The notes beneath the pieces were generated by a model, which saw only the letters and a list, made by a program, of their open reading frames with translations, did no database searches and was not told the origin of the DNA. Both the position numbers and the translations under genes were made by a program. From NCBI GenBank assembly GCA_905233565.1, contig CAJOCL010000004.1, forward strand, positions 1 through 64,000: a stretch of 64,000 nucleotides of DNA, read 5' to 3'. The DNA is from an uncultured Synergistales bacterium (GTDB lineage Bacteria; Synergistota; Synergistia; Synergistales; Aminobacteriaceae). How positions within the stretch are numbered: the first letter of the stretch is position 1; every line of letters starts with the position of its first letter. Positions 1-64,000 of this stretch are shown piece after piece.

Positions 1-136
1 TCCCGGAAACAGGCAGCAATATATTAGTCTTACAGTCGACGCTGTAACTGACGGGAAGCCCAGAAACGGAAAGATAACACTCAAGTCATCTGACGGCGAA
101 ATCTGCATTGTCGAAATTATGCAGAAAGGCAATTAA
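1..136 (+). CDS. C-terminal end of a BACON-like domain protein (partial)
   Basis: The frame is open from the first base to a TAA at 134-136 and encodes the last 44 residues of a protein that begins outside the window. The visible end runs through ISLTVDAVTDGKPRNGKITL and closes with EIMQKGN. An alternating beta pattern with an N/R-G-x-I-T-L turn and a final Q-K-G resembles the last strands of BACON or other Ig-like domains of secreted bacterial proteins. This is a similarity judged by eye from a short fragment. The gene converges on cbiB, with 17 bp between the stops. Confidence 0.5.
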   Translation, partial: PGNRQQYISLTVDAVTDGKPRNGKITLKSSDGEICIVEIMQKGN

Positions 137-153
137 TTAACTGGCTGTATCAC

Positions 154-1150
154 TCAGACCCTCAGCGAATAAGCATGTAACAGGGAAAAAATAACGGCAG
201 TAATCACTGAAATTGAACAGGAAACATCGAGTAAATTAAAGGCTCTGAGAATATCATAAATCTCAGGGTCTTTTGCTTTCTCGTTCAGGAACGGACGTTT
301 AATAAATTTACCGCCGTAATACGCTCCTCCCCCAAGCCTTACACCTAAAACCCCTGAAAATGCGCTCTCGCCGTGTGCGCTGTTCGGGCTGTCATGCTTG
401 AGCCTGTCAGTCATGAAAATTTTGAAAGCCTTGCGGAAGTTACAGCCCGTTAATTTTCCGGCCATGACGATAATTATTCCGCCTAACCGTGCAGGTATGA
501 AGTTCAGAAAATCATCAAGCCTTGCGCTTGCCTTTCCGTAATTTCCGTAAGCCTTGTATCCGAGCATTGAATCAAGGGTGCTTGCTGATTTGAAAAGCCA
601 TACGGATATATTCATTCCGTAATAAGGGTTAATGACATGGCCGATGAGAGCAAAGAAAATAACGGAGATTACGCCGTCGGTTGAATTTTCGCTGATAGTT
701 TCAATTACTGAACGTGTTATTTCATTTTGATTAAGATTTTCAGTATCACGTCCGACAACAAAGGATAAATATTTCCGTGCGCTGATAATGTCATTTTCTA
801 TGAGAGATTGAAAAATATTCCGCGTTTCGTCTTTCAGGTCTTTCCATGCAATGGCAGAATATAAAAAATAAACCTGAACAATAAAATTATAATCAGAAAT
901 ATAAAGTATTAACGCAACAGTAAGCCCCATTGTGCTTAAAGTCAAAATACACACAGCGAGGCCGTTAAAAAACGTTTTTTTTTTCAGTGAAAAGTAATTT
1001 ATGCCAGAAAGTTATAACTCTGCCGATTAATTTAACGGGATGAGGAAATTTTCTCGGATCTCCGAATGCGGCATCAATAATAACGGAAAGGCATAAAATG
1101 AGCGGAAAATTAATAATCCCGTTCCCCTGTTCTTCCCCTGTAAAGTTCAA
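154..1150 (-). CDS. cbiB: Adenosylcobinamide-phosphate synthase CbiB/CobD, split by a frameshift
   Basis: CbiB is a membrane enzyme that attaches aminopropanol (phosphate) to cobyric acid in cobalamin synthesis. Two frames make up one protein. The N-terminal piece (1150-965) carries AAFGDPRKFPHPVKLIG, typical of the CbiB start, and stops at TAA just after a run of ten A (975-984 on the plus strand). The other frame continues with the family blocks ISENSTDGVISVIFF, STLDSMLGY and ARLDDFLNFIPARL and ends at 154. Nine A instead of ten would give one protein of about 325 residues, the normal length. Transcriptional slippage, a real mutation and a homopolymer sequencing error cannot be separated here. 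The TTG start at 1150 overlaps the upstream gene by 41 bp. Family call is secure; functional status is not. Confidence 0.8.
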
Positions 1151-1844
1151 CTAAGATAACCTGACCTTCTTTTTCACCGTCGTAACGCCTTTCAGTGATT
1201 GAAAGGGTCATATCCCTGTCAGCAAGTTCAAATGAAAGAATTGTTATCTCGGGTTCATCGTAAGGAGTTTCACGCATTGTAGGAGTTCCGAGCTTTGATC
1301 TTACTTCGGGCTGCATCATGTCGATTAAGTCAACGCCTAGAAACTTGCTGCATATGTCGTAGCGGTCAGTCCTGAAATATATATCTTCAGTGCCGTTTTT
1401 ACCGCGTATGACCCTGAATTCTGCGCCGTCAGTTGTGTAAACAGTAACTCTTCCTTCACTGCCTGATGTCCAGCTGCCGAGCCTGTTCATTATTTTTCTG
1501 CGTGCTGAAACATAATTCCTGTAAATGTTTGAAGCTGATTTGCTTTTTCCGCCCATTTTAAGGCGTATGCCGTTTTGAGGGAGCCAGCCGCTACGGCCGT
1601 TGATTTTGACGCTGTACCAGAGATTATTATTCCGGTCACGTACGGCACTGGGAACACTTATCCAGTTTTCGGGCATATCCATTTTTTTATAGCTTGAATT
1701 ACTGTCTGCCTTAGCGTGAAGGTTCATGACAGGTTCAAGAGCTAAAGCCCATTGCCCTTTTGAAGGGGGATTGGTGGCTGCGGATGATATTGACGCTGAA
1801 ATTAAGATAAACATTACAGCGAATAATAAGGCTTTTTTTGACAT
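1110..1844 (-). CDS. Secreted SH3-like domain protein of unknown function
   Basis: The 244-residue product starts with a signal peptide (residues 1 to about 22, basic end MSKK then a hydrophobic stretch to SSA). Residues about 35-95 look like a bacterial SH3 domain: LHAKADSNS, a central strand with WISVPSAVRDRNNNLWYSVK and the ending SGWLPQNGI. The remainder is a beta-rich domain with no catalytic motif that I recognise. Export to the periplasm or cell envelope is inferred. The ATG at 1844 is preceded by AAAGGAG about ten bases upstream. It lies upstream of cbiB with a 41-bp overlap, but the products have no evident functional link. Confidence 0.6.
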   Translation of the reverse strand: MSKKALLFAVMFILISASISSAATNPPSKGQWALALEPVMNLHAKADSNSSYKKMDMPENWISVPSAVRDRNNNLWYSVKINGRSGWLPQNGIRLKMGGKSKSASNIYRNYVSARRKIMNRLGSWTSGSEGRVTVYTTDGAEFRVIRGKNGTEDIYFRTDRYDICSKFLGVDLIDMMQPEVRSKLGTPTMRETPYDEPEITILSFELADRDMTLSITERRYDGEKEGQVILVELYRGRTGERDY

Positions 1845-1883
1845 CAGTAATCAATCTCCTTTTTGTTATGTTTTTCAGGAAAA

Positions 1884-3563
1884 TTATACATCGAGGCAGC
1901 TACCGCCGATAAATTCGCGTATTACAGAGTTGTTCGGGATTCCGTCATTATTCAGAGCCGGTACAAATCTGAGTATGTTCAGAAGCCTCAAAGCCTCGCT
2001 GAATACGCTTGAGTTCTCGTCAACCGTATGAAGCAGCGGTTCGACATAAGGCTTAAGAACGCCGAGTTCATACGGAAGTGATGAGTTGAAAATCGCATCG
2101 GCGCGGCTTCTGTAAGGGAATATATACTTTCTTGCTCCCCTTATGACTTTTGGATAAACTTCAAGAGTTACCTGAGCTGATTTTCCCCTAGTCCTGTAAT
2201 CACGTATTATTCTCCGCAATAATCTGTTGTCGCTCGTACTCGTCCTGTTGTGAGGGTCTATACATATTCCCGTTAAAGGCGAAACAAAAACACCGTATCT
2301 TGAACTTGCAGGAAGCATTGAGAGAATACTATCATTAAGACCGTGAATACCCTCCATTATAAGAACGTCAGAAGGCTTGAGCTTGATGACTTTTCCAGGT
2401 TCTTTTTTACCCGTAATGAAATTATATACAGGCGTTGTAACTTCTTCTCCCGCTAAAATCCTCATCAGGTTATCCCCTAAAAGTTCCAAGTCTAAAGCGT
2501 CAAGACGTTCATAATCATATTCGCCCGTCTCGTCTTTTGGGCTGTCTTCGCGTTCTTTGAAATAGTTGTCAAGCGGCAAAGTTACCGGCGTTTTTCCGCA
2601 GACCATTAACTGAACTTTCAGCCTCTCGGAAAATGTAGTCTTCCCGGAACCTGAAGGCCCTGCAATCGTTACGACTTTTACGGGACGTGCGGCGATGTCT
2701 TCGGCAATATTTCCCAAGCTCTGGGAATGGAAAGCCTCAGCAATCAGTATTAACTCCTGTATTTTCCCTTCCGTAACCCTGTGATGCAGTTTATTCAGAT
2801 AGTTCAAATCCAATACTTGAAGCCAGTGTGCATAGTCAAAAAATACTTTGCCCATTGACGGCTCAAGTTTAAGCTCCGGCATCTGTTCAGGGGCATCAGG
2901 TCTGGGGAATCTCAATAACATACCCTGTTCATAAAGTACAACATCGAACATTCTCAGCGCACCTGTTGATGAAGCTAACGGCCCTCCGCAGAAATATCCG
3001 TAACGTTCCCCGCACCTGTAGACTTCAACGGGATCAAGATTAGCACGTACAAAAAGCTCCGCGATTTCTGGTTCGCCCTGACGCTGGAATACGCGCCTTG
3101 CCTTGTCAATCGTCAGGATTTCGCGGGTTATTGCACTGTCACGGCGTATTATGTCGCTCATTTCAGCTTTTATCTTGTCAACGTCCAATTGTGTTACGGA
3201 GCCGTCTTCAAATTCCCAGTAATGGCTGTCGGCTATTGAGTGTCTGAGAATTGCTTTGCGCCCTAAAACTCTTGCACATGCTATGATTAATACAAATCCT
3301 AATGTACGCTTATATATCCGCTGGCCTGTCGGAGATGTCGATGTTATGAACTCTACTGTTGCATCTTCATCGACAATCCAATCCAAAGGACGCGTATAAT
3401 TATTCACAAACCATGCTATAACGCGCCTTTGCGGCATGTCGTGCTTTGTTATCATTTCGTCCATAACGTCATGGCCGGTTACCGGTTTTTCACCGGCTAT
3501 GTAACTTGCAATATAAGTATCTCTTTTTGCTGCTGCAGTAAGAACACAAACTGTAAATGCCAT
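1884..3563 (-). CDS. TGS/SAD domain-uridine kinase fusion (nucleoside kinase family)
   Basis: The protein has 559 residues. The N-terminal about 280 residues resemble the TGS and second additional domains of threonyl-tRNA synthetase (RHSIADSHYWEFEDGS, then a beta-rich GYFCGGPLASSTGAL region). The C-terminal half is a uridine-kinase-like P-loop domain with Walker A GPSGSGKTTF at about residues 299-308, LPLDNYFKERE and LIMEGIHGLND. This fusion is a known family in Thermotogae, Firmicutes and Synergistetes and is usually annotated as nucleoside kinase; the role of the synthetase-like part is not established. An AAGGTG ribosome site precedes the ATG at 3563. It is divergent from the antitoxin-like gene at 3630. 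Confidence 0.85.
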   Translation of the reverse strand: MAFTVCVLTAAAKRDTYIASYIAGEKPVTGHDVMDEMITKHDMPQRRVIAWFVNNYTRPLDWIVDEDATVEFITSTSPTGQRIYKRTLGFVLIIACARVLGRKAILRHSIADSHYWEFEDGSVTQLDVDKIKAEMSDIIRRDSAITREILTIDKARRVFQRQGEPEIAELFVRANLDPVEVYRCGERYGYFCGGPLASSTGALRMFDVVLYEQGMLLRFPRPDAPEQMPELKLEPSMGKVFFDYAHWLQVLDLNYLNKLHHRVTEGKIQELILIAEAFHSQSLGNIAEDIAARPVKVVTIAGPSGSGKTTFSERLKVQLMVCGKTPVTLPLDNYFKEREDSPKDETGEYDYERLDALDLELLGDNLMRILAGEEVTTPVYNFITGKKEPGKVIKLKPSDVLIMEGIHGLNDSILSMLPASSRYGVFVSPLTGICIDPHNRTSTSDNRLLRRIIRDYRTRGKSAQVTLEVYPKVIRGARKYIFPYRSRADAIFNSSLPYELGVLKPYVEPLLHTVDENSSVFSEALRLLNILRFVPALNNDGIPNNSVIREFIGGSCLDV

Positions 3564-3597
3564 AATTAATCTACACCTTCTATAAAATTTCTGTTAT

Positions 3598-3603
3598 TAT
3601 AAT
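3598..3603 (+). promoter_or_regulatory. Candidate -10 box upstream of the antitoxin-like gene
   Basis: A consensus TATAAT sits 27 bases before the ATG at 3630, in the AT-rich gap between two divergent genes. The gene has a strong ribosome site, AGAGGTGATTTT. No clear -35 box is visible. Confidence 0.4.
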
Positions 3604-3629
3604 CTATATGTGATTTCAGAGGTGATTTT

Positions 3630-3848
3630 ATGCTCGTACTTCAGGGATATTACAGCGGAGGCCGTGTTGAAATATATGATAAAGTACCTGAAATAAGCGG
3701 TAAAGTTTTAATTTTGTTCACTGAAAATAATATTGATGACAAGGAAATGACTGAATCTGACTGGAAGTTATTCAATGAGTTCAGCGGAAGTATCACACGT
3801 GTTATTGACGTTAAAAAAGAATTAGCTGATGTTATGTGCATATCTTAA
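3630..3848 (+). CDS. Antitoxin-like small protein of a decayed toxin-antitoxin pair
   Basis: The 72-residue product begins VLQGYYSGGRVEIYDKVPEI and contains ITESD-like helix-forming sequence near MTESDWKLFNEFSGSITRVID. This layout (short beta N-terminus, then an amphipathic helix) is that of small antitoxins encoded next to PIN toxins. The last residues (DVMCIS) look unnatural: the frame runs straight into the C-terminal codons of a PIN-like protein read in another frame. I infer a deletion that removed the end of the antitoxin and the start of the toxin. Other small DUF families with a similar start cannot be excluded. Confidence 0.55.
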   Translation: MLVLQGYYSGGRVEIYDKVPEISGKVLILFTENNIDDKEMTESDWKLFNEFSGSITRVIDVKKELADVMCIS

Positions 3849-3993
3849 TAAACTTGATTATGTCATTACAAGAGATATTGAAGACTTCAGAAGCTCTAAA
3901 ATTCCCGCAGTTTCACCGCACAGTTTCATCGAAAAATCAGGAGAGAATTTTTTATCAGAACAGCAACGTAAGAACGGGTACGCTGAAGAGTGA
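3829..3993 (+). pseudogene. Remnant of a PIN-domain toxin (C-terminal part only)
   Basis: In the frame ending with TGA at 3991-3993 the sequence reads CAYLNKLDYVITRDIEDF followed by IPAVSPHSFI. This is the usual C-terminal block of PIN-domain ribonucleases (a Asp-Tyr-hhT-R-Asp-hh-Asp-Phe strand-turn, then P-x-h-S-P). Only about 54 codons remain; the first acidic residues of the PIN active site are missing. It overlaps the end of the antitoxin-like frame and, on the other strand, the last 39 bp of the AEC gene. It should be inactive. Confidence 0.6.
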
Positions 3994-4866
3994 TATTACC
4001 GTCGAGACGACTACACAGCGTGCAGCAAAAGCGTAATCTTTCCCGTACATTTCCGCGATTATTTCAGTATTCGCAGCTGCAGGCATGGCCGTGAGTGTTA
4101 CGGCAACCTGCCATAAAATGTCCTTAACTCCAAGTGATCTGAAAAGAAAAAGAAATATTAACGGCTGAACGGCAAGTCTTACAAATGTTAATTTGAACGC
4201 GTCAATATCAAAAATCCCGCTTAAATTTGATTCCCCTAATGCAGCTCCGATTATCATCATTGAAAGAGGCCCCGTCATGTCTCCGATATTCTTTATTGCC
4301 GTTGAAAGCACCGAAGGCAGCCTGAACGGCATAAACATTAACGCAATGCCGATAAACACGACTACAAGGCTTGGTGTCTTTGCAAGTATTATTAAACGTT
4401 TCTTTATGTTCCTCTCGTCAACAAAAAGCGAAAGTCCCACAGTCCATATCAATATTCTTACCGGCAAAAGATAGAACGAGGCATAAAATACCCCTTCAGT
4501 TCTGAATACTGACGCAACTATGGGCATTCCTGCATTCCCGGCGTTTGAAAATAATGTGGAAAATTCAAGAACGGCTTTGCGGTTCTGGGGCTGACTGCGC
4601 CAGAAAATTTTCCCCGTTATCCAAGAAATTAAGACGCATACGATCGAGATAATCATAATCTGCCCTGCCGATATAAGTTCATTTATGCCGATTTTAACGT
4701 TGAATGAATTTAATATCATGCACGGGAGCGTTATATCAAGCAGAAGATTAATGAAACTTGAACGCCCCTCGTGCCTGAGTATTTTTGTCTTTGCCATTAT
4801 TATGCCCGTTAAAACATAGACAAACATTAACGCCTGTGTGTTGAGCATACGATCAAATACGTTCAT
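3955..4866 (-). CDS. AEC-family (auxin efflux carrier type) transporter
   Basis: A 303-residue polytopic inner-membrane protein with about ten hydrophobic segments. Family features are the N-terminal FVYVLTGIIMAKTKILR, the central break LFSNAGNAGMPIVASVF (asparagine/glycine-rich turn near residue 110) and the C-terminal TAMPAAANTEIIAEMYG. AEC proteins move small organic anions such as malate or malonate, or related compounds; the substrate here cannot be told. The ATG at 4866 lies six bases after the stop of the SprA-like gene upstream, so the two may be co-transcribed. The end overlaps the PIN remnant convergently. Confidence 0.85.
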   Translation of the reverse strand: MNVFDRMLNTQALMFVYVLTGIIMAKTKILRHEGRSSFINLLLDITLPCMILNSFNVKIGINELISAGQIMIISIVCVLISWITGKIFWRSQPQNRKAVLEFSTLFSNAGNAGMPIVASVFRTEGVFYASFYLLPVRILIWTVGLSLFVDERNIKKRLIILAKTPSLVVVFIGIALMFMPFRLPSVLSTAIKNIGDMTGPLSMMIIGAALGESNLSGIFDIDAFKLTFVRLAVQPLIFLFLFRSLGVKDILWQVAVTLTAMPAAANTEIIAEMYGKDYAFAARCVVVSTVISLFSVPVLTLLF

Positions 4867-4872
4867 GTTATT

Positions 4873-5814
4873 TTACGCTGCAGGAATTAGATTCTGTATC
4901 TGCAGTTCCTTTACTGACGCTAAAACTGACATTACGCCGTTTTTTTCGGGATCCTGCCCCTCGTCTTCCCTTTTAACCTGTTCGATTATCGGGGTACCTC
5001 GTGCAACGGTTTCAGTGTGTTCCCCTCTGTCTTCTCTGCCTTCAAGCCTTTCTGCTCTTTCCTGCGTGATTTCACTTCTTGCCTTTGAAGCCAGAGCCGC
5101 CGCCTTTGCCGCAACCTGCCTGTCCTGACCTGACGGATCCGCCGGAGCATTGGCCGCCGACTGAACCTGCTGCATGTTCCTGAGAGTTTCTTCAGGTGTA
5201 GCACCTTCCCTGAAATGTATAGGGACTTCTCCGCCCGTTATATAACTCTTACCGTCCGGGCCTTCCGTGTAAGTGTAGCTTACTCCCCCTCCGAACTCTC
5301 CTGCAGCTGCCTGATGTGCCGCCTCATGAGCAATAACTTCATTTTCAATCTGTTTCAGCTCACGGACTTGGGCATCTTTTTCATTTTCAGCCTTGTCTTT
5401 CTTATCTTCAGCTTTCCGCTTGTCTGTCTCGGCTTTTATTACAGTCTGGTTGTGTTCGGTATTCTCGTCTTTCTTTTTGAGGGCTTCCTGAGCCTCCTGC
5501 CTCTGACTTTGAAGGTCTTCGGTTGCGATTCCTCCGCCTACACGGTTAAGATCCTGTTCGCTTCCTTTCATGGTTACTGACGCGCCCGTTATGTAGCGTC
5601 TTCCGTCAGTCCCCATCGTGTAATGATAGACCGTATGAACCTGTGCCGAACTTCCTAATTTTGCCTTTAACGCCTGCTCTTCCGCTAAGATTTCCTGTTC
5701 TTTCTGTTGTTTTGACTGATCAGTTTCTTTAACGGCATCGTTTAATTTCTGGACCTTTGAAATGTTCTGCATAGGCTCCAAATACCCTGCTGATAACATT
5801 GACGTAATCTGCAT
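4873..5814 (-). CDS. SprA-related putative zinc metalloprotease
   Basis: The 313-residue protein belongs by eye to the SprA-related family of putative metalloproteases. The zinc-binding motif HEAAH is at residues 163-167 (EVIAHEAAHQAA), followed by GGGVSYTYTEGPDGKSYITG and the conserved GATPEETLRNMQQVQSAANA. Residues about 95-155 are a highly charged coiled coil (KDKAENEKDAQVRELKQIEN). An earlier stretch, YHYTMGTDGRRYITGASV, repeats the post-HEAAH motif. There is no signal peptide. The AAGGAGGTG ribosome site before the ATG at 5814 is strong. The physiological substrate is unknown. Confidence 0.75.
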   Translation of the reverse strand: MQITSMLSAGYLEPMQNISKVQKLNDAVKETDQSKQQKEQEILAEEQALKAKLGSSAQVHTVYHYTMGTDGRRYITGASVTMKGSEQDLNRVGGGIATEDLQSQRQEAQEALKKKDENTEHNQTVIKAETDKRKAEDKKDKAENEKDAQVRELKQIENEVIAHEAAHQAAAGEFGGGVSYTYTEGPDGKSYITGGEVPIHFREGATPEETLRNMQQVQSAANAPADPSGQDRQVAAKAAALASKARSEITQERAERLEGREDRGEHTETVARGTPIIEQVKREDEGQDPEKNGVMSVLASVKELQIQNLIPAA

Positions 5815-5908
5815 GACAATACACCTCCTTGTATTCTTGATGTAAATATTTATATTATACTATTTGATACAATTATCAAAATTAAAATTAAATGGAGCGT
5901 GAAATTTT

Positions 5909-6421
5909 TTGAGCAATGAAATCAAGGATAATATTTTAGAAATACGAAAGTACCCTGACCCCGTACTGAAGAAAGTATCAGAAGAAGTTACGGTTTTTGA
6001 TGATGAGCTTTCAGACTTCGTCAAAAAATTATTTGCGTCAATGCGCGTTCATGACGGTGTGGGCCTCGCAGCCCCGCAGGTCGGCGTTCTGAAAAAAATT
6101 GCTGTCGTTGAATATGACGGAAAAAGCTACGTCCTCATTAACCCTAAAGTTATTGACCAGAAGGGAATACAGGAAAGTGAAGAAGGCTGCCTCAGTTTTC
6201 CCGGAATTTATGCAAATGTCATGCGCCCTCAATGGGTGAAAATCGAGGCTCAGGACGTAAACGGAAATATTCAGGTCTTTGAAGGTGAAGGCTACACCGC
6301 CCGCGCTTTCCTTCATGAAATGGATCATCTTACGGGGAAGCTGTTTATTGACTATCTCTCTAACCTGAAACGAAACGCAATAAAAAAGAAAGTCAGCAAG
6401 CACACGGGAGGACACTTTTAA
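5909..6421 (+). CDS. def: Peptide deformylase
   Basis: Removes the formyl group from the N-terminal methionine of new proteins. All three family motifs are present in the 170 residues: GVGLAAPQVG (50-59), EGCLSFPG (92-99, with the metal-binding Cys94) and HEMDH (136-140, metal-binding histidines and catalytic Glu). The start is TTG at 5909, with GGAGCG upstream; no ATG is suitably placed before the conserved LEIRKYPDPVL. It precedes fmt by two bases, so the enzymes that add and remove the formyl group are made together. Confidence 0.97.
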   Translation: MSNEIKDNILEIRKYPDPVLKKVSEEVTVFDDELSDFVKKLFASMRVHDGVGLAAPQVGVLKKIAVVEYDGKSYVLINPKVIDQKGIQESEEGCLSFPGIYANVMRPQWVKIEAQDVNGNIQVFEGEGYTARAFLHEMDHLTGKLFIDYLSNLKRNAIKKKVSKHTGGHF

Positions 6422-6423
6422 CT

Positions 6424-7335
6424 TTGAATATTGAAACGTCAAAATTCTGGTTCATAGGTACGGGGCAGTTCGCGGCGTTATGTCTTCAGGGCTTAATAAA
6501 AAACGGTATAAATTTCCAGCGGATAATAACGGGGCTTCCGACGCGTTCAGGCCGTAACAACAGGGAAAATCCATCAGCCGTTGAATTAAAAGCAAATGAA
6601 ATCGGCCTCAGCGTCTCAAGAACAGGAAAGCTCACGGAAAATCAGGAATTAATCAGCTCATTAAACAGCGAAAAACCTGACATCATTTTTGTTATAGATT
6701 TCGGGCAGATTATACGCGATCCCTTTCTGTCGTTTTTGTGCCTGAACATTCACCCTTCAATGCTTCCTGAATACAGGGGGGCAGCTCCGATTCAGAGGGC
6801 TTTGCTTGATGGAAAAACTAAAACGGGCGTGAGCGTTTTCAGGCTCGCAAAAGCTATGGATGCTGGAGATATTTTAACCCAGTCGGAAATTGAAATTTCA
6901 CCCGAAGACTGCGCGTCAGATTTATATATAAAACTTTCTGATTTAGGCTGCAAAATTTCGTGTGATGTGCTGAAAAATGAAACGCTGAAATTCACGCCGC
7001 AGGATAATTCACGCTCTTCATATGCCGATAAGTTAAACAAAGATGAATTTTTGATAAATCTGTCAGATTCAGGAAGTGCCGAAAATTTCATAAACAGAGT
7101 GCGCGCTCTCGACATGTCCGGCGGTGCTTATATTATAAATTCGGGAAAGAGGCTGAAAATCTGGAAAGCAGATCTCAGGAATGACATAAAATCAAAAGAG
7201 AAGGGAAATTTATTCATCGCTGACGGCAGGCCGTTTATATCATTCAGTGACTGCTGCGTTGAACTTTCAGAAGTTCAGGGCGAGGGAAAAAAGAGAATGA
7301 CGGGGCGCGAATGGGTCGGCGGTTTAAGGATTTAA
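6424..7335 (+). CDS. fmt: Methionyl-tRNA formyltransferase
   Basis: Transfers a formyl group from 10-formyl-tetrahydrofolate to initiator Met-tRNA. The 303-residue protein has the Rossmann-type N-terminus FIGTGQFAALCL, the catalytic block CLNIHPSMLPEYRGAAPIQR (Asn, His and the SxLPxxRG loop) with the aspartate further on in GDILTQSEIEI, and a C-terminal OB-like domain with FINRVRAL. It starts at TTG 6424 with GGAGG in the end of def. The two genes form an operon, a very common arrangement. Confidence 0.96.
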   Translation: MNIETSKFWFIGTGQFAALCLQGLIKNGINFQRIITGLPTRSGRNNRENPSAVELKANEIGLSVSRTGKLTENQELISSLNSEKPDIIFVIDFGQIIRDPFLSFLCLNIHPSMLPEYRGAAPIQRALLDGKTKTGVSVFRLAKAMDAGDILTQSEIEISPEDCASDLYIKLSDLGCKISCDVLKNETLKFTPQDNSRSSYADKLNKDEFLINLSDSGSAENFINRVRALDMSGGAYIINSGKRLKIWKADLRNDIKSKEKGNLFIADGRPFISFSDCCVELSEVQGEGKKRMTGREWVGGLRI

Positions 7336-7370
7336 TCACATTAATATGTGTAAAGTTTGAAGTTATGCGC

Positions 7371-7376
7371 TATAAT
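7371..7376 (+). promoter_or_regulatory. Candidate -10 box for the NUDIX hydrolase gene
   Basis: TATAAT stands 42 bases upstream of the ATG at 7418, in the gap after fmt. The preceding bases GCGC match the context of other candidate -10 boxes in this window. No strong -35 is evident. Confidence 0.35.
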
Positions 7377-7417
7377 TAAACCAAATCTCAGCAATATAGA
7401 AAAGGGCAGGTGTTCTT

Positions 7418-7984
7418 ATGCCGAACGAAAAGAAATCCAAGATTGAGGAAGTATGTGTTAAAGAAAAGAGAATCTTTGACGGTAAAATCCTGAATGTAAG
7501 GTGTGACGATGTCCGTACTCCTTCAGGTCATATCGCAACGCGTGAAGTTGTTGAACATAAACCCGCAGTCGGCATGATCGCATTCACGGAGAACAAGACG
7601 GTTCTTCTTGTCAGACAGTACAGGTATGCAGTACATGAAGAAACTCTGGAAATCTGCGCAGGACTGATCGAAAAAGGAGAAGACCCCTCACAGGCAGCCG
7701 AGCGCGAAATGCAGGAAGAACTCAACGTCAAGGCAGACCGTCTTTACCGTATCGGCGAGTTTTACGCGTCGCCGGGTTTCTGCACTGAGCTTTTCACTCT
7801 CTATCTCGCCGAAGGACTTACAAAGTCATCACTCCCGCAGGACGAGGACGAAAACGTTTCGGTATTGGAAATAAAATTAAGCGACATACCGGAACTTATA
7901 CGTGCCGGAAAAATAAGGGACTCGAAGACTTTTGCGGCTCTTTCGTGGCTCATGGCTAAGGAGGGGATTCAGATTGACCCCTGA
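7418..7984 (+). CDS. NUDIX hydrolase, ADP-ribose pyrophosphatase type
   Basis: The 188-residue protein hydrolyses nucleoside diphosphate derivatives, probably ADP-ribose. Its NUDIX box (residues 82-104, starting GLIEKGEDP and ending REMQEELNV) has all the metal-binding glutamates; the penultimate Gly of the consensus is Asn. VVEHKPAVGMIAF and LLVRQYRYAVHEETLEICAG before the box and EFYASPGFCTELFTLYLAEG after it are typical of the ADP-ribose pyrophosphatase group. The ribosome site is AGGGCAGGTG. The gene stands alone between fmt and the chemotaxis receptor. Confidence 0.88.
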   Translation: MPNEKKSKIEEVCVKEKRIFDGKILNVRCDDVRTPSGHIATREVVEHKPAVGMIAFTENKTVLLVRQYRYAVHEETLEICAGLIEKGEDPSQAAEREMQEELNVKADRLYRIGEFYASPGFCTELFTLYLAEGLTKSSLPQDEDENVSVLEIKLSDIPELIRAGKIRDSKTFAALSWLMAKEGIQIDP

Positions 7985-8092
7985 ATAATTTTGCTGTAAA
8001 TTCGCGTTAGGTATTTAAGTTATTTAGTTTAATTTTTCAAGTTTAACAAGTTTTAGCAATAATATATTTTATTAACAGGAGAGATATTTTTC

Positions 8093-10261
8093 ATGTTAAA
8101 CAATTTCAAGATTACGGGCAAGCTCACAATAGGCTTCGGGATTGTCCTCGCGCTTTTCGGTTTTGCGGTGTTCTTCTCATGGACGAGCATTTCAGCAGTT
8201 CAGTCGGATGTAGCATACCTTCAGAAGGTTGTTGACAGCACGGTAAAACTTGCCGTCGAACTTACTAATCAGATAAGCTGGATAAGGGCATGTGTCAGGG
8301 ATTTGAAGTTCTCAGAAAGCGACGAAGACATCGAACGGCTTACAGGCTACATGTCCAGCCTGCGAACCTTACTGGAAAAAGGAAAGCAGATGTATGCTCA
8401 GGATCCGAGCCTCACAAGCCTTTCTAACCTCGCTGAAATGGAAAACATCATCAGGAACACCGAGTCGACAATGAACAAGGCTTTCCAGATGATCCGCACG
8501 AAGAGAACAGTATCGGCAACGCTCAACAAAGAAATCGACAAGATGATCGATCTTCTTACAAGCGTTGTTAATATGCAGTATCAGATAACGCTTGACAACC
8601 TGAAGACGAATGTTGAAGGCACGAACTTTGAGACCGACATCAACAGAATCAGGCAGGCCGAAGCACTCACGACAGCTTTTGCAGTAACCGCAAGGAATTA
8701 CGCCGTTGCACTCGACACAAGAGACTCAAAAATGATGAATGACATAGTGCAGCAGCTTGTCAACGGCGAAAATCAGTACAACAGGTTCTATGAAGGCTCG
8801 CGCTTCAAGGAAGTCAAAGACCTCATGTCTCAGGGGCGCAGCACATTCACGACGCTGAAAAACGGATTTAATGACGTTCTCACCTCGTTCACCCAGACAG
8901 AGCCGGCATTCGCGGCATTACTTGCTGACGGTTTGAGCCTCGTTACAATCTCAAACAAGATAACTGACGCAGGAACTCAGAGAATCGTAGACCTCTCACA
9001 GGGCGCGTATGACTCACTGGGCAGCACAATGACGCTCGTAATCGGGCTTGCAGTTGCCGCAATCGTAATCGGTATAGGCATAGCGCTTTATATCGCTAAG
9101 GCAATCTCAACGCCTCTGGGACGCGTTGTCGAACTCTGCGGAAACGCAAGGGACGGCGATATGTCGATAACACGCGCTGACTTCAATTATGAGGGCAAAG
9201 ACGAACTCGGACATCTCGGCGATGCGCTTGCTGAAATGTTCGCGGCTCTCAGCACGGCAATCGGAGATATCCGCGGGCTTGCTGTAGAAAGCCACGATAA
9301 GGCCGGAGCAATGAAAGACGATGCGGGCAAAAACCTTGATTACGCTAACAACGTACGTTCAAGCGTTTCAAACGTCGTAAAACTCATGGAAAGCAACTCT
9401 TCATCGCTTCAGGAGTCAAACGCAGGAACTGAAGAGATGTCAGCAGCTTCAATGACGAGCGCACAGGCCGCAACGGACTGCGCAGAGTTCATTTCAAACA
9501 TGACGACCGTAACGGGCAACGCAGTCGACACGGTTAAAGAGGCAATCGCAAACATCGTAGTCTTACAGAAAAAGACGAAAGAAAGCGGCATAAAACTTCA
9601 GGAATTAGTCGAAAGCGTCAACAAGATCAGCGAATTTATCGGCGAAATCACATCAATTGCAGACCAGACGAACTTACTCGCGCTCAACGCAGCTATCGAG
9701 GCAGCAAGAGCAGGCGAGGCAGGACGCGGATTTGCAGTTGTCGCGGAAAGCGTAAGAAAACTTGCCGAAGATTCAAGCCGTGCAGCCGAGAACGTCAGGG
9801 GCTTAATCGAAACGCTTCAGGAAGCCGCAAGAGAGACAAAGACATCAAGCGATGAGACCGCAGTACTTCTTGACGAGACGACAGAGAAGGCTAACGGCGC
9901 ACAGGATTCACTTGCTGAGGCAATCAGCCAGATCGACAAGGCAAATGACAGAATCCAGAACATCGCCGCAGTCGCTGAAGAGCAGGCAGCCTCAAGCCGT
10001 GAAATCGCTGCAGGTATCGACAACGTAACAAAGGCAACAACTGAAATTCTCGAACACCTTGAGAGTATCAAGAACGATATGGACGAGACGGCATTAATCG
10101 CCGAAAGAGCCGCTCAGGGTGCAGTTGACCAGACAGGATTAGTTGAAAGCATTACCGAGTCACTCTCACAGTTCCATATTGAGGACGAGGGAACTTCAGC
10201 AAAGAAATCAAGCCCGGCGCGTAAGGCACTCCCGGCAAAAGCTCCCGCAAAGAAAAAATAA
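8093..10261 (+). CDS. Methyl-accepting chemotaxis protein
   Basis: A 722-residue transmembrane receptor. The order is a short cytoplasmic start, TM1 (about 10-32), a helical periplasmic sensor of about 275 residues, TM2 (about 312-335), HAMP (about 337-390) and a long cytoplasmic coiled coil. The coil contains the CheA/CheW-binding hairpin [20 protein letters not shown] near residues 523-542. The last 20 residues are an Ala/Pro/Lys-rich tail, unusual compared with the receptor tails that bind CheR. The ligand is unknown. A terminator follows at 10281. No other che gene lies in the window. Confidence 0.95.
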
Positions 10262-10280
10262 TTTAATCAGGGAAAAATTT

Positions 10281-10326
10281 ACAGGCAGGGTAAAAAAGTA
10301 AAAAAATTGCCCCGCCTGTTTTTTTG
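10281..10326 (+). terminator. Rho-independent terminator after the chemotaxis receptor
   Basis: The arms ACAGGCAGGG (10281-10290) and CCCCGCCTGT (10310-10319) pair with one mismatch and are followed by seven or more T. It ends the receptor transcript and separates it from the converging iron cluster. Confidence 0.85.
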
Positions 10327-10356
10327 TGCCAAGCGAGGCAGCTTTATTAAAGATTT

Positions 10357-11058
10357 TTATGACTTCCCTTTGAGTTTCAAAGCCTCTCCGAATGTTGCCG
10401 ACTGGTCAATATCATCAACAACTCTTCCGTGTTCAAGAATTATCTTTCTTTGAGCAACATCTCCGACTTCAGGGTCATGAGTAACTATTATTATCGTTAC
10501 GCCTTCATCATGAAGTCTTCTGAAAATGTCAACAACAATGCTTTCATTCTCCTCGTCAAGATTCCCCGTAGGCTCATCACCGAGCAGAATTTGAGGCGAG
10601 TTTATTAACGCCCTCGCTATACATACCCTCTGCTGTTCTCCTCCCGACAACTGAGCCGGAAGGTGCCTCGCCCTGTCAGCAAGCCCGACTTTTGCGAGAG
10701 CCTCCATAGCTTCTTCCTCGTCAGGCATACTGTGATAATACTGGGCAACCATTACATTTTCAACGGCAGTAAGATAACTTATCAGGTGGAACTGCTGGAA
10801 TATAAGCCCGATTTTGTCCCGTCTTATGCGCGTAAGGTTCACGGAATTTTCGCGGCTTATGTCCGTGCCGTCAAGTATTACGCTTCCCGTTGAAGGCGTA
10901 TCCATGCAGCCGATTATGTTTATCATCGTTGTTTTTCCCGAACCTGAAGGCCCCATTATAGATAACCAGTCCCCCGCGTTCACGCTGAGATTTATATCTG
11001 CAAGTGCCTTCAAATTCCCGTATATTTTCGAGACGTTTTTTAACTCTAAAATTTTCAT
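10357..11058 (-). CDS. ABC transporter ATP-binding protein of the p19/FTR1-type iron cluster
   Basis: The 233-residue ATPase has Walker A GPSGSGKT (36-43), signature LSGGEQQR (137-144), Walker B ILLGDEPTGNLD (157-168) and the switch His in IIVTHD. It resembles the LolD/MacB ATPases that partner FtsX-type permeases. It is the last gene of a leftward cluster, five bases after a permease, and corresponds in position to the ATPase of the Campylobacter p19 locus. It probably powers the two neighbouring permeases; what they move is not known. Confidence 0.9.
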   Translation of the reverse strand: MKILELKNVSKIYGNLKALADINLSVNAGDWLSIMGPSGSGKTTMINIIGCMDTPSTGSVILDGTDISRENSVNLTRIRRDKIGLIFQQFHLISYLTAVENVMVAQYYHSMPDEEEAMEALAKVGLADRARHLPAQLSGGEQQRVCIARALINSPQILLGDEPTGNLDEENESIVVDIFRRLHDEGVTIIIVTHDPEVGDVAQRKIILEHGRVVDDIDQSATFGEALKLKGKS

Positions 11059-11063
11059 GTTTT

Positions 11064-12287
11064 TTATTCTCCCTTCAGGACGATCGCCGGGTGTATGTCC
11101 ATTACCCTGCGGACAGGTATTATTGACGCTGTTACGGTGATTATTATGAAAACTGCTATGGTTATCGGGATTAATGCTATCTGGAAGTTTATTCCTCTTC
11201 CGAAGACGTTAAGGCTCACCCTCAGGGCAAACTCAAAGCCCAAGAAAACGCCTAAAGCTCCGCCGGTAAGACCCAATAAAACGCCCTCGCCCAATAATTC
11301 GCCCATAACTAATTTATTTTCAGCTCCAAGTGCCTTTTTAAGTGCGATTTCACGCCGTCTTTCAGCTACCATTGCCGTCATTGTCGTGTAAACTGAAATC
11401 ATCGTTATTATTAGGACTACAACGGTAACCAGAAGTACGAGAGCCTGCAATTTCCCAAGCACTATATCTTGAGACTGCGTTAATCTTCTGACGGCGCGGG
11501 GCTGCAGTTCAGGTATTTCACGCTCAATTTTTGCCGACAGTTCTGAGAGTCCGGCTGCATCCGCTACTATGCTGCATTCGATAACATCAGCCCTGAAAGT
11601 GTCGCTTATTAATTCGTCAAGCATATCTATATCGGCAAATATAAAGCCCTCTTCGGCTCCTCCGGTTGAAACTATGCCCCTGACGGTCAATTTTTTGTGA
11701 AAGTTCTGACGCGCAAGGTCTCTTTTCAAATTTTCCTCAGCCGATAAATCCTGTCTTGAAGCCTCAGCCTTTTCACCGTAACGGACTCCCTGAACAGTGA
11801 AAGAATCGCCGATTTTAAGTCCTAACGTCCGTGCAATTTCGCTGCCGACCATTACCCGTGAAGTTTCCTGAGAATTTCCCCATTCACCTTCAACGTACCA
11901 GAAAGGGCTGTTTTTTTCAGCCTGTGATAAATCAGTCCCGGCTATGATATAAGGCTGTTCGTTGATTTTTACAGTCTGGTATCTGTAAGGAGCCATCCCG
12001 ACGATTTTGTCAGTGCCGATTAAATTCCTGAGTTTTCCGAGAGTTTCACGGGTAATTTTTGCCTCACCGCGCGGCAGGACGATTAAATTTGCGCCGTATG
12101 ACCTGAACTCTCGGCCTAATTGTTCGGGAATGTCGTAATATATCGTTACCAGCCCTGATAATATTGTCGCTCCTATTGCTATTGCAAGAACCGCAATTAT
12201 TAATCTTGATGCACGGCGTATCAATGAGCCTGCAACCATTCTCATATACATTTTTTTGCGGCTGCCTTTACGTTTTCTATTTTCCAT
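11064..12287 (-). CDS. FtsX/MacB-type ABC permease (second of two)
   Basis: A 407-residue membrane protein of the FtsX/MacB fold: TM1 at about residues 22-46, a large extracytoplasmic domain (about 50-270) with GSEIARTLGLKIGDSFTVQG, and three C-terminal TM segments with RRREIALKKALGAENKLVMGE, the typical coupling block. It overlaps the start of the downstream end of the other permease gene by 11 bp, implying translational coupling. Together with 12277-13539 it should form a heterodimer served by the ATPase at 10357. It corresponds to one of the paired permeases of the Campylobacter p19 iron locus. Confidence 0.88.
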   Translation of the reverse strand: MENRKRKGSRKKMYMRMVAGSLIRRASRLIIAVLAIAIGATILSGLVTIYYDIPEQLGREFRSYGANLIVLPRGEAKITRETLGKLRNLIGTDKIVGMAPYRYQTVKINEQPYIIAGTDLSQAEKNSPFWYVEGEWGNSQETSRVMVGSEIARTLGLKIGDSFTVQGVRYGEKAEASRQDLSAEENLKRDLARQNFHKKLTVRGIVSTGGAEEGFIFADIDMLDELISDTFRADVIECSIVADAAGLSELSAKIEREIPELQPRAVRRLTQSQDIVLGKLQALVLLVTVVVLIITMISVYTTMTAMVAERRREIALKKALGAENKLVMGELLGEGVLLGLTGGALGVFLGFEFALRVSLNVFGRGINFQIALIPITIAVFIIITVTASIIPVRRVMDIHPAIVLKGE

Positions 12288-13539
12288 GAAGTACCTCCGT
12301 AGGACGCAGAGCCGTTAAATATCTTATTGCGGGAATGCTGCCGATTAACGTTACAAAGAATAAAATTACGGCAACGATAAGGATTACCATTCTTGCAATC
12401 TCAATATATGATCCGAAAACCGTCTGGCCTATGATCTGAGCGAATCCTATTCCCATAAAATAACCGATTATTCCCCCTGCAAGCCCCGTAATCATTACTT
12501 CAGCGAGTACAAGCAGGACTATTTGCCAGTTGTAAGCCCCCAGTGCCTTTAACAGTCCTAATTCCTGGCTTCTCTCAATTACGCTTGCGGTTATTAAATT
12601 TGAAATTGCGAGGGCTGAACCGATAGAGCTCAATATTGTAATCAATACCATTAACAAAGTAGTCTTGTTTAATATTGTCCCTTCGGATTCCGCAACCTGC
12701 CTGACTGGCTTTGCCACACCGTCCCTTATTACCTCCTGAATCTGATGACATATCGCGCTGACGTAAGCCGTACAGTACCATGTTTCATACTCATCGGGCG
12801 ATAAACTTCTGGGGTCTTGAGCCGCTTTTCTTGCCAGATCGTTATCAGGTGTTGTCAAAGCTGAAACTTCAATGCTTGAAATTTTTCCCGGCAAATTCAA
12901 GAGCTTCTGTGCTGTAGGAAGTGTCATCAAAATTTTGTTGTCAAAATTTCCGCCGTCGTTGAATATCCCTTTAACCGTAAAAGTCTCTGAGTTCAGCGTT
13001 ATTTTACTGCCGACATTAATTTTATTCTGAGACGCGAGAATATGACCGATCATCACGCTTTTATCATCGCTTTCACCGAGCCACTCTCCCGAAACTTCCC
13101 ACCATGTACGCAGAGCCTTCAGGCCGGTATTTAATTCCTCGCCTGTCGGTAATACCACATGTTTTTCCGGCCATGTCCCTATTATTCCAACGTCAACGCC
13201 GTTCATTAACGCTTTGCCTTCAAGCATGGGCGAAAAATCGAGAATGTTGAAACCCCAGAATATCGACTTTAATTTCAAAACATCATCTTCATATAAAAAC
13301 TTGTCATTAACTCCCTGACCTTCAAGGCCGTATAAATCGCTCATCAATGCCGCGTCCTTGTGCCTGACGGTTATATTCGCGCCGTAGACTTTTAATTCCC
13401 TGTTGACTTTGTCGCCTACGCCCAACATAACATTCATCATGGCCGTTGACAGGGATACGCCAAGAACGACAGTGAAAGCAATCATCAGCATTTTGCTTTT
13501 CTGACGTATAAGCGTCTTAATTATCATTCGCCAGAACAT
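12277..13539 (-). CDS. FtsX/MacB-type ABC permease (first of two)
   Basis: The 420-residue protein has TM1 near residues 12-35, an extracytoplasmic domain with IGTWPEKHVVLPTGEEL and GSKITLNSETFTVKGIFNDGG, and three C-terminal TM segments including ERSQELGLLKALGAYNWQIV. It lies four bases after the DUF2318 gene and overlaps the second permease by 11 bp, so the four genes 14770-10357 are one transcription unit. Family knowledge of the p19 locus suggests a role in moving iron, or a cofactor or reductant for its uptake; this is inference. Confidence 0.88.
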   Translation of the reverse strand: MFWRMIIKTLIRQKSKMLMIAFTVVLGVSLSTAMMNVMLGVGDKVNRELKVYGANITVRHKDAALMSDLYGLEGQGVNDKFLYEDDVLKLKSIFWGFNILDFSPMLEGKALMNGVDVGIIGTWPEKHVVLPTGEELNTGLKALRTWWEVSGEWLGESDDKSVMIGHILASQNKINVGSKITLNSETFTVKGIFNDGGNFDNKILMTLPTAQKLLNLPGKISSIEVSALTTPDNDLARKAAQDPRSLSPDEYETWYCTAYVSAICHQIQEVIRDGVAKPVRQVAESEGTILNKTTLLMVLITILSSIGSALAISNLITASVIERSQELGLLKALGAYNWQIVLLVLAEVMITGLAGGIIGYFMGIGFAQIIGQTVFGSYIEIARMVILIVAVILFFVTLIGSIPAIRYLTALRPTEVLHGK

Positions 13540-13543
13540 TTAT

Positions 13544-14770
13544 TTATCTGAACCTCTTTTCATGTTTTTCAAGCTCTTTAACGTCAATATATATTCTCCC
13601 TGCCCTGAGCTCATATTCAAACGGCACGGGATTGCAGCCGCCCTTGAAACCGATCGTGTTTTTGTTCATTACGACATCACAGCGGCGGCAGACAACTTCA
13701 TCATCTCCGCGCTCGTAATAGCCTGCAATTCCGCAGATCTCGCAGGCATCGAGGCCGACCCCGTAAGCTGTCCCCGCAGGTTTTTTTACGACAAGAAATC
13801 TGACATCATATCCGCCCGGCGTAACATACGAAAATTTGTGTAAATGTCCGTCTGATACTTTCGTTAATTCAATGCTTATTATTCCGTCCTTGATGTCATA
13901 AGGCTCGGGCTGGATTTCTGCGGGCGGTTTGGTGTCGTAATAATGCAGGACAATGACGATAAATACTGCAATAAATCCGAAAGCGCAGAGGCTCCATGAC
14001 CATCGGCGGCAGTCCCTTAACCTTGCCTTTTCCTTTCTTAACAATGCCTTATTCGGGAACGTACCTTCAGGCTTCAGGTGTATATAAATGACAAATAAAA
14101 GCATGATTAACGCAAGCCCTAACTGTGCGAATAAAAAAGCGTTCGGGTTAGCATCGCGCCATATCATAACGTCAAAAACTGATATTCCCATGAAAGAATC
14201 AGCCGTCTTTAAGATTTTCAGCCTTTGAAGTGCCGCAAATGATGACGCTGAAAACTCAAGGGCAAAAATCATCAGTGACAATAACAAAAATATATTTTTC
14301 TGTCTCTCAGTGTTAAGTGAGCGGTGGACTTCATATGTGCTTAACGTCAGCAGCAGACAGACGCACAGCCCGAGAGTAAATCCCAATGCCCTCAACATTG
14401 CATTAGTGCTTATTCCTGCCTCGCCGAAATATATAAACTCTCTCGTATACTGCAGTATCGGGGGAAATAAATACATCAACGATGATAATGTAAGAATTGA
14501 AAGGACATAGAAATTTACGAGACGTAAAAAATTATTTTTTGACACTGAATAAAGAAAAGTTACTGCAAGCGAGATAAGCGCAATAACGGCAACCGTAACA
14601 ATTAATTTCCTGTTGAACGCTATTAAAATTAAATTCATTCCGCGAGGATCATAAAGCCTCACGCAGAAAACTGACAATCCGGCAAGCATACCGATTATTA
14701 CGGATATAAGATTGAATTTTCTGCGCGAAAAACTGATTATCATTCCGATTAAAATTGAAAAAGCTGCCAA
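13544..14770 (-). CDS. DUF2318-type membrane protein with C-terminal cysteine motifs
   Basis: The 408-residue protein has about nine hydrophobic segments followed by a soluble C-terminal domain with CEICG and CRRCD (about residues 348-372), matching the Fe-S-like membrane proteins (DUF2318) of p19-type iron loci. The annotated start is TTG 14770, but the frame stays open upstream and reads LKYLVAVTDH before it; a good ribosome site, GAGGAGTGAT, stands the correct distance before an ATA at 14803. The true start may therefore be 11 codons earlier. The role is probably redox handling of iron at the membrane. Confidence 0.85.
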   Translation of the reverse strand: MAAFSILIGMIISFSRRKFNLISVIIGMLAGLSVFCVRLYDPRGMNLILIAFNRKLIVTVAVIALISLAVTFLYSVSKNNFLRLVNFYVLSILTLSSLMYLFPPILQYTREFIYFGEAGISTNAMLRALGFTLGLCVCLLLTLSTYEVHRSLNTERQKNIFLLLSLMIFALEFSASSFAALQRLKILKTADSFMGISVFDVMIWRDANPNAFLFAQLGLALIMLLFVIYIHLKPEGTFPNKALLRKEKARLRDCRRWSWSLCAFGFIAVFIVIVLHYYDTKPPAEIQPEPYDIKDGIISIELTKVSDGHLHKFSYVTPGGYDVRFLVVKKPAGTAYGVGLDACEICGIAGYYERGDDEVVCRRCDVVMNKNTIGFKGGCNPVPFEYELRAGRIYIDVKELEKHEKRFR

Positions 14771-14831
14771 ATGATCCGTAACGGCAACAAGATATTTAAG
14801 TATTTTTAATCACTCCTCTGACATAATAAAA

Positions 14832-14871
14832 GCGGAAGGCTCCCGAAATTTCAAAGCCTCCGCATTTTTTT
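14832..14871. terminator. Bidirectional hairpin between the P19 and DUF2318 genes
   Basis: The arms GCGGAAGGCT (14832-14841) and AGCCTCCGC (14855-14863) pair with one bulged base; T runs follow on the plus strand and a shorter TTTTATT on the minus strand. It lies inside the leftward cluster, so it may partly terminate the FTR1-P19 transcript before the ABC part. Confidence 0.6.
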
Positions 14872-14891
14872 GGCACTAGGGTTTAAGATTA

Positions 14892-15479
14892 TTAGTTCTG
14901 TAACTGTTCGCCCGTATAATTCCAGTCAAATTCTACCGTGTGTGTCTTGAAGAAATCTTTTGCGCCGTCTTTTGCCGGTACACCCGTCTCAGGGTCAGTG
15001 TGGAAAAGATAATCGCTCGGCGGTTCAATTATGAAACGGAGCTTGTAGGGGCCGACGGGAAGGCCTTTAGCAATGTTCGCGCCGTAGTGGGGGCCGTCGT
15101 CTGCATTCATGGGCATGAATGAGCCTGACATTACGACTTGTCCGTCAATCTTCGCAATCTCGTATTTCACCGTGAGATATGACGGCCAGATGTCCTCGCC
15201 GTTTCCGTAACCGTAAGCAATTGCCGCTTCAGGTTTCAGGTGAATATCTGCCTCAAGGTGCATGTCCGACTCTTCGCGTGAAAGTCCCTTCCCAATCGGG
15301 TACATGTCTACGGCCTGGAAGTAGACTGCTGCAACGTTGTAAGGGCCTACCTGAGTTTCGCCGATCGGGATTTCCTCAAAACCTGCCTGACCTGGCTTGA
15401 CTGATACTGCCTGAGCGCCGAAAGCCGCTGCCGATAATGCAAGCGTGAGAATTAATGCTGCAAAAATACATCTCTTCAT
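14892..15479 (-). CDS. P19/FetP-family periplasmic iron-binding protein
   Basis: The 195-residue protein starts with a clear signal peptide (cleavage near AFGAQA, residue 22). The body is an Ig-like fold of the P19/Tpd family: VDMYPIGKGLSREESDMHLEADIHL contains the Met and His ligands, and MNADDGPHYGANI and YLFHTDPETG add further conserved His positions. Such proteins bind Cu(II) and Fe in the periplasm and pass iron to the FTR1 permease encoded next to them. The hairpin between the two genes and the terminator after this one suggest that its level is set separately. A strong AGGTTAATTTTT ribosome region precedes the ATG. Confidence 0.93.
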   Translation of the reverse strand: MKRCIFAALILTLALSAAAFGAQAVSVKPGQAGFEEIPIGETQVGPYNVAAVYFQAVDMYPIGKGLSREESDMHLEADIHLKPEAAIAYGYGNGEDIWPSYLTVKYEIAKIDGQVVMSGSFMPMNADDGPHYGANIAKGLPVGPYKLRFIIEPPSDYLFHTDPETGVPAKDGAKDFFKTHTVEFDWNYTGEQLQN

Positions 15480-15521
15480 GATAAAAATTAACCTCCGAAA
15501 TTAAAAATTAATTTATAAACT

Positions 15522-15544
15522 CCCCGTCAAAAAATTAAACGGGG
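15522..15544 (-). other. Hairpin between the FTR1 and P19 genes
   Basis: CCCCGT (15522-15527) and ACGGGG (15539-15544) form a six-base stem in the 80-bp gap between the two genes. On the minus strand it is followed by AT-rich sequence without a continuous U run, so RNA processing or partial termination is as likely as a true terminator. Confidence 0.4.
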
Positions 15545-15559
15545 CATTTATACAAGTTT

Positions 15560-16954
15560 TTATTTATTCTTTTTCCTGAACATATGGGGAATCATTATCC
15601 ATAAAGCCGCAATGACTAACATAATCTGAGGGATTAAAGTTTCTGCCCTGTCGTATATGCTCAGAATTTCAATGCTGAATCCCTTCATGGCCGGTATTAC
15701 CGTTCTGCCCGTTATAACGTCAGCTTCGGTCAATTCAATAACTCCCTTGCCCATGAATGAAATACACATCAGGAACAGCAGAATACTCGTGAACATGAAA
15801 AACGCCCTTAACGGAAGTTTCACGCTGAAATACCTGAAAGCTACCCAGACGATGACAAGCACTAAAATCCCCGCGCCTATTCCGTAAGCTATATAAACAG
15901 GGCTGCTCATTCCTCCGGTGAACGCAGCAGAATAGAAGAGTATTAACTCTGCTCCTTCCCTCATTACAGCTATGAAAGCGGCAAATATTAACGTCCATTG
16001 TGATTTTGTGTCGATTGACTGCTGTACTTTTCCGCTGATGTAATTTTCCCAAGCTATAGTATCAGCCTTCGACAACATCCAGTTGCTGACGTAGAACAAA
16101 ACCGCAACGGCAAGGAACATCGTCCATCCCTCTAAGAGTTCACGCGCAACGCCTGACGCATCGCCCATTATGTAATCCAAGAACCACGCAAGAATCACGC
16201 TCGCAATAACGGCTGCTAATGATCCGAGATAAACGCCTTTTAACATGTTCTTGTTGCCCGTCTTTATGAGATATGCAACGATCGCCGCAATAACGAGTAT
16301 TGCTTCAAGCCCCTCACGTACTAAAAGTCCGAAAGCCGTCAGGAACGTAAGCCAATCCCTGTTTACGGGTGCTTTCTGTGCCTTTGTTGATGATACGGAC
16401 TCAGGAGTTGACGTTACGGGCTGAGTTGCGGGTGTAACTGCTGACGCTGATAATGCTGCAGGTCTGGGAGTTTTTGTCTCAGAATAAATTTTTTCACCGA
16501 TTGAGTCAGCGTCTGCAATTTCGGCCATGCCGTCAAGAACCATTGCATCTTTGTATACTTTTATTTTCAGATCCTCAATCTGCTGAATCAGCAACGATTT
16601 TTCTTTTTCCTGATTTCCAAGTAAGACGTGCTTAATATCCCTGAACTGTGCTTCTATGTGATTAACTCTTGCAGCTGAAATCGCGTACATAACCGTGCTT
16701 TCAAAGCCCTGAACTTCATAATATTTGAAATAAGCATCGTTGACGTGATTATAAGCGTCCCTGTATTTGTCATTTATTACATCTTCGATTGCAGAGTTAA
16801 ATTCAAGTGCCATATCTGCGGCAACTCCGCGCCAGTCGTCATAGTGCTTCTTTTTTTTCGCTGCCTCTGAACTTTCAGTTGATGTGAAAGTTAAAATCAG
16901 TAACATTAATACAAGCCCTGCAAAATAAGCAAAGCCGTTTCTTGACTTCAGCAA
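15560..16954 (-). CDS. FTR1-family iron permease with N-terminal extracytoplasmic domain
   Basis: The 464-residue protein has a signal-like segment (residues about 8-30), an extracytoplasmic helical region to about 190, an Ala/Thr/Pro-rich linker, and seven TM segments. The two iron-binding repeats REGLE (about residue 213) and REGAE (about residue 333) are both present. This matches the p19-associated FTR1 permease rather than the short EfeU. It is first in the iron cluster. The TTG start at 16954 is preceded by AAAGGAGTTTGAGA. The transported species is iron, its valence not certain. Confidence 0.93.
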   Translation of the reverse strand: MLKSRNGFAYFAGLVLMLLILTFTSTESSEAAKKKKHYDDWRGVAADMALEFNSAIEDVINDKYRDAYNHVNDAYFKYYEVQGFESTVMYAISAARVNHIEAQFRDIKHVLLGNQEKEKSLLIQQIEDLKIKVYKDAMVLDGMAEIADADSIGEKIYSETKTPRPAALSASAVTPATQPVTSTPESVSSTKAQKAPVNRDWLTFLTAFGLLVREGLEAILVIAAIVAYLIKTGNKNMLKGVYLGSLAAVIASVILAWFLDYIMGDASGVARELLEGWTMFLAVAVLFYVSNWMLSKADTIAWENYISGKVQQSIDTKSQWTLIFAAFIAVMREGAELILFYSAAFTGGMSSPVYIAYGIGAGILVLVIVWVAFRYFSVKLPLRAFFMFTSILLFLMCISFMGKGVIELTEADVITGRTVIPAMKGFSIEILSIYDRAETLIPQIMLVIAALWIMIPHMFRKKNK

Positions 16955-16984
16955 GTTATCTCAAACTCCTTTATATATTTTTCT

Positions 16985-17008
16985 GTTTGAAAATTATGTT
17001 AGTCAAAC
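16985..17008. promoter_or_regulatory. Inverted repeat in the leader of the iron cluster (possible operator)
   Basis: GTTTGA (16985-16990) and TCAAAC (17003-17008) are inverted around an AT-rich centre, just downstream of the promoter of the iron cluster. A repressor binding here would block transcription. The sequence does not match a classical Fur box, so any regulator is unknown. Confidence 0.35.
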
Positions 17009-17024
17009 TTTTCTGTTGATATGA

Positions 17025-17052
17025 ATTTTACCAGCGGTTAATTTTGTGTCAA
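17025..17052 (-). promoter_or_regulatory. Sigma-70-type promoter of the iron cluster
   Basis: On the minus strand the -35 box TTGACA (17052-17047) and the -10 box TAAAAT (17030-17025) are separated by 16 bases. It is the best promoter match in the window and lies 71 bases upstream of the FTR1 start codon. Confidence 0.7.
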
Positions 17053-17096
17053 GTTTTTGAGTTGTAAGTTACAAACTTTTACGTATATTTTTATAT

Positions 17097-18044
17097 TTAC
17101 AGGATGACAGGTTCGGGAAGTTCTTTCCGTCCTTCAAGTTCAAGTACTGCAAGCGTTCTTAAATTCAACATGTCCTGTTCAAGCCTGAATGAAGGCATAT
17201 ATTTATACACTGTATCAAGCCCGTGAAGTTTGTTGTGCTTAATTCCTGAGAGTGAAAATATTCTCTTCAATCTGTGATTTCTTACCGTTCCTCTTACGGT
17301 GCCGGGATTGTCGATCAAAACTTTTAACGGATATGGAGTTATGACGATATTTATTTGACTGTTAAAATTATAATCAGAATGTATCAAAGCATTTATAAAA
17401 ATCTCAGTGAACGCAAGGGCGCAATCACCCGACAATTTCGCCGTTAGTCTGGGGAGCATGTCATTATATGCCCTCCAAATGTTGGAGGACACAATCTCAG
17501 CATGTCCGCCGCTGTAATCAAGAACTGCCCTTATTTTCAAAATACCGCCGAACATCAAAGCCCCTGCAAAAGTTAAATATTTCCCTGAGTAAATCCCGCA
17601 GCGTCTAAGAAATTCATCACGGTCATAAAATGAAAAATTCTTATGACGTTCAATTATTTTATCGTGAAATTCATTCAGGCAGTCTTCATCAAGATTTATA
17701 TTGCTGACTGGGAAATCATCGCGTGAAAATTCGAGAGCATCAAGAGCCATTATTGATTTTGCCGTCAAACCTGAGATCACGTTCACGCCCTCTATACGCC
17801 TGTAGACTTTGCCGTCAAGAGTTAGCGGCCTTTTGTTCCATTCGAGGGGAGAGATATATATTTCAGTTGTAGAGCCGGTAATTTTTGAAGTGCGGGGGAT
17901 TTCAGGGGAGATTAAATTTTCAGGATTAAAGCCGCTGCAGATTATCTTTCCGCCTGATGAGTTGGCGAAAGCATTGGCAGTTTCGGGGATTTTATGGGCG
18001 TTATCCCTGCTGAAAGATTCAATGTCATAATCTGCAAATTTCAT
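17097..18044 (-). CDS. AlbA_2/RecG-like putative ATP-binding or DNA-binding regulator
   Basis: The start is taken as ATG 18044 because GGAG lies 11 bases upstream and the conserved sequence begins there; a longer frame extends to 18098. The product is about 315 residues. Near the N-terminus it has IPETANAFANSSGGKIICSG, the AlbA_2 (Schlafen-like) block. The C-terminal half has AFTEIFINALIHSDY and VLIDNPGTVRGTVRNHRL, typical of the ATPase-like C-terminus of RecG-like transcriptional regulators. Cellular targets are unknown. It is divergent from tolC and lies upstream of the iron cluster in the same direction, without evidence of coupling. Confidence 0.7.
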   Translation of the reverse strand: MKFADYDIESFSRDNAHKIPETANAFANSSGGKIICSGFNPENLISPEIPRTSKITGSTTEIYISPLEWNKRPLTLDGKVYRRIEGVNVISGLTAKSIMALDALEFSRDDFPVSNINLDEDCLNEFHDKIIERHKNFSFYDRDEFLRRCGIYSGKYLTFAGALMFGGILKIRAVLDYSGGHAEIVSSNIWRAYNDMLPRLTAKLSGDCALAFTEIFINALIHSDYNFNSQINIVITPYPLKVLIDNPGTVRGTVRNHRLKRIFSLSGIKHNKLHGLDTVYKYMPSFRLEQDMLNLRTLAVLELEGRKELPEPVIL

Positions 18045-18087
18045 TCGTTTTAATACTCCGTTCACAAAATCACAACTACTCGTATAG

Positions 18088-18093
18088 TATAAT
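18088..18093 (+). promoter_or_regulatory. Candidate -10 box for the tolC-like operon
   Basis: TATAAT stands 44 bases before the TTG start of the TolC-like gene, in the gap between two divergent genes. Confidence 0.4.
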
Positions 18094-18137
18094 AACATTC
18101 AAAATTATCATTACTTAATAAAAGGCGTGAACTTATC

Positions 18138-19517
18138 TTGTTAATACGCATACGTAGGTTTTTATGCAGCATGTTAATATTTTCGGCGGTCGTTTTGCTT
18201 CCGTCTCAATCGTCGGCTTCTGTATCCATGACGCTCCCTCAGTATATCAGTGAAATTCTGCTGAATAATCATTCTCTGAGGGCAGGGGTTAAGAGAGTTG
18301 AAGCTAATTATTATTCAGTCTTAGCGTCAGTAGGCTATCAGAGGCCGAGTACAAACGCATCCTTCACGGGGTCTTATGTAACTAAACAGGGATCAGAATC
18401 AAACGTTTTTGCAGGGAATATCGGAGTAAGACTGTCTCAGCGCATAGACATAAACGGAAGCTACAAACTTGACGAACAGCAGAATATTCTCGGCTATGAG
18501 GCAGAACGCGCAAATTTTGACAACACTATAAACACGATGATAGCAAATGCTGAAGAGATATGGTGGTCGGCAGTGCTTGCCCGTGAAAACATGAAGTTAC
18601 AGCGCGAAATTCTGCTGCAGCGTTCGGAAAATCACAGGGTAACAACGGAAAAATATAATCAGGAATTAGTCCCGCGACTTGATATTGTCCGCAGTGAAGC
18701 TCAGGTTGTCGAGGCTGAAACACTGGTTAAAAACGCTGAAACGACATATCTTAACTTGATTGCTGAATTGTCGCTCTTGGCAGGGGGGCTTGATGTTGAG
18801 CCGGTTGAAGAGGAGCTGAAAGTCCCTGAATTTGACGTTGCACTGAATTTTGAGGACGCTTTGAGTTACCGCCCTGACGTAAGGGCAGCAAGAATAAACC
18901 TTGAACGCGCACAGATAGTCAAGAAGCTGACAGCTAAAGGATTATCGCCCACTCTTGATTTTGCGTTCCAGGTAACTCCCTGGTCCGATCCTGAAGGTTA
19001 CGCAACACCGAACAACCAGCAGGCAGGAGCATCGTTAGTCTTCACTCTTCCGATTACTGACGGCAAAGAGACGAAATACAGAGTTTTCAACTCTGACAGG
19101 CTCATTCAGGCAGCAGAGTCAAATGTCAAGGCAATAGAGGAACAGACGAGGCGCGATATTACCGTAGCAATGAATAACTGGCGCAACGCTGCGGCTTCTG
19201 AACAGGACAAAAAAAGGCAGGTTGAACGTTCCGAAGAAGAACTGAGAATCACTGAATTAATGTACGCCGAAGGAATGGGAGCACAGATCGATTTGATTAA
19301 CGCCCAGACAGCTTATCAGGCAGTAAGAACTGAATACCTCAATGCCGTAAAAGATATGTATGTAGCTCTCGTATCAATGCGCAAAGCCATCGGGGATTAT
19401 TCACCCGAAGAAAACGGAACATGGAATGAAGCTAAATCGCGTTACGGAAAGGGCAACGACATTATCGGCGAAACCGGCCTGAAGACTTTGAGGACAACTC
19501 ATAACAAAAAGAAATGA
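18138..19517 (+). CDS. TolC-family outer-membrane channel protein
   Basis: The 459-residue protein has a signal peptide (to about residue 27, SQSSA) and two repeats of long amphipathic helices plus beta-strand segments, the TolC/outer-membrane efflux protein layout. Typical blocks are ENHRVTTEKYNQELVPRLDI, DALSYRPDVRAARINLERAQ and ELMYAEGMGAQIDLINAQTA. It is the outer-membrane exit duct of a type I secretion or efflux system, whose inner-membrane partners are not next to it. Its presence shows a diderm cell. TTG start with AAAGGCGTG upstream. Its stop overlaps the next gene's ATG. Confidence 0.92.
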   Translation: MLIRIRRFLCSMLIFSAVVLLPSQSSASVSMTLPQYISEILLNNHSLRAGVKRVEANYYSVLASVGYQRPSTNASFTGSYVTKQGSESNVFAGNIGVRLSQRIDINGSYKLDEQQNILGYEAERANFDNTINTMIANAEEIWWSAVLARENMKLQREILLQRSENHRVTTEKYNQELVPRLDIVRSEAQVVEAETLVKNAETTYLNLIAELSLLAGGLDVEPVEEELKVPEFDVALNFEDALSYRPDVRAARINLERAQIVKKLTAKGLSPTLDFAFQVTPWSDPEGYATPNNQQAGASLVFTLPITDGKETKYRVFNSDRLIQAAESNVKAIEEQTRRDITVAMNNWRNAAASEQDKKRQVERSEEELRITELMYAEGMGAQIDLINAQTAYQAVRTEYLNAVKDMYVALVSMRKAIGDYSPEENGTWNEAKSRYGKGNDIIGETGLKTLRTTHNKKK

Positions 19518-20053
19518 GGCTTTACATGAGAGAGAGAATTAAAACACTAAAAATATTATGCCTGTTTATATTCGTTTTTGCCCTTGCAGCCTCAAAAAAC
19601 GTTAATGACAGTGACAGGGCAAGGAATATATATCAGCTTTTCACGGAAGCAAATCCGAGACTTCAGCCGAAAGACGCTAAAAATTATGCTGAAATAATTC
19701 TGCAGGCAGGGAAAAAATACAAAATTGATCCTTATGTTATAGCCGCTCTGATCGTCAATGAGTCTACGGTTGAAAGAACTGCTAAATCAAGGGGCGGTGA
19801 TTACGGATTAATGCAGGTACGGTGGAAAGTACACGAAAAAGCCATAAAAAAACAGTTCCCGAAAGTAAAAAGTGCCAAAGACATGTTCGACCCTAAAATC
19901 AATATATTTTACGGGACTGATATTCTTGCATACTGCATGAAAAAAGCCAAAAACAGCGTCAGGGGCGGAATACTGCGTTACAGTGCAGGAAATGCCGAAC
20001 TTGCCGACAGAGTTATATCAATAGTAAACAGGTTGAACAAAAAGGGGAAATAA
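19514..20053 (+). CDS. Lytic transglycosylase (SLT domain) protein
   Basis: The 179-residue protein has a signal sequence and an SLT lysozyme-like domain: YKIDPYVIAALIVNESTVE with the catalytic Glu at about 83, then the family block SRGGDYGLMQVRWKVHEKAI, NIFYGTDILAYCMKKA and ILRYSAGNAE. It would cleave murein glycan strands in the periplasm. ATG 19514 overlaps the tolC stop; a second ATG at 19526, preceded by GAGG, is an equally good start. The neighbours suggest an envelope role, perhaps local opening of the wall for the channel. Confidence 0.88.
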   Translation: MRLYMRERIKTLKILCLFIFVFALAASKNVNDSDRARNIYQLFTEANPRLQPKDAKNYAEIILQAGKKYKIDPYVIAALIVNESTVERTAKSRGGDYGLMQVRWKVHEKAIKKQFPKVKSAKDMFDPKINIFYGTDILAYCMKKAKNSVRGGILRYSAGNAELADRVISIVNRLNKKGK

Positions 20054-20060
20054 AGTTACA

Positions 20061-21194
20061 ATGAAAATGAAAACAGGAAAAGTTTTATTATTTCTTACGG
20101 TAATATTTATATTATCGTTCTGCGCATCATCGTGGGCTAATATCGCCTACACAAATTCAACGGGAAATCTTGGATTAATACAGGTCAATTCATCCGAAGA
20201 CGTAGAGGCACCGTCAATAAAATATTCAGCTAGTATTGCCGATCCGTTCATATTCTCGTACTGGAGCGGAAGCAATGCGAGAGTTGTCCTTACTGACAGG
20301 AACAAGACAGAGTCGGGCGACAGGCTTTATATTTTTGACCCGGTGGACTTCTCAACAGTTCAGGCAAGCAAAGACCTTGACGGAATACGGGGAATCAACG
20401 CCGCCGGATATTCCGAAAACGGGAGAATGATATTCGTATCGTCAGGCTCAAAAATATTCGGCATTGAGACAAGCAGCTTCAACACGGAAGTTTCTTACGA
20501 CTGCGAACGCATAATCAGCACTGATGAGTATGTAACTGAGATTAAAAGCATAGTTGTTGACGCTAATACCGTAAACGTTCTGGCAAGTTCGGGAGGCTTG
20601 GACAGATATATCAGGTTTGACGGACAATTGAAAGAGGGCGTTACGTTCTTCATCAGCAGGGACGTAACAAGCGGTGCCTCAACGCTTGCAATGGTAAACG
20701 GACTGATGCTCCTTGCTCACCCTTACGGCATTGACGCTCTGGGGACTGACGGACAGTTCGGGCGTATCATAAGCACTGATTACCCCGTTACGGCCATGTG
20801 CGGAGATGACAGCTCAGGAGTGTATTACGCTACACAGCAATATATTAACGGGCAGTACGTGAACACAATCACAAATTCAGCGAACACTGACACGGTTTTC
20901 AAGTTTCAGCCGGTAACTTTGAACAGCTCATCACCCTATATTCAGCTTGTCAGGGATACCACTCACAACATGCTCGCAGTAATGACCGCCGAAAATATAT
21001 TGATTTACAGCGTCAGCAACGGAGGATTAATGAGGAGTTTCGGAAATTCGGAATTATACGGCATCCCGGTAGGCATAACAGCAACTTCAGCTTCAGGATA
21101 TAATCCGAACAGCTCTTCAAGCGGCTGTAACGCGTCAATGTCATGTGCAGGATTGATATTCTGTTTGTTAATGATGAAGTATAAAAGAAAGTGA
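20061..21194 (+). CDS. Secreted beta-propeller-like protein with Synerg-CTERM signal
   Basis: The 377-residue protein starts with a signal peptide (ILSFCASSWA, to about residue 28). The body has repeating strands like VFVSSGSKIFGIETSSF, VNVLASSGGLDRYIRFD and YYATQQYINGQYV, suggestive of a six- or seven-bladed propeller; this is inference. The C-terminus is SSSSGCNASMSCAG followed by a hydrophobic stretch and KYKRK, a Synerg-CTERM sorting signal (TIGR04564 type). It should therefore be processed and anchored at the cell surface. It is third in the tolC operon, eight bases after the transglycosylase gene. Confidence 0.65.
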   Translation: MKMKTGKVLLFLTVIFILSFCASSWANIAYTNSTGNLGLIQVNSSEDVEAPSIKYSASIADPFIFSYWSGSNARVVLTDRNKTESGDRLYIFDPVDFSTVQASKDLDGIRGINAAGYSENGRMIFVSSGSKIFGIETSSFNTEVSYDCERIISTDEYVTEIKSIVVDANTVNVLASSGGLDRYIRFDGQLKEGVTFFISRDVTSGASTLAMVNGLMLLAHPYGIDALGTDGQFGRIISTDYPVTAMCGDDSSGVYYATQQYINGQYVNTITNSANTDTVFKFQPVTLNSSSPYIQLVRDTTHNMLAVMTAENILIYSVSNGGLMRSFGNSELYGIPVGITATSASGYNPNSSSSGCNASMSCAGLIFCLLMMKYKRK

Positions 21195-21261
21195 ACTACC
21201 CCTTGAAGAAAAGCTGATATAATTATTATAAATTCAAAATTTTCATAAGGAGGAGTTAGCT

Positions 21262-22494
21262 TTGAAGCTGAAACTCACAGTAATATCATTGCTCGTATTT
21301 GCTTTATTCGCAGGAGCAGCATTTGCTGAACCGGCCAAGTTCCATATCGGAATCATGACCGGAACCGTCTCACAGTCAGAAGATGACCTCAGAGGCGCGG
21401 AACTCATGATCAAGATGTACGGCGACTCAGCAAACGGCGGAATGGTTACCCACATCACCTACCCCGACAATTTCCCGTCAGAGCAGGAAACTACAATCAG
21501 CCAGATAGTCGGGCTTGCAGATGACCCGTTAATGAAAGTCATCGTTGTCAATCAGGCTGTACCCGGAACGGCTGAGGCATTCAGGCGCGTCCGCGAAAAA
21601 AGGAAGGATATTCTCCTTCTTGCAGGCGAACCGCACGAAGATCCCGGCGTAATTACTGAGGCTGCTGATATAGCTACCCACACCGACCACATCGGCAGAG
21701 GCTACACGATTCCGTTGGGGGCTCAGAAAATGGGCGCAAAAACTTTCGTCCATATCTCATTCCCAAGACATATGAGCTATGAGACGTTAGGGCTCAGACG
21801 CGCAATCATGGAAGAAGCATGCAAAGATCTGGGAATCAAGTTCGTATTTGAGACGGCTCCCGACCCGACAAGCGATGTAGGCATGGCCGGAGCGCAGCAG
21901 TATATTCTTGAGAATATGCCCGCATGGATCGAAAAGTACGGCAAAGACGCGGCATTTTTCTGCACGAATGACGGACATACGGAGCCGTTGTTACGTCAGG
22001 TCGCGGCACTGGGCGGATTTTTCGTTGAAGCCGATCTTCCCTCGCCTTTAATGGGTTATCCCGGTGCTTTGGGTATTGACCTCTCGAAAGAGCAGGGAGA
22101 CTGGCCCGCAATTCTCAAGAAGGTTGAGGAAGCCGTAGTCAAGGCAGGAGGCGGCGGACGTATGGGAACATGGGCTTACTCATGGGGCTATACGACAACA
22201 GCGGCACTCGCTGAATTTGGCAAGCGCTACATTGATAACGGCCACGACAAAGACCCGAAATATATCGGTTCGGCAAAAGCCCTCAAGGATATGAGAGAAG
22301 CATATGATGCTTTCTGTCCGGGCGCACACTGGGGAGCAAGCTACTTTATTGAAGCAGCAACAGGCGTTAAAAATGCAAAGTTCATTCTCCTCAGACAGGA
22401 TACTTACGTTCTCGGCGGCGGTTATCTCGGACTTGCAGACGTTGAAATACCCGAAAAGTATTTCCAGATTCGCATGACCCCTGTAAAGAACTAA
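21262..22494 (+). CDS. DUF3798 extracytoplasmic substrate-binding protein
   Basis: A 410-residue exported protein (signal peptide to about residue 23, AGAAFA) of the DUF3798 family, which has a periplasmic-binding-protein fold. FHIGIMTGTVSQSEDDLRGA, MKVIVVNQAVPGTAEAFRRV and AAFFCTNDGHTEPLL are its typical blocks. It is the first gene of a transport operon with an ATPase and two permeases. The substrate is unknown; basic membrane protein (BMP) and sugar-type systems with the same layout move nucleosides or sugars. TTG start with AAGGAGGAG. A terminator-like hairpin directly after it should leave most transcripts ending here. Confidence 0.88.
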   Translation: MKLKLTVISLLVFALFAGAAFAEPAKFHIGIMTGTVSQSEDDLRGAELMIKMYGDSANGGMVTHITYPDNFPSEQETTISQIVGLADDPLMKVIVVNQAVPGTAEAFRRVREKRKDILLLAGEPHEDPGVITEAADIATHTDHIGRGYTIPLGAQKMGAKTFVHISFPRHMSYETLGLRRAIMEEACKDLGIKFVFETAPDPTSDVGMAGAQQYILENMPAWIEKYGKDAAFFCTNDGHTEPLLRQVAALGGFFVEADLPSPLMGYPGALGIDLSKEQGDWPAILKKVEEAVVKAGGGGRMGTWAYSWGYTTTAALAEFGKRYIDNGHDKDPKYIGSAKALKDMREAYDAFCPGAHWGASYFIEAATGVKNAKFILLRQDTYVLGGGYLGLADVEIPEKYFQIRMTPVKN

Positions 22495-22533
22495 GCTGAA
22501 GTAATGTAATTATGTAAAATGCAATTTTTCACG

Positions 22534-22569
22534 GGGAGTGCGGAAAAAATATAACGCATTCCCTTTTTT
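22534..22569 (+). terminator. Terminator/attenuator between the binding protein and its ATPase
   Basis: GGGAGTGCG (22534-22542) pairs with CGCATTCCC (22555-22563, one G-T pair) and is followed by six T. Partial readthrough would make the binding protein more abundant than the membrane parts, as is common in ABC operons. Confidence 0.8.
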
Positions 22570-22606
22570 CTTTTCTTACACTATAAGAGCTATAGAGGTG
22601 ATTTTT

Positions 22607-24313
22607 TTGTTATTACGGCTTGACCACGTAGGCAAAGAATTTTACGGGAACCGCGTTCTGTCAGATATATCTTTTGACATTGATGCAGGTGAAATAATTG
22701 GTCTTGTCGGCGAAAACGGCGCGGGAAAATCCACCCTTCTGAATATATTATTCGGAATGCCCGTTATTGCGTCAACAGGAGGTTACGAAGGTACAGTACA
22801 GGTTGACGGGAAGACAGTTCATTTTACGTCGCCGAATCAGGCGTTGGCAGCAGGAATCGGAATGGTACATCAGGAGTTTTCACTGATACCCGGTTTCACT
22901 GCAACAGAAAATATTTTGCTGAACCGCGAAGTTTTAAGAGGCTCTTCAATGAGTTATGTTTTTAGCGACAGAGTTTCAACACTTGACCGCGAGGCGATGA
23001 ACTCAAGGGCAATCACGGCGATCAACACGTTAGGCGTTAATATCAGTCCCGATATGATAGTCAGTGAAATGCCCGTAGGTTACAAGCAGTTTATAGAGAT
23101 TGCGAGGGAAATTGATAGAAAGAATACAAGATTGTTATTCCTCGATGAGCCGACAGCAGTATTAACTGAAAGCGAGGCAGAAATACTTATTACTGCGCTG
23201 AAAAAACTTGCACGTTCAGGAATTGCAATAGTGTTCATATCTCACAGGCTCAGCGAAGTAAAAGAACTATGCAGCCGTATTCTTGTACTCAGGGACGGAA
23301 GATTGATCACGGATCAAAAGGCCGAAGATCTTACAACGAGGCAGATTGCTTCTTTCATGGTCGGACGTGAAAGCGAGAAGCGCGAAGTTCAACAGCCTAT
23401 AGAGATTCCCGATAATCCGATAGATACTATAAGTGCAAGCGAAATGCTGAACCCGTCCCCAAAGAAAAAGAGAAAGAAAATACGTCCCGCCCTCAAAGTT
23501 GAACATTTATGGGTTGACATGCCCGGCGAAACTGTCAGGGATGTCTCGTTTGACGTAATGAAGGGTGAAATTTTCGGAATCGGCGGCCTTGCAGGTCATG
23601 GGAAATTAGGAATCCCAAACGGCATTATGGGGCTTTATCCTTCAGGCGGAAGAGTAAAACTTTTCGGAAAAAGGCTGATCCTCAACAAGCCCAGAGCAGC
23701 ATTAGGGCGTAAAATGGCATTCGTCAGCGAGGACAGGCGCGGAGTAGGATTGCTTCTTGATGAGCCTCTTGACTGGAACATCACTTTTACGGCCATGCAG
23801 ACGCAGGGAAGATTTCTATTCGGTATCCCGTTCATATTCCAAATGAGGAACGAACGGGCAATGTCAAAAGAAGCCCAGAAATTCATTGACCAGTTAAGCA
23901 TAAAATGCACGGGGCCCCATCAGTTAGCAAGTGAATTGTCAGGAGGCAATCAACAAAAAGTCTGCCTCGCAAAAGCATTCGTCCTGAAACCTGATATATT
24001 GCTCATCTGCGAGCCTACAAGAGGAATTGACATCGGCGCAAAAACCCTCGTTCTCGACACTCTCAGGGAATATAACAGGGAAAATGGAACGACAATAATA
24101 ATTACAAGTTCCGAACTTGAGGAACTCCGCTCGGTCTGCAATAGAGTGGCAATAGTTGATGAGGGCAAAATCGCGGGCATTCTCCCGGCCTCAAGCCCTG
24201 CTGAAGATTTCGGAATGCTCATGATGGGTCAGACAAAAAATAATAATGATAATAATATTGATATTGAAAATGTAAATGTAAATGTAAATGGGGAAGGTGA
24301 AATATCGGCATGA
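22607..24313 (+). CDS. ABC transporter ATPase with two nucleotide-binding domains
   Basis: The start is set at TTG 22607, preceded by GAGGTGATT; the frame is open 23 codons further upstream, but that start would lie inside a terminator hairpin. The protein has 568 residues and two ATPase modules. The first has GENGAGKSTLLN and LFLDEPTAVLT; the second has GIGGLAGHGKLG, a degenerate P-loop as in RbsA/YufO-type proteins, then LSGGNQQKVCLAKAF and ICEPTRGIDIGAKT. It powers uptake with the two permeases downstream. The C-terminus is an Asn/Asp-rich tail encoded partly by a TGTAAA hexamer repeat near 24271-24290. It overlaps the next gene by four bases. Confidence 0.9.
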   Translation: MLLRLDHVGKEFYGNRVLSDISFDIDAGEIIGLVGENGAGKSTLLNILFGMPVIASTGGYEGTVQVDGKTVHFTSPNQALAAGIGMVHQEFSLIPGFTATENILLNREVLRGSSMSYVFSDRVSTLDREAMNSRAITAINTLGVNISPDMIVSEMPVGYKQFIEIAREIDRKNTRLLFLDEPTAVLTESEAEILITALKKLARSGIAIVFISHRLSEVKELCSRILVLRDGRLITDQKAEDLTTRQIASFMVGRESEKREVQQPIEIPDNPIDTISASEMLNPSPKKKRKKIRPALKVEHLWVDMPGETVRDVSFDVMKGEIFGIGGLAGHGKLGIPNGIMGLYPSGGRVKLFGKRLILNKPRAALGRKMAFVSEDRRGVGLLLDEPLDWNITFTAMQTQGRFLFGIPFIFQMRNERAMSKEAQKFIDQLSIKCTGPHQLASELSGGNQQKVCLAKAFVLKPDILLICEPTRGIDIGAKTLVLDTLREYNRENGTTIIITSSELEELRSVCNRVAIVDEGKIAGILPASSPAEDFGMLMMGQTKNNNDNNIDIENVNVNVNGEGEISA

Positions 24314-25434
24314 TAGGAAGATTTATACAGAATGCGGGCTGGCCAAGAATAATTATAGCCCTGTTTCTGCTCGGACTGTTTATCGCTGCTCCGTTTGTCG
24401 GAGTTCGTGTTGACACGTCATTGTCGAATACTCTCGTACGTTTCGGAATGAACGGGGTTATGGTTCTCGCAATGATTCCGATGGTACAGGCAGGCTGCGG
24501 ATTAAATTTCGGGCTTCCTTTGGGTATTATAGCCGGACTTCTCGGCGCAACTCTCTCAATCGAATGGAACACTGAAATTCTGGCCAAACTTGTTGAACTC
24601 GGAACAGTGTATAAAATTTCATGGCTCAATGAAGTTTTTGTTACGAACTGGCGCGCGGCTCTCGGCTTTGCGTCGGCAATAATAATCGCCGTACCTATTG
24701 CGGCTGTTTTAGGCTGGTTCTACGGGAAATTATTAAACCGCGTAAAGGGCGATGAAATGATGATAGCTACGTATGTCGGCTTTTCGTCAGTTTCATTCAT
24801 GTGCATTGCGTGGCTTCTTCTGCCTTACAAACACCCGACAATGGTATGGGGTTATGCAGGCAGGGGGCTTAGAACTACAATAAGCGTTGAGGGTTACTGG
24901 CTTCACGTTCTCAGCGATGCCCTTGCACTTGATATACACACTGAAAATATTCACCTTTATATACCGACAGGAATGTTAATATTCTTTGCCGTAATGGCCT
25001 TCTTAGTCTGGGTATTCATGAGGACAAAGACGGGTACTGCAATGACGGCTGTAGGTTCAAATCCTGATTTTGCGCGGGCTTCGGGCGTTAATGTCGACAG
25101 AATGAGGACGATCGCAGTTGTAATGTCAACAATACTCGGAGCGGTCGGAATTATAGTTTACGAACAGAGTTTCGGCTTCATTCAGCTTTACATGGGGCCT
25201 TTCTACATGGCTCTGCCGGCTGTAGCGTCAATACTGCTTGGCGGTGCAAGCGTGAACAAGGCAGGAATATTAAACGTTGTTGTAGGTACTTTCTTATTTC
25301 AGGGAATACTTACGATGACACCGAGCGTAATTAACAGTTATCTTCAGACGGATATGTCAGAAGTTATAAGGCTGATAGTTAGCAACGGAATGATTCTCTA
25401 TGCTCTGACAAGAAAGGTGCGTGCCGGAAGATGA
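24310..25434 (+). CDS. ABC transporter permease, RbsC-type (first of two)
   Basis: A 374-residue membrane protein with eight or more TM segments, of the branched-chain/ribose permease family (BPD_transp_2). Typical blocks are MVQAGCGLNFGLPLGIIAGL, the coupling stretch RTKTGTAMTAVGSNPDFARA and MALPAVASILLGGASVNKAG. It overlaps the genes on both sides by four bases, so all three are translationally coupled. It pairs with the permease at 25431. Confidence 0.9.
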   Translation: MIGRFIQNAGWPRIIIALFLLGLFIAAPFVGVRVDTSLSNTLVRFGMNGVMVLAMIPMVQAGCGLNFGLPLGIIAGLLGATLSIEWNTEILAKLVELGTVYKISWLNEVFVTNWRAALGFASAIIIAVPIAAVLGWFYGKLLNRVKGDEMMIATYVGFSSVSFMCIAWLLLPYKHPTMVWGYAGRGLRTTISVEGYWLHVLSDALALDIHTENIHLYIPTGMLIFFAVMAFLVWVFMRTKTGTAMTAVGSNPDFARASGVNVDRMRTIAVVMSTILGAVGIIVYEQSFGFIQLYMGPFYMALPAVASILLGGASVNKAGILNVVVGTFLFQGILTMTPSVINSYLQTDMSEVIRLIVSNGMILYALTRKVRAGR

Positions 25435-26606
25435 TTCGCAGATTATTCGACATAATAGCAAACAACGCAGTACCGGCAGTATTCATAATAATATCTGCTT
25501 TTGCAATCCCTCTTTCAGGGTACTCGGCAAGCTATCTGATTCAGGAACTGCTGACGAGAATCGGCCGTAATTCCTTCCTTATACTTTCGCTTTTAATTCC
25601 CATAATGGCCGGAATGGGATTGAATTTCGGAATGGTACTCGGAGCAATGGCCGGGCAGATAGGCTTGTTATTCATATGCGACTGGGGAATTGTAGGCATT
25701 CCCGGAATAGTTTTAGCATGTCTCATAGGCACGCCCATAGCAATAATCTTGGGCATATTCTGCGGTCATGTCCTGAACCGTGCAAAGGGGCGCGAAATGG
25801 TAACATCTTACATTCTCGGTTTCTTTATAAACGGAGTCTATCAAATGGTAGTGCTTTACTTAATGGGCTGGATTATCCCTATAACAAACCCTGCACTTCT
25901 CTTATCACGCGGCTACGGTGTAAGAAATGCCGTCAGCCTTCTTGGAATCAGGGGAATACTCGATAACTTAATCCCTACGGTAATAACGGGAACTCAGGGG
26001 GCAGGGCAGTTCTTTAACGCTCAGGGCGGTAATCCGTTTATATTACTGCAGATACCGTTAATTGACGGCTCAATAAGAATACCGCTTGCAACGCTGATAG
26101 TGATTGCGCTGTTCTGCGTTTTTATAATCTGGTTCAGAAAAACAAAACTCGGCCAGGATATGAGGGCGATCGGACAGAATCAGGCTGTTTCTGACAGTGC
26201 AGGAATCCCCGTAAACAGGACGAGAATTATTGCTATTGTAATTTCAACGGTCTTAGCGTGTTACGGCCAGATAATATACCTTCAGAATATGGGAACGCTT
26301 AACACATACAACAGCCACGATCAGGCAGGAATGTTCTCGATTGCCGCGCTGTTAATCGGCGGAGCAAGCGTATCACGTGCAAGCATTGCAAATGTCTTCT
26401 TGGGTGTAATACTGTTTCATCTGATGTTTATCGTTGCACCTGTTGCAGGGAAAAACTTAATCGGAGATGCACAGATCGGCGAATATTTCAGGGTATTCGT
26501 GTCATACGGAATTATTGCGATTGCGCTGGTTTTACATGCCTGGAAGCGTAACCGTGAACGTGAGGCGGCACGGCGCAGTCTTCGCGGAAACAAAGGAGGC
26601 GAATAA
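25431..26606 (+). CDS. ABC transporter permease, RbsC-type (second of two)
   Basis: The 391-residue protein is a paralog of the upstream permease: PIMAGMGLNFGMVLGAMAGQ, RKTKLGQDMRAIGQNQAVSD and MFSIAALLIGGASVSRASIA. The two should form the heterodimeric channel of the DUF3798 system. The C-terminal end is basic (KRNREREAARRSLRGNKGG). It is followed after three bases by a small membrane protein. Confidence 0.9.
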   Translation: MIRRLFDIIANNAVPAVFIIISAFAIPLSGYSASYLIQELLTRIGRNSFLILSLLIPIMAGMGLNFGMVLGAMAGQIGLLFICDWGIVGIPGIVLACLIGTPIAIILGIFCGHVLNRAKGREMVTSYILGFFINGVYQMVVLYLMGWIIPITNPALLLSRGYGVRNAVSLLGIRGILDNLIPTVITGTQGAGQFFNAQGGNPFILLQIPLIDGSIRIPLATLIVIALFCVFIIWFRKTKLGQDMRAIGQNQAVSDSAGIPVNRTRIIAIVISTVLACYGQIIYLQNMGTLNTYNSHDQAGMFSIAALLIGGASVSRASIANVFLGVILFHLMFIVAPVAGKNLIGDAQIGEYFRVFVSYGIIAIALVLHAWKRNREREAARRSLRGNKGGE

Positions 26607-26609
26607 TCA

Positions 26610-27125
26610 ATGTCTGCTATCTTCAATGAATACTGTGAAATATTAACGGAATTTCTGGCACAATGGGGAATAAGCCTTGAATTAGGTTTGCTGATTGCTG
26701 CTTTGATATTATGGCTGCTGCTTTATATCGGCAGGGGCTTGGCGTTTTTCAGGTTTTTGATGCGCTGGTATCAGAGGCTGATTATTCTTGCCGGTTTAAT
26801 AGCTTTGGGATTCTGGCTTTTCTACATCGGGCGCGAACATAAAATATATCTCGACAACAAGGCCATGAATGATTACAAGCCCTTTGAACAGGTCAACGTG
26901 AGCATTAATGGCGGCACTTCTGCTGAGTTAATGGCAAGAGACAGGGATTTAAGAAAAGTTGTCGGGCCTGAATTTGAACTGAAGGCAGAAGTTCTTGACG
27001 ATAACGGCGAAATAGTCAGCACAGTAACTAAGACTATAAATCTCGGATTCAGCAAGGACATAATGATAAATCTTCCTGTTCTCGTCGGAGGGTCAGGAGA
27101 TTTCATTGTTCCTGCACCGAGATAG
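26610..27125 (+). CDS. Membrane protein of the DUF3798 transport operon
   Basis: The 171-residue protein has two TM segments (about 22-45 and 58-78, LIAALILWLLLYIGRGLAFF and LIILAGLIALGFWLFYIG) and then an extracytoplasmic beta domain of about 95 residues. I do not recognise a catalytic motif. The position as the last gene of the operon, with GGAGGCGAATAATC before its ATG, points to an accessory part of the transporter. A terminator follows at 27142. Confidence 0.6.
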   Translation: MSAIFNEYCEILTEFLAQWGISLELGLLIAALILWLLLYIGRGLAFFRFLMRWYQRLIILAGLIALGFWLFYIGREHKIYLDNKAMNDYKPFEQVNVSINGGTSAELMARDRDLRKVVGPEFELKAEVLDDNGEIVSTVTKTINLGFSKDIMINLPVLVGGSGDFIVPAPR

Positions 27126-27141
27126 AGTTATGGTAATAACG

Positions 27142-27175
27142 CGGAAGGTTCAAGAATAACGGCCTTCCGTTTTTT
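27142..27175 (+). terminator. Terminator of the DUF3798 transport operon
   Basis: CGGAAGG (27142-27148) and CCTTCCG (27163-27169) are perfectly inverted and followed by six T. Confidence 0.85.
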
Positions 27176-27191
27176 ATGCTTAGCTTCCGTA

Positions 27192-27200
27192 TGTTATAAT
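27192..27200 (+). promoter_or_regulatory. Extended -10 promoter of the DUF4422 gene
   Basis: TGTTATAAT is an extended -10 (TG-N-TATAAT), 46 bases before the ATG at 27247. No -35 is needed for such a promoter and none is obvious. Confidence 0.5.
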
Positions 27201-27246
27201 TTGCGAAATTTTAATTTTCATTCTTTCTAAGAAAGGACATTAATTA

Positions 27247-28173
27247 ATGTCTAATAGTGTCGAACTTTGTGATGCTCTAAAAATTCTTGTATGCTACTAC
27301 GATTCTTACGGTCTGCCTTATACTGATGACGGTATAATGGTGCCTATTCAAGCAGGTAAATCAATCTCAGATAAACATCTTAATATTCAGGGTGATAATG
27401 AAGTCAACGGCAAGCCTTGCGACAACATCAGCGATAAAAATGCTTCATACTCAGAACTCACGGCGTTATATTGGGCATGGAAAAATCTCAGGAAATTATA
27501 TCCTGATGTCAAGTATGTAGGCTGGACGCATTACAGGAGATTTTTTGCGTTTGACGAGAATAAATTTTTTGCAGACATAATCCCAAAACCTACAAACTCT
27601 ATAAAAGATTACAGGGTTAACGTTGAAAAGGCTGTAAAAATTCTTGAAGCCGGAAAGATTATAGTTGCGAAAAGAATGTTCTTTCACTATACGATTCATA
27701 ATCATTATTGCCAGTGGCATAACAGTGAGGATTACCGCACTCTCAAAAAAGTAATTAAAGAAAAATTCCCGGATTACTATGACAGTTTCACAAAATTCAT
27801 GGAACATAACAACAAAATCTCTTTGTATTGTATGTTCATAATGAAATATGATGATTTCGTTAAATATTGTGAATGGTTATTTGCTGTCATATCAGAACTT
27901 GAGACAAAAATACCGTATCAGTATTATAATCCGTATCAGAAGCGTGTACTTGCATTCATGGCCGAGCGGCTTATGAACGTATACATAATCAAGAACAAAA
28001 TGAAGCCCAGATACTTAAATGTATACTTTTATGAAGACAACGTGAAACATAAAAGTGTTTTCAAAAATATGCTGAGATATATACTGCGTTGTCTTGCATT
28101 TATAAAAGCTGAACTGATATTCAGGCTTGACACATTCAGCGCAGGCAGTGTCATAGAAAAAAATTCCCATTGA
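27247..28173 (+). CDS. DUF4422-domain glycosyltransferase-like protein
   Basis: The 308-residue protein has the DUF4422 layout: LKILVCYYDSYGLP, then GKSISDKHLNIQGDNEVNGK, NASYSELTALYWAWKNLRK and YVGWTHYRRFF. The domain is found in capsule and polysaccharide loci and is believed to be a glycosyltransferase; the sugar and acceptor are unknown. The gene is more AT-rich than its neighbours, has its own promoter, and is shut between a terminator at each end. No other polysaccharide gene is nearby, so it may have been acquired on its own. Confidence 0.85.
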   Translation: MSNSVELCDALKILVCYYDSYGLPYTDDGIMVPIQAGKSISDKHLNIQGDNEVNGKPCDNISDKNASYSELTALYWAWKNLRKLYPDVKYVGWTHYRRFFAFDENKFFADIIPKPTNSIKDYRVNVEKAVKILEAGKIIVAKRMFFHYTIHNHYCQWHNSEDYRTLKKVIKEKFPDYYDSFTKFMEHNNKISLYCMFIMKYDDFVKYCEWLFAVISELETKIPYQYYNPYQKRVLAFMAERLMNVYIIKNKMKPRYLNVYFYEDNVKHKSVFKNMLRYILRCLAFIKAELIFRLDTFSAGSVIEKNSH

Positions 28174-28196
28174 AGCCTTAAAACCTCAAGGGGAAT
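28156..28196 (-). terminator. Terminator of the ispE-ilvE transcript
   Basis: On the minus strand ATTCCCCTTGA and TCAATGGGAAT pair with one mismatch and are followed by seven T lying inside the last codons of the DUF4422 gene. Both converging transcripts probably end here. Confidence 0.75.
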
Positions 28197-28221
28197 GATT
28201 ATCTTCCTGCTTTATTAGAAA

Positions 28222-29010
28222 TTAGAAATAAAGAACGTGTTTAATATAATTCGGCCATGAGAGCATAACAGGCCTGTTAAGCAGTGCAAACGCCGAACTG
28301 CCCGACCCTGAAACGCCCCACGCATAAGCCCCTGAATCTTCAAAGAGATTGAAAAGCTCATTATATTTTGTGTTTTCTTTCGTCAGGACTTTCAGAAAAT
28401 CATTCGGCAGCAATCCGACTTTACGCCCCGCGTTAGCATGGTAAATATCACGCGATTCAGTCCTTGCCAGCAGCGTATCAACCTGAAATCCCATAGAATC
28501 AAGTTCGTTATACGCATTCTTCGTGTCAGTCTCCCAGTTCGGGACAGCTATAACGCCGTGAGGAATTTTTTCTTTCACCGGCTCAATATGATCCCCGATC
28601 CCTGAGACTAAGGCAAGATTTAACCCTGAGCAAAGAAACGGAACATCAGCCCCGATTTTTGCTGCGATACGTTCAGCACCGAAAAGCCCGAGTACCGCCG
28701 CAGCATTCCCCGAACCTGCTCCAAGCCCTGAACCCGGCGGAATGCTCTTGTGTATCTTTATGGTCAACGGTGGAATCTTGAAACCGTTCTCACGCGCCGT
28801 ATTCAATGCCTTAGACACGATATTTTCACCCTTTATAGGTATATTCGCGTTCACTATGTCAACCCCCGCCGTCGAATCTGAAATATAAAGAACATCTCCT
28901 GACGGTATCTTCAGGAAAGTTGACACAAGATTGTGATAACCGTCTGTTCTCCTGTTTATGACGCGGAGAGTAAGGTTAATTTTTGCGAAAGACGGGAGAA
29001 TTATACGCAT
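28222..29010 (-). CDS. ispE: 4-diphosphocytidyl-2-C-methyl-D-erythritol kinase
   Basis: The GHMP kinase that phosphorylates 4-diphosphocytidyl-methylerythritol in the non-mevalonate isoprenoid pathway. The 262-residue form starts MRIILPSFAKINLTL with the expected N-terminus; a start three codons earlier at 29019 is possible. RRTDGYHNLVSTFLKI and the ATP-binding glycine loop PPGSGLGAGSGNAAAVL are intact, as is the C-terminal GVSGSGSSAFAL. The start overlaps the ilvE end by about ten bases, so the two are co-translated. It is somewhat shorter than most IspE proteins (280-300). Confidence 0.9.
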   Translation of the reverse strand: MRIILPSFAKINLTLRVINRRTDGYHNLVSTFLKIPSGDVLYISDSTAGVDIVNANIPIKGENIVSKALNTARENGFKIPPLTIKIHKSIPPGSGLGAGSGNAAAVLGLFGAERIAAKIGADVPFLCSGLNLALVSGIGDHIEPVKEKIPHGVIAVPNWETDTKNAYNELDSMGFQVDTLLARTESRDIYHANAGRKVGLLPNDFLKVLTKENTKYNELFNLFEDSGAYAWGVSGSGSSAFALLNRPVMLSWPNYIKHVLYF

Positions 29011-30065
29011 TCCGTCCATCCGAACGGGTCAGGCCGTGTCCCCCACTGAATGCCCGTTAACTCATCGTAAAGCCTCTGTGCCGTCTCGCCTATCTTGAAA
29101 CCGTTGACGGTGTATTTTTTGCCGTTGTAGAACAATTCGCCGATCGGTGAGATTACTGCAGCCGTTCCCGTCCCGAAAGCCTCTTCAAGTTCGCCGTTCT
29201 CGGCAGCTCCGATAAGTTCATCAACGCTGAGCAGCCTTTCTTCCGCAGGAACGCCCCAGCTTTTCAGAACTTCAAGGCATGATTTACGCGTAATTCCTCC
29301 GAGTATTGAGCCGTTTTCAAGAGACGGGGTTACGACAGTGCCCTTAATCTTAAACATGACGTTCATTGCGCCGACTTCCTCGATGTATTTTCTGTGAACT
29401 CCGTCAAGCCATAAGACCTGCGAATATCCCTTCTCCATTGCGCGGTCTCCTGCCCTGTTTGAAGCCGCGTAATTTCCTCCGCATTTCGTGTAGCCGGTTC
29501 CGCCCCTTACGGCTCTCACGTCTTCAGCTTCAAGCATTATTTTGACGGGCTTTAATCCTTCAGCGAAATAGCTTGCACTGGGCGAGCATATTACCATGAA
29601 TTTAGCCTGATGAATGCCGTGAAGTGCCAGCTCAGGATCAAGCGAGAACAGGAACGGGCGTATATACAGTGATGTCCCGTTTCCTGAAGGAACCCACGAA
29701 GAGTCAACTTTTACAAGTTCCCTGACTGCCTGAATGAACATATCTGTGGGAACTTCCGGAAGTCCGATTCTTTCGGCTGAAATGTTAATTCTCTTTGCAT
29801 TTTCCATAGGCCTGAAGAGGTGTATTGAACCGTCAGCCCAACGGTAAGCCTTCATTCCTTCAAAGACTTCATTTGCATAATGAAGTACGCTGGCGGCCGG
29901 GTTAATTTCGATAGGGCCGTAAGGGACTATTCTCGCATTGTGCCATTTTTCAGCGTCGTTATAATCCATGACAAACATATGATCGCTGAAAATTGATCCG
30001 AAGCCTAATTTATCGCTTGGCGGCATAGTTCCCGGATTAGGGTTCTTAGTAATAGTAATCTGCAT
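29001..30065 (-). CDS. ilvE: Branched-chain amino acid aminotransferase
   Basis: A class IV aminotransferase of 354 residues that makes or degrades leucine, isoleucine and valine. The pyridoxal lysine is in RGGTGYTKCGGNYAAS (about residue 194). ASVLHYANEVFEGMKAYR, GTSLYIRPFLFS, QVLWLDGVHRKYIEEVGAMN and EEAFGTGTAAVISP are the longer eukaryote/Firmicute-type BCAT blocks. It lies first in a two-gene unit with ispE, with no pathway link between the two. Confidence 0.95.
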   Translation of the reverse strand: MQITITKNPNPGTMPPSDKLGFGSIFSDHMFVMDYNDAEKWHNARIVPYGPIEINPAASVLHYANEVFEGMKAYRWADGSIHLFRPMENAKRINISAERIGLPEVPTDMFIQAVRELVKVDSSWVPSGNGTSLYIRPFLFSLDPELALHGIHQAKFMVICSPSASYFAEGLKPVKIMLEAEDVRAVRGGTGYTKCGGNYAASNRAGDRAMEKGYSQVLWLDGVHRKYIEEVGAMNVMFKIKGTVVTPSLENGSILGGITRKSCLEVLKSWGVPAEERLLSVDELIGAAENGELEEAFGTGTAAVISPIGELFYNGKKYTVNGFKIGETAQRLYDELTGIQWGTRPDPFGWTECV

Positions 30066-30110
30066 GTAAAAATTCTGCTCCTTTTTTTTGAGTATTAAAT
30101 CAGCTTAATT

Positions 30111-30842
30111 TTAGCTCATTTCCTCAATGTGGTGAATATAATCAAGCGTACGCAGTGCCTCTATAATATCACGATGCTTTTTGTATTTCTTGAAATCGCG
30201 CTCGCTTATCGTCATTGAAACTGAATAGACGCTCAATCCCGAATTTGAATAAGCAGGGTTTGACTCTATATCGTCAATTTTAAGCCCAAGTTTTCTTATT
30301 GTCGTAATAAAATCCTGAAGGTTATAGCTGTTTTTAAGTTCCAGGTGAATTTCAAAATGATTTGACCTGTCCTTTAATTTCGCCTCAGCTCTGGGAAGCT
30401 GCGATATACAGAATAACAGCGCAAAGAATGATATTAAAGTTATCGTGTAAAGTCCTCCGCCTGCTGCAAGCCCTATGATTCCGCAGGCCCATAAACCTGC
30501 TGACGTAGTTATCCCCTTAATCTGGCTTTTCGAACTGAAAAGTATTGAATTTCCGCTTAACATTGCCACTGAAACGATCGAAGCAGCCGAGATTATCGGT
30601 ATTCCGTCAGGGTGCATATCGAGTATACATACATCGATCATTGCGGAAACAGCAGAGGCCATTGAAACAATAATAAAAGTTCTGAGGCCGGCTGAATGTC
30701 TTTTGCTCGAACGTTCACAGCCTATCAGTGAAGCTAGGACGATAACAATAAAAATCCTGAACAAAACAGAATAAACGTTAATGCCTACAGACCATTCGCC
30801 CAGAAACTGAGCTATATAATCCTCAGAAAACGGGTTATTCAT
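30111..30842 (-). CDS. MgtC/SapB-family membrane protein
   Basis: The 243-residue protein has four or five TM segments and the family motif GCERSSKRHSAGLRTFIIVS (about residues 41-60), then a cytoplasmic C-terminal domain of about 85 residues with EIHLELKNSYN, ACT-like in pattern. Members help bacteria survive low magnesium or affect the F-type ATPase; the function here is open. Its ATG lies inside the end of galM (8-bp overlap), so it is translated from the same message. Confidence 0.87.
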   Translation of the reverse strand: MNNPFSEDYIAQFLGEWSVGINVYSVLFRIFIVIVLASLIGCERSSKRHSAGLRTFIIVSMASAVSAMIDVCILDMHPDGIPIISAASIVSVAMLSGNSILFSSKSQIKGITTSAGLWACGIIGLAAGGGLYTITLISFFALLFCISQLPRAEAKLKDRSNHFEIHLELKNSYNLQDFITTIRKLGLKIDDIESNPAYSNSGLSVYSVSMTISERDFKKYKKHRDIIEALRTLDYIHHIEEMS

Positions 30843-31890
30843 GCAGAGTTACATCTCCGTGTGAAAGTGAAAATCTGTATTCAATGAAATATTTTGCTGT
30901 CTGTCCTGCTTTTATTATGGGGCTTGGGAATAACGGTTCATTTACGGCGTTCGGAAACTGCTGGCACTCAAGGGCGAATCCGTCAAAATTATTGTAGGCT
31001 ACTCCGTCTTTCCCTTTTGCATGGCCGATCATGTTTCCCGTGTAAAACTGCAGTGCCGGCATGTCTGAGCATACTTCGAGCCTTATTCCCGTAACATCGC
31101 CTGTAACGGCTGCAGAGGGCTTGTCATGGCCTGAAATTTCGTAACAGTGGTCAATTCCTCCGCCTGTGTTAATAATTTCGGGTGAATATGAGAATAAAGC
31201 ATCGGCGATTTTGTGTTCATTCCTGAAATCGAACGGGGTATCTTTGACGCTGACGGTTGGAGCTGAAGCGATTAATTCACCGTCTGCCCTGCAATATTTT
31301 TCGGCATTGATTTTTACCCTGTGATTCAGAATGCTGCCTTTTCCGTGTCCGTTCAAATTGAAGTAGCAGTGATTAGTTATGCTTGCCGGAGTATCATGGT
31401 CGCAGGAGTATTCATATTGCATTTTCAGAATGCCGTTTGAGAATGAGACTTTTACTTTCAGCGTGAAATTTCCGGGAAAGCCTTCGTCAAGATTAGGGCT
31501 TTTCAGCGTGAAGAGGACGTAATCATCATGGACTTCTGAGGCAAATAATTTTTTGCTGAAACCGTTAAAGCCTCCGTGAAGCGTATTATTCCCGTCATTC
31601 TTTTGCAGTCTGTAAGTAACGCCGTTTAACGTGAATTTTCCGTTTTTTATCCTGTTTGCGTAACGCCCAACGGTTACACCGAAGTTTCGCGTGTCGTTAA
31701 TGTATTCGTCCAATGAATCATAGCCGAGAACAACATCGTTGATTTTCCCGTCTTTGTCTTTAACGTTAATTTCGAGAATTGAACAGCCGTATTCAGATAC
31801 TACTGCGCTCTGCCCGTGTTCGTCAATGAATGTATAATTATGTACAGGCTCTCCGCTCGGCATAAGCGAAAATAAACTCTCAGCAATCAT
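30835..31890 (-). CDS. galM: Aldose 1-epimerase (mutarotase)
   Basis: Interconverts alpha and beta anomers of aldoses. ATG 31890 is chosen because GGAGG lies ten bases before it; a TTG three codons earlier is possible. The 352-residue protein has VTVGRYANRIKNGKFTLNG, NTLHGGFNGFSKKLF (catalytic His), ITNHCYFNLNGHG (second His), GGIDHCYEI and FALECQQFPNAVN (catalytic Glu). It is divergent from the DegT aminotransferase and is followed by an MgtC-like gene. No galactose gene stands next to it. Confidence 0.92.
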   Translation of the reverse strand: MIAESLFSLMPSGEPVHNYTFIDEHGQSAVVSEYGCSILEINVKDKDGKINDVVLGYDSLDEYINDTRNFGVTVGRYANRIKNGKFTLNGVTYRLQKNDGNNTLHGGFNGFSKKLFASEVHDDYVLFTLKSPNLDEGFPGNFTLKVKVSFSNGILKMQYEYSCDHDTPASITNHCYFNLNGHGKGSILNHRVKINAEKYCRADGELIASAPTVSVKDTPFDFRNEHKIADALFSYSPEIINTGGGIDHCYEISGHDKPSAAVTGDVTGIRLEVCSDMPALQFYTGNMIGHAKGKDGVAYNNFDGFALECQQFPNAVNEPLFPSPIIKAGQTAKYFIEYRFSLSHGDVTLHE

Positions 31891-32022
31891 AAGAAACAAG
31901 CCTCCTGATCAAAATATATTTTTTTATTATACTATTTAATATTAATATTCTCTAAGTCTGCTGCCCACAAAGCATTTTTTTTGCTATTATTATCAAGTAA
32001 AATTTACAGGAGATGAAATTAA

Positions 32023-33159
32023 TTGACAGTACCAATTCTTGATTTAACACGTTCATTCAAAGAAATAAAACCCGAAGTTTTTTCAGCACTTGAAAGAATA
32101 TTCGATGCTCAGAATTTCATTCTCGGCTCTGAAGTTGAGACGTTTGAAAAGCACTGTGCAAAATATCTTGAAATCCCTGAAGGTTCATGTGTCGGCTGTG
32201 CATCCGGAACAGATGCCCTTCTCCTTGCGCTCATGTCATGCGATATTCACGAGGGCGACGAAGTAATAACAACACCTTTCACGTTCTTTGCAACTTCAGG
32301 AGCAATTGCAAGGTTAGGCGCAAAGCCGGTATTCGCTGACATTGACCCGTCAACATATAACATAAATATTGAACAGGCCATGACAAAAATTACCGACAGG
32401 ACAAAAGCATTCATGCCCGTTCACCTTTTCGGCCAGATGTGCGCTCTTGAAGCCGTAATCCCTGAACTTCACGACAAAGACATAAAGATAATCGAAGATG
32501 CAGCACAAGCGTTCGGATCTTCAAGAATCTCTGACGGCAGAATACACCGTGCAGGGACGGTCGGCGACATAGGCTGTTATTCGTTTTTCCCGACAAAAAA
32601 TCTAGGAGGCTGCGGAGACGGCGGAATGGTCGTAACTAATGATCCGGAACGTTCTGAAAGGCTCAGGCGTCTGCGCGTTCACGGTGCGGGGACAACGTAC
32701 TATCATGACGAGATCGGCATAAATTCAAGGCTCGATGCAATTCAGGCGGCCATACTCGACATCAAGTTAAAGCACCTTGAGGAATGGAACGAGGAACGCA
32801 GAAGAATAGCTGAATATTACAGGCTGTTATTCAAAACTAACGGGCTTCATGAATTTATCACGGCACCTTCGGAACTTGACGGAAATTATCACATTTACCA
32901 CCAGTATGTAATACGCGTCAAAACAAAACGCGATGAGCTTATGTCATGGCTTAATGAGCGCGGTTTCGCCGTAAGGGTCTATTACCCGCTGCCGCTTCAC
33001 CTTCAGCCGTGCTTTAAGTATCTCGGCTATAAGGAAGGAGATTTCCCGGAAAGCGAAAAATTATCCCGCGAGGCTCTTGCCCTTCCCGTTTTTCCAAGAT
33101 TAGAGCCGAAGGAACAGGAAGAGTTAGTTAAGAACATGGCCGATTTTTTCAGGAGATAA
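32023..33159 (+). CDS. DegT/DnrJ/EryC1/StrS-family aminotransferase
   Basis: A pyridoxal-phosphate enzyme of 378 residues. It has IPEGSCVGCASGTDALLLAL, DEVITTPFTFFATSGAIARL, IIEDAAQAFGSS and the lysine block GCYSFFPTKNLGGCGDGGM (Lys near residue 191). Family members transfer an amino group to keto-sugars in lipopolysaccharide or exopolysaccharide synthesis. The close partner is argH, six bases downstream, which fits an amino acid pathway less well than a sugar pathway; the link may be only transcriptional. Start TTG 32023 preceded by AGGAGATG. Confidence 0.9.
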   Translation: MTVPILDLTRSFKEIKPEVFSALERIFDAQNFILGSEVETFEKHCAKYLEIPEGSCVGCASGTDALLLALMSCDIHEGDEVITTPFTFFATSGAIARLGAKPVFADIDPSTYNINIEQAMTKITDRTKAFMPVHLFGQMCALEAVIPELHDKDIKIIEDAAQAFGSSRISDGRIHRAGTVGDIGCYSFFPTKNLGGCGDGGMVVTNDPERSERLRRLRVHGAGTTYYHDEIGINSRLDAIQAAILDIKLKHLEEWNEERRRIAEYYRLLFKTNGLHEFITAPSELDGNYHIYHQYVIRVKTKRDELMSWLNERGFAVRVYYPLPLHLQPCFKYLGYKEGDFPESEKLSREALALPVFPRLEPKEQEELVKNMADFFRR

Positions 33160-33165
33160 AAATTT

Positions 33166-34524
33166 ATGTGGCACGGAAGATTTAAGCATGACACAGCAAA
33201 GACCGTTCAGGATTTCACGCAGTCCCTTGATATTGACTGGAGAATGTACGAGTGTGATATTCAGGGCAGTATAGCTCACGTTAAAATGCTCGGTAAAACA
33301 GGAATATTGAATCAATCTGAGGCCGTCAAAATTGAGGCAGGCTTGATTAAAGTTCTTGAGGAAATAAAAGAAGGGAAATTCAAACCGTCAGAAAATCTTG
33401 AAGACGTTCATATGAACATAGAGGCAAGATTGACGGGAATTGAACCGCTTGGAGCAAAATTACACACAGCACGTTCAAGAAATGATCAGGTTGCAACGAC
33501 AACAAGGTTATATCTCCGTCAAAGGCTTAATTCACTTAACGAAGATTTACGCGGTCTTCTTAACGTCTTAATCTCAAATGCTGAACGTCACATAAACATA
33601 ATCATACCCGGTTATACGCACATGCAGCAGGCTCAGCCGATTTCAATGGGTCATTACTGGCTTTCATGGTTTGAGGCTTTCAAAAGGGACGCTGAACGCC
33701 TGAATTTTGCCATTAACGCCCTCAATGAATGCCCGCTCGGTGCAGGGGCTTTGGCCGGGTCAACACTGCCGATTGACAGAATGATGACAAGTGAGCTGCT
33801 TGGCTTTTCGTGTCCGACCCGTAACAGTTTAGACACCGTAGCAAACAGGGATTACATGACTGATTATCACTATTTCGCGTCAGTTTTCATGATTCACGTT
33901 TCGCGGCTCTGCAATGATCTGATTAACTGGAATACTCAGGAGTTCGGATTTATCATACTTCCTGACGAATTCTGCACGGGTTCAAGCATGATGCCTCAGA
34001 AAAAAAATCCCGATGTCCTCGAACTTTCACGCGGAAAAACAGGACAGGTCATAGGACATATGATCGACATTCTGATAAATCTCAAAGGTCTGCCGATGAC
34101 TTATAACAGGGATTTACAGGAAGACAAGCGCGGTTTATGGCAGTCATTAGATACGGTTGAAAGCGTAATGAAAATTATTGCTGAATTGTTATCAAGCGTT
34201 GAAGTTGACGAAAAAACAGCACTCTCAGGACTCGAAAAAGGTTACTCACTCGCTACGGATATTGCTGAATACTTAGTAATGAAAGGCGTACCCTTCCGGG
34301 AAGCTCATATGAAGGTCGGCCGTCTGGTCGGCTGGGCTGTCGAAAACAAAATAAGTTTTAATGATATTTCGATTGAGCAGTGGCGCGAACATATCCCGGA
34401 AGCTGATGAAGAAATGCTGAAAATATTAACCCCCCATGAAAGCGTAAACAGGCGCAACACTTACGGGGGAACAGGATTCTCGCAGGTCAGAAAACAAATT
34501 GACGAGGCAAAGAAAAGAATCTGA
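33166..34524 (+). CDS. argH: Argininosuccinate lyase
   Basis: Cleaves argininosuccinate to arginine and fumarate. The 452-residue protein has the expected WHGRFKHDTAKTVQDFTQSL start, HTARSRNDQVATTTRLYLR, GYTHMQQAQPISMGHYWL and the superfamily signature GSSMMPQKKNPDVLEL. The ATG lies six bases after the DegT gene. A bidirectional terminator follows. It is the only arginine gene in the window. Confidence 0.97.
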   Translation: MWHGRFKHDTAKTVQDFTQSLDIDWRMYECDIQGSIAHVKMLGKTGILNQSEAVKIEAGLIKVLEEIKEGKFKPSENLEDVHMNIEARLTGIEPLGAKLHTARSRNDQVATTTRLYLRQRLNSLNEDLRGLLNVLISNAERHINIIIPGYTHMQQAQPISMGHYWLSWFEAFKRDAERLNFAINALNECPLGAGALAGSTLPIDRMMTSELLGFSCPTRNSLDTVANRDYMTDYHYFASVFMIHVSRLCNDLINWNTQEFGFIILPDEFCTGSSMMPQKKNPDVLELSRGKTGQVIGHMIDILINLKGLPMTYNRDLQEDKRGLWQSLDTVESVMKIIAELLSSVEVDEKTALSGLEKGYSLATDIAEYLVMKGVPFREAHMKVGRLVGWAVENKISFNDISIEQWREHIPEADEEMLKILTPHESVNRRNTYGGTGFSQVRKQIDEAKKRI

Positions 34525-34530
34525 AAAAGA

Positions 34531-34573
34531 AAAAAAAAATAGCCCCCTGCATTTAGGGGGTTATTAATTTTTT
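34531..34573. terminator. Bidirectional terminator between argH and the PrsA-like gene
   Basis: CCCCCT (34543-34548) and AGGGGG (34555-34560), extended by AT pairs, form the stem. A runs lie before it and T runs after it, so it can serve both the rightward argH message and the leftward gene. Confidence 0.85.
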
Positions 34574-35395
34574 CTAAAATCTCTCGACCTTGTACTTCTC
34601 TTCGAGCAGCTTTCCTTTTGCCTCGATTGCCTCCTGAGTTTTCTGTTCCCTCAAGTCCTGAAGTATTCTCGCCTTGACCTGCTCAAACGGGATAACTGCC
34701 TCAGGCGTTTTTCCCTCAAGTTTGATTATGTGCCATCCGAACTGAGTTTTAACCGGCTCTGATACATCACCTGAATTTTTCAGCGCAAACGCAGCCGCTT
34801 CAAACTCAGGAACCATCATACCCTTTGAAAATTCAGGAAGTTCTCCGCCGTTTTCTGCACTGCCCGGATCCTGTGAGTATTCTTTCGCAACGACATCGAA
34901 GGATTTCCCGGCCTTCAGATCGTCCTGAACCTTCCTGAGCAGTTCATCACCGCTGACAAGTATATGGCGTGCGTGAACCTTTTCGGGCTGTGTGAACATT
35001 TTAGTATTCTCATTGTAAAATTTCAGTGCCTCGTCATCGCTCACAGTAATGTTCTTGATTACATTGCGCATTGCAGCCTCCGCGAACATTGCCCTTTTAG
35101 CGGCTGCCAGCTTCTCCTGAAATTCCGCCGTCTGGTCAAGTTTTTCCTCCTCGCCCTCAAGCGCGTAAACCCTCATGAGAATTACATCATTGATAATCAT
35201 TTTACGCCCCTGTTCGGACGCGTAGAGCATCAGCGCCTGCTGTCCGTAAGGCCTTATGAACTCAAGGACTTCTGCTTCGGTTATGTCCTGACTGCCTACA
35301 CGTGCCAAGACTTTTGATTCCCCCGTTTCAGCTGCATATGCCGATAACGAAAGAACCGTTACGAGAATTAAAGCCGTAAAAATTTTTTTTGCCAT
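34574..35395 (-). CDS. Periplasmic peptidyl-prolyl isomerase (SurA/PrsA type, parvulin domain)
   Basis: The 273-residue protein has a signal peptide (to about residue 20, LSAYAAE), an N-terminal SurA-like helical domain (ILAR-V-SQDITEAEVLEF-like), and a rotamase domain with KVHARHILVSGDE, VVAKEYSQDPGSAENGGELP, MVPEFEAAAFAL and QFGWHIIKLEG. It helps fold exported proteins. The gene lies just downstream of the large CHAP-like exoprotein (24 bases) and may be transcribed with it, so one plausible client is encoded next door. Confidence 0.9.
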   Translation of the reverse strand: MAKKIFTALILVTVLSLSAYAAETGESKVLARVGSQDITEAEVLEFIRPYGQQALMLYASEQGRKMIINDVILMRVYALEGEEEKLDQTAEFQEKLAAAKRAMFAEAAMRNVIKNITVSDDEALKFYNENTKMFTQPEKVHARHILVSGDELLRKVQDDLKAGKSFDVVAKEYSQDPGSAENGGELPEFSKGMMVPEFEAAAFALKNSGDVSEPVKTQFGWHIIKLEGKTPEAVIPFEQVKARILQDLREQKTQEAIEAKGKLLEEKYKVERF

Positions 35396-35419
35396 TAAAA
35401 TATCACTCCTGAAATATTT

Positions 35420-38400
35420 TTATTTGCACAGTTTATCACACGTTCTGCGTTCTTTCACGAACAGCAAAAACGCTAACGAAATAACTCCTGCAAGTCCTCC
35501 GTTACAGCCTGCGGAAGTGCTGCGTTTTTCGGATTCTGATTCAGCGTCTTCAATTTCCGCAATTTCTGAAACTTTGACTTCTGAATTACCTGCAGTTTTT
35601 GCGGCGACAACGGGCCCGTAAGTTATACCGGCTCTCAGCCATGCCGAAACGCTGACTTCATGGCCGTTGGGAATTTCTGAAATTTCCGCGCCTTCTGAGT
35701 TCCTGAAAACTGCTCCGCCGTCATCGTCTGAAATATCCTCGCCGTTAAGCGGCATTGAACGCCACAAAAGTTTTGAACCTTCAGGGACACTCTTGTCAAG
35801 CGATATGCTGAAGTCATACATTCCGTCTTTCGTAACCTGAACTTCAGGGAGTACGGCCGCGATTACGTAACCGCCGTCAGAAAGTTTGCGGAGGGCTTCA
35901 GAACTCGGCGAATTTTTATCGGCCTGAATGGATGACAGACTGCGGTTTTTCCCGAACGTTATTGAGCTTTGATCCGTTTGTTCCTGATTTTGCTTCTGCG
36001 TCCCGTCAGTGCTTTCTGTTGTCGGAGCCGTTGACGGTGCAGAGCCTTTTTTCGTTGACGCTGCTGCTTCATTAACTTTGAGGGTCAAATATTTTTCAGC
36101 GTATAATCCGTTAGGCGAATTAGCGTAAAAATCAATGTCGCTATATTCTCCGCTATGCCAAGGAGTACCGCTTATGACACCTGAAGGTGAACACGTTAAA
36201 CCCTTCGGCAACCTATAGGCTATCCATACAAACGAATCCGCACCATTGGCTTTTAGCGTTGTTTTGTATGCTTTGCCTGCTGTTGCATCTGGCAGTGATT
36301 TAGTGGTGATTTTTAGGCCTTCATTAACTTCAAGAGTTAAATTACATTTACTGACATACAGGCCGTTAGGGGAATAAGCATATAAATCAACGTAACTATA
36401 AGTTCCGCTGTTTAACGGAGTACCGCTGATAACCCCTGAGGGCGAACACGTTAAACCCTTCGGCAAACCCGCTGCCCTCCACACAAAAGAATCCGCACCG
36501 CTGGCTTTTAGCTTTGCGCTATACGATTTGCCTTTTGTTGCATCAGGCAGGGAACTTGTAGTAATTTTCAAGCTACCATTAACTTTGAGTGTGAAAGATT
36601 TATTGACGTATTGGCCAGTAGGCGAATAAGCGTATACATTAATAGTATATGTTCCGCTTGATAACGGCGTACCGCTTATTACTCCTGAGGGCGAACACGT
36701 CAAACCTTTCGGCCAATTTCCCCAATTCCCATAAGCTTCCCACACAAACGAATCCGCGCCGGTTGCTTTTAGCGTTGTTTTATATGCCTTGCCTAACGTT
36801 GCAACAGGCAGTGATTTAGTAGTAATTTTTAAGCCTTCATTAACTTTAATGGGGAGGTATTTATCAACATGTAGCCCATTAGGTGAATAAGCGTATAAAT
36901 GAATGTCGTTATTTGCTTCGCTTAGCGGAGTACCGCTTATAACCCCTGAGGGTGAACACGTTAAACCCTTCGGCAACCCCACTGCCCTCCATACAAAGGA
37001 TTTTGCACCGCTGGCTTCTAATGTCGCTTTATATGCCTTGCCTAACGTTGCAACAGGCAATGAAGCCGTTTTTATTGTCAAATTATTGTCCACAGTCAGC
37101 AAAATCCATTTATAAACAGATTTTCCTGCCTCATCTTTCAGCGTCGCCTTGATTCTATAGACCCCTGCGACTGTAGGAGTTCCAGTAATCGTTGCATACG
37201 GTCCAATTGAATCCAATGATAAACCATTAGGAAGTTTTGGGCTTAATGTCCATGTTATAGTCCCTGAAGACTTCGGGAATGATACAGAGAAGTTTTCTTC
37301 GTAAGGAGTATTAACTGTCGCATAACTAAGACGCTTTGCAGAGTTATTATCATCGCCGCCGACTGTTAAAGTCAGTGTTTTATAAACATATGTTCCGTAC
37401 GAGTTTATGGCTTTTAATTTAATACTATAACTGCCCTTGCAGGCAGGTACACCGCTCAAAATTCCCTTTGATGAAAGAGTTAAACCTGACGGAAGCCGAG
37501 TTGTTGAATACCATGATACAGCAGTTGAGCTTTTTGCCTGCAATACAACTTTGTAACTTTTCCCGACGGTTGCATCACTTAGAGATTCATTAACAATTGA
37601 CAGATTATCAACAATTTTTAATTCCAATGTTTTGTCAACGTATGCTCCGTAAACGTCAAGTACTCTGACATGAATACTGTATGTTCCAGCTTGTCGAGGC
37701 GTACCGCTTAAGACTCCTCCTGATGAAAGAGTTAACCCCGAAGGAAGTTTTGTTACTGCATACCATGCTTTTGCTGTTGCCCCCGATGCTTTCAAAGTAA
37801 CTTTATATTTTTGGCCTGATATAGCATTTTTTAGAGCTGATGTTGTGATTTTCAAGTCGCTTACTATGTTCAGCGTCAATGTTTTATTGACATATTCCCC
37901 GTAAGTATCAATCGCTCTGACATCAACGCTATAAGTTCCAGCTCGTTGAGGCGTACCAATCAGCTGTCCATCTGCAGAAAGCGTTAAACCAATAGGAAGC
38001 GTTTTTCTTGGATACCATGAAACAGGAACTGTGCCTTTTGCCTTCAAAGTTGCGCTGTATTTTTTGCCGACAGTTGCATTTGATAATTTCGTAGTGCTGA
38101 TTGACACAATGCCGTCTTTTACCGTCAGCGTGAACGATTTAGCAAAATATGTTCCAGTCTTGTTAATGGCTCTGGCGTAAATTGTGTAAGTTCCTGACTT
38201 TTTAGGCGTACCGCTGAGGAGACCGCTTTTTGATAGCGTCAGACCCGGAGGAAGCGCTGAAGTCGCTGCCCAAGCTCCGCCCGATATGTTCTTCGCTGAT
38301 AGCTGTTTACTGTAAGCAACGCCAACTCGAGCATTCGGGAGTGATGAAGTTGATATAATGGGGTCGCCTATCTGAACAACAAGCGTAAATTTTTTCGTGC

Positions 38401-39295
38401 TTGAACCTGCTGAGTTTGTTGCCTTTATTGAGAATTTGAAAGTCCCGGCCTTTGTCGGTTTACCGCTGAGAACGCCTTTTGACGATAGCGACATCCCTAC
38501 AGGGAGGCTCGACGATGCCGCAACGCTCCAAGACGGGGCAGGTGTACCCGATGCCTGAAGGGTTACGCTGTCGTACTTGGTGTATGTGTAAGCTGCCGGG
38601 AGATCTGCCTCAGTAAGGATAACGGGCTTTTCAGACATTGTGATTGAAAAAGTTTTTTCACGTTTTCTCAGCTCATTTTTTGCGGTTACATTGTTGAACG
38701 AGTATATAGAGAGTCCGCCGTTTGTTGCTGAATATGAGTACCGTGATGATAATGTATTCCAGTCATAATAATTGCTTGAACATTTGAATCCGCAAATGTT
38801 TTTTGAATCTTTTTCGACATGGGACTGAAAGAACGTAACGCCGTTCTCGTCAATATCGTTAATTAAAGCTGTGTGCTGAGTGTTCCGGCTGCTTCCGCCC
38901 CAGTGCATTTGAACGACATCGCCGGATTGCGCGTTTGCGAAAACTGCCTTAACTTCTGCTGAGGTCGGCCCCCTGTTTAAGCGTTCATCTCCGTGTACGT
39001 CATTGAGCCACTGTCCGCCCTCTATCGGGGTGAGGCCGTTGAGTTCACGGTGTGCTCCGCCGTTGTATTTGGGAAGTTCGCCCCTGTCCTCACTTAAGCA
39101 TACGTGCCTGACGAAATATATACAGTTTCCGCCGTAATATCTGTCAGGAGATTCAGGGGGAAAGCTGGGGACTGCGACTTGATCCTCGATGTAACGCCAG
39201 TCATCGGGATTGTATCTGTTTGACGCATGAGCAGGGGGAATGAAGAGCGTACAAATTAATGCTGCGGACAATATTAACGCTGTTAATTTTTTCAT
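35420..39295 (-). CDS. CHAP-like amidase domain with ten Ig-like (He_PIG) repeats and Synerg-CTERM
   Basis: A 1291-residue surface protein. After the signal peptide (to about 25) comes a CHAP/NlpC-P60-like module: Cys58 in GGNCIYFVRH, GDVVQMHWGG and His141 in NTQHTALI, a likely peptidase or amidase pair. Ten repeats of about 85 residues follow (about 227-1075), each with LPxGLTLSxxGVLSGTPxxAG. A linker of Ser/Thr/Gln and a beta domain lead to the sorting signal SAGCNGGLAGV, a hydrophobic stretch and KERR, then seven further residues (TCDKLCK), unusual for the signal. Repeats 7-10 are very similar to each other, which suggests recent duplication. Confidence 0.8.
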   Translation of the reverse strand: MKKLTALILSAALICTLFIPPAHASNRYNPDDWRYIEDQVAVPSFPPESPDRYYGGNCIYFVRHVCLSEDRGELPKYNGGAHRELNGLTPIEGGQWLNDVHGDERLNRGPTSAEVKAVFANAQSGDVVQMHWGGSSRNTQHTALINDIDENGVTFFQSHVEKDSKNICGFKCSSNYYDWNTLSSRYSYSATNGGLSIYSFNNVTAKNELRKREKTFSITMSEKPVILTEADLPAAYTYTKYDSVTLQASGTPAPSWSVAASSSLPVGMSLSSKGVLSGKPTKAGTFKFSIKATNSAGSSTKKFTLVVQIGDPIISTSSLPNARVGVAYSKQLSAKNISGGAWAATSALPPGLTLSKSGLLSGTPKKSGTYTIYARAINKTGTYFAKSFTLTVKDGIVSISTTKLSNATVGKKYSATLKAKGTVPVSWYPRKTLPIGLTLSADGQLIGTPQRAGTYSVDVRAIDTYGEYVNKTLTLNIVSDLKITTSALKNAISGQKYKVTLKASGATAKAWYAVTKLPSGLTLSSGGVLSGTPRQAGTYSIHVRVLDVYGAYVDKTLELKIVDNLSIVNESLSDATVGKSYKVVLQAKSSTAVSWYSTTRLPSGLTLSSKGILSGVPACKGSYSIKLKAINSYGTYVYKTLTLTVGGDDNNSAKRLSYATVNTPYEENFSVSFPKSSGTITWTLSPKLPNGLSLDSIGPYATITGTPTVAGVYRIKATLKDEAGKSVYKWILLTVDNNLTIKTASLPVATLGKAYKATLEASGAKSFVWRAVGLPKGLTCSPSGVISGTPLSEANNDIHLYAYSPNGLHVDKYLPIKVNEGLKITTKSLPVATLGKAYKTTLKATGADSFVWEAYGNWGNWPKGLTCSPSGVISGTPLSSGTYTINVYAYSPTGQYVNKSFTLKVNGSLKITTSSLPDATKGKSYSAKLKASGADSFVWRAAGLPKGLTCSPSGVISGTPLNSGTYSYVDLYAYSPNGLYVSKCNLTLEVNEGLKITTKSLPDATAGKAYKTTLKANGADSFVWIAYRLPKGLTCSPSGVISGTPWHSGEYSDIDFYANSPNGLYAEKYLTLKVNEAAASTKKGSAPSTAPTTESTDGTQKQNQEQTDQSSITFGKNRSLSSIQADKNSPSSEALRKLSDGGYVIAAVLPEVQVTKDGMYDFSISLDKSVPEGSKLLWRSMPLNGEDISDDDGGAVFRNSEGAEISEIPNGHEVSVSAWLRAGITYGPVVAAKTAGNSEVKVSEIAEIEDAESESEKRSTSAGCNGGLAGVISLAFLLFVKERRTCDKLCK

Positions 39296-40131
39296 GATTT
39301 AGACCTCCTAATGTAAATAAACCAATAAATAATCCCTACAAGCCCTGAACCTCCGATAATATTTCCGATTGTTACGGGTATTAAATTGCCAGTGAACATG
39401 CTGCACCAGTTCAGAGCGTCAATTGAAGCCTGTGATGTTCCTAGTTCAATAGCTTTTGTAACGTATAACGGGTTACACTTTGCGATTATTCCTGCCGTTA
39501 TGTAATACATGTTAGCGACACTGTGTTCAAAGCCTGACGCTACGAAAAGCCATATCGGAAAGAAAACACAAACGGCCTTGCTGATTCCGTCCTTTGCGCC
39601 GAATGACGACCATACAGCCAGGCACACAAGCCAGTTGCAGAGAATGCCGAGAACTAACGCGCTACAGAATGAAAGATTTATTTTTCCTGCAGCAGCCTTA
39701 ACCGTTGAGCCTCCGAGCAGACCGCCGCTGTAATCAAGCTGTCCTGACCATAATACGAGATATGCAATAATCACCCCTCCGATTAAATTTCCCAAATAAA
39801 CGACAATCCATGAACGCAATAATTTATACAGCGTAATTTTGCGTTCAGCAAGCGCGATTATCATTAAATTATTGCCCGTGAATAATTCTGCTCCGGCCAT
39901 AAGAACGAGCATTAAACCGGCAGGGAATATTAACCCCCCGATTAATTTTGCCGTGCTTACGTCTTTTATAGTGTGTGAGGCCATGTTTGCAGCTTCAGCC
40001 CCGAACGCTATGAAAACTCCTGCGAGTATTCCGAGAATAAATTGATTGATGACGGTCATATTTGCTTTTTTGATGCCGACATTAACGGTAAATTCGGCGA
40101 TTTCTGACGGTGAAAGAAAATTACTGTTCAT
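39292..40131 (-). CDS. Formate/nitrite transporter family channel
   Basis: The 279-residue protein has six TM segments typical of the FNT family: GVFIAFGAEAANMA, AELFTGNNLMI (the conserved N-terminal half motif), LGNLIGGVIIAYLV, LGILCNWLVCLAVW and GNLIPVTIGNIIGGS. It passes formate, nitrite or hydrosulfide across the inner membrane; the substrate is not defined here. It overlaps the downstream CHAP-like gene by four bases. Its promoter probably lies at 40302-40310. Confidence 0.92.
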   Translation of the reverse strand: MNSNFLSPSEIAEFTVNVGIKKANMTVINQFILGILAGVFIAFGAEAANMASHTIKDVSTAKLIGGLIFPAGLMLVLMAGAELFTGNNLMIIALAERKITLYKLLRSWIVVYLGNLIGGVIIAYLVLWSGQLDYSGGLLGGSTVKAAAGKINLSFCSALVLGILCNWLVCLAVWSSFGAKDGISKAVCVFFPIWLFVASGFEHSVANMYYITAGIIAKCNPLYVTKAIELGTSQASIDALNWCSMFTGNLIPVTIGNIIGGSGLVGIIYWFIYIRRSKS

Positions 40132-40230
40132 GATTTTATGTATGCAGCCCCTTTAATTATTAAAATATAAACATATTGTGAAATTTTAGGGAATTATATA
40201 TGGATACAACAAAATAAGGCAAGTACTATG

Positions 40231-40239
40231 TGCTATAAT
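40231..40239 (+). promoter_or_regulatory. Extended -10 promoter of the peptide-modification operon
   Basis: TGCTATAAT is an exact extended -10. Transcription from it gives an untranslated leader of about 240 bases before the HTH gene at 40484. Confidence 0.5.
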
Positions 40240-40301
40240 CTATTTATATTGTCGGAACTTTAAGCACTGGCTGAAAGTTTATTTTGACTTGCCTTGCTTT
40301 A

Positions 40302-40310
40302 ATTATAACA
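40302..40310 (-). promoter_or_regulatory. Extended -10 promoter of the formate/nitrite transporter gene
   Basis: On the minus strand TGTTATAAT matches the same extended -10 form as at 27192. It would read leftward to the ATG at 40131 with a leader of about 165 bases. Confidence 0.45.
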
Positions 40311-40333
40311 TAGCGCGTCTAAAGATGTAGTTT

Positions 40334-40404
40334 TGCCGTGTGCTGAAAAGTTATCTTAAACGGGCTGTGTATGAACAAAAAAAGTCATCACGGCACGTTT
40401 TTTT
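40334..40404 (+). promoter_or_regulatory. Possible leader attenuator before the peptide-modification operon
   Basis: TGCCGTG (40334-40340) and CACGGCA (40389-40395) are inverted with a large loop and are followed by CG and seven T. The form is that of a long-loop terminator inside the untranslated leader. Whether it folds and stops transcription has to be measured. Confidence 0.35.
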
Positions 40405-40483
40405 ATTCAACGCAAAACACACCTAACCTTACTGTTTGGATAAATATACTGGATTCAAAGACTTAAAGGAAAGGTGTTAATTA

Positions 40484-40729
40484 ATGTCAAAGATGATGTC
40501 ATCAATGAGAATTGAACGTCTTAATATGCTGCTTGAGGTTTTGCGTTCAAAGCCGTATATCTCACGCGGAAATCTCATCAGTGAATGCGGTTATCAGTCA
40601 GAAAGAACTCTTGAAAGTGATCTGCGTTTCCTGAAGCGTTCGTTCGGCGTGAAAATACGTTACAGCCGCAGCAGAGAAGGTTATCTCCTTTTGAGCGGGG
40701 GAAAATATATATTGAATAGGGGTATATAA
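40484..40729 (+). CDS. Short HTH regulator related to the N-terminus of the WYL protein at 45588
   Basis: An 81-residue protein made only of a winged-helix domain: RIERLNMLLEVLRSKPYIS, GYQSERTLESDLRFLKRSFG and IRYSRSREGYLLLSGGKYIL. The same pattern opens the WYL regulator at the other end of the operon (SSIRIRRLLKLASYLRKKG, CEYSSRRALQDDIRLLK), so they are paralogs and this one lacks the WYL sensor. It is first in the operon, with AAAGGAAAGGTG before its ATG, and four bases ahead of the radical SAM gene. It may modulate the longer regulator by competing for its DNA site. Confidence 0.7.
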   Translation: MSKMMSSMRIERLNMLLEVLRSKPYISRGNLISECGYQSERTLESDLRFLKRSFGVKIRYSRSREGYLLLSGGKYILNRGI

Positions 40730-40732
40730 GAT

Positions 40733-41515
40733 ATGAAGACTTACAATCTGAGGGCGGTACTGTCCGACAAGTGCAATTACTCCTGTGTTTTCTGCTCACA
40801 TGATTTCAACAGGAGCGTTAATCTTGATATTGCTCCCGATTTCCTGAAAGAATGCGTAAAAGTCTTTGCTTCTCTTGGCGGAAAAAAAGTTACTTACACG
40901 GGCGGAGAGCCTTTAATATATCCTGCACTCTATGAAATTATGAGGCTTGCAAAATCTCTCGGCCTCAAAAATTCAATAACAACTAACGGTTCAATGATTT
41001 CAAGGCAGACTGAAGAGTTTTACGGGCTTGCAGACGCTCTGAATATTTCAATACCTTCATTTGAGCCGGAAATTTATAAAAAATTGACAGGTTCAAAAAT
41101 TCCGCTTGAAATCATAAAAGAAAATGCCCTGAAAGCCTCTGAACACGGGCTGAAAGTCAAAATAAACACCGTTTATACGCGTCAAAATGAAAAGATGATT
41201 AACATGATGATCGATTTCTTTTCGCCTCACGGAATAGTCATAAAGTTAATGAATGACATGATAGCCGGTGAAGATTATTACATTGAATTTCTTAAGTTTG
41301 CCGAAAAATTCAGGTGCGATTCACGGGTTGAGATTGAGAGCGGAAAGAATCCGGGATTAGAAATCTGCCGCAGCTGTAAAATCCCTCACCCTACAGGCTG
41401 TCCCTCTTGCCGTTCAATATGGGTATACCCTGACAAAAGAATAACTTTATGCCCGTTCGATAACACGGGATACGATGATATATTTAGTCAAATTTCAAAG
41501 TTAATGAAATCATAG
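40733..41515 (+). CDS. Radical SAM protein, MoaA-like, with C-terminal cysteines
   Basis: The 260-residue protein has the radical SAM cysteines Cys14, Cys18 and Cys21 in CNYSCVFC, the GGEPL motif (VTYTGGEPLIYPAL) and TTNGSMI. Near the C-terminus are CRSCKIPHPTGCPSC and RITLCPF, which could bind a further cluster. It resembles MoaA-type and other small rSAM enzymes but lies far from any molybdopterin gene. As the first enzyme gene of the operon it may modify the peptides encoded downstream, or a protein or nucleotide; the target is unknown. Confidence 0.78.
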   Translation: MKTYNLRAVLSDKCNYSCVFCSHDFNRSVNLDIAPDFLKECVKVFASLGGKKVTYTGGEPLIYPALYEIMRLAKSLGLKNSITTNGSMISRQTEEFYGLADALNISIPSFEPEIYKKLTGSKIPLEIIKENALKASEHGLKVKINTVYTRQNEKMINMMIDFFSPHGIVIKLMNDMIAGEDYYIEFLKFAEKFRCDSRVEIESGKNPGLEICRSCKIPHPTGCPSCRSIWVYPDKRITLCPFDNTGYDDIFSQISKLMKS

Positions 41516-41531
41516 AACAGGAGATAATTTC

Positions 41532-42008
41532 ATGACGGACAGGAAAATTATAACTGAACTTTTCATAAAAACGCTTGAAAAAAATATAGCGTCATCACAG
41601 GAAGGAATCGAAATGCAGAAAGATTATCTTGCAGATCAGCCCGGCCCTATGCAGAGCCGTTACGACAGCGCATTGGTTGAAGGTCAGTGGCAGTTGTCGG
41701 AAATGAAAAAAAGCCTTGACGAAATGCAGCGCGCTTTATCTTTAATGAAGGAACTTGAAGACGTTAAGAGCGACATAATTGTGAGCGGTTCACTTGTCAT
41801 TCTCAATCAAAATAATTCGCATAACGGTTATTTCATTCTTGACGCAAAAGGCGCGGCGGGTGCATCGGTCATTCATGAGGGCAGAAAGTACACGGTCATA
41901 ACCCCTCAAAGCCCTTTGGGTAAAGTCCTTATGGGCAGGAAATCAGGCGAAACGGCGGAGTTTAAGACCTCGCGTGTAATGCGCTGCAAGATTGAGGAAG
42001 TCTGTTAA
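41532..42008 (+). CDS. GreA/GreB-like C-terminal domain protein with a coiled-coil start
   Basis: The 158-residue protein has an N-terminal helical part (residues about 1-85, with YDSALVEGQWQLSEMKKSLD) and a C-terminal FKBP-like fold like that of GreA: SGSLVILNQNN, then the signature SPLGKVLMGRKSGETAEF. The acidic tip of the Gre coiled coil that works in RNA polymerase is not clearly kept. It lies 16 bases after the rSAM gene and directly before the kinase-like gene, so it belongs to the operon. A Gre-like factor specialised for this locus or a binding protein are both possible. Confidence 0.6.
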   Translation: MTDRKIITELFIKTLEKNIASSQEGIEMQKDYLADQPGPMQSRYDSALVEGQWQLSEMKKSLDEMQRALSLMKELEDVKSDIIVSGSLVILNQNNSHNGYFILDAKGAAGASVIHEGRKYTVITPQSPLGKVLMGRKSGETAEFKTSRVMRCKIEEVC

Positions 42009-42545
42009 ATGCTTATAACACTTGAAGGAATTGACGGAACGGGTAAAAGTTCAGCAGCTGAAATGCTCGCAAAAGAACTCGGCTTTATCTTCACTTCAAC
42101 GCCCGGCGCGGATTACTCAGCCATAAGGAACGCAGCAGCCTCGAACAAATATTCAGCTTATCACTATTATTTGTCATCATGCTATTACATTTCAGACATG
42201 GCCGGAAAGTTTAATATAGTATGCGACAGATATATACATTCGACGATCGCGTATAACTGGCCTTATTCTTATAGTTACCCTGAAGATTTGTATTCTTGTT
42301 TTGAAGGATTGAGACGGCCTGAAAAGAGCTTTCTTTTATGCGCGTCTGACAGCGTAAGGCTTGAACGGATGAACAGCCGTAAACAAAAAGGGGGAATTAT
42401 TTCGGAACTTGACGAGGATTTTCAAGGTCAAAAGAGGGCTCAGGAAGTTTACATGAAATTTCCTGAACTTATAAGGATTGAAACAGAAGGAATGAGCCTT
42501 CAGGAAGTCGTCAAAAAATTAGTGCATGAAGCAAAACACGCTTAA
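42009..42545 (+). CDS. Thymidylate-kinase-like P-loop protein
   Basis: The 178-residue protein begins LITLEGIDGTGKSSAAEML, with Walker A at residues 7-14 (GIDGTGKS), then the VCDRYIHSTIAYN block corresponding to the DR(Y/F) motif of Tmk. It is shorter than housekeeping Tmk (about 205) and its lid region is reduced (MNSRKQKGGIISELDEDFQG). It starts right after the Gre-like gene. A divergent nucleotide or nucleoside kinase is likely, but the substrate may not be dTMP. Confidence 0.65.
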   Translation: MLITLEGIDGTGKSSAAEMLAKELGFIFTSTPGADYSAIRNAAASNKYSAYHYYLSSCYYISDMAGKFNIVCDRYIHSTIAYNWPYSYSYPEDLYSCFEGLRRPEKSFLLCASDSVRLERMNSRKQKGGIISELDEDFQGQKRAQEVYMKFPELIRIETEGMSLQEVVKKLVHEAKHA

Positions 42546-42605
42546 AGTGTCGTTATGCCTGATTATAATTTCAGCAAAAATTAAAGCGAAAGGATAAACG
42601 CGGTT

Positions 42606-42995
42606 ATGTCAAAAGAAATTCAAAGCATTGATGATATTGACCCCAAGTATTCAAAGGATTACTCAGAAGATTCTTTCTGGGACAAAATCAAAACCGTACT
42701 CAAAAAAGCAGGTCTGCCGTTAATCTACAAGGCACTTCAGCTTTATTACGTCATGCAGAGGCCGGATTGTCCGGCAGGAATAAAAGCGGCAATAATCGTA
42801 ACGCTTGGATATTTCATTTCGCCGATTGATTTCATACCTGACTTTATTCCCATTGTCGGCTTCACTGATGATCTTGCTGCGGTTGTTGCTGCCTTAGTAA
42901 TGGCTCAGATGTATGTTGATGAAAAGGTAAAGCGTCAGGCCCGTGAGGCGATTGACAGGATTTTCGGCGCAGGAACTTCAGACGAGCTTGATTAA
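42606..42995 (+). CDS. DUF1232 (YkvA-type) membrane protein
   Basis: The 129-residue protein contains the DUF1232 core AAIIVTLGYFISPIDFIPDF, a membrane-associated stretch near residues 60-79, followed by GFTDDLAAVVAAL and a charged tail. The domain is widespread but has no agreed function. The gene lies 60 bases after the kinase-like gene, with its stop overlapping the start of the YkgJ-like gene (TAATG), which indicates coupling. Confidence 0.8.
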   Translation: MSKEIQSIDDIDPKYSKDYSEDSFWDKIKTVLKKAGLPLIYKALQLYYVMQRPDCPAGIKAAIIVTLGYFISPIDFIPDFIPIVGFTDDLAAVVAALVMAQMYVDEKVKRQAREAIDRIFGAGTSDELD

Positions 42996-43276
42996 TGTTT
43001 GAGTGCAGAAAGTGCGGAAAATGCTGTACACTCTTCAGGTTTTTCCCGGAAGACAGCGAAATACGCCTCGCACTCGACAGCGGCGACGGGACATGCAGAT
43101 ATTTCGACAGGGAGTCAAGGCTATGCAAAATCTACGGCTCCCGTCCGATAATCTGCAATCACTCAAAGTATTATGACGAATGCTTAAAGGACAGTATGAC
43201 GCGTGAAGAGTTTGAAAATTTTTTGAATGTTTTCTGTGAAAAGATAAGGAATGATGATTTTGAAGGATTGGGTTAA
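42995..43276 (+). CDS. YkgJ-family cysteine-cluster protein
   Basis: The 93-residue protein begins FECRKCGKCCTLF; cysteines at 4, 7, 10 and 11 and later in CRYFDRESRLCKIYGSRPIIC match the YkgJ family, thought to bind zinc or an iron-sulfur cluster. Its last 26 bases overlap the start of the downstream rSAM/SPASM gene, a tight coupling that suggests the two proteins work together, for instance cluster supply. This is inference. Confidence 0.8.
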   Translation: MFECRKCGKCCTLFRFFPEDSEIRLALDSGDGTCRYFDRESRLCKIYGSRPIICNHSKYYDECLKDSMTREEFENFLNVFCEKIRNDDFEGLG

Positions 43277-44306
43277 AATTAATTTCCTCAAAGACAAAAA
43301 GACCGCTGAAGATGAGGCAAAACACATTAAAATGCTCATAGAAAGTTACCTTTACCCCGACAGGTTTACTATGCCGCTGACATTGCAGTTTGAATTGACT
43401 TCACACTGTAACGTTCACTGCAAACACTGTTATAACGTTTCAGGGGAAAATAATTCAAAGCCTGACCCTATGACCCCTGAAAAATGGAAAGATTTTTCGC
43501 GCTATATCGTCAGTCACGGCGGGATATTTCAGTGCATTATTTCAGGCGGTGAACCGCTGCTGCTGGGTGATAATTTATTTGAAATTATGGATATTCTGCA
43601 CGATGACGGCACGGCCTTTCTGGTAATCTCAAACGGTCTTTTAATGACAAGCGAAAAGGCAAAGCGTTTCACGAAATACCGTTACAAATGGTTTCAGGTC
43701 TCAATCGACGGCGTAACAAGTGAACGTCATGACACTTTCAGGCAGAGGCAGGGAAGCTGGGACGCGGCAGTTAAAGCCGTATTCATGCTCACGAACAACG
43801 GAATACCCGTAACAGTTGCACATACTGTAACGCCCGAAAATCTTAACGAGGTTGATTCAATGTGTTCACTTGCTTATGAACTTGGAGCATCAGGGATAAT
43901 TCTCGGTGAAGTAATGCCGAGCGGAAGAAGCTGGCTTAACCCTGAAATTTTAATGAACCGTGAACAGCGCAATATTCTCAACGAGTTAATAACATTGAAT
44001 GTTCAGAAATATTCGGGGCGGATGTCAGTTCAGAGAAGTTCGGGAACAAAAATACAGCTCATGCGCGGAATGAATACCCCGACCAGCGGCGCAATTATAA
44101 GGCCGAACGGTGATATAAGGCTTGACTGCGTTGCTCCGTTCGTTATCGGGAATGTTATTGATAATGATTTTTATGAAGTCTGGAACTCAAAGGCTCATGA
44201 CGCTTGGAAAAGATCGGAAGTGTTAGAATACATTAACTCATGGGAGAATGAAGACGAAATTAATCACGGTCTGAAAAATTATTTTGATTCTGACGTGAGA
44301 TTATAG
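43251..44306 (+). CDS. Radical SAM peptide-modifying enzyme with a reduced SPASM-like end
   Basis: The 351-residue protein has the radical SAM cysteines Cys53, Cys57 and Cys60 (SHCNVHCKHCYNV), SGGEPLL and VSIDGVTSERHDTFR, all typical of RiPP-maturing SPASM proteins. The C-terminal part keeps the SPASM frame IRPNGDIRLDCVAPFVIGNV but only one of the usual auxiliary-cluster cysteines (near 293). It is followed after 15 bases by a small peptide gene and then a PqqD-like gene, the classic enzyme-substrate-leader-binding set. It probably acts on the neighbouring peptides. Confidence 0.82.
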   Translation: MMILKDWVKINFLKDKKTAEDEAKHIKMLIESYLYPDRFTMPLTLQFELTSHCNVHCKHCYNVSGENNSKPDPMTPEKWKDFSRYIVSHGGIFQCIISGGEPLLLGDNLFEIMDILHDDGTAFLVISNGLLMTSEKAKRFTKYRYKWFQVSIDGVTSERHDTFRQRQGSWDAAVKAVFMLTNNGIPVTVAHTVTPENLNEVDSMCSLAYELGASGIILGEVMPSGRSWLNPEILMNREQRNILNELITLNVQKYSGRMSVQRSSGTKIQLMRGMNTPTSGAIIRPNGDIRLDCVAPFVIGNVIDNDFYEVWNSKAHDAWKRSEVLEYINSWENEDEINHGLKNYFDSDVRL

Positions 44307-44321
44307 GAGGAACGTACTGGT

Positions 44322-44525
44322 ATGAAAGAATATAAAAAGCCTGAGGTCATTAACAGCACGGGAGACAGGGGAAGGGCTTTCCCCGCAATAGGTCTGGCAC
44401 TTATTGGGGGATATGCCGCAGCCAGACTTGCAACGTCAGCAGTAAACGCCGTTACAAATGCACTTGAAGGCAACGTAACATCTGTTGAGAGCCTCCCGGT
44501 TATTGATGCTGTTTTCGAGGAGTGA
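44322..44525 (+). CDS. Putative RiPP precursor peptide 1
   Basis: A 67-residue peptide with a charged start MKEYKKPEVINSTGDRGR, a Gly/Ala-rich hydrophobic middle (FPAIGLALIGGYAAARLATS and onward to about residue 48) and a polar, acidic end (SLPVIDAVFEE). The YxxPxV leader element recalls leader motifs bound by RiPP recognition elements. The second small gene at 44843 has the same design. Position right after the radical SAM gene and before the PqqD-like gene supports a precursor role. The modified residues cannot be predicted; there is no cysteine. A good AGGAGG stands before the ATG. Confidence 0.65.
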   Translation: MKEYKKPEVINSTGDRGRAFPAIGLALIGGYAAARLATSAVNAVTNALEGNVTSVESLPVIDAVFEE

Positions 44526-44529
44526 ATAA

Positions 44530-44838
44530 ATGAATATTGCTTTTAACATGATGATGAATTATATTCCCGTTCATAACGCTTTGAAAGTAAGAAAAAACGG
44601 TGAATTTTTGATAGCCTCAAACCGTAACTGCGAAATATATTATCTCAACGAAATAGCAGGGGAAATGTGGAATATTATTGACGGTCATAAAACTGTTGAA
44701 GATGTCTGCAATAAAATTTTTTCCGAATATAACGTTGAACGCGGAAAACTCGAAAGCGATGTAGTAAACTTCATACGCGACATGCAATGGAAAAAGTTAA
44801 TACGTCTGAAAATATCAAAATCAAAACAGGAGGATTAA
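44530..44838 (+). CDS. PqqD-like protein (stand-alone RiPP recognition element)
   Basis: The 102-residue protein has the PqqD layout: NGEFLIASNRNCEIYYLNEI, AGEMWNIIDGHKTVEDVCNK, and a wing-helix ending DMQWKKLIRL. PqqD-like proteins bind the leader of a precursor and hand it to a radical SAM enzyme. It sits between the two peptide genes, four bases from each, so it is likely to serve both. Confidence 0.85.
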   Translation: MNIAFNMMMNYIPVHNALKVRKNGEFLIASNRNCEIYYLNEIAGEMWNIIDGHKTVEDVCNKIFSEYNVERGKLESDVVNFIRDMQWKKLIRLKISKSKQED

Positions 44839-44842
44839 TATC

Positions 44843-45037
44843 ATGAAAGAATACGTTACCCCGTCAGTTACGGGACATAATGAAAACAGCTTCCTTGCTC
44901 CTGCAATGGCTGTTATCGGATTGAGCAAGGCTGCGGCTTTTGCTGTAGGGGCTGCTGCCGGTCTCGTTGCAGCGGCTTTGAGCGGTGATAAGAGCGTTAC
45001 AAGCGGTGCTGCAGGACTTGAGCCCTGCTTAGAATAA
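44843..45037 (+). CDS. Putative RiPP precursor peptide 2
   Basis: A 64-residue peptide with leader MKEYVTPSVTGHNEN, a long Gly/Ala-rich hydrophobic core (FLAPAMAVIGLSKAAAFAVG to about residue 46) and a polar end, SVTSGAAGLEPCLE, with a single cysteine. It shares MKEYxxPxV and an AL-x-G-x-x-(S)VTS element with peptide 1. Its stop overlaps the next start (TAATG), so the LRAT-like enzyme is translated with it. The lack of a double-glycine cleavage site and of a neighbouring exporter argues against an ordinary class II bacteriocin. Confidence 0.65.
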   Translation: MKEYVTPSVTGHNENSFLAPAMAVIGLSKAAAFAVGAAAGLVAAALSGDKSVTSGAAGLEPCLE

Positions 45038-45585
45038 TGAAAAATAACATATTACTGCCTCTACTCCTCGCAGCAGGGGCAGCCAATAACAATCACAAAA
45101 ATAATCATAAGATAAAGCCTCAAAACGGCGATGTCCTGCGTGTAAATCGCGGTCTATATTCTCATTACGGCGTATACGCTGCGGATCTCAATCACGTTAT
45201 TCATTACACGGGAGCAACAGGCCCAGACGATTTTAACGGCATTGTCCGCGAGACATCTCTCGATGAGTTTTTGAACGGCTCAAAAAATTTCAATGTATGC
45301 CCGTTCCCTGAAAATCCCAATAATTTGCACCCCTCTTATTTGCCGAACAACAAAAAAGGCGGTCTCTTTGAGTTATGGCAGATAATAAAATCAGTAAGGC
45401 TTAAAGATTATCATTTATATTCAGGTGATGAGACAGTTGCACGCGCCCGCAGCAAATTAGGACAGGGCGGTTATAATCTTGCCCTCAACAACTGCGAACA
45501 TTTCGCCGTCTGGTGCAAAACGGGCGTTAAGGACTCATCACAGGTTAATCACGTTCTCGACATAATAACTTATCTTTTAAGCTGA
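45037..45585 (+). CDS. LRAT-domain (NlpC/P60-fold) cysteine enzyme
   Basis: The 182-residue protein has an Ala-rich hydrophobic start and then an LRAT domain: NGDVLRVNRGLYSHYGVYAA with His43, NHVIHYTG with a second His near 56, and NNCEHFAVWCKTG with the nucleophile Cys153. LRAT-like proteins are acyltransferases, phospholipases or thiol peptidases that go through an acyl-cysteine. In this operon it may acylate the peptides, cleave their leaders, or act on lipids; which is undetermined. It is coupled to peptide 2 by a one-base overlap and is followed two bases later by the WYL regulator. Confidence 0.8.
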   Translation: MKNNILLPLLLAAGAANNNHKNNHKIKPQNGDVLRVNRGLYSHYGVYAADLNHVIHYTGATGPDDFNGIVRETSLDEFLNGSKNFNVCPFPENPNNLHPSYLPNNKKGGLFELWQIIKSVRLKDYHLYSGDETVARARSKLGQGGYNLALNNCEHFAVWCKTGVKDSSQVNHVLDIITYLLS

Positions 45586-45587
45586 AA

Positions 45588-46610
45588 ATGGGACACGATA
45601 TATCTTCAATAAGAATAAGGCGGCTCCTGAAACTCGCTTCCTACCTCCGCAAAAAAGGCGAAAAAGGCGCGGAAGTTCCAGACATTCTGAATCACTGCGA
45701 ATATTCAAGCAGGCGCGCACTTCAGGACGATATAAGACTGTTAAAGGACGAATACAAAGCTGAAATTACGTATAAAAGAAGTTTCCCGAATCGTTACTGC
45801 ATGACTTATGAAGGCGAGTTCCTTTTGTCACTCAGCTTAAATATTGATGACATAAGCGCGCTGAGCATAGGTCTTGGAATGGCAAGCCATTTCGTACCCG
45901 ATTTCAAGAAACACTGCAAAAAATTGTGGCACAAAATCGCCGAGCTTGTTCCCGATTCATTCGTTACAATGGGCGAATGGCTCGCAGCTTTAACAACATT
46001 GCAGTACCCGGTTTCAGGGATAAAATCGTGGGTCTTTGAGACGGTCATTGAGGCAATACACGACCGTGAAGTCATTGAAATTGATTACGTTTCGCCTTAT
46101 AAGGACAGACAGAAAAAAACTCATAAAGTTTCGCCGTATGATATTTTTTTCAAGGCTCATTCATGGTACATGACGGCGGGCGAAAAGGGAATCGATGACA
46201 AAATTCTGATGTTCAAACTTTCAAGAATAAAGAAGATAAAAATTTCAGAAGATGATGAATTTCTGCCTCCTCCTGAAGATTATAACCCCGAAGTTTTCAG
46301 GGAATCTTCATGGTACGTAAAAGGCGGTCAGTTAAAATATGATATAAATCTCGAAGTCCGCGAACCTATGGCATCAATGATAAGCGAAATGAAAAGGCAC
46401 CCAACTCAGCGAATTTCAAGAATTGATGACGATACGGCAGAACTTTACGCCTGTGTCCCGGATCTTGAAGAGGCTGCAAGGTGGATATTATCATGTTCAC
46501 CGTACATAAAAGTAATAAGGCCTGAAGAGCTGCGCGCCCTTGTCCGTGAACTCGCTGAAAAAACTATCTCGCTAAATTCCAAGCAGGAAAATACAGCCTC
46601 AAGTGAGTAA
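45588..46610 (+). CDS. WYL-domain transcriptional regulator
   Basis: The 340-residue protein has an N-terminal winged HTH (RIRRLLKLASYLRKK and SSRRALQDDIRLLKDEY), a central helical region and a WYL domain (about residues 145-215, VIEIDYVSPYKDRQ, SPYDIFFKAHSWYMTAGEKG) followed by a WCX-like end (AARWILSCSPYIKVIRPEEL). WYL domains sense small ligands or nucleic acid. It closes the operon and is a paralog of the short HTH protein at its start, so it most likely regulates this locus. Its last 47 bases overlap the converging gene at 46564. Confidence 0.88.
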   Translation: MGHDISSIRIRRLLKLASYLRKKGEKGAEVPDILNHCEYSSRRALQDDIRLLKDEYKAEITYKRSFPNRYCMTYEGEFLLSLSLNIDDISALSIGLGMASHFVPDFKKHCKKLWHKIAELVPDSFVTMGEWLAALTTLQYPVSGIKSWVFETVIEAIHDREVIEIDYVSPYKDRQKKTHKVSPYDIFFKAHSWYMTAGEKGIDDKILMFKLSRIKKIKISEDDEFLPPPEDYNPEVFRESSWYVKGGQLKYDINLEVREPMASMISEMKRHPTQRISRIDDDTAELYACVPDLEEAARWILSCSPYIKVIRPEELRALVRELAEKTISLNSKQENTASSE

Positions 46611-47610
46611 CATCTTTTAAGCCGTCGTCAACCTTTCCTGAAACTTCCGGCAGCATTTCCCAATTACCCCCGTCCCTGCGGCATATAACAAGCGGCCTTC
46701 TCCCGTAATGGCTGAATATATCGGGCAGTTTGTCATCTAATTGTGCGCCGGGAACAAAAGCACTCTTGAATAACGGCGGTGTCCCCTCAAGGTCAGGCAT
46801 TCCGGGCAGCGGTGCAATGATAAGCCATTGCGTTAATTTCCAAGCGTTCAGCATTTCAGGCGAAGTTAAGGCGTGTTTCAGCGGCATAATCTGAATCCCT
46901 CCGAGAAAATCACGCGGAGCAGTTGCGGCATCAATTACGCCTGAGTGTGATGCCCTTATTCTCCCCCTGTTCTGGTAAATACTCCCTCCGAACCTCCCTA
47001 CGCCTTTAACGGGATGAATTACGCGGGCGATTACCTTTTTCCCGTCTTTCCCGTAAGCAATCACGCGCCCTGCTGGTCTGTTCTCAATATCGGCCATGTA
47101 AATTTCTGGATTTTCGGGAAGTTTCGTTCTTATTATCAGCGTATCGCCCTCAACCGGAGTATCTTCAACGGGCTTTTCAATTCCTTCATGTTCAACAGTT
47201 ACGGGAGATCCCGTAAAAGGTGCAAAGGCTCCGAATATTCCCGTTCCTGCCTTCATGTTCAGGCCGAAAAATGCCCCCTGACCTGCTGCGGGTGCCGTCG
47301 TAATCATCGGTACAAAGCTGATTATTCTTCCCCTGCCGTTCTCAACGCGTATCAAAATGTGAATTGCGTTTACTGCCGTTGCGCATACTGTCGAAGGTGA
47401 AGCCCATTTGCTCGCCGTGTAAGCCGGCCAGTTTGTTTTTGAAGGAGTCATGCTTACGGTTCCGAGTTTTGTAACTTCTCCGTCCGGCATAACTGCTTTG
47501 ACTTCTCCGCCCGTTTCGCACGGTATACGAAGCTCGATTAAATTTTCAGCATTTGATTTTGATATTGATACGTTCAGCAATAATATTATTATGATTAATA
47601 GTTTTTTCAT
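46564..47610 (-). CDS. Secreted protein of unknown function
   Basis: ATG 47610 is chosen because the signal peptide (MKKLLIIIILLLNVSIS-like, to about residue 22) begins there and GGGAG is 12 bases upstream; the frame extends further. The about 348-residue mature protein is beta-rich, with repeated short phrases such as GRIISFVPMITTAPAAGQGA and GRRPLVICRRDGGNWEMLP. No family is recognised and no Synerg-CTERM end is seen. It lies directly downstream of the CPBP protease gene (seven bases) and may be linked to it. Confidence 0.55.
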   Translation of the reverse strand: MKKLLIIIILLLNVSISKSNAENLIELRIPCETGGEVKAVMPDGEVTKLGTVSMTPSKTNWPAYTASKWASPSTVCATAVNAIHILIRVENGRGRIISFVPMITTAPAAGQGAFFGLNMKAGTGIFGAFAPFTGSPVTVEHEGIEKPVEDTPVEGDTLIIRTKLPENPEIYMADIENRPAGRVIAYGKDGKKVIARVIHPVKGVGRFGGSIYQNRGRIRASHSGVIDAATAPRDFLGGIQIMPLKHALTSPEMLNAWKLTQWLIIAPLPGMPDLEGTPPLFKSAFVPGAQLDDKLPDIFSHYGRRPLVICRRDGGNWEMLPEVSGKVDDGLKDVTHLRLYFPAWNLAR

Positions 47611-47617
47611 TTTATAT

Positions 47618-48169
47618 TTACACTCCCGGAAGCGGTGAGAACCATACAGCCCAGACGTTGCAGACAGCATGATATATTATTGACGGCATTACGGAACCGT
47701 TCCTTTGTTTCAAAGCTGCCATTACAAGGCCGGGAAAAAACGTCGCTAATCTGAAAGGACTCGGATTTGCGATTAAGTGTATCGAGGCAAATAACATTGT
47801 TGAAATTACAATCCCCGTATAAACCCCGAACTTTCTTACGGTCAAAGTCTGAAGCCATCCCCTGAAAAATGTTTCCTCAATGAATGCTGCTGCCACTCCG
47901 CCCCCGAGTATGTTCAACGTGTCCCAGAATGACGGTGTTTTTATTCCTCCTCCCCATGAACGCGGCATGTACATGACTATTATTGTCAATGGAATTAAAG
48001 TAAAGGCAAGGGAGATAATGACCTCAGTTTTTGCCTTTTTCGTCAAAAACCATTTGAGGCCGTAATCTTCCTCTTTTTCATTTTTCCATCTGCACCACGT
48101 GTAAGGGAAATAAAGCATAAACGCGGCGGCAATGAGGCCGATCAAGTTAGCCAGAATGTAACCTGACAT
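47618..48169 (-). CDS. mrtS: CPBP-type glutamic intramembrane protease, likely Synerg-CTERM sorting enzyme
   Basis: The 183-residue protein has five or so TM segments and the CPBP/CAAX-protease residues: Glu98, Glu99 and Arg103 in EETFFRG, His131 in SIHLIAN, His167 and Asn171 in YHAVCNV. The size and pattern fit the small proteases (MrtS) proposed to process Synerg-CTERM proteins, and the window has four such signals. The assignment to MrtS is inference from context and length; a different CPBP protease is possible. Its neighbours in the same direction are the small membrane protein (48172) and the secreted protein (46564). Confidence 0.7.
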   Translation of the reverse strand: MSGYILANLIGLIAAAFMLYFPYTWCRWKNEKEEDYGLKWFLTKKAKTEVIISLAFTLIPLTIIVMYMPRSWGGGIKTPSFWDTLNILGGGVAAAFIEETFFRGWLQTLTVRKFGVYTGIVISTMLFASIHLIANPSPFRLATFFPGLVMAALKQRNGSVMPSIIYHAVCNVWAVWFSPLPGV

Positions 48170-48171
48170 GA

Positions 48172-48447
48172 CTATAATACTTTCATTGCGTCCTGTATGA
48201 ACTGGAAAGCGTTATTTATGTATGTCGAAATTTGGAAACGGTTCACATATAAAGCGGCTGAAATTTTCCAGAGCAGCAGTATTACAGGGACGGCGACTAT
48301 TACAACGCCCGTTTTGTAGAGGATTTTGGCGGGTATTTTGCCCCATTTTTCCGACAGCTCGCCGACAAGCCAGCCCATAACCATAAAGGCAAATCCTAAA
48401 ATCCATATTGAGAGGCCAAGTACTAACTGAGTATTAACGATGCGCAA
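48172..48447 (-). CDS. Small membrane protein next to the CPBP protease
   Basis: A 91-residue protein with two TM segments (LGLSIWILGFAFMVMGWLVG and VVIVAVPVILLLWKISAALY), ending in a polar tail. No family is recognised. It starts the three-gene leftward unit and its stop lies two bases before the protease start, so it may assist the protease. Confidence 0.5.
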   Translation of the reverse strand: MRIVNTQLVLGLSIWILGFAFMVMGWLVGELSEKWGKIPAKILYKTGVVIVAVPVILLLWKISAALYVNRFQISTYINNAFQFIQDAMKVL

Positions 48448-48516
48448 AGTAAATCAGCTCCGTAAATTAATATGTGAGAAATTTTTATTATTATACGTTA
48501 ATTTTGAACGGAAACA

Positions 48517-48573
48517 AAAAATGATTTACGCTTGTGATAAAATTTCATGTATATTAAAAAATAAATCATTTTT
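48517..48573. promoter_or_regulatory. Dyad around an extended -10 upstream of speD
   Basis: AAAAATGATTTA (48517-48528) and TAAATCATTTTT (48562-48573) are perfect 12-base inverted repeats. Between them lies TGATAAAAT (48535-48543), an extended -10. The right arm ends just before the ribosome site CGGGAGG, so the dyad could be an operator or an RNA hairpin. Confidence 0.45.
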
Positions 48574-48593
48574 CGGGAGGCTGAGATTCTAAA

Positions 48594-49007
48594 TTGTCCC
48601 CTAAAGGTGTTCACTATATCGTTGAGGTTTCAGGCTGTGATAATACTATCACGAACGTTGCAAGACTTCAGGATATTCTTGTTGAGGCCGCTAACCGTGC
48701 CCATGCGCAGGTCTGGTCGGTATCGTTCAACAAATTCCCCCCAAACGGCGTAAGCGGTGTAGTTGTGATCAGCGAGTCGCATTTGTCAGTTCATACATGG
48801 CCGGAAGTTAATTATATGGCTCTTGATATTTACACTTGCGGTGCGCACACTGAACCAATGCTCGCAGTTGATTACGTCCTCGAAAAAGTGAAAGCCTCAC
48901 ACATTCACGTTACGGAAATTACACGCGGGCTTGATGATAATGACGAAAAATATTATCACTCGTTCATAACTTGGGAAGAAGACAGGCAGGACGGCCACAA
49001 AAAATAA
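48594..49007 (+). CDS. speD: S-adenosylmethionine decarboxylase proenzyme
   Basis: Decarboxylates S-adenosylmethionine to supply aminopropyl groups for spermidine. The 137-residue proenzyme has the self-cleavage site between Glu61 and Ser62 in ISESHLSVHTWPE, giving the pyruvoyl group, and the conserved DIYTCGAHTEP. Start TTG 48594 follows GGGAGGCTGAG. It lies 19 bases before metF, so SAM use and methyl-group supply are probably co-expressed. speE is not in the window. Confidence 0.95.
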   Translation: MSPKGVHYIVEVSGCDNTITNVARLQDILVEAANRAHAQVWSVSFNKFPPNGVSGVVVISESHLSVHTWPEVNYMALDIYTCGAHTEPMLAVDYVLEKVKASHIHVTEITRGLDDNDEKYYHSFITWEEDRQDGHKK

Positions 49008-49026
49008 GGAGTGTGAAAATTAGTAA

Positions 49027-49914
49027 ATGGACAGATTTTTCGACAAACTCGCACCCAGTTACACTTTTGAAATTTTCCCGCCCAAAGGGAATAAAAGTAC
49101 AGAAGGAACTTTCGGCGTTATCGACAGCCTCGTCAGTTTCAACCCCGATTTAATCAGCGTAACTTACGGAGCAGGAGGAACGAGCCGCGATAATACCGTA
49201 GAAATTGCATCAGGCATTCAGAACAGGTATAACACAAACGGCGTTGCACATTTAACCTGTGTGGGAACGACAAAAGCTGAACTGAAAGAAATTCTCGACC
49301 GTCTGAAAGCAAATAAAGTCCGAAATATTCTCGCTCTAAGGGGCGACCTGAAGGACAAATCAGACTTGGGAGATTTTCATCACGCGTCAGAATTAATATC
49401 TTTCATTCATGAAGAGTACGGAGATTATTTTGACATTTTTGCGGCGTGTTACCCTGAAAAGCACCCGGAAGCAAATTCAGTTGATGATGACTTGTATTAT
49501 CTCAGGGAAAAATGCAAATTGGGCGTTAAGGGCTTAATTTCACAGTTATTCTTTGACAACGACATTTTTTGTAACTGGCGCGAAAGGGCACGTTCAATGG
49601 GAATAACACAGCCCATAATTGCCGGAATAATGCCGATAACTGCAGCGGCACAGATTCCCAAAGTCGTTGAGATGTGCGGCGCGTCAGTCCCCGAGCGTGT
49701 AAGGCGTTTTGTTGACGCTTACGGACATCATCAGGGGGCTGTCAAAGAGGCGGGAATAGCCTACGCAACAGAGCAGATTATTGACCTTCTTGCCAGAGGT
49801 GTTGAGGGCATTCACCTTTACACAATGAATCAGGCTGACACAGTCAGAAGAATAGACGCCGGAATACGCTCAGTTCTCTATACAAAGAGATATGCAGTTC
49901 GAGCTGACGGATAA
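49027..49914 (+). CDS. metF: Methylenetetrahydrofolate reductase
   Basis: Reduces 5,10-methylenetetrahydrofolate to the 5-methyl form used for methionine. The 295-residue TIM-barrel protein shows YTFEIFPPKGNKSTEGT, VTYGAGGTSRDNTVEIA, LRGDLKDKSDLGDFHHASEL and LISQLFFDNDIFCNWRERAR, all family blocks. It overlaps the next gene by 23 bases. Confidence 0.95.
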   Translation: MDRFFDKLAPSYTFEIFPPKGNKSTEGTFGVIDSLVSFNPDLISVTYGAGGTSRDNTVEIASGIQNRYNTNGVAHLTCVGTTKAELKEILDRLKANKVRNILALRGDLKDKSDLGDFHHASELISFIHEEYGDYFDIFAACYPEKHPEANSVDDDLYYLREKCKLGVKGLISQLFFDNDIFCNWRERARSMGITQPIIAGIMPITAAAQIPKVVEMCGASVPERVRRFVDAYGHHQGAVKEAGIAYATEQIIDLLARGVEGIHLYTMNQADTVRRIDAGIRSVLYTKRYAVRADG

Positions 49915-50482
49915 AATAATAACTGATGCCCTGCGTTACATGCGCGTACCTCCTGAGGGCCGTAATGAAGAGTTGGAAAAAACGGTTTCAGAGGCTTTCA
50001 GGAGGCTTGAAGGGTACGCAACTCCGCGATGTGTCTGGGGAAGATTCAAGATTTTACATTTTGACGGCGGATTTGAAATTGAAGGGGCATATATCCGCAG
50101 CAAAAATCTGGAAAAATTAACATCAAGAAGCAATGAATGTATATTATTGGCCGCAACTCTGGGGCATGAAACTGACAGACAGATAACTATTGCACAGAAC
50201 AGGAACATGCTTGAAGGGATCGCGCTTGATGCGTGTGCAAGCGTCATAATTGATGATTATATTGACAGGTTCATAAAGAGCGAGATTGTTCCGAGACTGC
50301 ATGAAGGTGAGCGGATGACTTCGAGATTCAGTCCGGGCTACGGCGATTTGAGTATGACTGTTACTGAGGATATTATTGCGATATTAAACGCGGAAAAAAG
50401 AATCGGCCTCAGCGTTACGCGGTCGCTTATGATGTCGCCGATAAAGTCAGTTACGGCCATTGCGGGATTGTTTGTTTCGTGA
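49892..50482 (+). CDS. MetH activation-domain-like protein
   Basis: The 196-residue protein resembles the C-terminal activation domain of cobalamin-dependent methionine synthase: RFSPGYGDLSM, IGLSVTRSLMMSPIKSVTAI and the N-terminal DALRYMRVPPEGRNEE. In MetH that domain binds S-adenosylmethionine and reactivates oxidised cobalamin. Here it is a stand-alone gene, coupled to metF, a form seen in anaerobes with split MetH proteins. Because it is next to cobalamin-related metabolism, a reactivation role is likely. Confidence 0.82.
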   Translation: MQFELTDKIITDALRYMRVPPEGRNEELEKTVSEAFRRLEGYATPRCVWGRFKILHFDGGFEIEGAYIRSKNLEKLTSRSNECILLAATLGHETDRQITIAQNRNMLEGIALDACASVIIDDYIDRFIKSEIVPRLHEGERMTSRFSPGYGDLSMTVTEDIIAILNAEKRIGLSVTRSLMMSPIKSVTAIAGLFVS

Positions 50483-50549
50483 CTGTGTGAAAAATGCTGT
50501 ATACTTATCAGGGAAAAATTTAACATGAAAATTTAAGGAAGTGATTAAA

Positions 50550-51734
50550 CTGGCTAGGGCAGCTAAGAAATCAGGACAGGCGACCCGTGAACAGGTACTT
50601 GAAGACGCAATCGGCGATATTTGCAGCAAGTTCGGTGACGGGGCAATAATGCGTATGGGTGATGTTGCGAACAAGAACATTGAAGTAATTTCAAGCGGTG
50701 TACTTCCTCTTGATGTTGCACTTGGTATCGGCGGTTATCCCAGAGGACGCGTAGTTGAGATATTCGGTCCTGAAGGTTCGGGGAAAACTACTATCGCATT
50801 GTGTGCGGTTGCCGAAGCCCAGAAAGCAGGAGGCATAGCGGCATTCATAGACGCAGAACACGCACTCGACCCGAGAATGGCGAAAATGCTCGGAGTTAAT
50901 CTTGACAGTCTCTATCTTTCACAGCCTGACAGCGGCGAACAGGGTTTATATATTCTTGATCAAATGGTAAGAACCGGAGCTGTTGATATTGTTGTAGTTG
51001 ACTCGGTTGCGGCATTGACCCCGCAGGCTGAAATTGACGGGCGTATAGGTGAAAGCCAATTAGGATTGCAGGCGCGCTTAATGTCATATTCACTGAGGAG
51101 ACTGGCATCAATAATCTCAAAGACTAACTGTATCGTTATATTCATTAACCAGCTCCGCGCAATGATTTCGACAGGATACGCACCCGGACCGAACGAGACT
51201 ACGACGGGCGGAAGGGCGTTAAAGTTCTACGCGTCAATAAGGCTTGAAGTCAGGCGCGGAAAGAAACTCGAAAAGAGCGATGTTACTATAGGCCATGAAC
51301 TATATCTGAAAGTAGTGAAAAATAAACTTGCTCCCCCTTTCAGGACTGCACATGCAAGTTTGATTTACGGAAAGGGCATACCCGTTGGAGTCAGCGTTGT
51401 TGACATGGCTATTGACGTCGGAATAATAGGCAAAAAAGGCTCATGGCTCACGTATAAGGGCGAAACTCTCGGGCAGGGCAAAGAGACAGTAGCAAAATTC
51501 CTTTCTGAAAATCAGGCGTTACAGGACGAAATAATGAAGGCTATTATGGCTAAAGTCACTGAAGGTATGGGAGATGTTCCGGAGGGCGGCTCAGGTATAA
51601 TCAGCACTGAAAATGATGATCCTGCTGTGTCTAATTCTCCTTCAGATAAAGAAAACGCCGCAGAAAATGAAGACGATATATTAGATATTTTTGACAGCGA
51701 TCCTGATTCAGATAATTACACGGAAAATGAATAG
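50550..51734 (+). CDS. recA: Recombinase RecA
   Basis: The DNA strand-exchange protein. The core is standard: Walker A GPEGSGKTT (residues 76-84 of the longest frame), MGDVANKNIEVISSGVLPLD, GRIGESQLGLQARLMSYSLR, CIVIFINQLRAM and PGPNETTTGGRALKFYASIR. The frame is open from GTG 50541, but the ribosome site AAGGAAGTGAT covers that GTG; the best-placed start is CTG 50550. The protein has about 394 residues, longer than usual (about 345), with an acidic C-terminal tail rich in Glu, Asp and Ser. A terminator follows. Confidence 0.96.
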   Translation: MARAAKKSGQATREQVLEDAIGDICSKFGDGAIMRMGDVANKNIEVISSGVLPLDVALGIGGYPRGRVVEIFGPEGSGKTTIALCAVAEAQKAGGIAAFIDAEHALDPRMAKMLGVNLDSLYLSQPDSGEQGLYILDQMVRTGAVDIVVVDSVAALTPQAEIDGRIGESQLGLQARLMSYSLRRLASIISKTNCIVIFINQLRAMISTGYAPGPNETTTGGRALKFYASIRLEVRRGKKLEKSDVTIGHELYLKVVKNKLAPPFRTAHASLIYGKGIPVGVSVVDMAIDVGIIGKKGSWLTYKGETLGQGKETVAKFLSENQALQDEIMKAIMAKVTEGMGDVPEGGSGIISTENDDPAVSNSPSDKENAAENEDDILDIFDSDPDSDNYTENE

Positions 51735-51749
51735 TTGATGATTTCAAGT

Positions 51750-51780
51750 CCTCCCGTTAATATTTACGGGGGGATTTTTA
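51750..51780 (+). terminator. Terminator of recA
   Basis: CCTCCCGT (51750-51757) and ACGGGGGG (51766-51773) pair with one G-T and are followed by ATTTTTAAT. Confidence 0.8.
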
Positions 51781-51810
51781 ATCCATATTCCGGCCATGTT
51801 TAACCCGCTT

Positions 51811-52050
51811 TCAGGCATATTCAATCATGCTTAAAGGCTCATCAGGAATATCAGCTGATTTGCCCATCTCGTCACAGAATGAAAGATAATCATCAACAGC
51901 ACTGTGAAATTCTTTAATAATGCCCTCTATTGATTCACTCTCAAAATTTACAAAATCACGGATGCCCTCTAAGCGGCCATGTAATATATGGCTTTCAAAA
52001 TCTATTTCTATTTCTGTGTAGTAACCTTTGTATTCAAGTACGTTATTCAA
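51811..52050 (-). CDS. HicB-family antitoxin-like protein (orphan)
   Basis: The 79-residue protein has the HicB fold signature: YKGYYTEIEIDFESHILHGR, GIRDFVNFESESIEGIIKEF and AVDDYLSFCDEMGK. HicB antitoxins neutralise the HicA RNase, but no hicA frame exists next to it and no DNA-binding domain follows, so it is an orphan. TTG start with GGAGGCAGGGG upstream. It is between the recA terminator and the PTS gene, transcribed leftward. Confidence 0.75.
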   Translation of the reverse strand: MNNVLEYKGYYTEIEIDFESHILHGRLEGIRDFVNFESESIEGIIKEFHSAVDDYLSFCDEMGKSADIPDEPLSMIEYA

Positions 52051-52110
52051 TTTCCCCTGCCTCCGTATTTACGTAAAATTTATATCAGCTCCATTAAGTT
52101 ATTAGAAATT

Positions 52111-52137
52111 CAGGGGGATTTTTTATTTACCCCCCTG
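52111..52137 (-). terminator. Hairpin after the PTS gene
   Basis: CAGGGGG (52111-52117) and CCCCCTG (52131-52137) form a seven-base GC-rich stem between the PTS stop and the orphan HicB start. No strong U run follows on the minus strand, so termination is only moderately supported. Confidence 0.5.
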
Positions 52138-52149
52138 TAAAAATTTCTT

Positions 52150-54045
52150 TTATTTGTTTAATCTTTCGCCCCGTAATACGTTTTTCCCGAAATCCGTAAA
52201 CTCAGCCTGTTTATTTTCGTCTGCAGGTTCAGTTATCACTAACATTGTCTGTGATGAGTACCCTGCTTTTTTCAGGACTTCAAGATCTACGCGTATTACC
52301 GGCTCACCGGCTTTGACTATATCGCCCTGTTTTTTGAGAACGGTGAAGCCCTCGCCTTTAAGATTTACGGTGTCAACGCCGATATGAACAAGCAGCCCCG
52401 TACCGTCAGCCATTCTCATTCCGAAAGCGTGGCCGGTCTCGAATATCATTTCAAGTATTCCGTTTGCAGGTGCCGAGATAGTTCCGTCTGAAGGTTCGAC
52501 AGCGACGGTCTGCCCCATTGCCTGCTGTGAAAACATTTCGTCTTTCATGTCCTCAGGGCCGATAAATTTTCCGTTTGCAACCGCAACGAGAGCATCATCG
52601 GGCATTTCTGGAACAGCCTGAATTTTTCCCGTCTCTTCGGGCGGTATTTTTCCTTTTTTCAGCCATATATCATAAAGTACGTTACAGGCTACCCACGATC
52701 CTACAAAAGCAATCACTACACCGCCGATTATCGCATTGACAAGGTTTGTCATGGTGTAGCCGAGTTCCGCAGCTTCAGCAGGAGGAATATACGCAGGAAG
52801 TACCAAAAGTCCCGGTGAACCGCCCGCAAATCTGACTACCCTTGTCAAGCCCAAGTAAAGACCTCCAAGCCCTCCGCCTATCATTGCTGCATAAAGGGGA
52901 AATGTAAATCTCATGTTCACGCCGTACAGTACCGGCTCAGTAATTCCAAGAACTGCCGTCAATCCTGCCGATGATGCCTGCTGTTTAGTTTCAGGATTCT
53001 TTGAGCGCAGGGCTATTGCAAGTCCGGCAGCACCCTGAGCAACGTTTGACGGAAGCATTCCGATTACTACGGAGTCCCATTTAACCGTAGCAAGATTATT
53101 CGTCCCGATTGGTATTAATCCGTAGTGCGTCCCGGTCATTACGAGAAGCGGCGAGAATATACCGACAACCGTAGGAACAAGCCACGGGATTGACGCATTC
53201 ATCCACGTGAACAGCGAATTTATTAACCCTGATACCCATGAGCCTATAGGGCCTAGAACCGTTATAGTTACAGTTCCGCCGACAAGAAGGCTGATTAACG
53301 GAACTGAAAAGAATTTTATTGCTCTGGGCGAAACTTTTTGAACATATCTTTCAACATATGACATGAACCAAACGCCGAGTATTATCGGAATTACTGACGA
53401 GACGTAAACGGCCTTAGTTATCGGCAGAAATCCCAAGAACGTTACGGCATCTTTACCGCCTAAAAGCTGAATGAACGCAGGATAAACGAGAATACCTGCA
53501 AGAGCCATAGCGTTGCCCTGATTGCACTTGAACTTACGGGCACAGGAGGCAGCGAGCAAAACGGGCATGAAGTAGAACGCAGCATCTGCCATAGCATTTA
53601 ATATTATGTAAGTCTGAGTACCGCTTTTTAATATTCCGGTTGAGGAACACAGAGCCATAATGGCTTTCAGAAGTCCTGCGCCTGTTATTGCCGGTATTAT
53701 AGGCTGGAATATGCTTGCTATGCTTTCAAGAATTTTGCTGAGTTTTGAACGGTTATCCGCTGCTTCAGCCTGTGGATCGTCAACAGGAGCTGCGGCTTCA
53801 AAGCCTCCAAGCGATAAAACTTCCTGATAGACCTGCGGAACATCAGGGCCGATGACGATTTGATATTGTCCTCCTGCGTTGACGACCGAGAGAACGCCTT
53901 TTGTTTTTTTCAGCGCGTCAGTATCTGCCTGTTTTTCGTCCTTGAGCGTAAATCTCAGACGTGTTGCGCAGTGTACTACGCTTTTTACGTTTGTCTTTCC
54001 GCCTACATGCCTGAGAATTAACCCGGCAAGTTCCTTGAAATCCAT
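52150..54045 (-). CDS. PTS beta-glucoside-type transporter, EIIBCA
   Basis: A 631-residue sugar transporter with all three domains in one chain. EIIB is first with the phospho-Cys26 in VVHCATRLRFTL; EIIC follows with about ten TM segments and GITEPVLYGVNMRFTFPLYA; EIIA is last with the phospho-His at about 554 in LLVHIGVDTVNLKG. The order fits the beta-glucoside/sucrose/trehalose family. It is a lone gene without a hydrolase, regulator or antiterminator next to it, so the sugar is not known. An (ATT)n run lies in its leader. Confidence 0.92.
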   Translation of the reverse strand: MDFKELAGLILRHVGGKTNVKSVVHCATRLRFTLKDEKQADTDALKKTKGVLSVVNAGGQYQIVIGPDVPQVYQEVLSLGGFEAAAPVDDPQAEAADNRSKLSKILESIASIFQPIIPAITGAGLLKAIMALCSSTGILKSGTQTYIILNAMADAAFYFMPVLLAASCARKFKCNQGNAMALAGILVYPAFIQLLGGKDAVTFLGFLPITKAVYVSSVIPIILGVWFMSYVERYVQKVSPRAIKFFSVPLISLLVGGTVTITVLGPIGSWVSGLINSLFTWMNASIPWLVPTVVGIFSPLLVMTGTHYGLIPIGTNNLATVKWDSVVIGMLPSNVAQGAAGLAIALRSKNPETKQQASSAGLTAVLGITEPVLYGVNMRFTFPLYAAMIGGGLGGLYLGLTRVVRFAGGSPGLLVLPAYIPPAEAAELGYTMTNLVNAIIGGVVIAFVGSWVACNVLYDIWLKKGKIPPEETGKIQAVPEMPDDALVAVANGKFIGPEDMKDEMFSQQAMGQTVAVEPSDGTISAPANGILEMIFETGHAFGMRMADGTGLLVHIGVDTVNLKGEGFTVLKKQGDIVKAGEPVIRVDLEVLKKAGYSSQTMLVITEPADENKQAEFTDFGKNVLRGERLNK

Positions 54046-54127
54046 TAAAGATTTGCTCCCTTCATTGAAAAAAATTATTATTATTATTATTTGAGTGTAA
54101 TTATTGTATCAGAAAGGAGCTTATTTC

Positions 54128-54162
54128 AAAAAAAATTCCCCCTTGATTTTTTCAAGAGGGAA
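54128..54162 (-). terminator. Terminator of the pgsA transcript
   Basis: On the minus strand TTCCCTCTTGA and TCAAGGGGGAA pair around a short A-rich loop and are followed by eight T. Confidence 0.85.
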
Positions 54163-54176
54163 AAAGTTAAATATTT

Positions 54177-54737
54177 TCAGCCTGTTATTAATTTGCTGCC
54201 TTTAATCATGTAATCCATTCCCGACCAGACTGTTAATATCATTGCCAGCCACATGAGTGTCATTCCGCCCGGAATTTTCAGGATTAACATTATTAACGCT
54301 ATTATCTGACATACGGTCTTCAGCTTTCCGCCTTTTGAAGCCGCTATGACGACACCTTCGGCAGCAGCAACAAGCCTCAACCCCGTAACGATAAATTCAC
54401 GGGTTATTATGACCATCACTATCCATGCAGGAAGACGACCCAGCTCGATTAATGCAAGCATGGCCGCTATTACGAGAACTTTATCGGCAAGAGGGTCGAT
54501 GAATTTTCCAAGTGTAGTAACAAGTTTATAACGCCGTGCAATATAGCCGTCAAAAGCATCTGTAAGTGAAGCGATTATGAACACTGCAGCAGCGATCGCA
54601 TCACCCCAGCTCACTTCAGGCAAAAACGATGCTATGGGCTTGTCAATTCTCAGCGACAGAAAGAGAAGCACAAGAGGCGCAAGAAATACGCGTATAAGGC
54701 TCAATGTGTTAGGGACGTTGAATATTTTAGACTGCAT
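54177..54737 (-). CDS. pgsA: CDP-diacylglycerol--glycerol-3-phosphate 3-phosphatidyltransferase
   Basis: Makes phosphatidylglycerol phosphate, the precursor of phosphatidylglycerol. The 186-residue membrane protein has the CDP-alcohol phosphotransferase motif with all acidic residues: Asp60, Asp63-Gly64, Ala67-Arg68, Gly77, Asp81 and Asp85 (from LTDAFDGYIARRY to DPLADK). It has about five TM segments. It stands downstream of a DnaJ-like gene in the same direction. Confidence 0.92.
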   Translation of the reverse strand: MQSKIFNVPNTLSLIRVFLAPLVLLFLSLRIDKPIASFLPEVSWGDAIAAAVFIIASLTDAFDGYIARRYKLVTTLGKFIDPLADKVLVIAAMLALIELGRLPAWIVMVIITREFIVTGLRLVAAAEGVVIAASKGGKLKTVCQIIALIMLILKIPGGMTLMWLAMILTVWSGMDYMIKGSKLITG

Positions 54738-54793
54738 AATTTTAGAATTTCACCTCCGCAAGGAATTAAGGAATTAATGAAATTATAGACTGT

Positions 54794-55681
54794 TTATGAA
54801 AGTCTTGAAAGCTCTTCCCATAATTCTTTTTGTTTTGAGTTTATGTGTCTTGGGATTTCGACTTTTACCCTGACGAACAAATCGCCGTTAGTGCCGTCTC
54901 TTTTCGGCATCCCCTTGCCTCTCAGCCTTAATTTCTGGCCGTCTTGAATACCGGGAGGCATCTTCAAAGTTACCTGACCCGTCAAAGTTTCAACCTCTAA
55001 ATCTTTTCCGAGAACAGCATCATAAACGGGGACTTTTATTTCACGCGTCAGATCATGGCCGTTAATTTCGTATATTTTATGAGGCTCAATATGTATGGTT
55101 AAATGCAGGTCTCCGCCGCCTTCAGATTTTCCGTGAAGCGTTAATTTCGTTCCTTCAGTTATGCCCTTTGGGATATTAACTTTCAGGGAACGCGTCCCGA
55201 TTCTGAGATTATAAGTTCCGCCCTTAACAGCTTCTTCAAGTTTAAGCGTTAAATCTGCCTCGCTGTCCTGCCTCATAGGGTGATGATACTGTCCTGACGA
55301 ACCGCCCCCGAATAAATCCCCGAAGCCTCCGAAGCCCCTCGCCGAGCCTCCTCCGCCGAATAATGTCTGAAAGAAATCGCTGAATCCCCCTCCCATGTCG
55401 CCCATGTTTCCGCCAAATTCGACATGCTGCCATCCCGGAGGAGGGGTGAAATCCTGCCCGGCCTGCCAGTTCATTCCGAGCGTGTCATATTTCTGTCTTT
55501 TGTCAGGATCTTTTAAGACTTCATAAGCCTCGTTTATTTCTTTGTATTTTTCCTCAGCCCCTGCATCTTTGTTCACATCAGGGTGATACTGTTTCGCTAA
55601 TTTTCTATAGGCTTTCCGTATATCGTCAGTCTTTGCATCACGCGATACGCCTAAAATTTTATAATAGTCTTTATATTGCAT
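54794..55681 (-). CDS. DnaJ-like co-chaperone of the CbpA type
   Basis: The 295-residue protein has a J domain (residues 5-70) with the HPD tripeptide in [10 protein letters not shown], a Gly/Phe-rich linker (about 85-140) and two C-terminal beta domains ([48 protein letters not shown]). There is no cysteine zinc finger, so it is CbpA/DnaJ2 rather than DnaJ. It stimulates DnaK. It is placed just upstream of pgsA. Confidence 0.9.
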
Positions 55682-55759
55682 AATTAAAATTTAATCTCCC
55701 TTCTCGATTTATTACTGACTAATTTTAACCTTTAGTTTATATTTTGCAAGTATGTGCGT

Positions 55760-55800
55760 AAAAAAAATTCTCCCCTGCTTTGCAACAAGGGAGATTTTTT
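55760..55800 (-). terminator. Terminator of the giant exoprotein gene
   Basis: On the minus strand TCTCCC and GGGAGA arms (plus-strand 55789-55794 and 55769-55774) flank a loop and are followed by ATTTTTTTT. Confidence 0.8.
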
Positions 55801-55813
55801 GCAGATGTCTTTG

Positions 55814-58800
55814 TTACCTGCGCTTAATTACGAATGCAAGAGCCATTGCAGGAAGTATCAGCCCGAGACCGTTGCAGCCTCCGCCGCCTCCTGAACCCTT
55901 AGTGCTTGTTGTTCCGCCGTTACTGTTGTTGTTCGTGCTGTTATTGCTGCTGTCGTTATTCGCGGCACCCTGCTTGTTGGCAAGCCACATGGTTCCGTAG
56001 ATTGCCCCGTCAGTCCCTGAACCGTCAGGAACAACAAGAAGGCTTGAGCCCGTACCCTGAATAAGCTGTGAACCGTCATTGTTCCCTGAAACTGTCAGGT
56101 TGCCCAAGTAAGCGGTCATTTCAACTTTCAGACCCTTTCCGCCGTCAGCCGTGCTCAGTGTCAATACTCCTGCTGACCTTGCAGAAGCTGCAGTTACACC
56201 GCCTGAATTTGTATCGGTCGCCGAAACAGCCCCTGAAGATATGACGGGACGCGATGACGTTGCACCCTGAAAATCAATGCGCATTGTTGAAAATATCTGA
56301 TTTGCAAGATCGTCTGTGATTGCCTGCTTTGCCAGGTTGTAGCCTAAAATCTCCTCAAGCTCTGAACCTGAGAACGTCCAAGAGTATACCAGCGGGAATA
56401 AATCTCCGTTGTTCCTGCCCCTGAAGTTTATGTTTACTCCTGCATTCTTTGAAGCCTTCAGCCCCTCAGTGTTCGTGTAGGCCGTCTGAGTGTTAAATGC
56501 CAAAGAAGCATTTGAAATATCCGTAACCTGTGAGGCTGTTGCCCCTGTCCAGACGCTCGAAAAACGGTTCTGGAATGATGACGAATTTACAGCCGTTGAG
56601 CTAGCATCGGCAAGCATTAAAGATATGTCATACTCTGCAATCTGTTCAACATAGCCGTTAAGATAATTAAGTATTGATGGCGATGTGTTGAGATAACTGT
56701 ATGTGTACTCAGTTACCCTTATCGGCCGGCTTGCTGATACCTGATTGCCTGACGAGTCTGTGCGCTGGGTTGTTACGGTTATTGTAACGTAGGTGTTTCC
56801 CGGCGTGTAATTCAATACCGTAATGTCGCCCGTATCCTCGTTTATGCGGATTATATTGGGCTTATCGCTTGACCATTTTACCGGCTCTTCGTCAGTTCCC
56901 GATCCTCCGAGTGCAGGACGGCCGTTTGTGTAATAAATTGTTGCAATGAGGCTGGCCGTCTGTCCCACGCGTCTCAGATTATTAGGTACTCCGCTTATTT
57001 CGATTCTTGAAATCGAGTACGACGCTACGGGAGACGGGGAAGGTGAATATCTCGTTCCGTCAAAGAATACCGCGCCGATGTCAAGATTTACGCCCTCACC
57101 GCCCGAAACACGGCTCACCCCGCGTTCGTCAACGTTCGGGAAACTCGTACGCCTCGAATAAGGAATAATATTCGTTGCCCTGTCAGCCAACGGCAGTTTT
57201 GCATCTTCACTGAGCATAAGCGTTAAAAGCCTGACACGTCCTGCGCGTTCACTGCCTATATACGGGGGTATCGTATCGCCGATATCCGTACGCGCATTAA
57301 CTGCCAATTCATTGCTTCCAAAGAATGTTGATTTTGACCAGCCCTTTGAAGGGTATGAAGTTCTGTCCGTGTCATTCCTTGCCTCCGAGTAAAAGTCAGT
57401 AACTCCGCTTCCCGTTCCGTAAACGCCGATTCTGTTATATCCGCCTGATGATATATCGCCGTCCGACCATATGTCATAAACTCCCATTCTTGTGTTGCCG
57501 ACAACTATGGTTCCCGAAATCGTCATGTTCCCTTCAGCTACGTAGATAGCTCCGCCCTTGTACTGCGAGCCGTTTTCACTGAAAGTGCAGCTTACTACCT
57601 GTGTCGAACTCTCGCTGTGAAGGCTCAAAGCTCCTCCGCCTGAAACTTCCTGACCGTCATCACTCGGGGATATTCCGTCATTAAGGGAATTGTTATAGAA
57701 CGTGCAGTTTTCGATCCTGTTCGGCCCCGTCTGGTATGAAGCCGTGTTGATGTACACAGCTCCGCCCTCTCCTGAATTTCCGGAAAGATTAAGGTAGTTT
57801 TCCGAGAACGTACAAGCCCTTATCGTTACCCTTACGGCAGCCGCGTACATTCCTCCGCCGTTGCCTCCGCTGTTTCCGCCGTGAGTGCCGTTGTATCTGA
57901 GCATTGAATTTGTCATAGTCAGTGATGAATTGTTGCTGCTGCTCTGTGACTGGTCATAATACACGGCTCCCCCGCTTCTGAATGAAACGTTTTCAGTGAA
58001 GTAACAGCTGCTTATATCAATAGTTCCCTGTGCGTAAACCGCTCCGCCGTCAAGATATGTGCTTGTGTTGTTGTTGAACGTTGAGCCTGATATTGTTGTC
58101 GTGCAGTTGTTATGAAAGTTGACTGAGCCGCCGTTCCCGTTTGTTGCGAGGTTGTCATGGAAGTGTGAATTTCTTATCGTTACTGTTGCAGTGTCAGCAT
58201 AGATGGAACCTCCGCCCTGATAAGCCGTGTTATTAGCGAACGTTGAATTATTCAGGGTTGCAGTGCTGTTAAGATATACACATACAGCACCGCCGTCACC
58301 GCCTGATGCCTGATTGTAAGAGAATGTCGCATTGTTTAACGATAATGAACCGTTAGAGGCCGTATATATTGCACCGCCTCCGTGATGTGCGCTGCTGCTT
58401 CCCTGACTTACGTTGGGCAGGCTTTCAGAGCCGAAATCAGAACTTGTTACAACTACATTTCTAGCCCATATTACACCGCCTGAGCCTTTAGTCGCGTACT
58501 GATTCATTATTGACGAGTTATTGACGGTTATAGTTCCTGAATAAGACGCTGCGAATCCTCCGCCTAATTCCGCCTCATTCCTTACAGTTATGCTTCTTGT
58601 ACCCGTGTAGCCATCAATCGTAATATCGCCCGAATAGGTACAAATTGCACCGCCGTGATATTTTGCAGAATTTTTTGTTGTGAAAAGATAATCGCGTGTT
58701 GAGCCTATAATCGCGCTTGATGATGCCTCCGCGTAAATTGCTCCTCCGTTTCCTTCTGCCGGCCAGTCTTCAGCGGTAGGATTTGAGACCGTTGACGTAT

Positions 58801-61800
58801 TGCCCGCGCTGTTGCCCTCAAAATAAATCGTACTTTCAGGAAGCTGTACGGCATCGGCAACCCAGAAAGCTCCGCCGTTTCCGTTTACTGCCGTGTTCCC
58901 TGAAAACGTAACTTCAGGTTCAAAATCCATAACTGCATCAGCTGCGGCATAAATTGCACCGCCTGAACGGTTCGCGCTGTTAGTTGAGAACGTAACATCG
59001 TAAGAAGTCCCGGTTATGTTGAGGGCTGCTGCCCTTCTTGCCTGAGCGATATAAATTGCACCGCCGTAATCTGCCGTATTTCCGCTGAATGTCAAAGCAC
59101 CCGTAAGATTTACCGTACTTCCTCCGGCCATGTAAATTGCACCGCCGTAACCTGCTGATGCCTCGTTCTCAGATATTGTCGCTGAAGTGTTCACGGTTAC
59201 TGTTGCGCTTGAAGCCGCGTAAATTGCGCCTCCGTTGCCGTCCGTTGCAACGTTGCGGGTTATTGAAGGATTTTCGCCGGTTATGCTGAGCCTTGCATTA
59301 GACGCTACATAGAACGCTCCGCCGTCATTTGATACGACGTTCCCGGTAAAGGCAACATCAGAGCCGCTTATTCTGAGAGTGCCTCCGTTCACGTAAAAAG
59401 CTCCGCCGTAATCCGCTTCATTCTCCGTAAATTCCACGTTTGAGCCGGATACTGTTGTAGTACCGCCGTTCATGTAGACAGCTCCGCCCTGTGTTGCTAT
59501 GTTCGGTGAAGAGCGGCTTATGTTGTTGAATACTACTCCTGCGCCTATCGTCAGGCCTGAAGCTGCGTAAATTGCACCGCCCCTGTTTGCATTGTTGTCA
59601 AAGAAGGTTGTATTTGTCAGAGATACGCTGCTGCCTGATGAGAGCGACAAAGCACCGCCGTTTGAAGTTGCAGAATTTCCGCTGAACGTTGAGCCGGTAA
59701 TCGTTGCTGAACCGCCTGTGAGTGCGATTCCTCCGCCGTTGCTCGAGGCCGTGCAGTTGTTGAATATGCAAGTGTTGACTTCTGCCGTACCGCCTGTAAC
59801 GAGTATTGCTCCCCCGCTGTCAGTTGTCGTACATCTGCTGAATGTGCAGTTGTTGAAAATAACAGTTCCGCCGTCAACATCAACGCCTCCGCCTGAGTTT
59901 GAGCCGGAGAATGTTATATTGCTGAAAGTTACGTTTGATGTTCCGCCTGCTATGAAGTGCCTTGAGCGTGAAGGAGCCGTTAAAGTTCTTGGAGATGCGG
60001 TTATCGTTATGTCATTGATTGCCGAATATGAAGTGAAATCAACCGTACTTGTTATTTCGCCGGTCTCTACGGTTATCGTAACGCTGCTTATTGTAGCCTG
60101 AAGCACTGAATCATAAACGATATCATAACTTGCTGTATTAACGCCCTGAGTACCTATATAAACCTGCGGATTTTTTGCAAACTCAAGGGCATTTGTTACG
60201 GTTGAAAAAGTATATTTTTCCCTTGCCGGTGCCTGAAAAGTTACTTCGCCTTTTACTTCAGGGGTAACAACCTCATCACCGCTTTTGACTGCGGGTTCAT
60301 ATTCTTTCGTTACGTCAGGTGAAGCGATAAAGTCAGTCCCAGTAACATAAAGAGTTGTCGAACTGTCAGCACTGAATGACGCTGCCGGGAAACTGAGAGC
60401 GATTATCAGGACAGCAAGAAGGGTGAATTTTTTCCTGCAGAAAAACATTAACGCAGGAATAAACGCAAATATACCCAGAGCGTAATTGCATCCGCCCCCG
60501 CCTGAACCTCCTGAACGTACACCGCTGTTACTGTTGTTTTCTGTGTTGTTGTTTGTATTCCTGTTCGGGTTGTTCTGCCAGCCTGAAGGGGCAATAAAGA
60601 ACGTCATATTCCAAATATTATCCGCGTCTCCGTCCCTGACAACAATATAATTATTTTCCTGTGATACTGAGTTGTCAGAAACTATGCTTAACTCCGGTCT
60701 AAGGCCGTCCCTTGTCCCGTCCATGAGCATAACGATTAAGCTGACAGTCAGAACGCCCGTGTAGTTGTCCTGCGTAAGCCTGCCCCTGTTCTCGTCAAAG
60801 AAAACTTTAATAAGATCGTTGTAGTGTCCCTTGTCCCTGAGTTCCTGAGTCAAATTCCAGACGTTATTCTCTCCTGCCCTGAGATAAAGGTCATATTTGT
60901 TTGCGAACATGTCCTCAATACGCCCCGTGTTCCGCCATATCTGCAGCATTTCATTCCACCAGAGGCTGTCATTAATCAGCGTCACTGGGATGTTGAATGT
61001 TATGTGCAGCGGGAGAATCCCTTCACTTGTTGAGCCTCTGACGCTTGAAGGTATATTCTGGTTTATCGTGAAATACTGCAGAACGTCATCAGCAATTACC
61101 TCACGCCGTATCGAGCTTGCAGAGAATATTGAAGTTGTCGGAACTTCAACAGTGCCTGAAGAGTTCGTTATTCTCGCAACATCTTCGTAAAATGTCGTAC
61201 TTGCTACTCTCGGCTGAAACGCCGTAACCTCAAAGAGATTGAATCTTCCTTCCTGAGCCGGATATTTGTATGTCTCGCCGAGCCTTTTTCCGAACAGTAT
61301 TTTATGATTCAGAACAAGATCATAATCTCCTATGTCGGGCGTATCTATCGGGAAGATGTGAAGAGGCGCTTTGTTCTGTTCGTTAATATTGAAACGCCTG
61401 TTATATACTGTTGTGAGGCCGGGCGCGATGTTGCTCCCGTCGTTAAGAAAGATTTCACGCGGAATATTCGTTGTTCCCTGCGGCCTGAATATGTCAAACT
61501 TCCATGAATTTGGGGAAACTGTTCCGCCCGTACTGTCAGGATAACGCGCAGCATATCTGTAAGCCGTATTGTTTGCAATTTCAGTAGTCAGGTAATATTC
61601 AATCCTTGTGTTGTCAGTGTTCAAATCGTCAACAGGGATAAATACCCATTGATTATTACCGACATTTTTATTCTGCGTCATTGCCCAAGTGCTGCGGTCA
61701 TAAGCGATGATATTTCCGTCAGCAGTCGATGAATCGCGCAGCGTCATTCTCACTACAAGAGGGCTTGTCCCGTCAGCCGCCGTTCCTGAATATACGTTTG

Positions 61801-62380
61801 AAATGATCATAGGTCTGGGTATTCCCTGAGAGGGCGCGACATCTGGATTCTGCTGGAAATAGAACGACTGTATAACGGTGTCGTATTTGTTCCTGTCGTT
61901 CTGCCTAGCAACACGGAAATGATATTTTTTCCATTCTGCAGAAGTTTCGCCGGTCTGGTCAGGGCTTTTTGTGTCGATGTAAGGCGTTAAATTCTCGTTG
62001 ACAATAGTACTCATTCCGAGATTAGGGGTACTGACGTCAAAATCGAGAGTCTGTGACCTCATGGCCATATCAAATTCTCCCTGTCCTTCGGACAAAAGAA
62101 GGAATAATGTCTGAAGGTTTCTGTCGCTGACGGTGTTTTCTGAATTTCCGCTGATAACGTTCAGAACTGCATCGCCCGTCGACAAAAGGTCAGCAGAGAT
62201 TCTTATTGCCTCGCTGTGAGACGCGCCGAAAGTTTCAGCAGCATCGTTAATGACCACCCATTGGGTACTTACACCGCTGGGCCCCTGAAGGTCATCAACC
62301 TTGTAGTCAGCATAGCAAAAACCTGCTGAAAGTAACATAACCGCAACAGCTACAGCGGTTTTCCTGAAATAATGAAACAA
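55814..62380 (-). CDS. Giant surface protein: two Synerg-CTERM exoproteins joined in frame, with a beta-helix adhesin part
   Basis: Start TTG 62380 is chosen because GGGAGG lies seven bases before it; the frame is open five codons earlier. About 2188 residues. Part A (1 to about 650) has a signal peptide (to AGFCYA), a beta-rich domain, an Asn-rich linker and GGSGGGGCNYALG, a hydrophobic stretch and CRKK: a complete Synerg-CTERM. It runs without a stop into a second signal-like segment (FTLLAVLIIALSFPAASFSA). Part B has a right-handed beta-helix with dozens of GGAIY/GGAVY and F-x-x-N-x-A repeats like chlamydial Pmp proteins, a Big_2-like Ig domain, a final beta domain and GGGGGCNGLGL with KRR. 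Confidence 0.8.
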   Translation of the reverse strand: MFHYFRKTAVAVAVMLLSAGFCYADYKVDDLQGPSGVSTQWVVINDAAETFGASHSEAIRISADLLSTGDAVLNVISGNSENTVSDRNLQTLFLLLSEGQGEFDMAMRSQTLDFDVSTPNLGMSTIVNENLTPYIDTKSPDQTGETSAEWKKYHFRVARQNDRNKYDTVIQSFYFQQNPDVAPSQGIPRPMIISNVYSGTAADGTSPLVVRMTLRDSSTADGNIIAYDRSTWAMTQNKNVGNNQWVFIPVDDLNTDNTRIEYYLTTEIANNTAYRYAARYPDSTGGTVSPNSWKFDIFRPQGTTNIPREIFLNDGSNIAPGLTTVYNRRFNINEQNKAPLHIFPIDTPDIGDYDLVLNHKILFGKRLGETYKYPAQEGRFNLFEVTAFQPRVASTTFYEDVARITNSSGTVEVPTTSIFSASSIRREVIADDVLQYFTINQNIPSSVRGSTSEGILPLHITFNIPVTLINDSLWWNEMLQIWRNTGRIEDMFANKYDLYLRAGENNVWNLTQELRDKGHYNDLIKVFFDENRGRLTQDNYTGVLTVSLIVMLMDGTRDGLRPELSIVSDNSVSQENNYIVVRDGDADNIWNMTFFIAPSGWQNNPNRNTNNNTENNSNSGVRSGGSGGGGCNYALGIFAFIPALMFFCRKKFTLLAVLIIALSFPAASFSADSSTTLYVTGTDFIASPDVTKEYEPAVKSGDEVVTPEVKGEVTFQAPAREKYTFSTVTNALEFAKNPQVYIGTQGVNTASYDIVYDSVLQATISSVTITVETGEITSTVDFTSYSAINDITITASPRTLTAPSRSRHFIAGGTSNVTFSNITFSGSNSGGGVDVDGGTVIFNNCTFSRCTTTDSGGAILVTGGTAEVNTCIFNNCTASSNGGGIALTGGSATITGSTFSGNSATSNGGALSLSSGSSVSLTNTTFFDNNANRGGAIYAASGLTIGAGVVFNNISRSSPNIATQGGAVYMNGGTTTVSGSNVEFTENEADYGGAFYVNGGTLRISGSDVAFTGNVVSNDGGAFYVASNARLSITGENPSITRNVATDGNGGAIYAASSATVTVNTSATISENEASAGYGGAIYMAGGSTVNLTGALTFSGNTADYGGAIYIAQARRAAALNITGTSYDVTFSTNSANRSGGAIYAAADAVMDFEPEVTFSGNTAVNGNGGAFWVADAVQLPESTIYFEGNSAGNTSTVSNPTAEDWPAEGNGGAIYAEASSSAIIGSTRDYLFTTKNSAKYHGGAICTYSGDITIDGYTGTRSITVRNEAELGGGFAASYSGTITVNNSSIMNQYATKGSGGVIWARNVVVTSSDFGSESLPNVSQGSSSAHHGGGAIYTASNGSLSLNNATFSYNQASGGDGGAVCVYLNSTATLNNSTFANNTAYQGGGSIYADTATVTIRNSHFHDNLATNGNGGSVNFHNNCTTTISGSTFNNNTSTYLDGGAVYAQGTIDISSCYFTENVSFRSGGAVYYDQSQSSSNNSSLTMTNSMLRYNGTHGGNSGGNGGGMYAAAVRVTIRACTFSENYLNLSGNSGEGGAVYINTASYQTGPNRIENCTFYNNSLNDGISPSDDGQEVSGGGALSLHSESSTQVVSCTFSENGSQYKGGAIYVAEGNMTISGTIVVGNTRMGVYDIWSDGDISSGGYNRIGVYGTGSGVTDFYSEARNDTDRTSYPSKGWSKSTFFGSNELAVNARTDIGDTIPPYIGSERAGRVRLLTLMLSEDAKLPLADRATNIIPYSRRTSFPNVDERGVSRVSGGEGVNLDIGAVFFDGTRYSPSPSPVASYSISRIEISGVPNNLRRVGQTASLIATIYYTNGRPALGGSGTDEEPVKWSSDKPNIIRINEDTGDITVLNYTPGNTYVTITVTTQRTDSSGNQVSASRPIRVTEYTYSYLNTSPSILNYLNGYVEQIAEYDISLMLADASSTAVNSSSFQNRFSSVWTGATASQVTDISNASLAFNTQTAYTNTEGLKASKNAGVNINFRGRNNGDLFPLVYSWTFSGSELEEILGYNLAKQAITDDLANQIFSTMRIDFQGATSSRPVISSGAVSATDTNSGGVTAASARSAGVLTLSTADGGKGLKVEMTAYLGNLTVSGNNDGSQLIQGTGSSLLVVPDGSGTDGAIYGTMWLANKQGAANNDSSNNSTNNNSNGGTTSTKGSGGGGGCNGLGLILPAMALAFVIKRR

Positions 62381-62416
62381 TTTAATACCTCCCAATAAAA
62401 TAAAAATACATATATA

Positions 62417-64000
62417 TCATTTCTCACGTGATGAAGCTCTGTGAGTTCTTGCACCCCGTCTTGCTGCCCTGTCAGCCCTTGCCGCTGTTCCCGAACTTTC
62501 GCCGCGTTCGGAACGTGCAGAACGTCTTGAGGCTCTTGCTGATTTTCTGTCCTCTCCGCCGTCTTCTTTTGATTCCTCATTAACGGCAGCTTCCGGCTCT
62601 TCCATGTTAAGTTCCTCATCAGTAGGCACGTGCTTGGGTTCAGGTTCAGGCTTTTTCTTCGGCTTGAACTGTTTCCAGAGTAAATCGGCCGTAATCATGC
62701 TCAGGCACCTCAAAGGATTTTCACGGGCATAATTCGAGAAGCACCCTATAATTTTACGCGCATAATCGGAATATTTCCTGTCTTCAATTATAAAAGCAAG
62801 TTCATTCAGCGCAACGGCAGCAAGCGCATTCAGTGAAGGGAATGAATTTATATCCTCGCATGATTTCATTCTTGCGTAAAGATTATTATCTTCACCGGCC
62901 GTTTGGAAAAATCCGCCGTCTTTTTCGTCGCTGAACTTTTCTATCAATATGTCTGCAAGCGTCTGAGCCGTCTTTATCCAGTCGCTTAACTGTTTTTCGC
63001 CCGCGTTGAAATGCTTTGCGGCCTTGTATATTTCAATTATTCCCCAAAGAAAATAGGCGTAATCTTCGGCCATTGCGTCAATTTCTGCCTTTCCGTCAAT
63101 CCACTTCCTCCGCCATTTTCCGTCTTTGCCGGGAAAATTTTTCTGAATGAACAGCGCGGAACGTTCGGCAATCTCTCGCCATTCGGGCTGCTCAAACGAC
63201 ACTGAGGCACGGGCAAGCGCACCTATCATTAAGCCGTTCCAGTTCATGAGGATTTTATTATCGCTCATTAACGGATAGCGTTTATCTCTGGCATCAAGCA
63301 ATAATTTACGGCACTCGTATAATCTCTGTCCGACTTCTGAGCCTTTAATCCCGTAACGCCTTGAAAGTTCGGTAACTGTTGAAGCCTCATAAAGAATATT
63401 CCAACTCATTTGAGAGCCTGCAAGTTCAGAGCCGAAATTACCGCTCGGAAGTACGGCATAAGCAGCGCAGAATAAACCCGCGTCACGTTCGGGGAGAATG
63501 CTTTTTATCTCGTTTTCGTTCCATAGATAATAACGCCCTTCGCCTTCTGGGGTGTCGCCGTCAATAGCAGATCTGAATCCCTGAGAATATGATGTGTTGT
63601 CGGTGAAGTCTTTAGTTACGCAGAAAATTATATCTTCAGCAAAAAGCCTGTGAAATGAATTTTGGACAAGTTCCTGAGCCATTGAGACAACCAATAACAA
63701 CATGGCCTGATCACAGAGCAGCTTTTCAAAATGGGGAACAAGCCACTGTTCATCGACCGAATAACGGGAGAATCCTCCGCCTAAATGGTCGTGAATACCT
63801 CCACGCCACATTCGGCGGAGCGTAATATCAACCATAGTGAGAGCGTCTGACCTGTCGCGTTTTGATGCGCCTGAGTCTTCCCCTGCCTGTTCGAGCAAAA
63901 ATAATAATTTGTCGTGTTCAGGGAATTTAGGAGACGGCCCGAAACCTCCCCAGCGGACATCAAATATTTTTCTTATGTCATTGAGTGCCTCATAAGCCGT
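62417..64000 (-). CDS. YyaL/DUF255 thioredoxin-domain protein, C-terminal part (runs off the window)
   Basis: The frame is open to the window edge, so the N-terminal thioredoxin-like domain is missing. The visible 527 residues start with DIRKIFDVRWGGFGPSPKFP, the block after the thioredoxin fold, and go on with RGGIHDHLGGGFSRYSVDEQ, VPHFEKLLCDQAMLLL and DNKILMNWNGLMIGALARAS, an (alpha/alpha)-barrel like that of AGE epimerases. The function of YyaL proteins is not settled. After about residue 480 of the visible part the ending is an Arg/Ser/Ala-rich tail (RASRRSARSERGESSG), which is not usual for the family. Confidence 0.88.
   Translation of the reverse strand, partial: TAYEALNDIRKIFDVRWGGFGPSPKFPEHDKLLFLLEQAGEDSGASKRDRSDALTMVDITLRRMWRGGIHDHLGGGFSRYSVDEQWLVPHFEKLLCDQAMLLLVVSMAQELVQNSFHRLFAEDIIFCVTKDFTDNTSYSQGFRSAIDGDTPEGEGRYYLWNENEIKSILPERDAGLFCAAYAVLPSGNFGSELAGSQMSWNILYEASTVTELSRRYGIKGSEVGQRLYECRKLLLDARDKRYPLMSDNKILMNWNGLMIGALARASVSFEQPEWREIAERSALFIQKNFPGKDGKWRRKWIDGKAEIDAMAEDYAYFLWGIIEIYKAAKHFNAGEKQLSDWIKTAQTLADILIEKFSDEKDGGFFQTAGEDNNLYARMKSCEDINSFPSLNALAAVALNELAFIIEDRKYSDYARKIIGCFSNYARENPLRCLSMITADLLWKQFKPKKKPEPEPKHVPTDEELNMEEPEAAVNEESKEDGGEDRKSARASRRSARSERGESSGTAARADRAARRGARTHRASSREK

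Follow-up and report, generated by a model that had tools for sequence, protein, structure and literature searches.

A recurring radical SAM, PqqD and CxxCxxCC cassette predicted to modify sets of short membrane-helix peptides, found beside a resident LRAT gene in Synergistota

In the 64,000-nucleotide window that we analyzed, from an uncultured Synergistales bacterium, lies a gene cassette for a radical SAM (rSAM) enzyme and two small proteins that assist it. Very probably the enzyme introduces an undescribed modification into short membrane-helix peptides, which are encoded in pairs or sets. The cassette is real and recurs in other genomes; it appears to be undescribed, although its general kind is familiar, and it pairs an unusual enzyme, poor in cluster ligands, with an unexpected CxxCxxCC protein. 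It combines a CX3CX2C rSAM enzyme, a PqqD protein in the same cluster and precursors with a conserved leader, and on these features we assign it to the predicted RRE-dependent rSAM RiPP systems. We consider it probable that the whole is a mobile cassette in which the rSAM, PqqD and CxxCxxCC proteins modify helical peptides by redox-neutral chemistry, and that it was inserted between genes for a YkvA-like protein and an LRAT-domain enzyme. What we say of peptide binding, modification and its chemistry, export and activity is predicted from the encoded sequences. The open-access literature yielded no description of this cassette class, and nothing on it in Selenomonas.

All genes of the locus lie on the forward strand. 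The five open reading frames (ORFs) of the original prediction were recovered at the positions given there: the rSAM maturase (351 aa; 43251 to 44306; PF04055 3e-24, SPASM 6e-5), precursor peptide 1 (67 aa; 44322 to 44525; aligned with 22 precursors from related loci), a stand-alone PqqD-type RRE (102 aa; 44530 to 44838; PF05402 1e-13), precursor peptide 2 (64 aa; 44843 to 45037; aligned with related-locus precursors) and the LRAT-domain enzyme (182 aa; 45037 to 45585; PF04970 1.6e-20). The tight packing described there also holds, with gaps of 15, 4 and 4 bases and a 1-base overlap between peptide 2 and the LRAT gene, and an AGGAGG can be read in the sequence 5′ of peptide 1 (44305 to 44310) and of peptide 2 (44828 to 44833). 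A sixth member was absent from that account, namely the gene for a 93-aa CxxCxxCC (YkgJ-like) protein (42995 to 43276; PF03692, Pfam 2e-6), which overlaps the start of the rSAM gene. The resident flanks encode the YkvA-like protein (named by resemblance; 42606 to 42995), which precedes the LRAT gene in cassette-free sites and has a possible accessory role, and a WYL/WCX transcription regulator (45588 to 46610; Pfam WYL 5e-14, WCX 1.5e-12), a possible regulator. Also present in the window is a second, MoaA-like radical SAM gene (40733 to 41515) accompanied by GreA-like and thymidylate-kinase-like genes; the same trio occurs in locus L030 (L030:7532-8323), where it sits between the peptides and the LRAT gene, and in L239, where it precedes the LRAT gene and the cassette is absent.

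The order CxxCxxCC, rSAM, peptide(s), PqqD, peptide(s) is common to three phyla. Orthologs of the rSAM (47 to 80% identity) occur in nine further genomes among the 188 Synergistota genomes searched, and one more (G057) has the peptides and PqqD where a contig ends, which with the window's own brings the Synergistota total to 11. A scan of genome contigs also found the cassette in Selenomonadaceae (50 to 54% identity) and, at 41%, in a single Planctomycetia genome. The 189 Selenomonadaceae genomes searched contain 19 close rSAMs; two more are of a variant type, and a further two are remote and have no peptides. The cassette is counted there in 19 to 21 of the 189. In the variant loci (L231 and L232) the peptides and PqqD come before the rSAM, with three near-identical peptides in L231. 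The remote rSAM-PqqD pairs (L233 and L234), which keep a cysteine matching C293 of the window's enzyme, were left uncounted, YxxP peptides not being found there, as was a Blautia rSAM (L056; 46% identity) that has a Cys-rich peptide and a second rSAM nearby and Gly in place of C293. This Blautia set (L056:6455-8930) is probably another RiPP type: a small Cys-rich ORF precedes two radical SAM genes, the second being the 46% identical one.

Transfer accounts for the three-phylum spread better than descent does. In the rSAM tree the Synergistota are split, with G034 standing apart from the window's genus, a pattern that is suggestive only, as the deep branches are long and their placement unsure. 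Base composition was uninformative about transfer (cassette 42.6% GC, window 44.2%), and no plasmid relatives were found at E 1e-30. The rSAM is broken in G053 (L037, two pieces) and G054 (L036, two stops), where peptides and PqqD remain, and the trait can therefore decay or be lost. A TerB-like gene (by resemblance) lies 3′ of the peptides in L051, L055, L219, L222 and L226, followed by a YkvA homologue in L055, L219 and L222, and HTH/XRE-like regulators are encoded upstream of Selenomonadaceae cassettes (L051:2811-3092, L054:1275-1652, L055:4490-4789 and L221:3439-3816). Four Selenomonadaceae loci have a YkvA homologue 3′ of the cassette; found alongside it in both phyla, YkvA may be accessory.

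As first noticed, both precursor ORFs of the window (64 to 67 residues) share one leader, of the form MKxYxxPxV: peptide 1 (MKEYKKPEV) runs on into a Gly/Ala-rich helix with GGYAAAR and then a C-terminal tail, and peptide 2 (MKEYVTPSV) into a Gly/Ala-rich helix with LEPCLE at its C terminus. Neither matches any Pfam or NCBIfam family. The prediction had been staked on related genomes keeping the small ORFs beside the enzymes, and this was found throughout, with YxxP peptides encoded at all 32 loci examined. In each Synergistota locus the small ORFs between or after rSAM and PqqD start with MKxYxxPx[VILM] or nearly so, and Tyr and Pro are kept in every row of a 23-peptide alignment from these loci. 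Among same-strand ORFs of 40 to 115 aa in the 32 related loci, YxxPx[VILMAFY] stands near the start of 86 of 171 beside the rSAM (one of these, L228_4942, being an evident chance ORF) versus 26 of 2,105 elsewhere (Fisher p 3e-83, odds ratio about 81). Differences at codon positions 1, 2 and 3 number 124, 101 and 239 over nine peptide pairs, a third-position excess typical of coding sequence, which points to translation of the ORFs.

Leaders are kept while cores vary in the cassettes of all three phyla, and it is this combination, along with the retained gene order, that bears out the original proposal of rSAM, PqqD and peptide as a RiPP cassette. The window's genus has two kinds of precursor: the first, 5′ of PqqD, contains a GGYAAGK-like helix, and the second, 3′ of PqqD, ends in LEPC[LIV][DE] or similar; GYAAGK-like motifs recur in Selenomonadaceae, and LEPC[LIV][DE]-type tails are also present in other genomes. 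Core tails follow lineage (LEPCLD in Synergistota, LTxRKxF in Selenomonadaceae), and because cores differ between lineages no single target residue is apparent. Cysteine is absent from 64 of the 86 cores and from window peptide 1. Gly-Gly pairs fall 77 times at separation 4 versus 20 at 3 and 39 at 5, and GxxxG is counted 75 times against 39.6 in shuffles (sd 5.8), an excess that is partly Gly/Ala clustering in loci that are related and thus non-independent. The maximal 19-residue hydropathy of the YxxP peptides has a median of 1.72, and this together with the GxxxG spacing suggests packed membrane helices. We note that two loci encode very Ala-rich YxxP peptides of unusual length (102 aa; L219:8275-8583 and L222:2923-3231).

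PqqD would be the protein that recognizes these leaders. A [Y/W]xxPx[L/V/I/A/F/Y] motif is bound by the discrete RREs of lasso peptide systems and also occurs in PQQ precursors (PMC13381572), and YxxP is listed among characterized recognition sequences (PMC12710340). The cassette's leader motif, YxxPx[VILMA], fits this consensus, and the PqqD protein itself has PDB matches to lasso TbiB1 (6e-7) and to PqqD (2e-5), with lasso_PqqD_Bac as its best NCBIfam match (7e-12, below cut-off). Because the motif fits the RRE consensus and the protein resembles lasso and PQQ RREs, there is a strong case that PqqD binds the MKxYxxPxV leader.

The rSAM enzyme resembles known peptide maturases in fold, with few of their cluster ligands. 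Its AF2 model (mean pLDDT 90.7) matches SkfB best (Z 27.4, rmsd 3.4, 277 residues aligned), followed by SuiB, anSME and others, and SkfB is also its best PDB sequence match (2e-31). Across all 30 rSAM members the CX3CX2C cysteines (C53, C57 and C60) and C293 are invariant, and no other cysteine is. C293, the one cluster-ligand cysteine kept in the SPASM/Twitch-like C-terminal region, would, by our reading of a profile alignment, pair with or adjoin SkfB Cys351. The SkfB auxiliary cluster is bound via Cys351, Cys385 and Cys387 (PMC6231123), and since C293 is the sole invariant cysteine outside CX3CX2C, the usual auxiliary-cluster ligands are mostly missing. One such cysteine combined with Cys-free cores in most peptides makes thioether formation or oxidative cross-linking unlikely, and our best guess is that the modification is most likely redox-neutral Cα chemistry. 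Proteusin epimerases work with the SAM cluster only and a catalytic Cys (PMC8326336). That L-to-D epimerization is itself the reaction here is a tentative suggestion, a possibility that we do not favor over all others together, and it is read from the missing cluster ligands and the one conserved cysteine. Non-Cys ligands, or a ligand from the partner protein, could also keep a cluster in place.

The CxxCxxCC protein would be the source of such a partner ligand and is a probable dedicated partner of the rSAM. All 21 sequences compared, drawn from three phyla, keep the same eight cysteines (C4, C7, C10, C11, C34, C44, C54 and C81), and the gene neighbors the rSAM in 28 of 30 main-type loci, having no nearby copy in L036 and L227. 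We would predict that the protein supplies a metal or cluster, transfers electrons or acts as a thiol relay. An alternative, oxidative reading has the rSAM perform C-C or ether cross-linking, decarboxylation or desaturation by means of an auxiliary cluster that the CxxCxxCC protein shares or provides, as a split SPASM. It would account for the near-constant presence of the eight-Cys protein and for the retention of C293 as the enzyme's only auxiliary ligand, and auxiliary clusters are reported to be essential for modification by SPASM C-C cross-linkers (PMC8326336). We nevertheless think it rather unlikely, for the CxxCxxCC model (AF2, pLDDT 92.8) found no Foldseek match in the PDB, no known cluster role was found for PF03692 proteins, and the gene is not nearby in L227 or in either variant locus (L231 and L232). 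The open-access literature likewise gave no tie between the CxxCxxCC/PF03692 family and rSAM RiPPs. Somewhat doubtful, too, is the view that these loci define a new RiPP class of membrane-helix peptide sets in which an rSAM without an auxiliary cluster of its own has that function supplied in trans by the CxxCxxCC protein. Redox-neutral chemistry remains our preferred reading.

The LRAT enzyme had been put forward as a dedicated second step of RiPP maturation, a proposal that we correct here. It is a regular family member, with catalytic H43, H56 and C153 invariant, the H-H-C set and NCEHF motif of the LRAT/PLAAT family, and matches to PLAAT structures (window gene, 45037 to 45585). Its spread is wider than that of the cassette: of the 188 Synergistota genomes, 37 gave an LRAT match (by hand tally, 33 of these belong to the window's genus of 43) versus 10 with an rSAM ortholog, and most LRAT-bearing Synergistota genomes lack the cassette. 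A genus-level block of YfdC, YkvA, LRAT, (WYL), 38k and CPBP genes, short names taken from the window's neighbors, exists without the cassette. YkvA is followed directly by LRAT in cassette-free L237, L238 and L243, with a WYL regulator 3′ of LRAT in L237, and YkvA is shortened or missing at related sites L240, L241 and L244; the window, L031, L032 and L033 have the cassette between the two. LRAT and the WYL regulator are thus part of an older syntenic block separable from the cassette. LRAT does not adjoin the cassettes of G051 and G034, whose rSAM is intact, or those of 18 of the 19 Selenomonadaceae loci. No LRAT match was found in G188, G189 and G193, three of the six cassette genomes outside Synergistota. 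On the wide spread, the cassette-free sites and the cassette genomes that lack it, we reject LRAT as a core enzyme and take it, for the most part, to be a gene that was at the site before the cassette. An N-terminal extension of LRAT was considered as a cassette-linked trait and dropped, since cassette-free genomes carry it too. In L242 (G047) LRAT and its 38k-CPBP flank lie beside Cas1- and Cas2-like ORFs (L135:127-1128, 1103-1411), another case in which the resident LRAT block has been rearranged.

That LRAT nonetheless works in the pathway, by acylation, deacylation or leader removal, and that the site is favored because LRAT and YkvA help, is in our judgment very unlikely. In the window the gene begins on the last base of peptide 2, it lies directly 3′ of the last peptide in three further genomes, its catalytic H/H/C are kept, and a divergent LRAT lies downstream in one Selenomonadaceae locus (L226), after the TerB-like gene. 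At genome level the two co-occur in the window's genus (LRAT in 10 of 10 cassette genomes versus 23 of 33 others, p 0.048) and in Selenomonadaceae (11 of 19 versus 45 of 170, p 0.007), a weakly positive association that ignores relatedness. Against this stand the YkvA-LRAT sites, LRAT-less cassette genomes and non-adjacent loci described above; LRAT may still have an accessory role. We found no pairing of LRAT with an rSAM RiPP in the open-access literature.

No exporter, protease or immunity gene was recognized near the cassettes. The original remark that the locus has no exporter stands insofar as no ABC ATPase with Walker A and SGG[QEM] lies within 5 kb at any of 32 loci, a result that reaches less far where contigs end, as they do at many of these loci. 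A leader peptidase was not found nearby either, and maturation would therefore need a peptidase and exporter encoded elsewhere. An unlikely alternative is that the YxxP proteins stay in the cell as regulators or small proteins of the membrane that the rSAM set makes or tunes, with no extracellular antibacterial or signaling use. The missing export, protease and immunity genes and the long hydrophobic stretches are what this reading would predict, but a fast-changing core behind a fixed leader, with several precursors per locus, is the usual sign of a secreted RiPP. Keeping to a secreted, modified product, we hypothesize that a horizontally moving cassette lands between resident YkvA and LRAT genes. 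PqqD would bind the MKxYxxPxV leaders of at least two small peptides and pass the peptides to the rSAM, which would reduce SAM and abstract hydrogen from hydrophobic Gly/Ala-rich core residues, with C293 as hydrogen donor if the outcome is L-to-D epimerization. The eight-Cys CxxCxxCC protein would be a metal or Fe-S partner, donate electrons or serve as a thiol relay, and the products would probably be membrane-active helices packed through GxxxG.

The carriers are rumen and other gut-type anaerobes in which the cassette is horizontally scattered, and, if our reading is right, such organisms share a further RiPP class across phylum boundaries. The unexplained CxxCxxCC (YkgJ) proteins would then have a function, and the cassette would serve as a natural test of what auxiliary Fe-S clusters contribute to rSAM peptide enzymes. 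If the CxxCxxCC protein does act in trans, this would be the first peptide-maturation role for that widespread family.

Each known system shares some of these features. PQQ biosynthesis (PqqA-PqqD-PqqE) has a stand-alone PqqD, a separate rSAM and a YxxP-type leader motif (PMC13381572), but the cassette rSAM lacks most auxiliary-cluster cysteines, and the cassette has several hydrophobic precursors per locus and a CxxCxxCC partner. Lasso peptides and linear polyphosphorylated peptides (LPP) likewise use a discrete RRE and a [Y/W]xxPx[LVIAFY] leader, and the cassette PqqD matches lasso RREs best, whereas its tailoring enzyme is an rSAM; neither a lasso B2 peptidase nor an asparagine-synthetase-like cyclase was found among the cassette genes or Pfam-scanned neighbors. 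SkfB, of the sactisynthases, is the rSAM's closest structural and sequence match in the PDB, yet its RRE is fused to the enzyme and it carries an auxiliary cluster. Sactipeptides and ranthipeptides need a donor Cys, which 64 of 86 cores lack, so that a thioether is not possible in those cores, and auxiliary ligands, for which the cassette enzyme offers C293 alone versus Cys351, Cys385 and Cys387 in SkfB (PMC6231123). PoyD-type proteusin epimerases have the SAM cluster only and one essential Cys (PMC8326336), to which C293 may correspond, and hydrophobic, Cys-poor cores are a further likeness to the epimerase systems of PoyD and EpeE. Unlike proteusins, the cassette has a discrete PqqD and no nitrile-hydratase-like leader; EpeE differs in carrying a second cluster, and the fold match to it (Z about 19.5) is not distinctive. 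Class IIb two-peptide bacteriocins consist of unmodified peptides with a double-glycine leader and a C39 ABC exporter; neither such a leader nor such an exporter was recognized with the cassette, many of whose contigs are cut. Class IIb bacteriocins and daptides resemble the cassette in having at least two hydrophobic helical peptides per locus with GxxxG spacing, and differ from it in that the cassette peptides are probably rSAM-modified and carry a YxxP-type leader.
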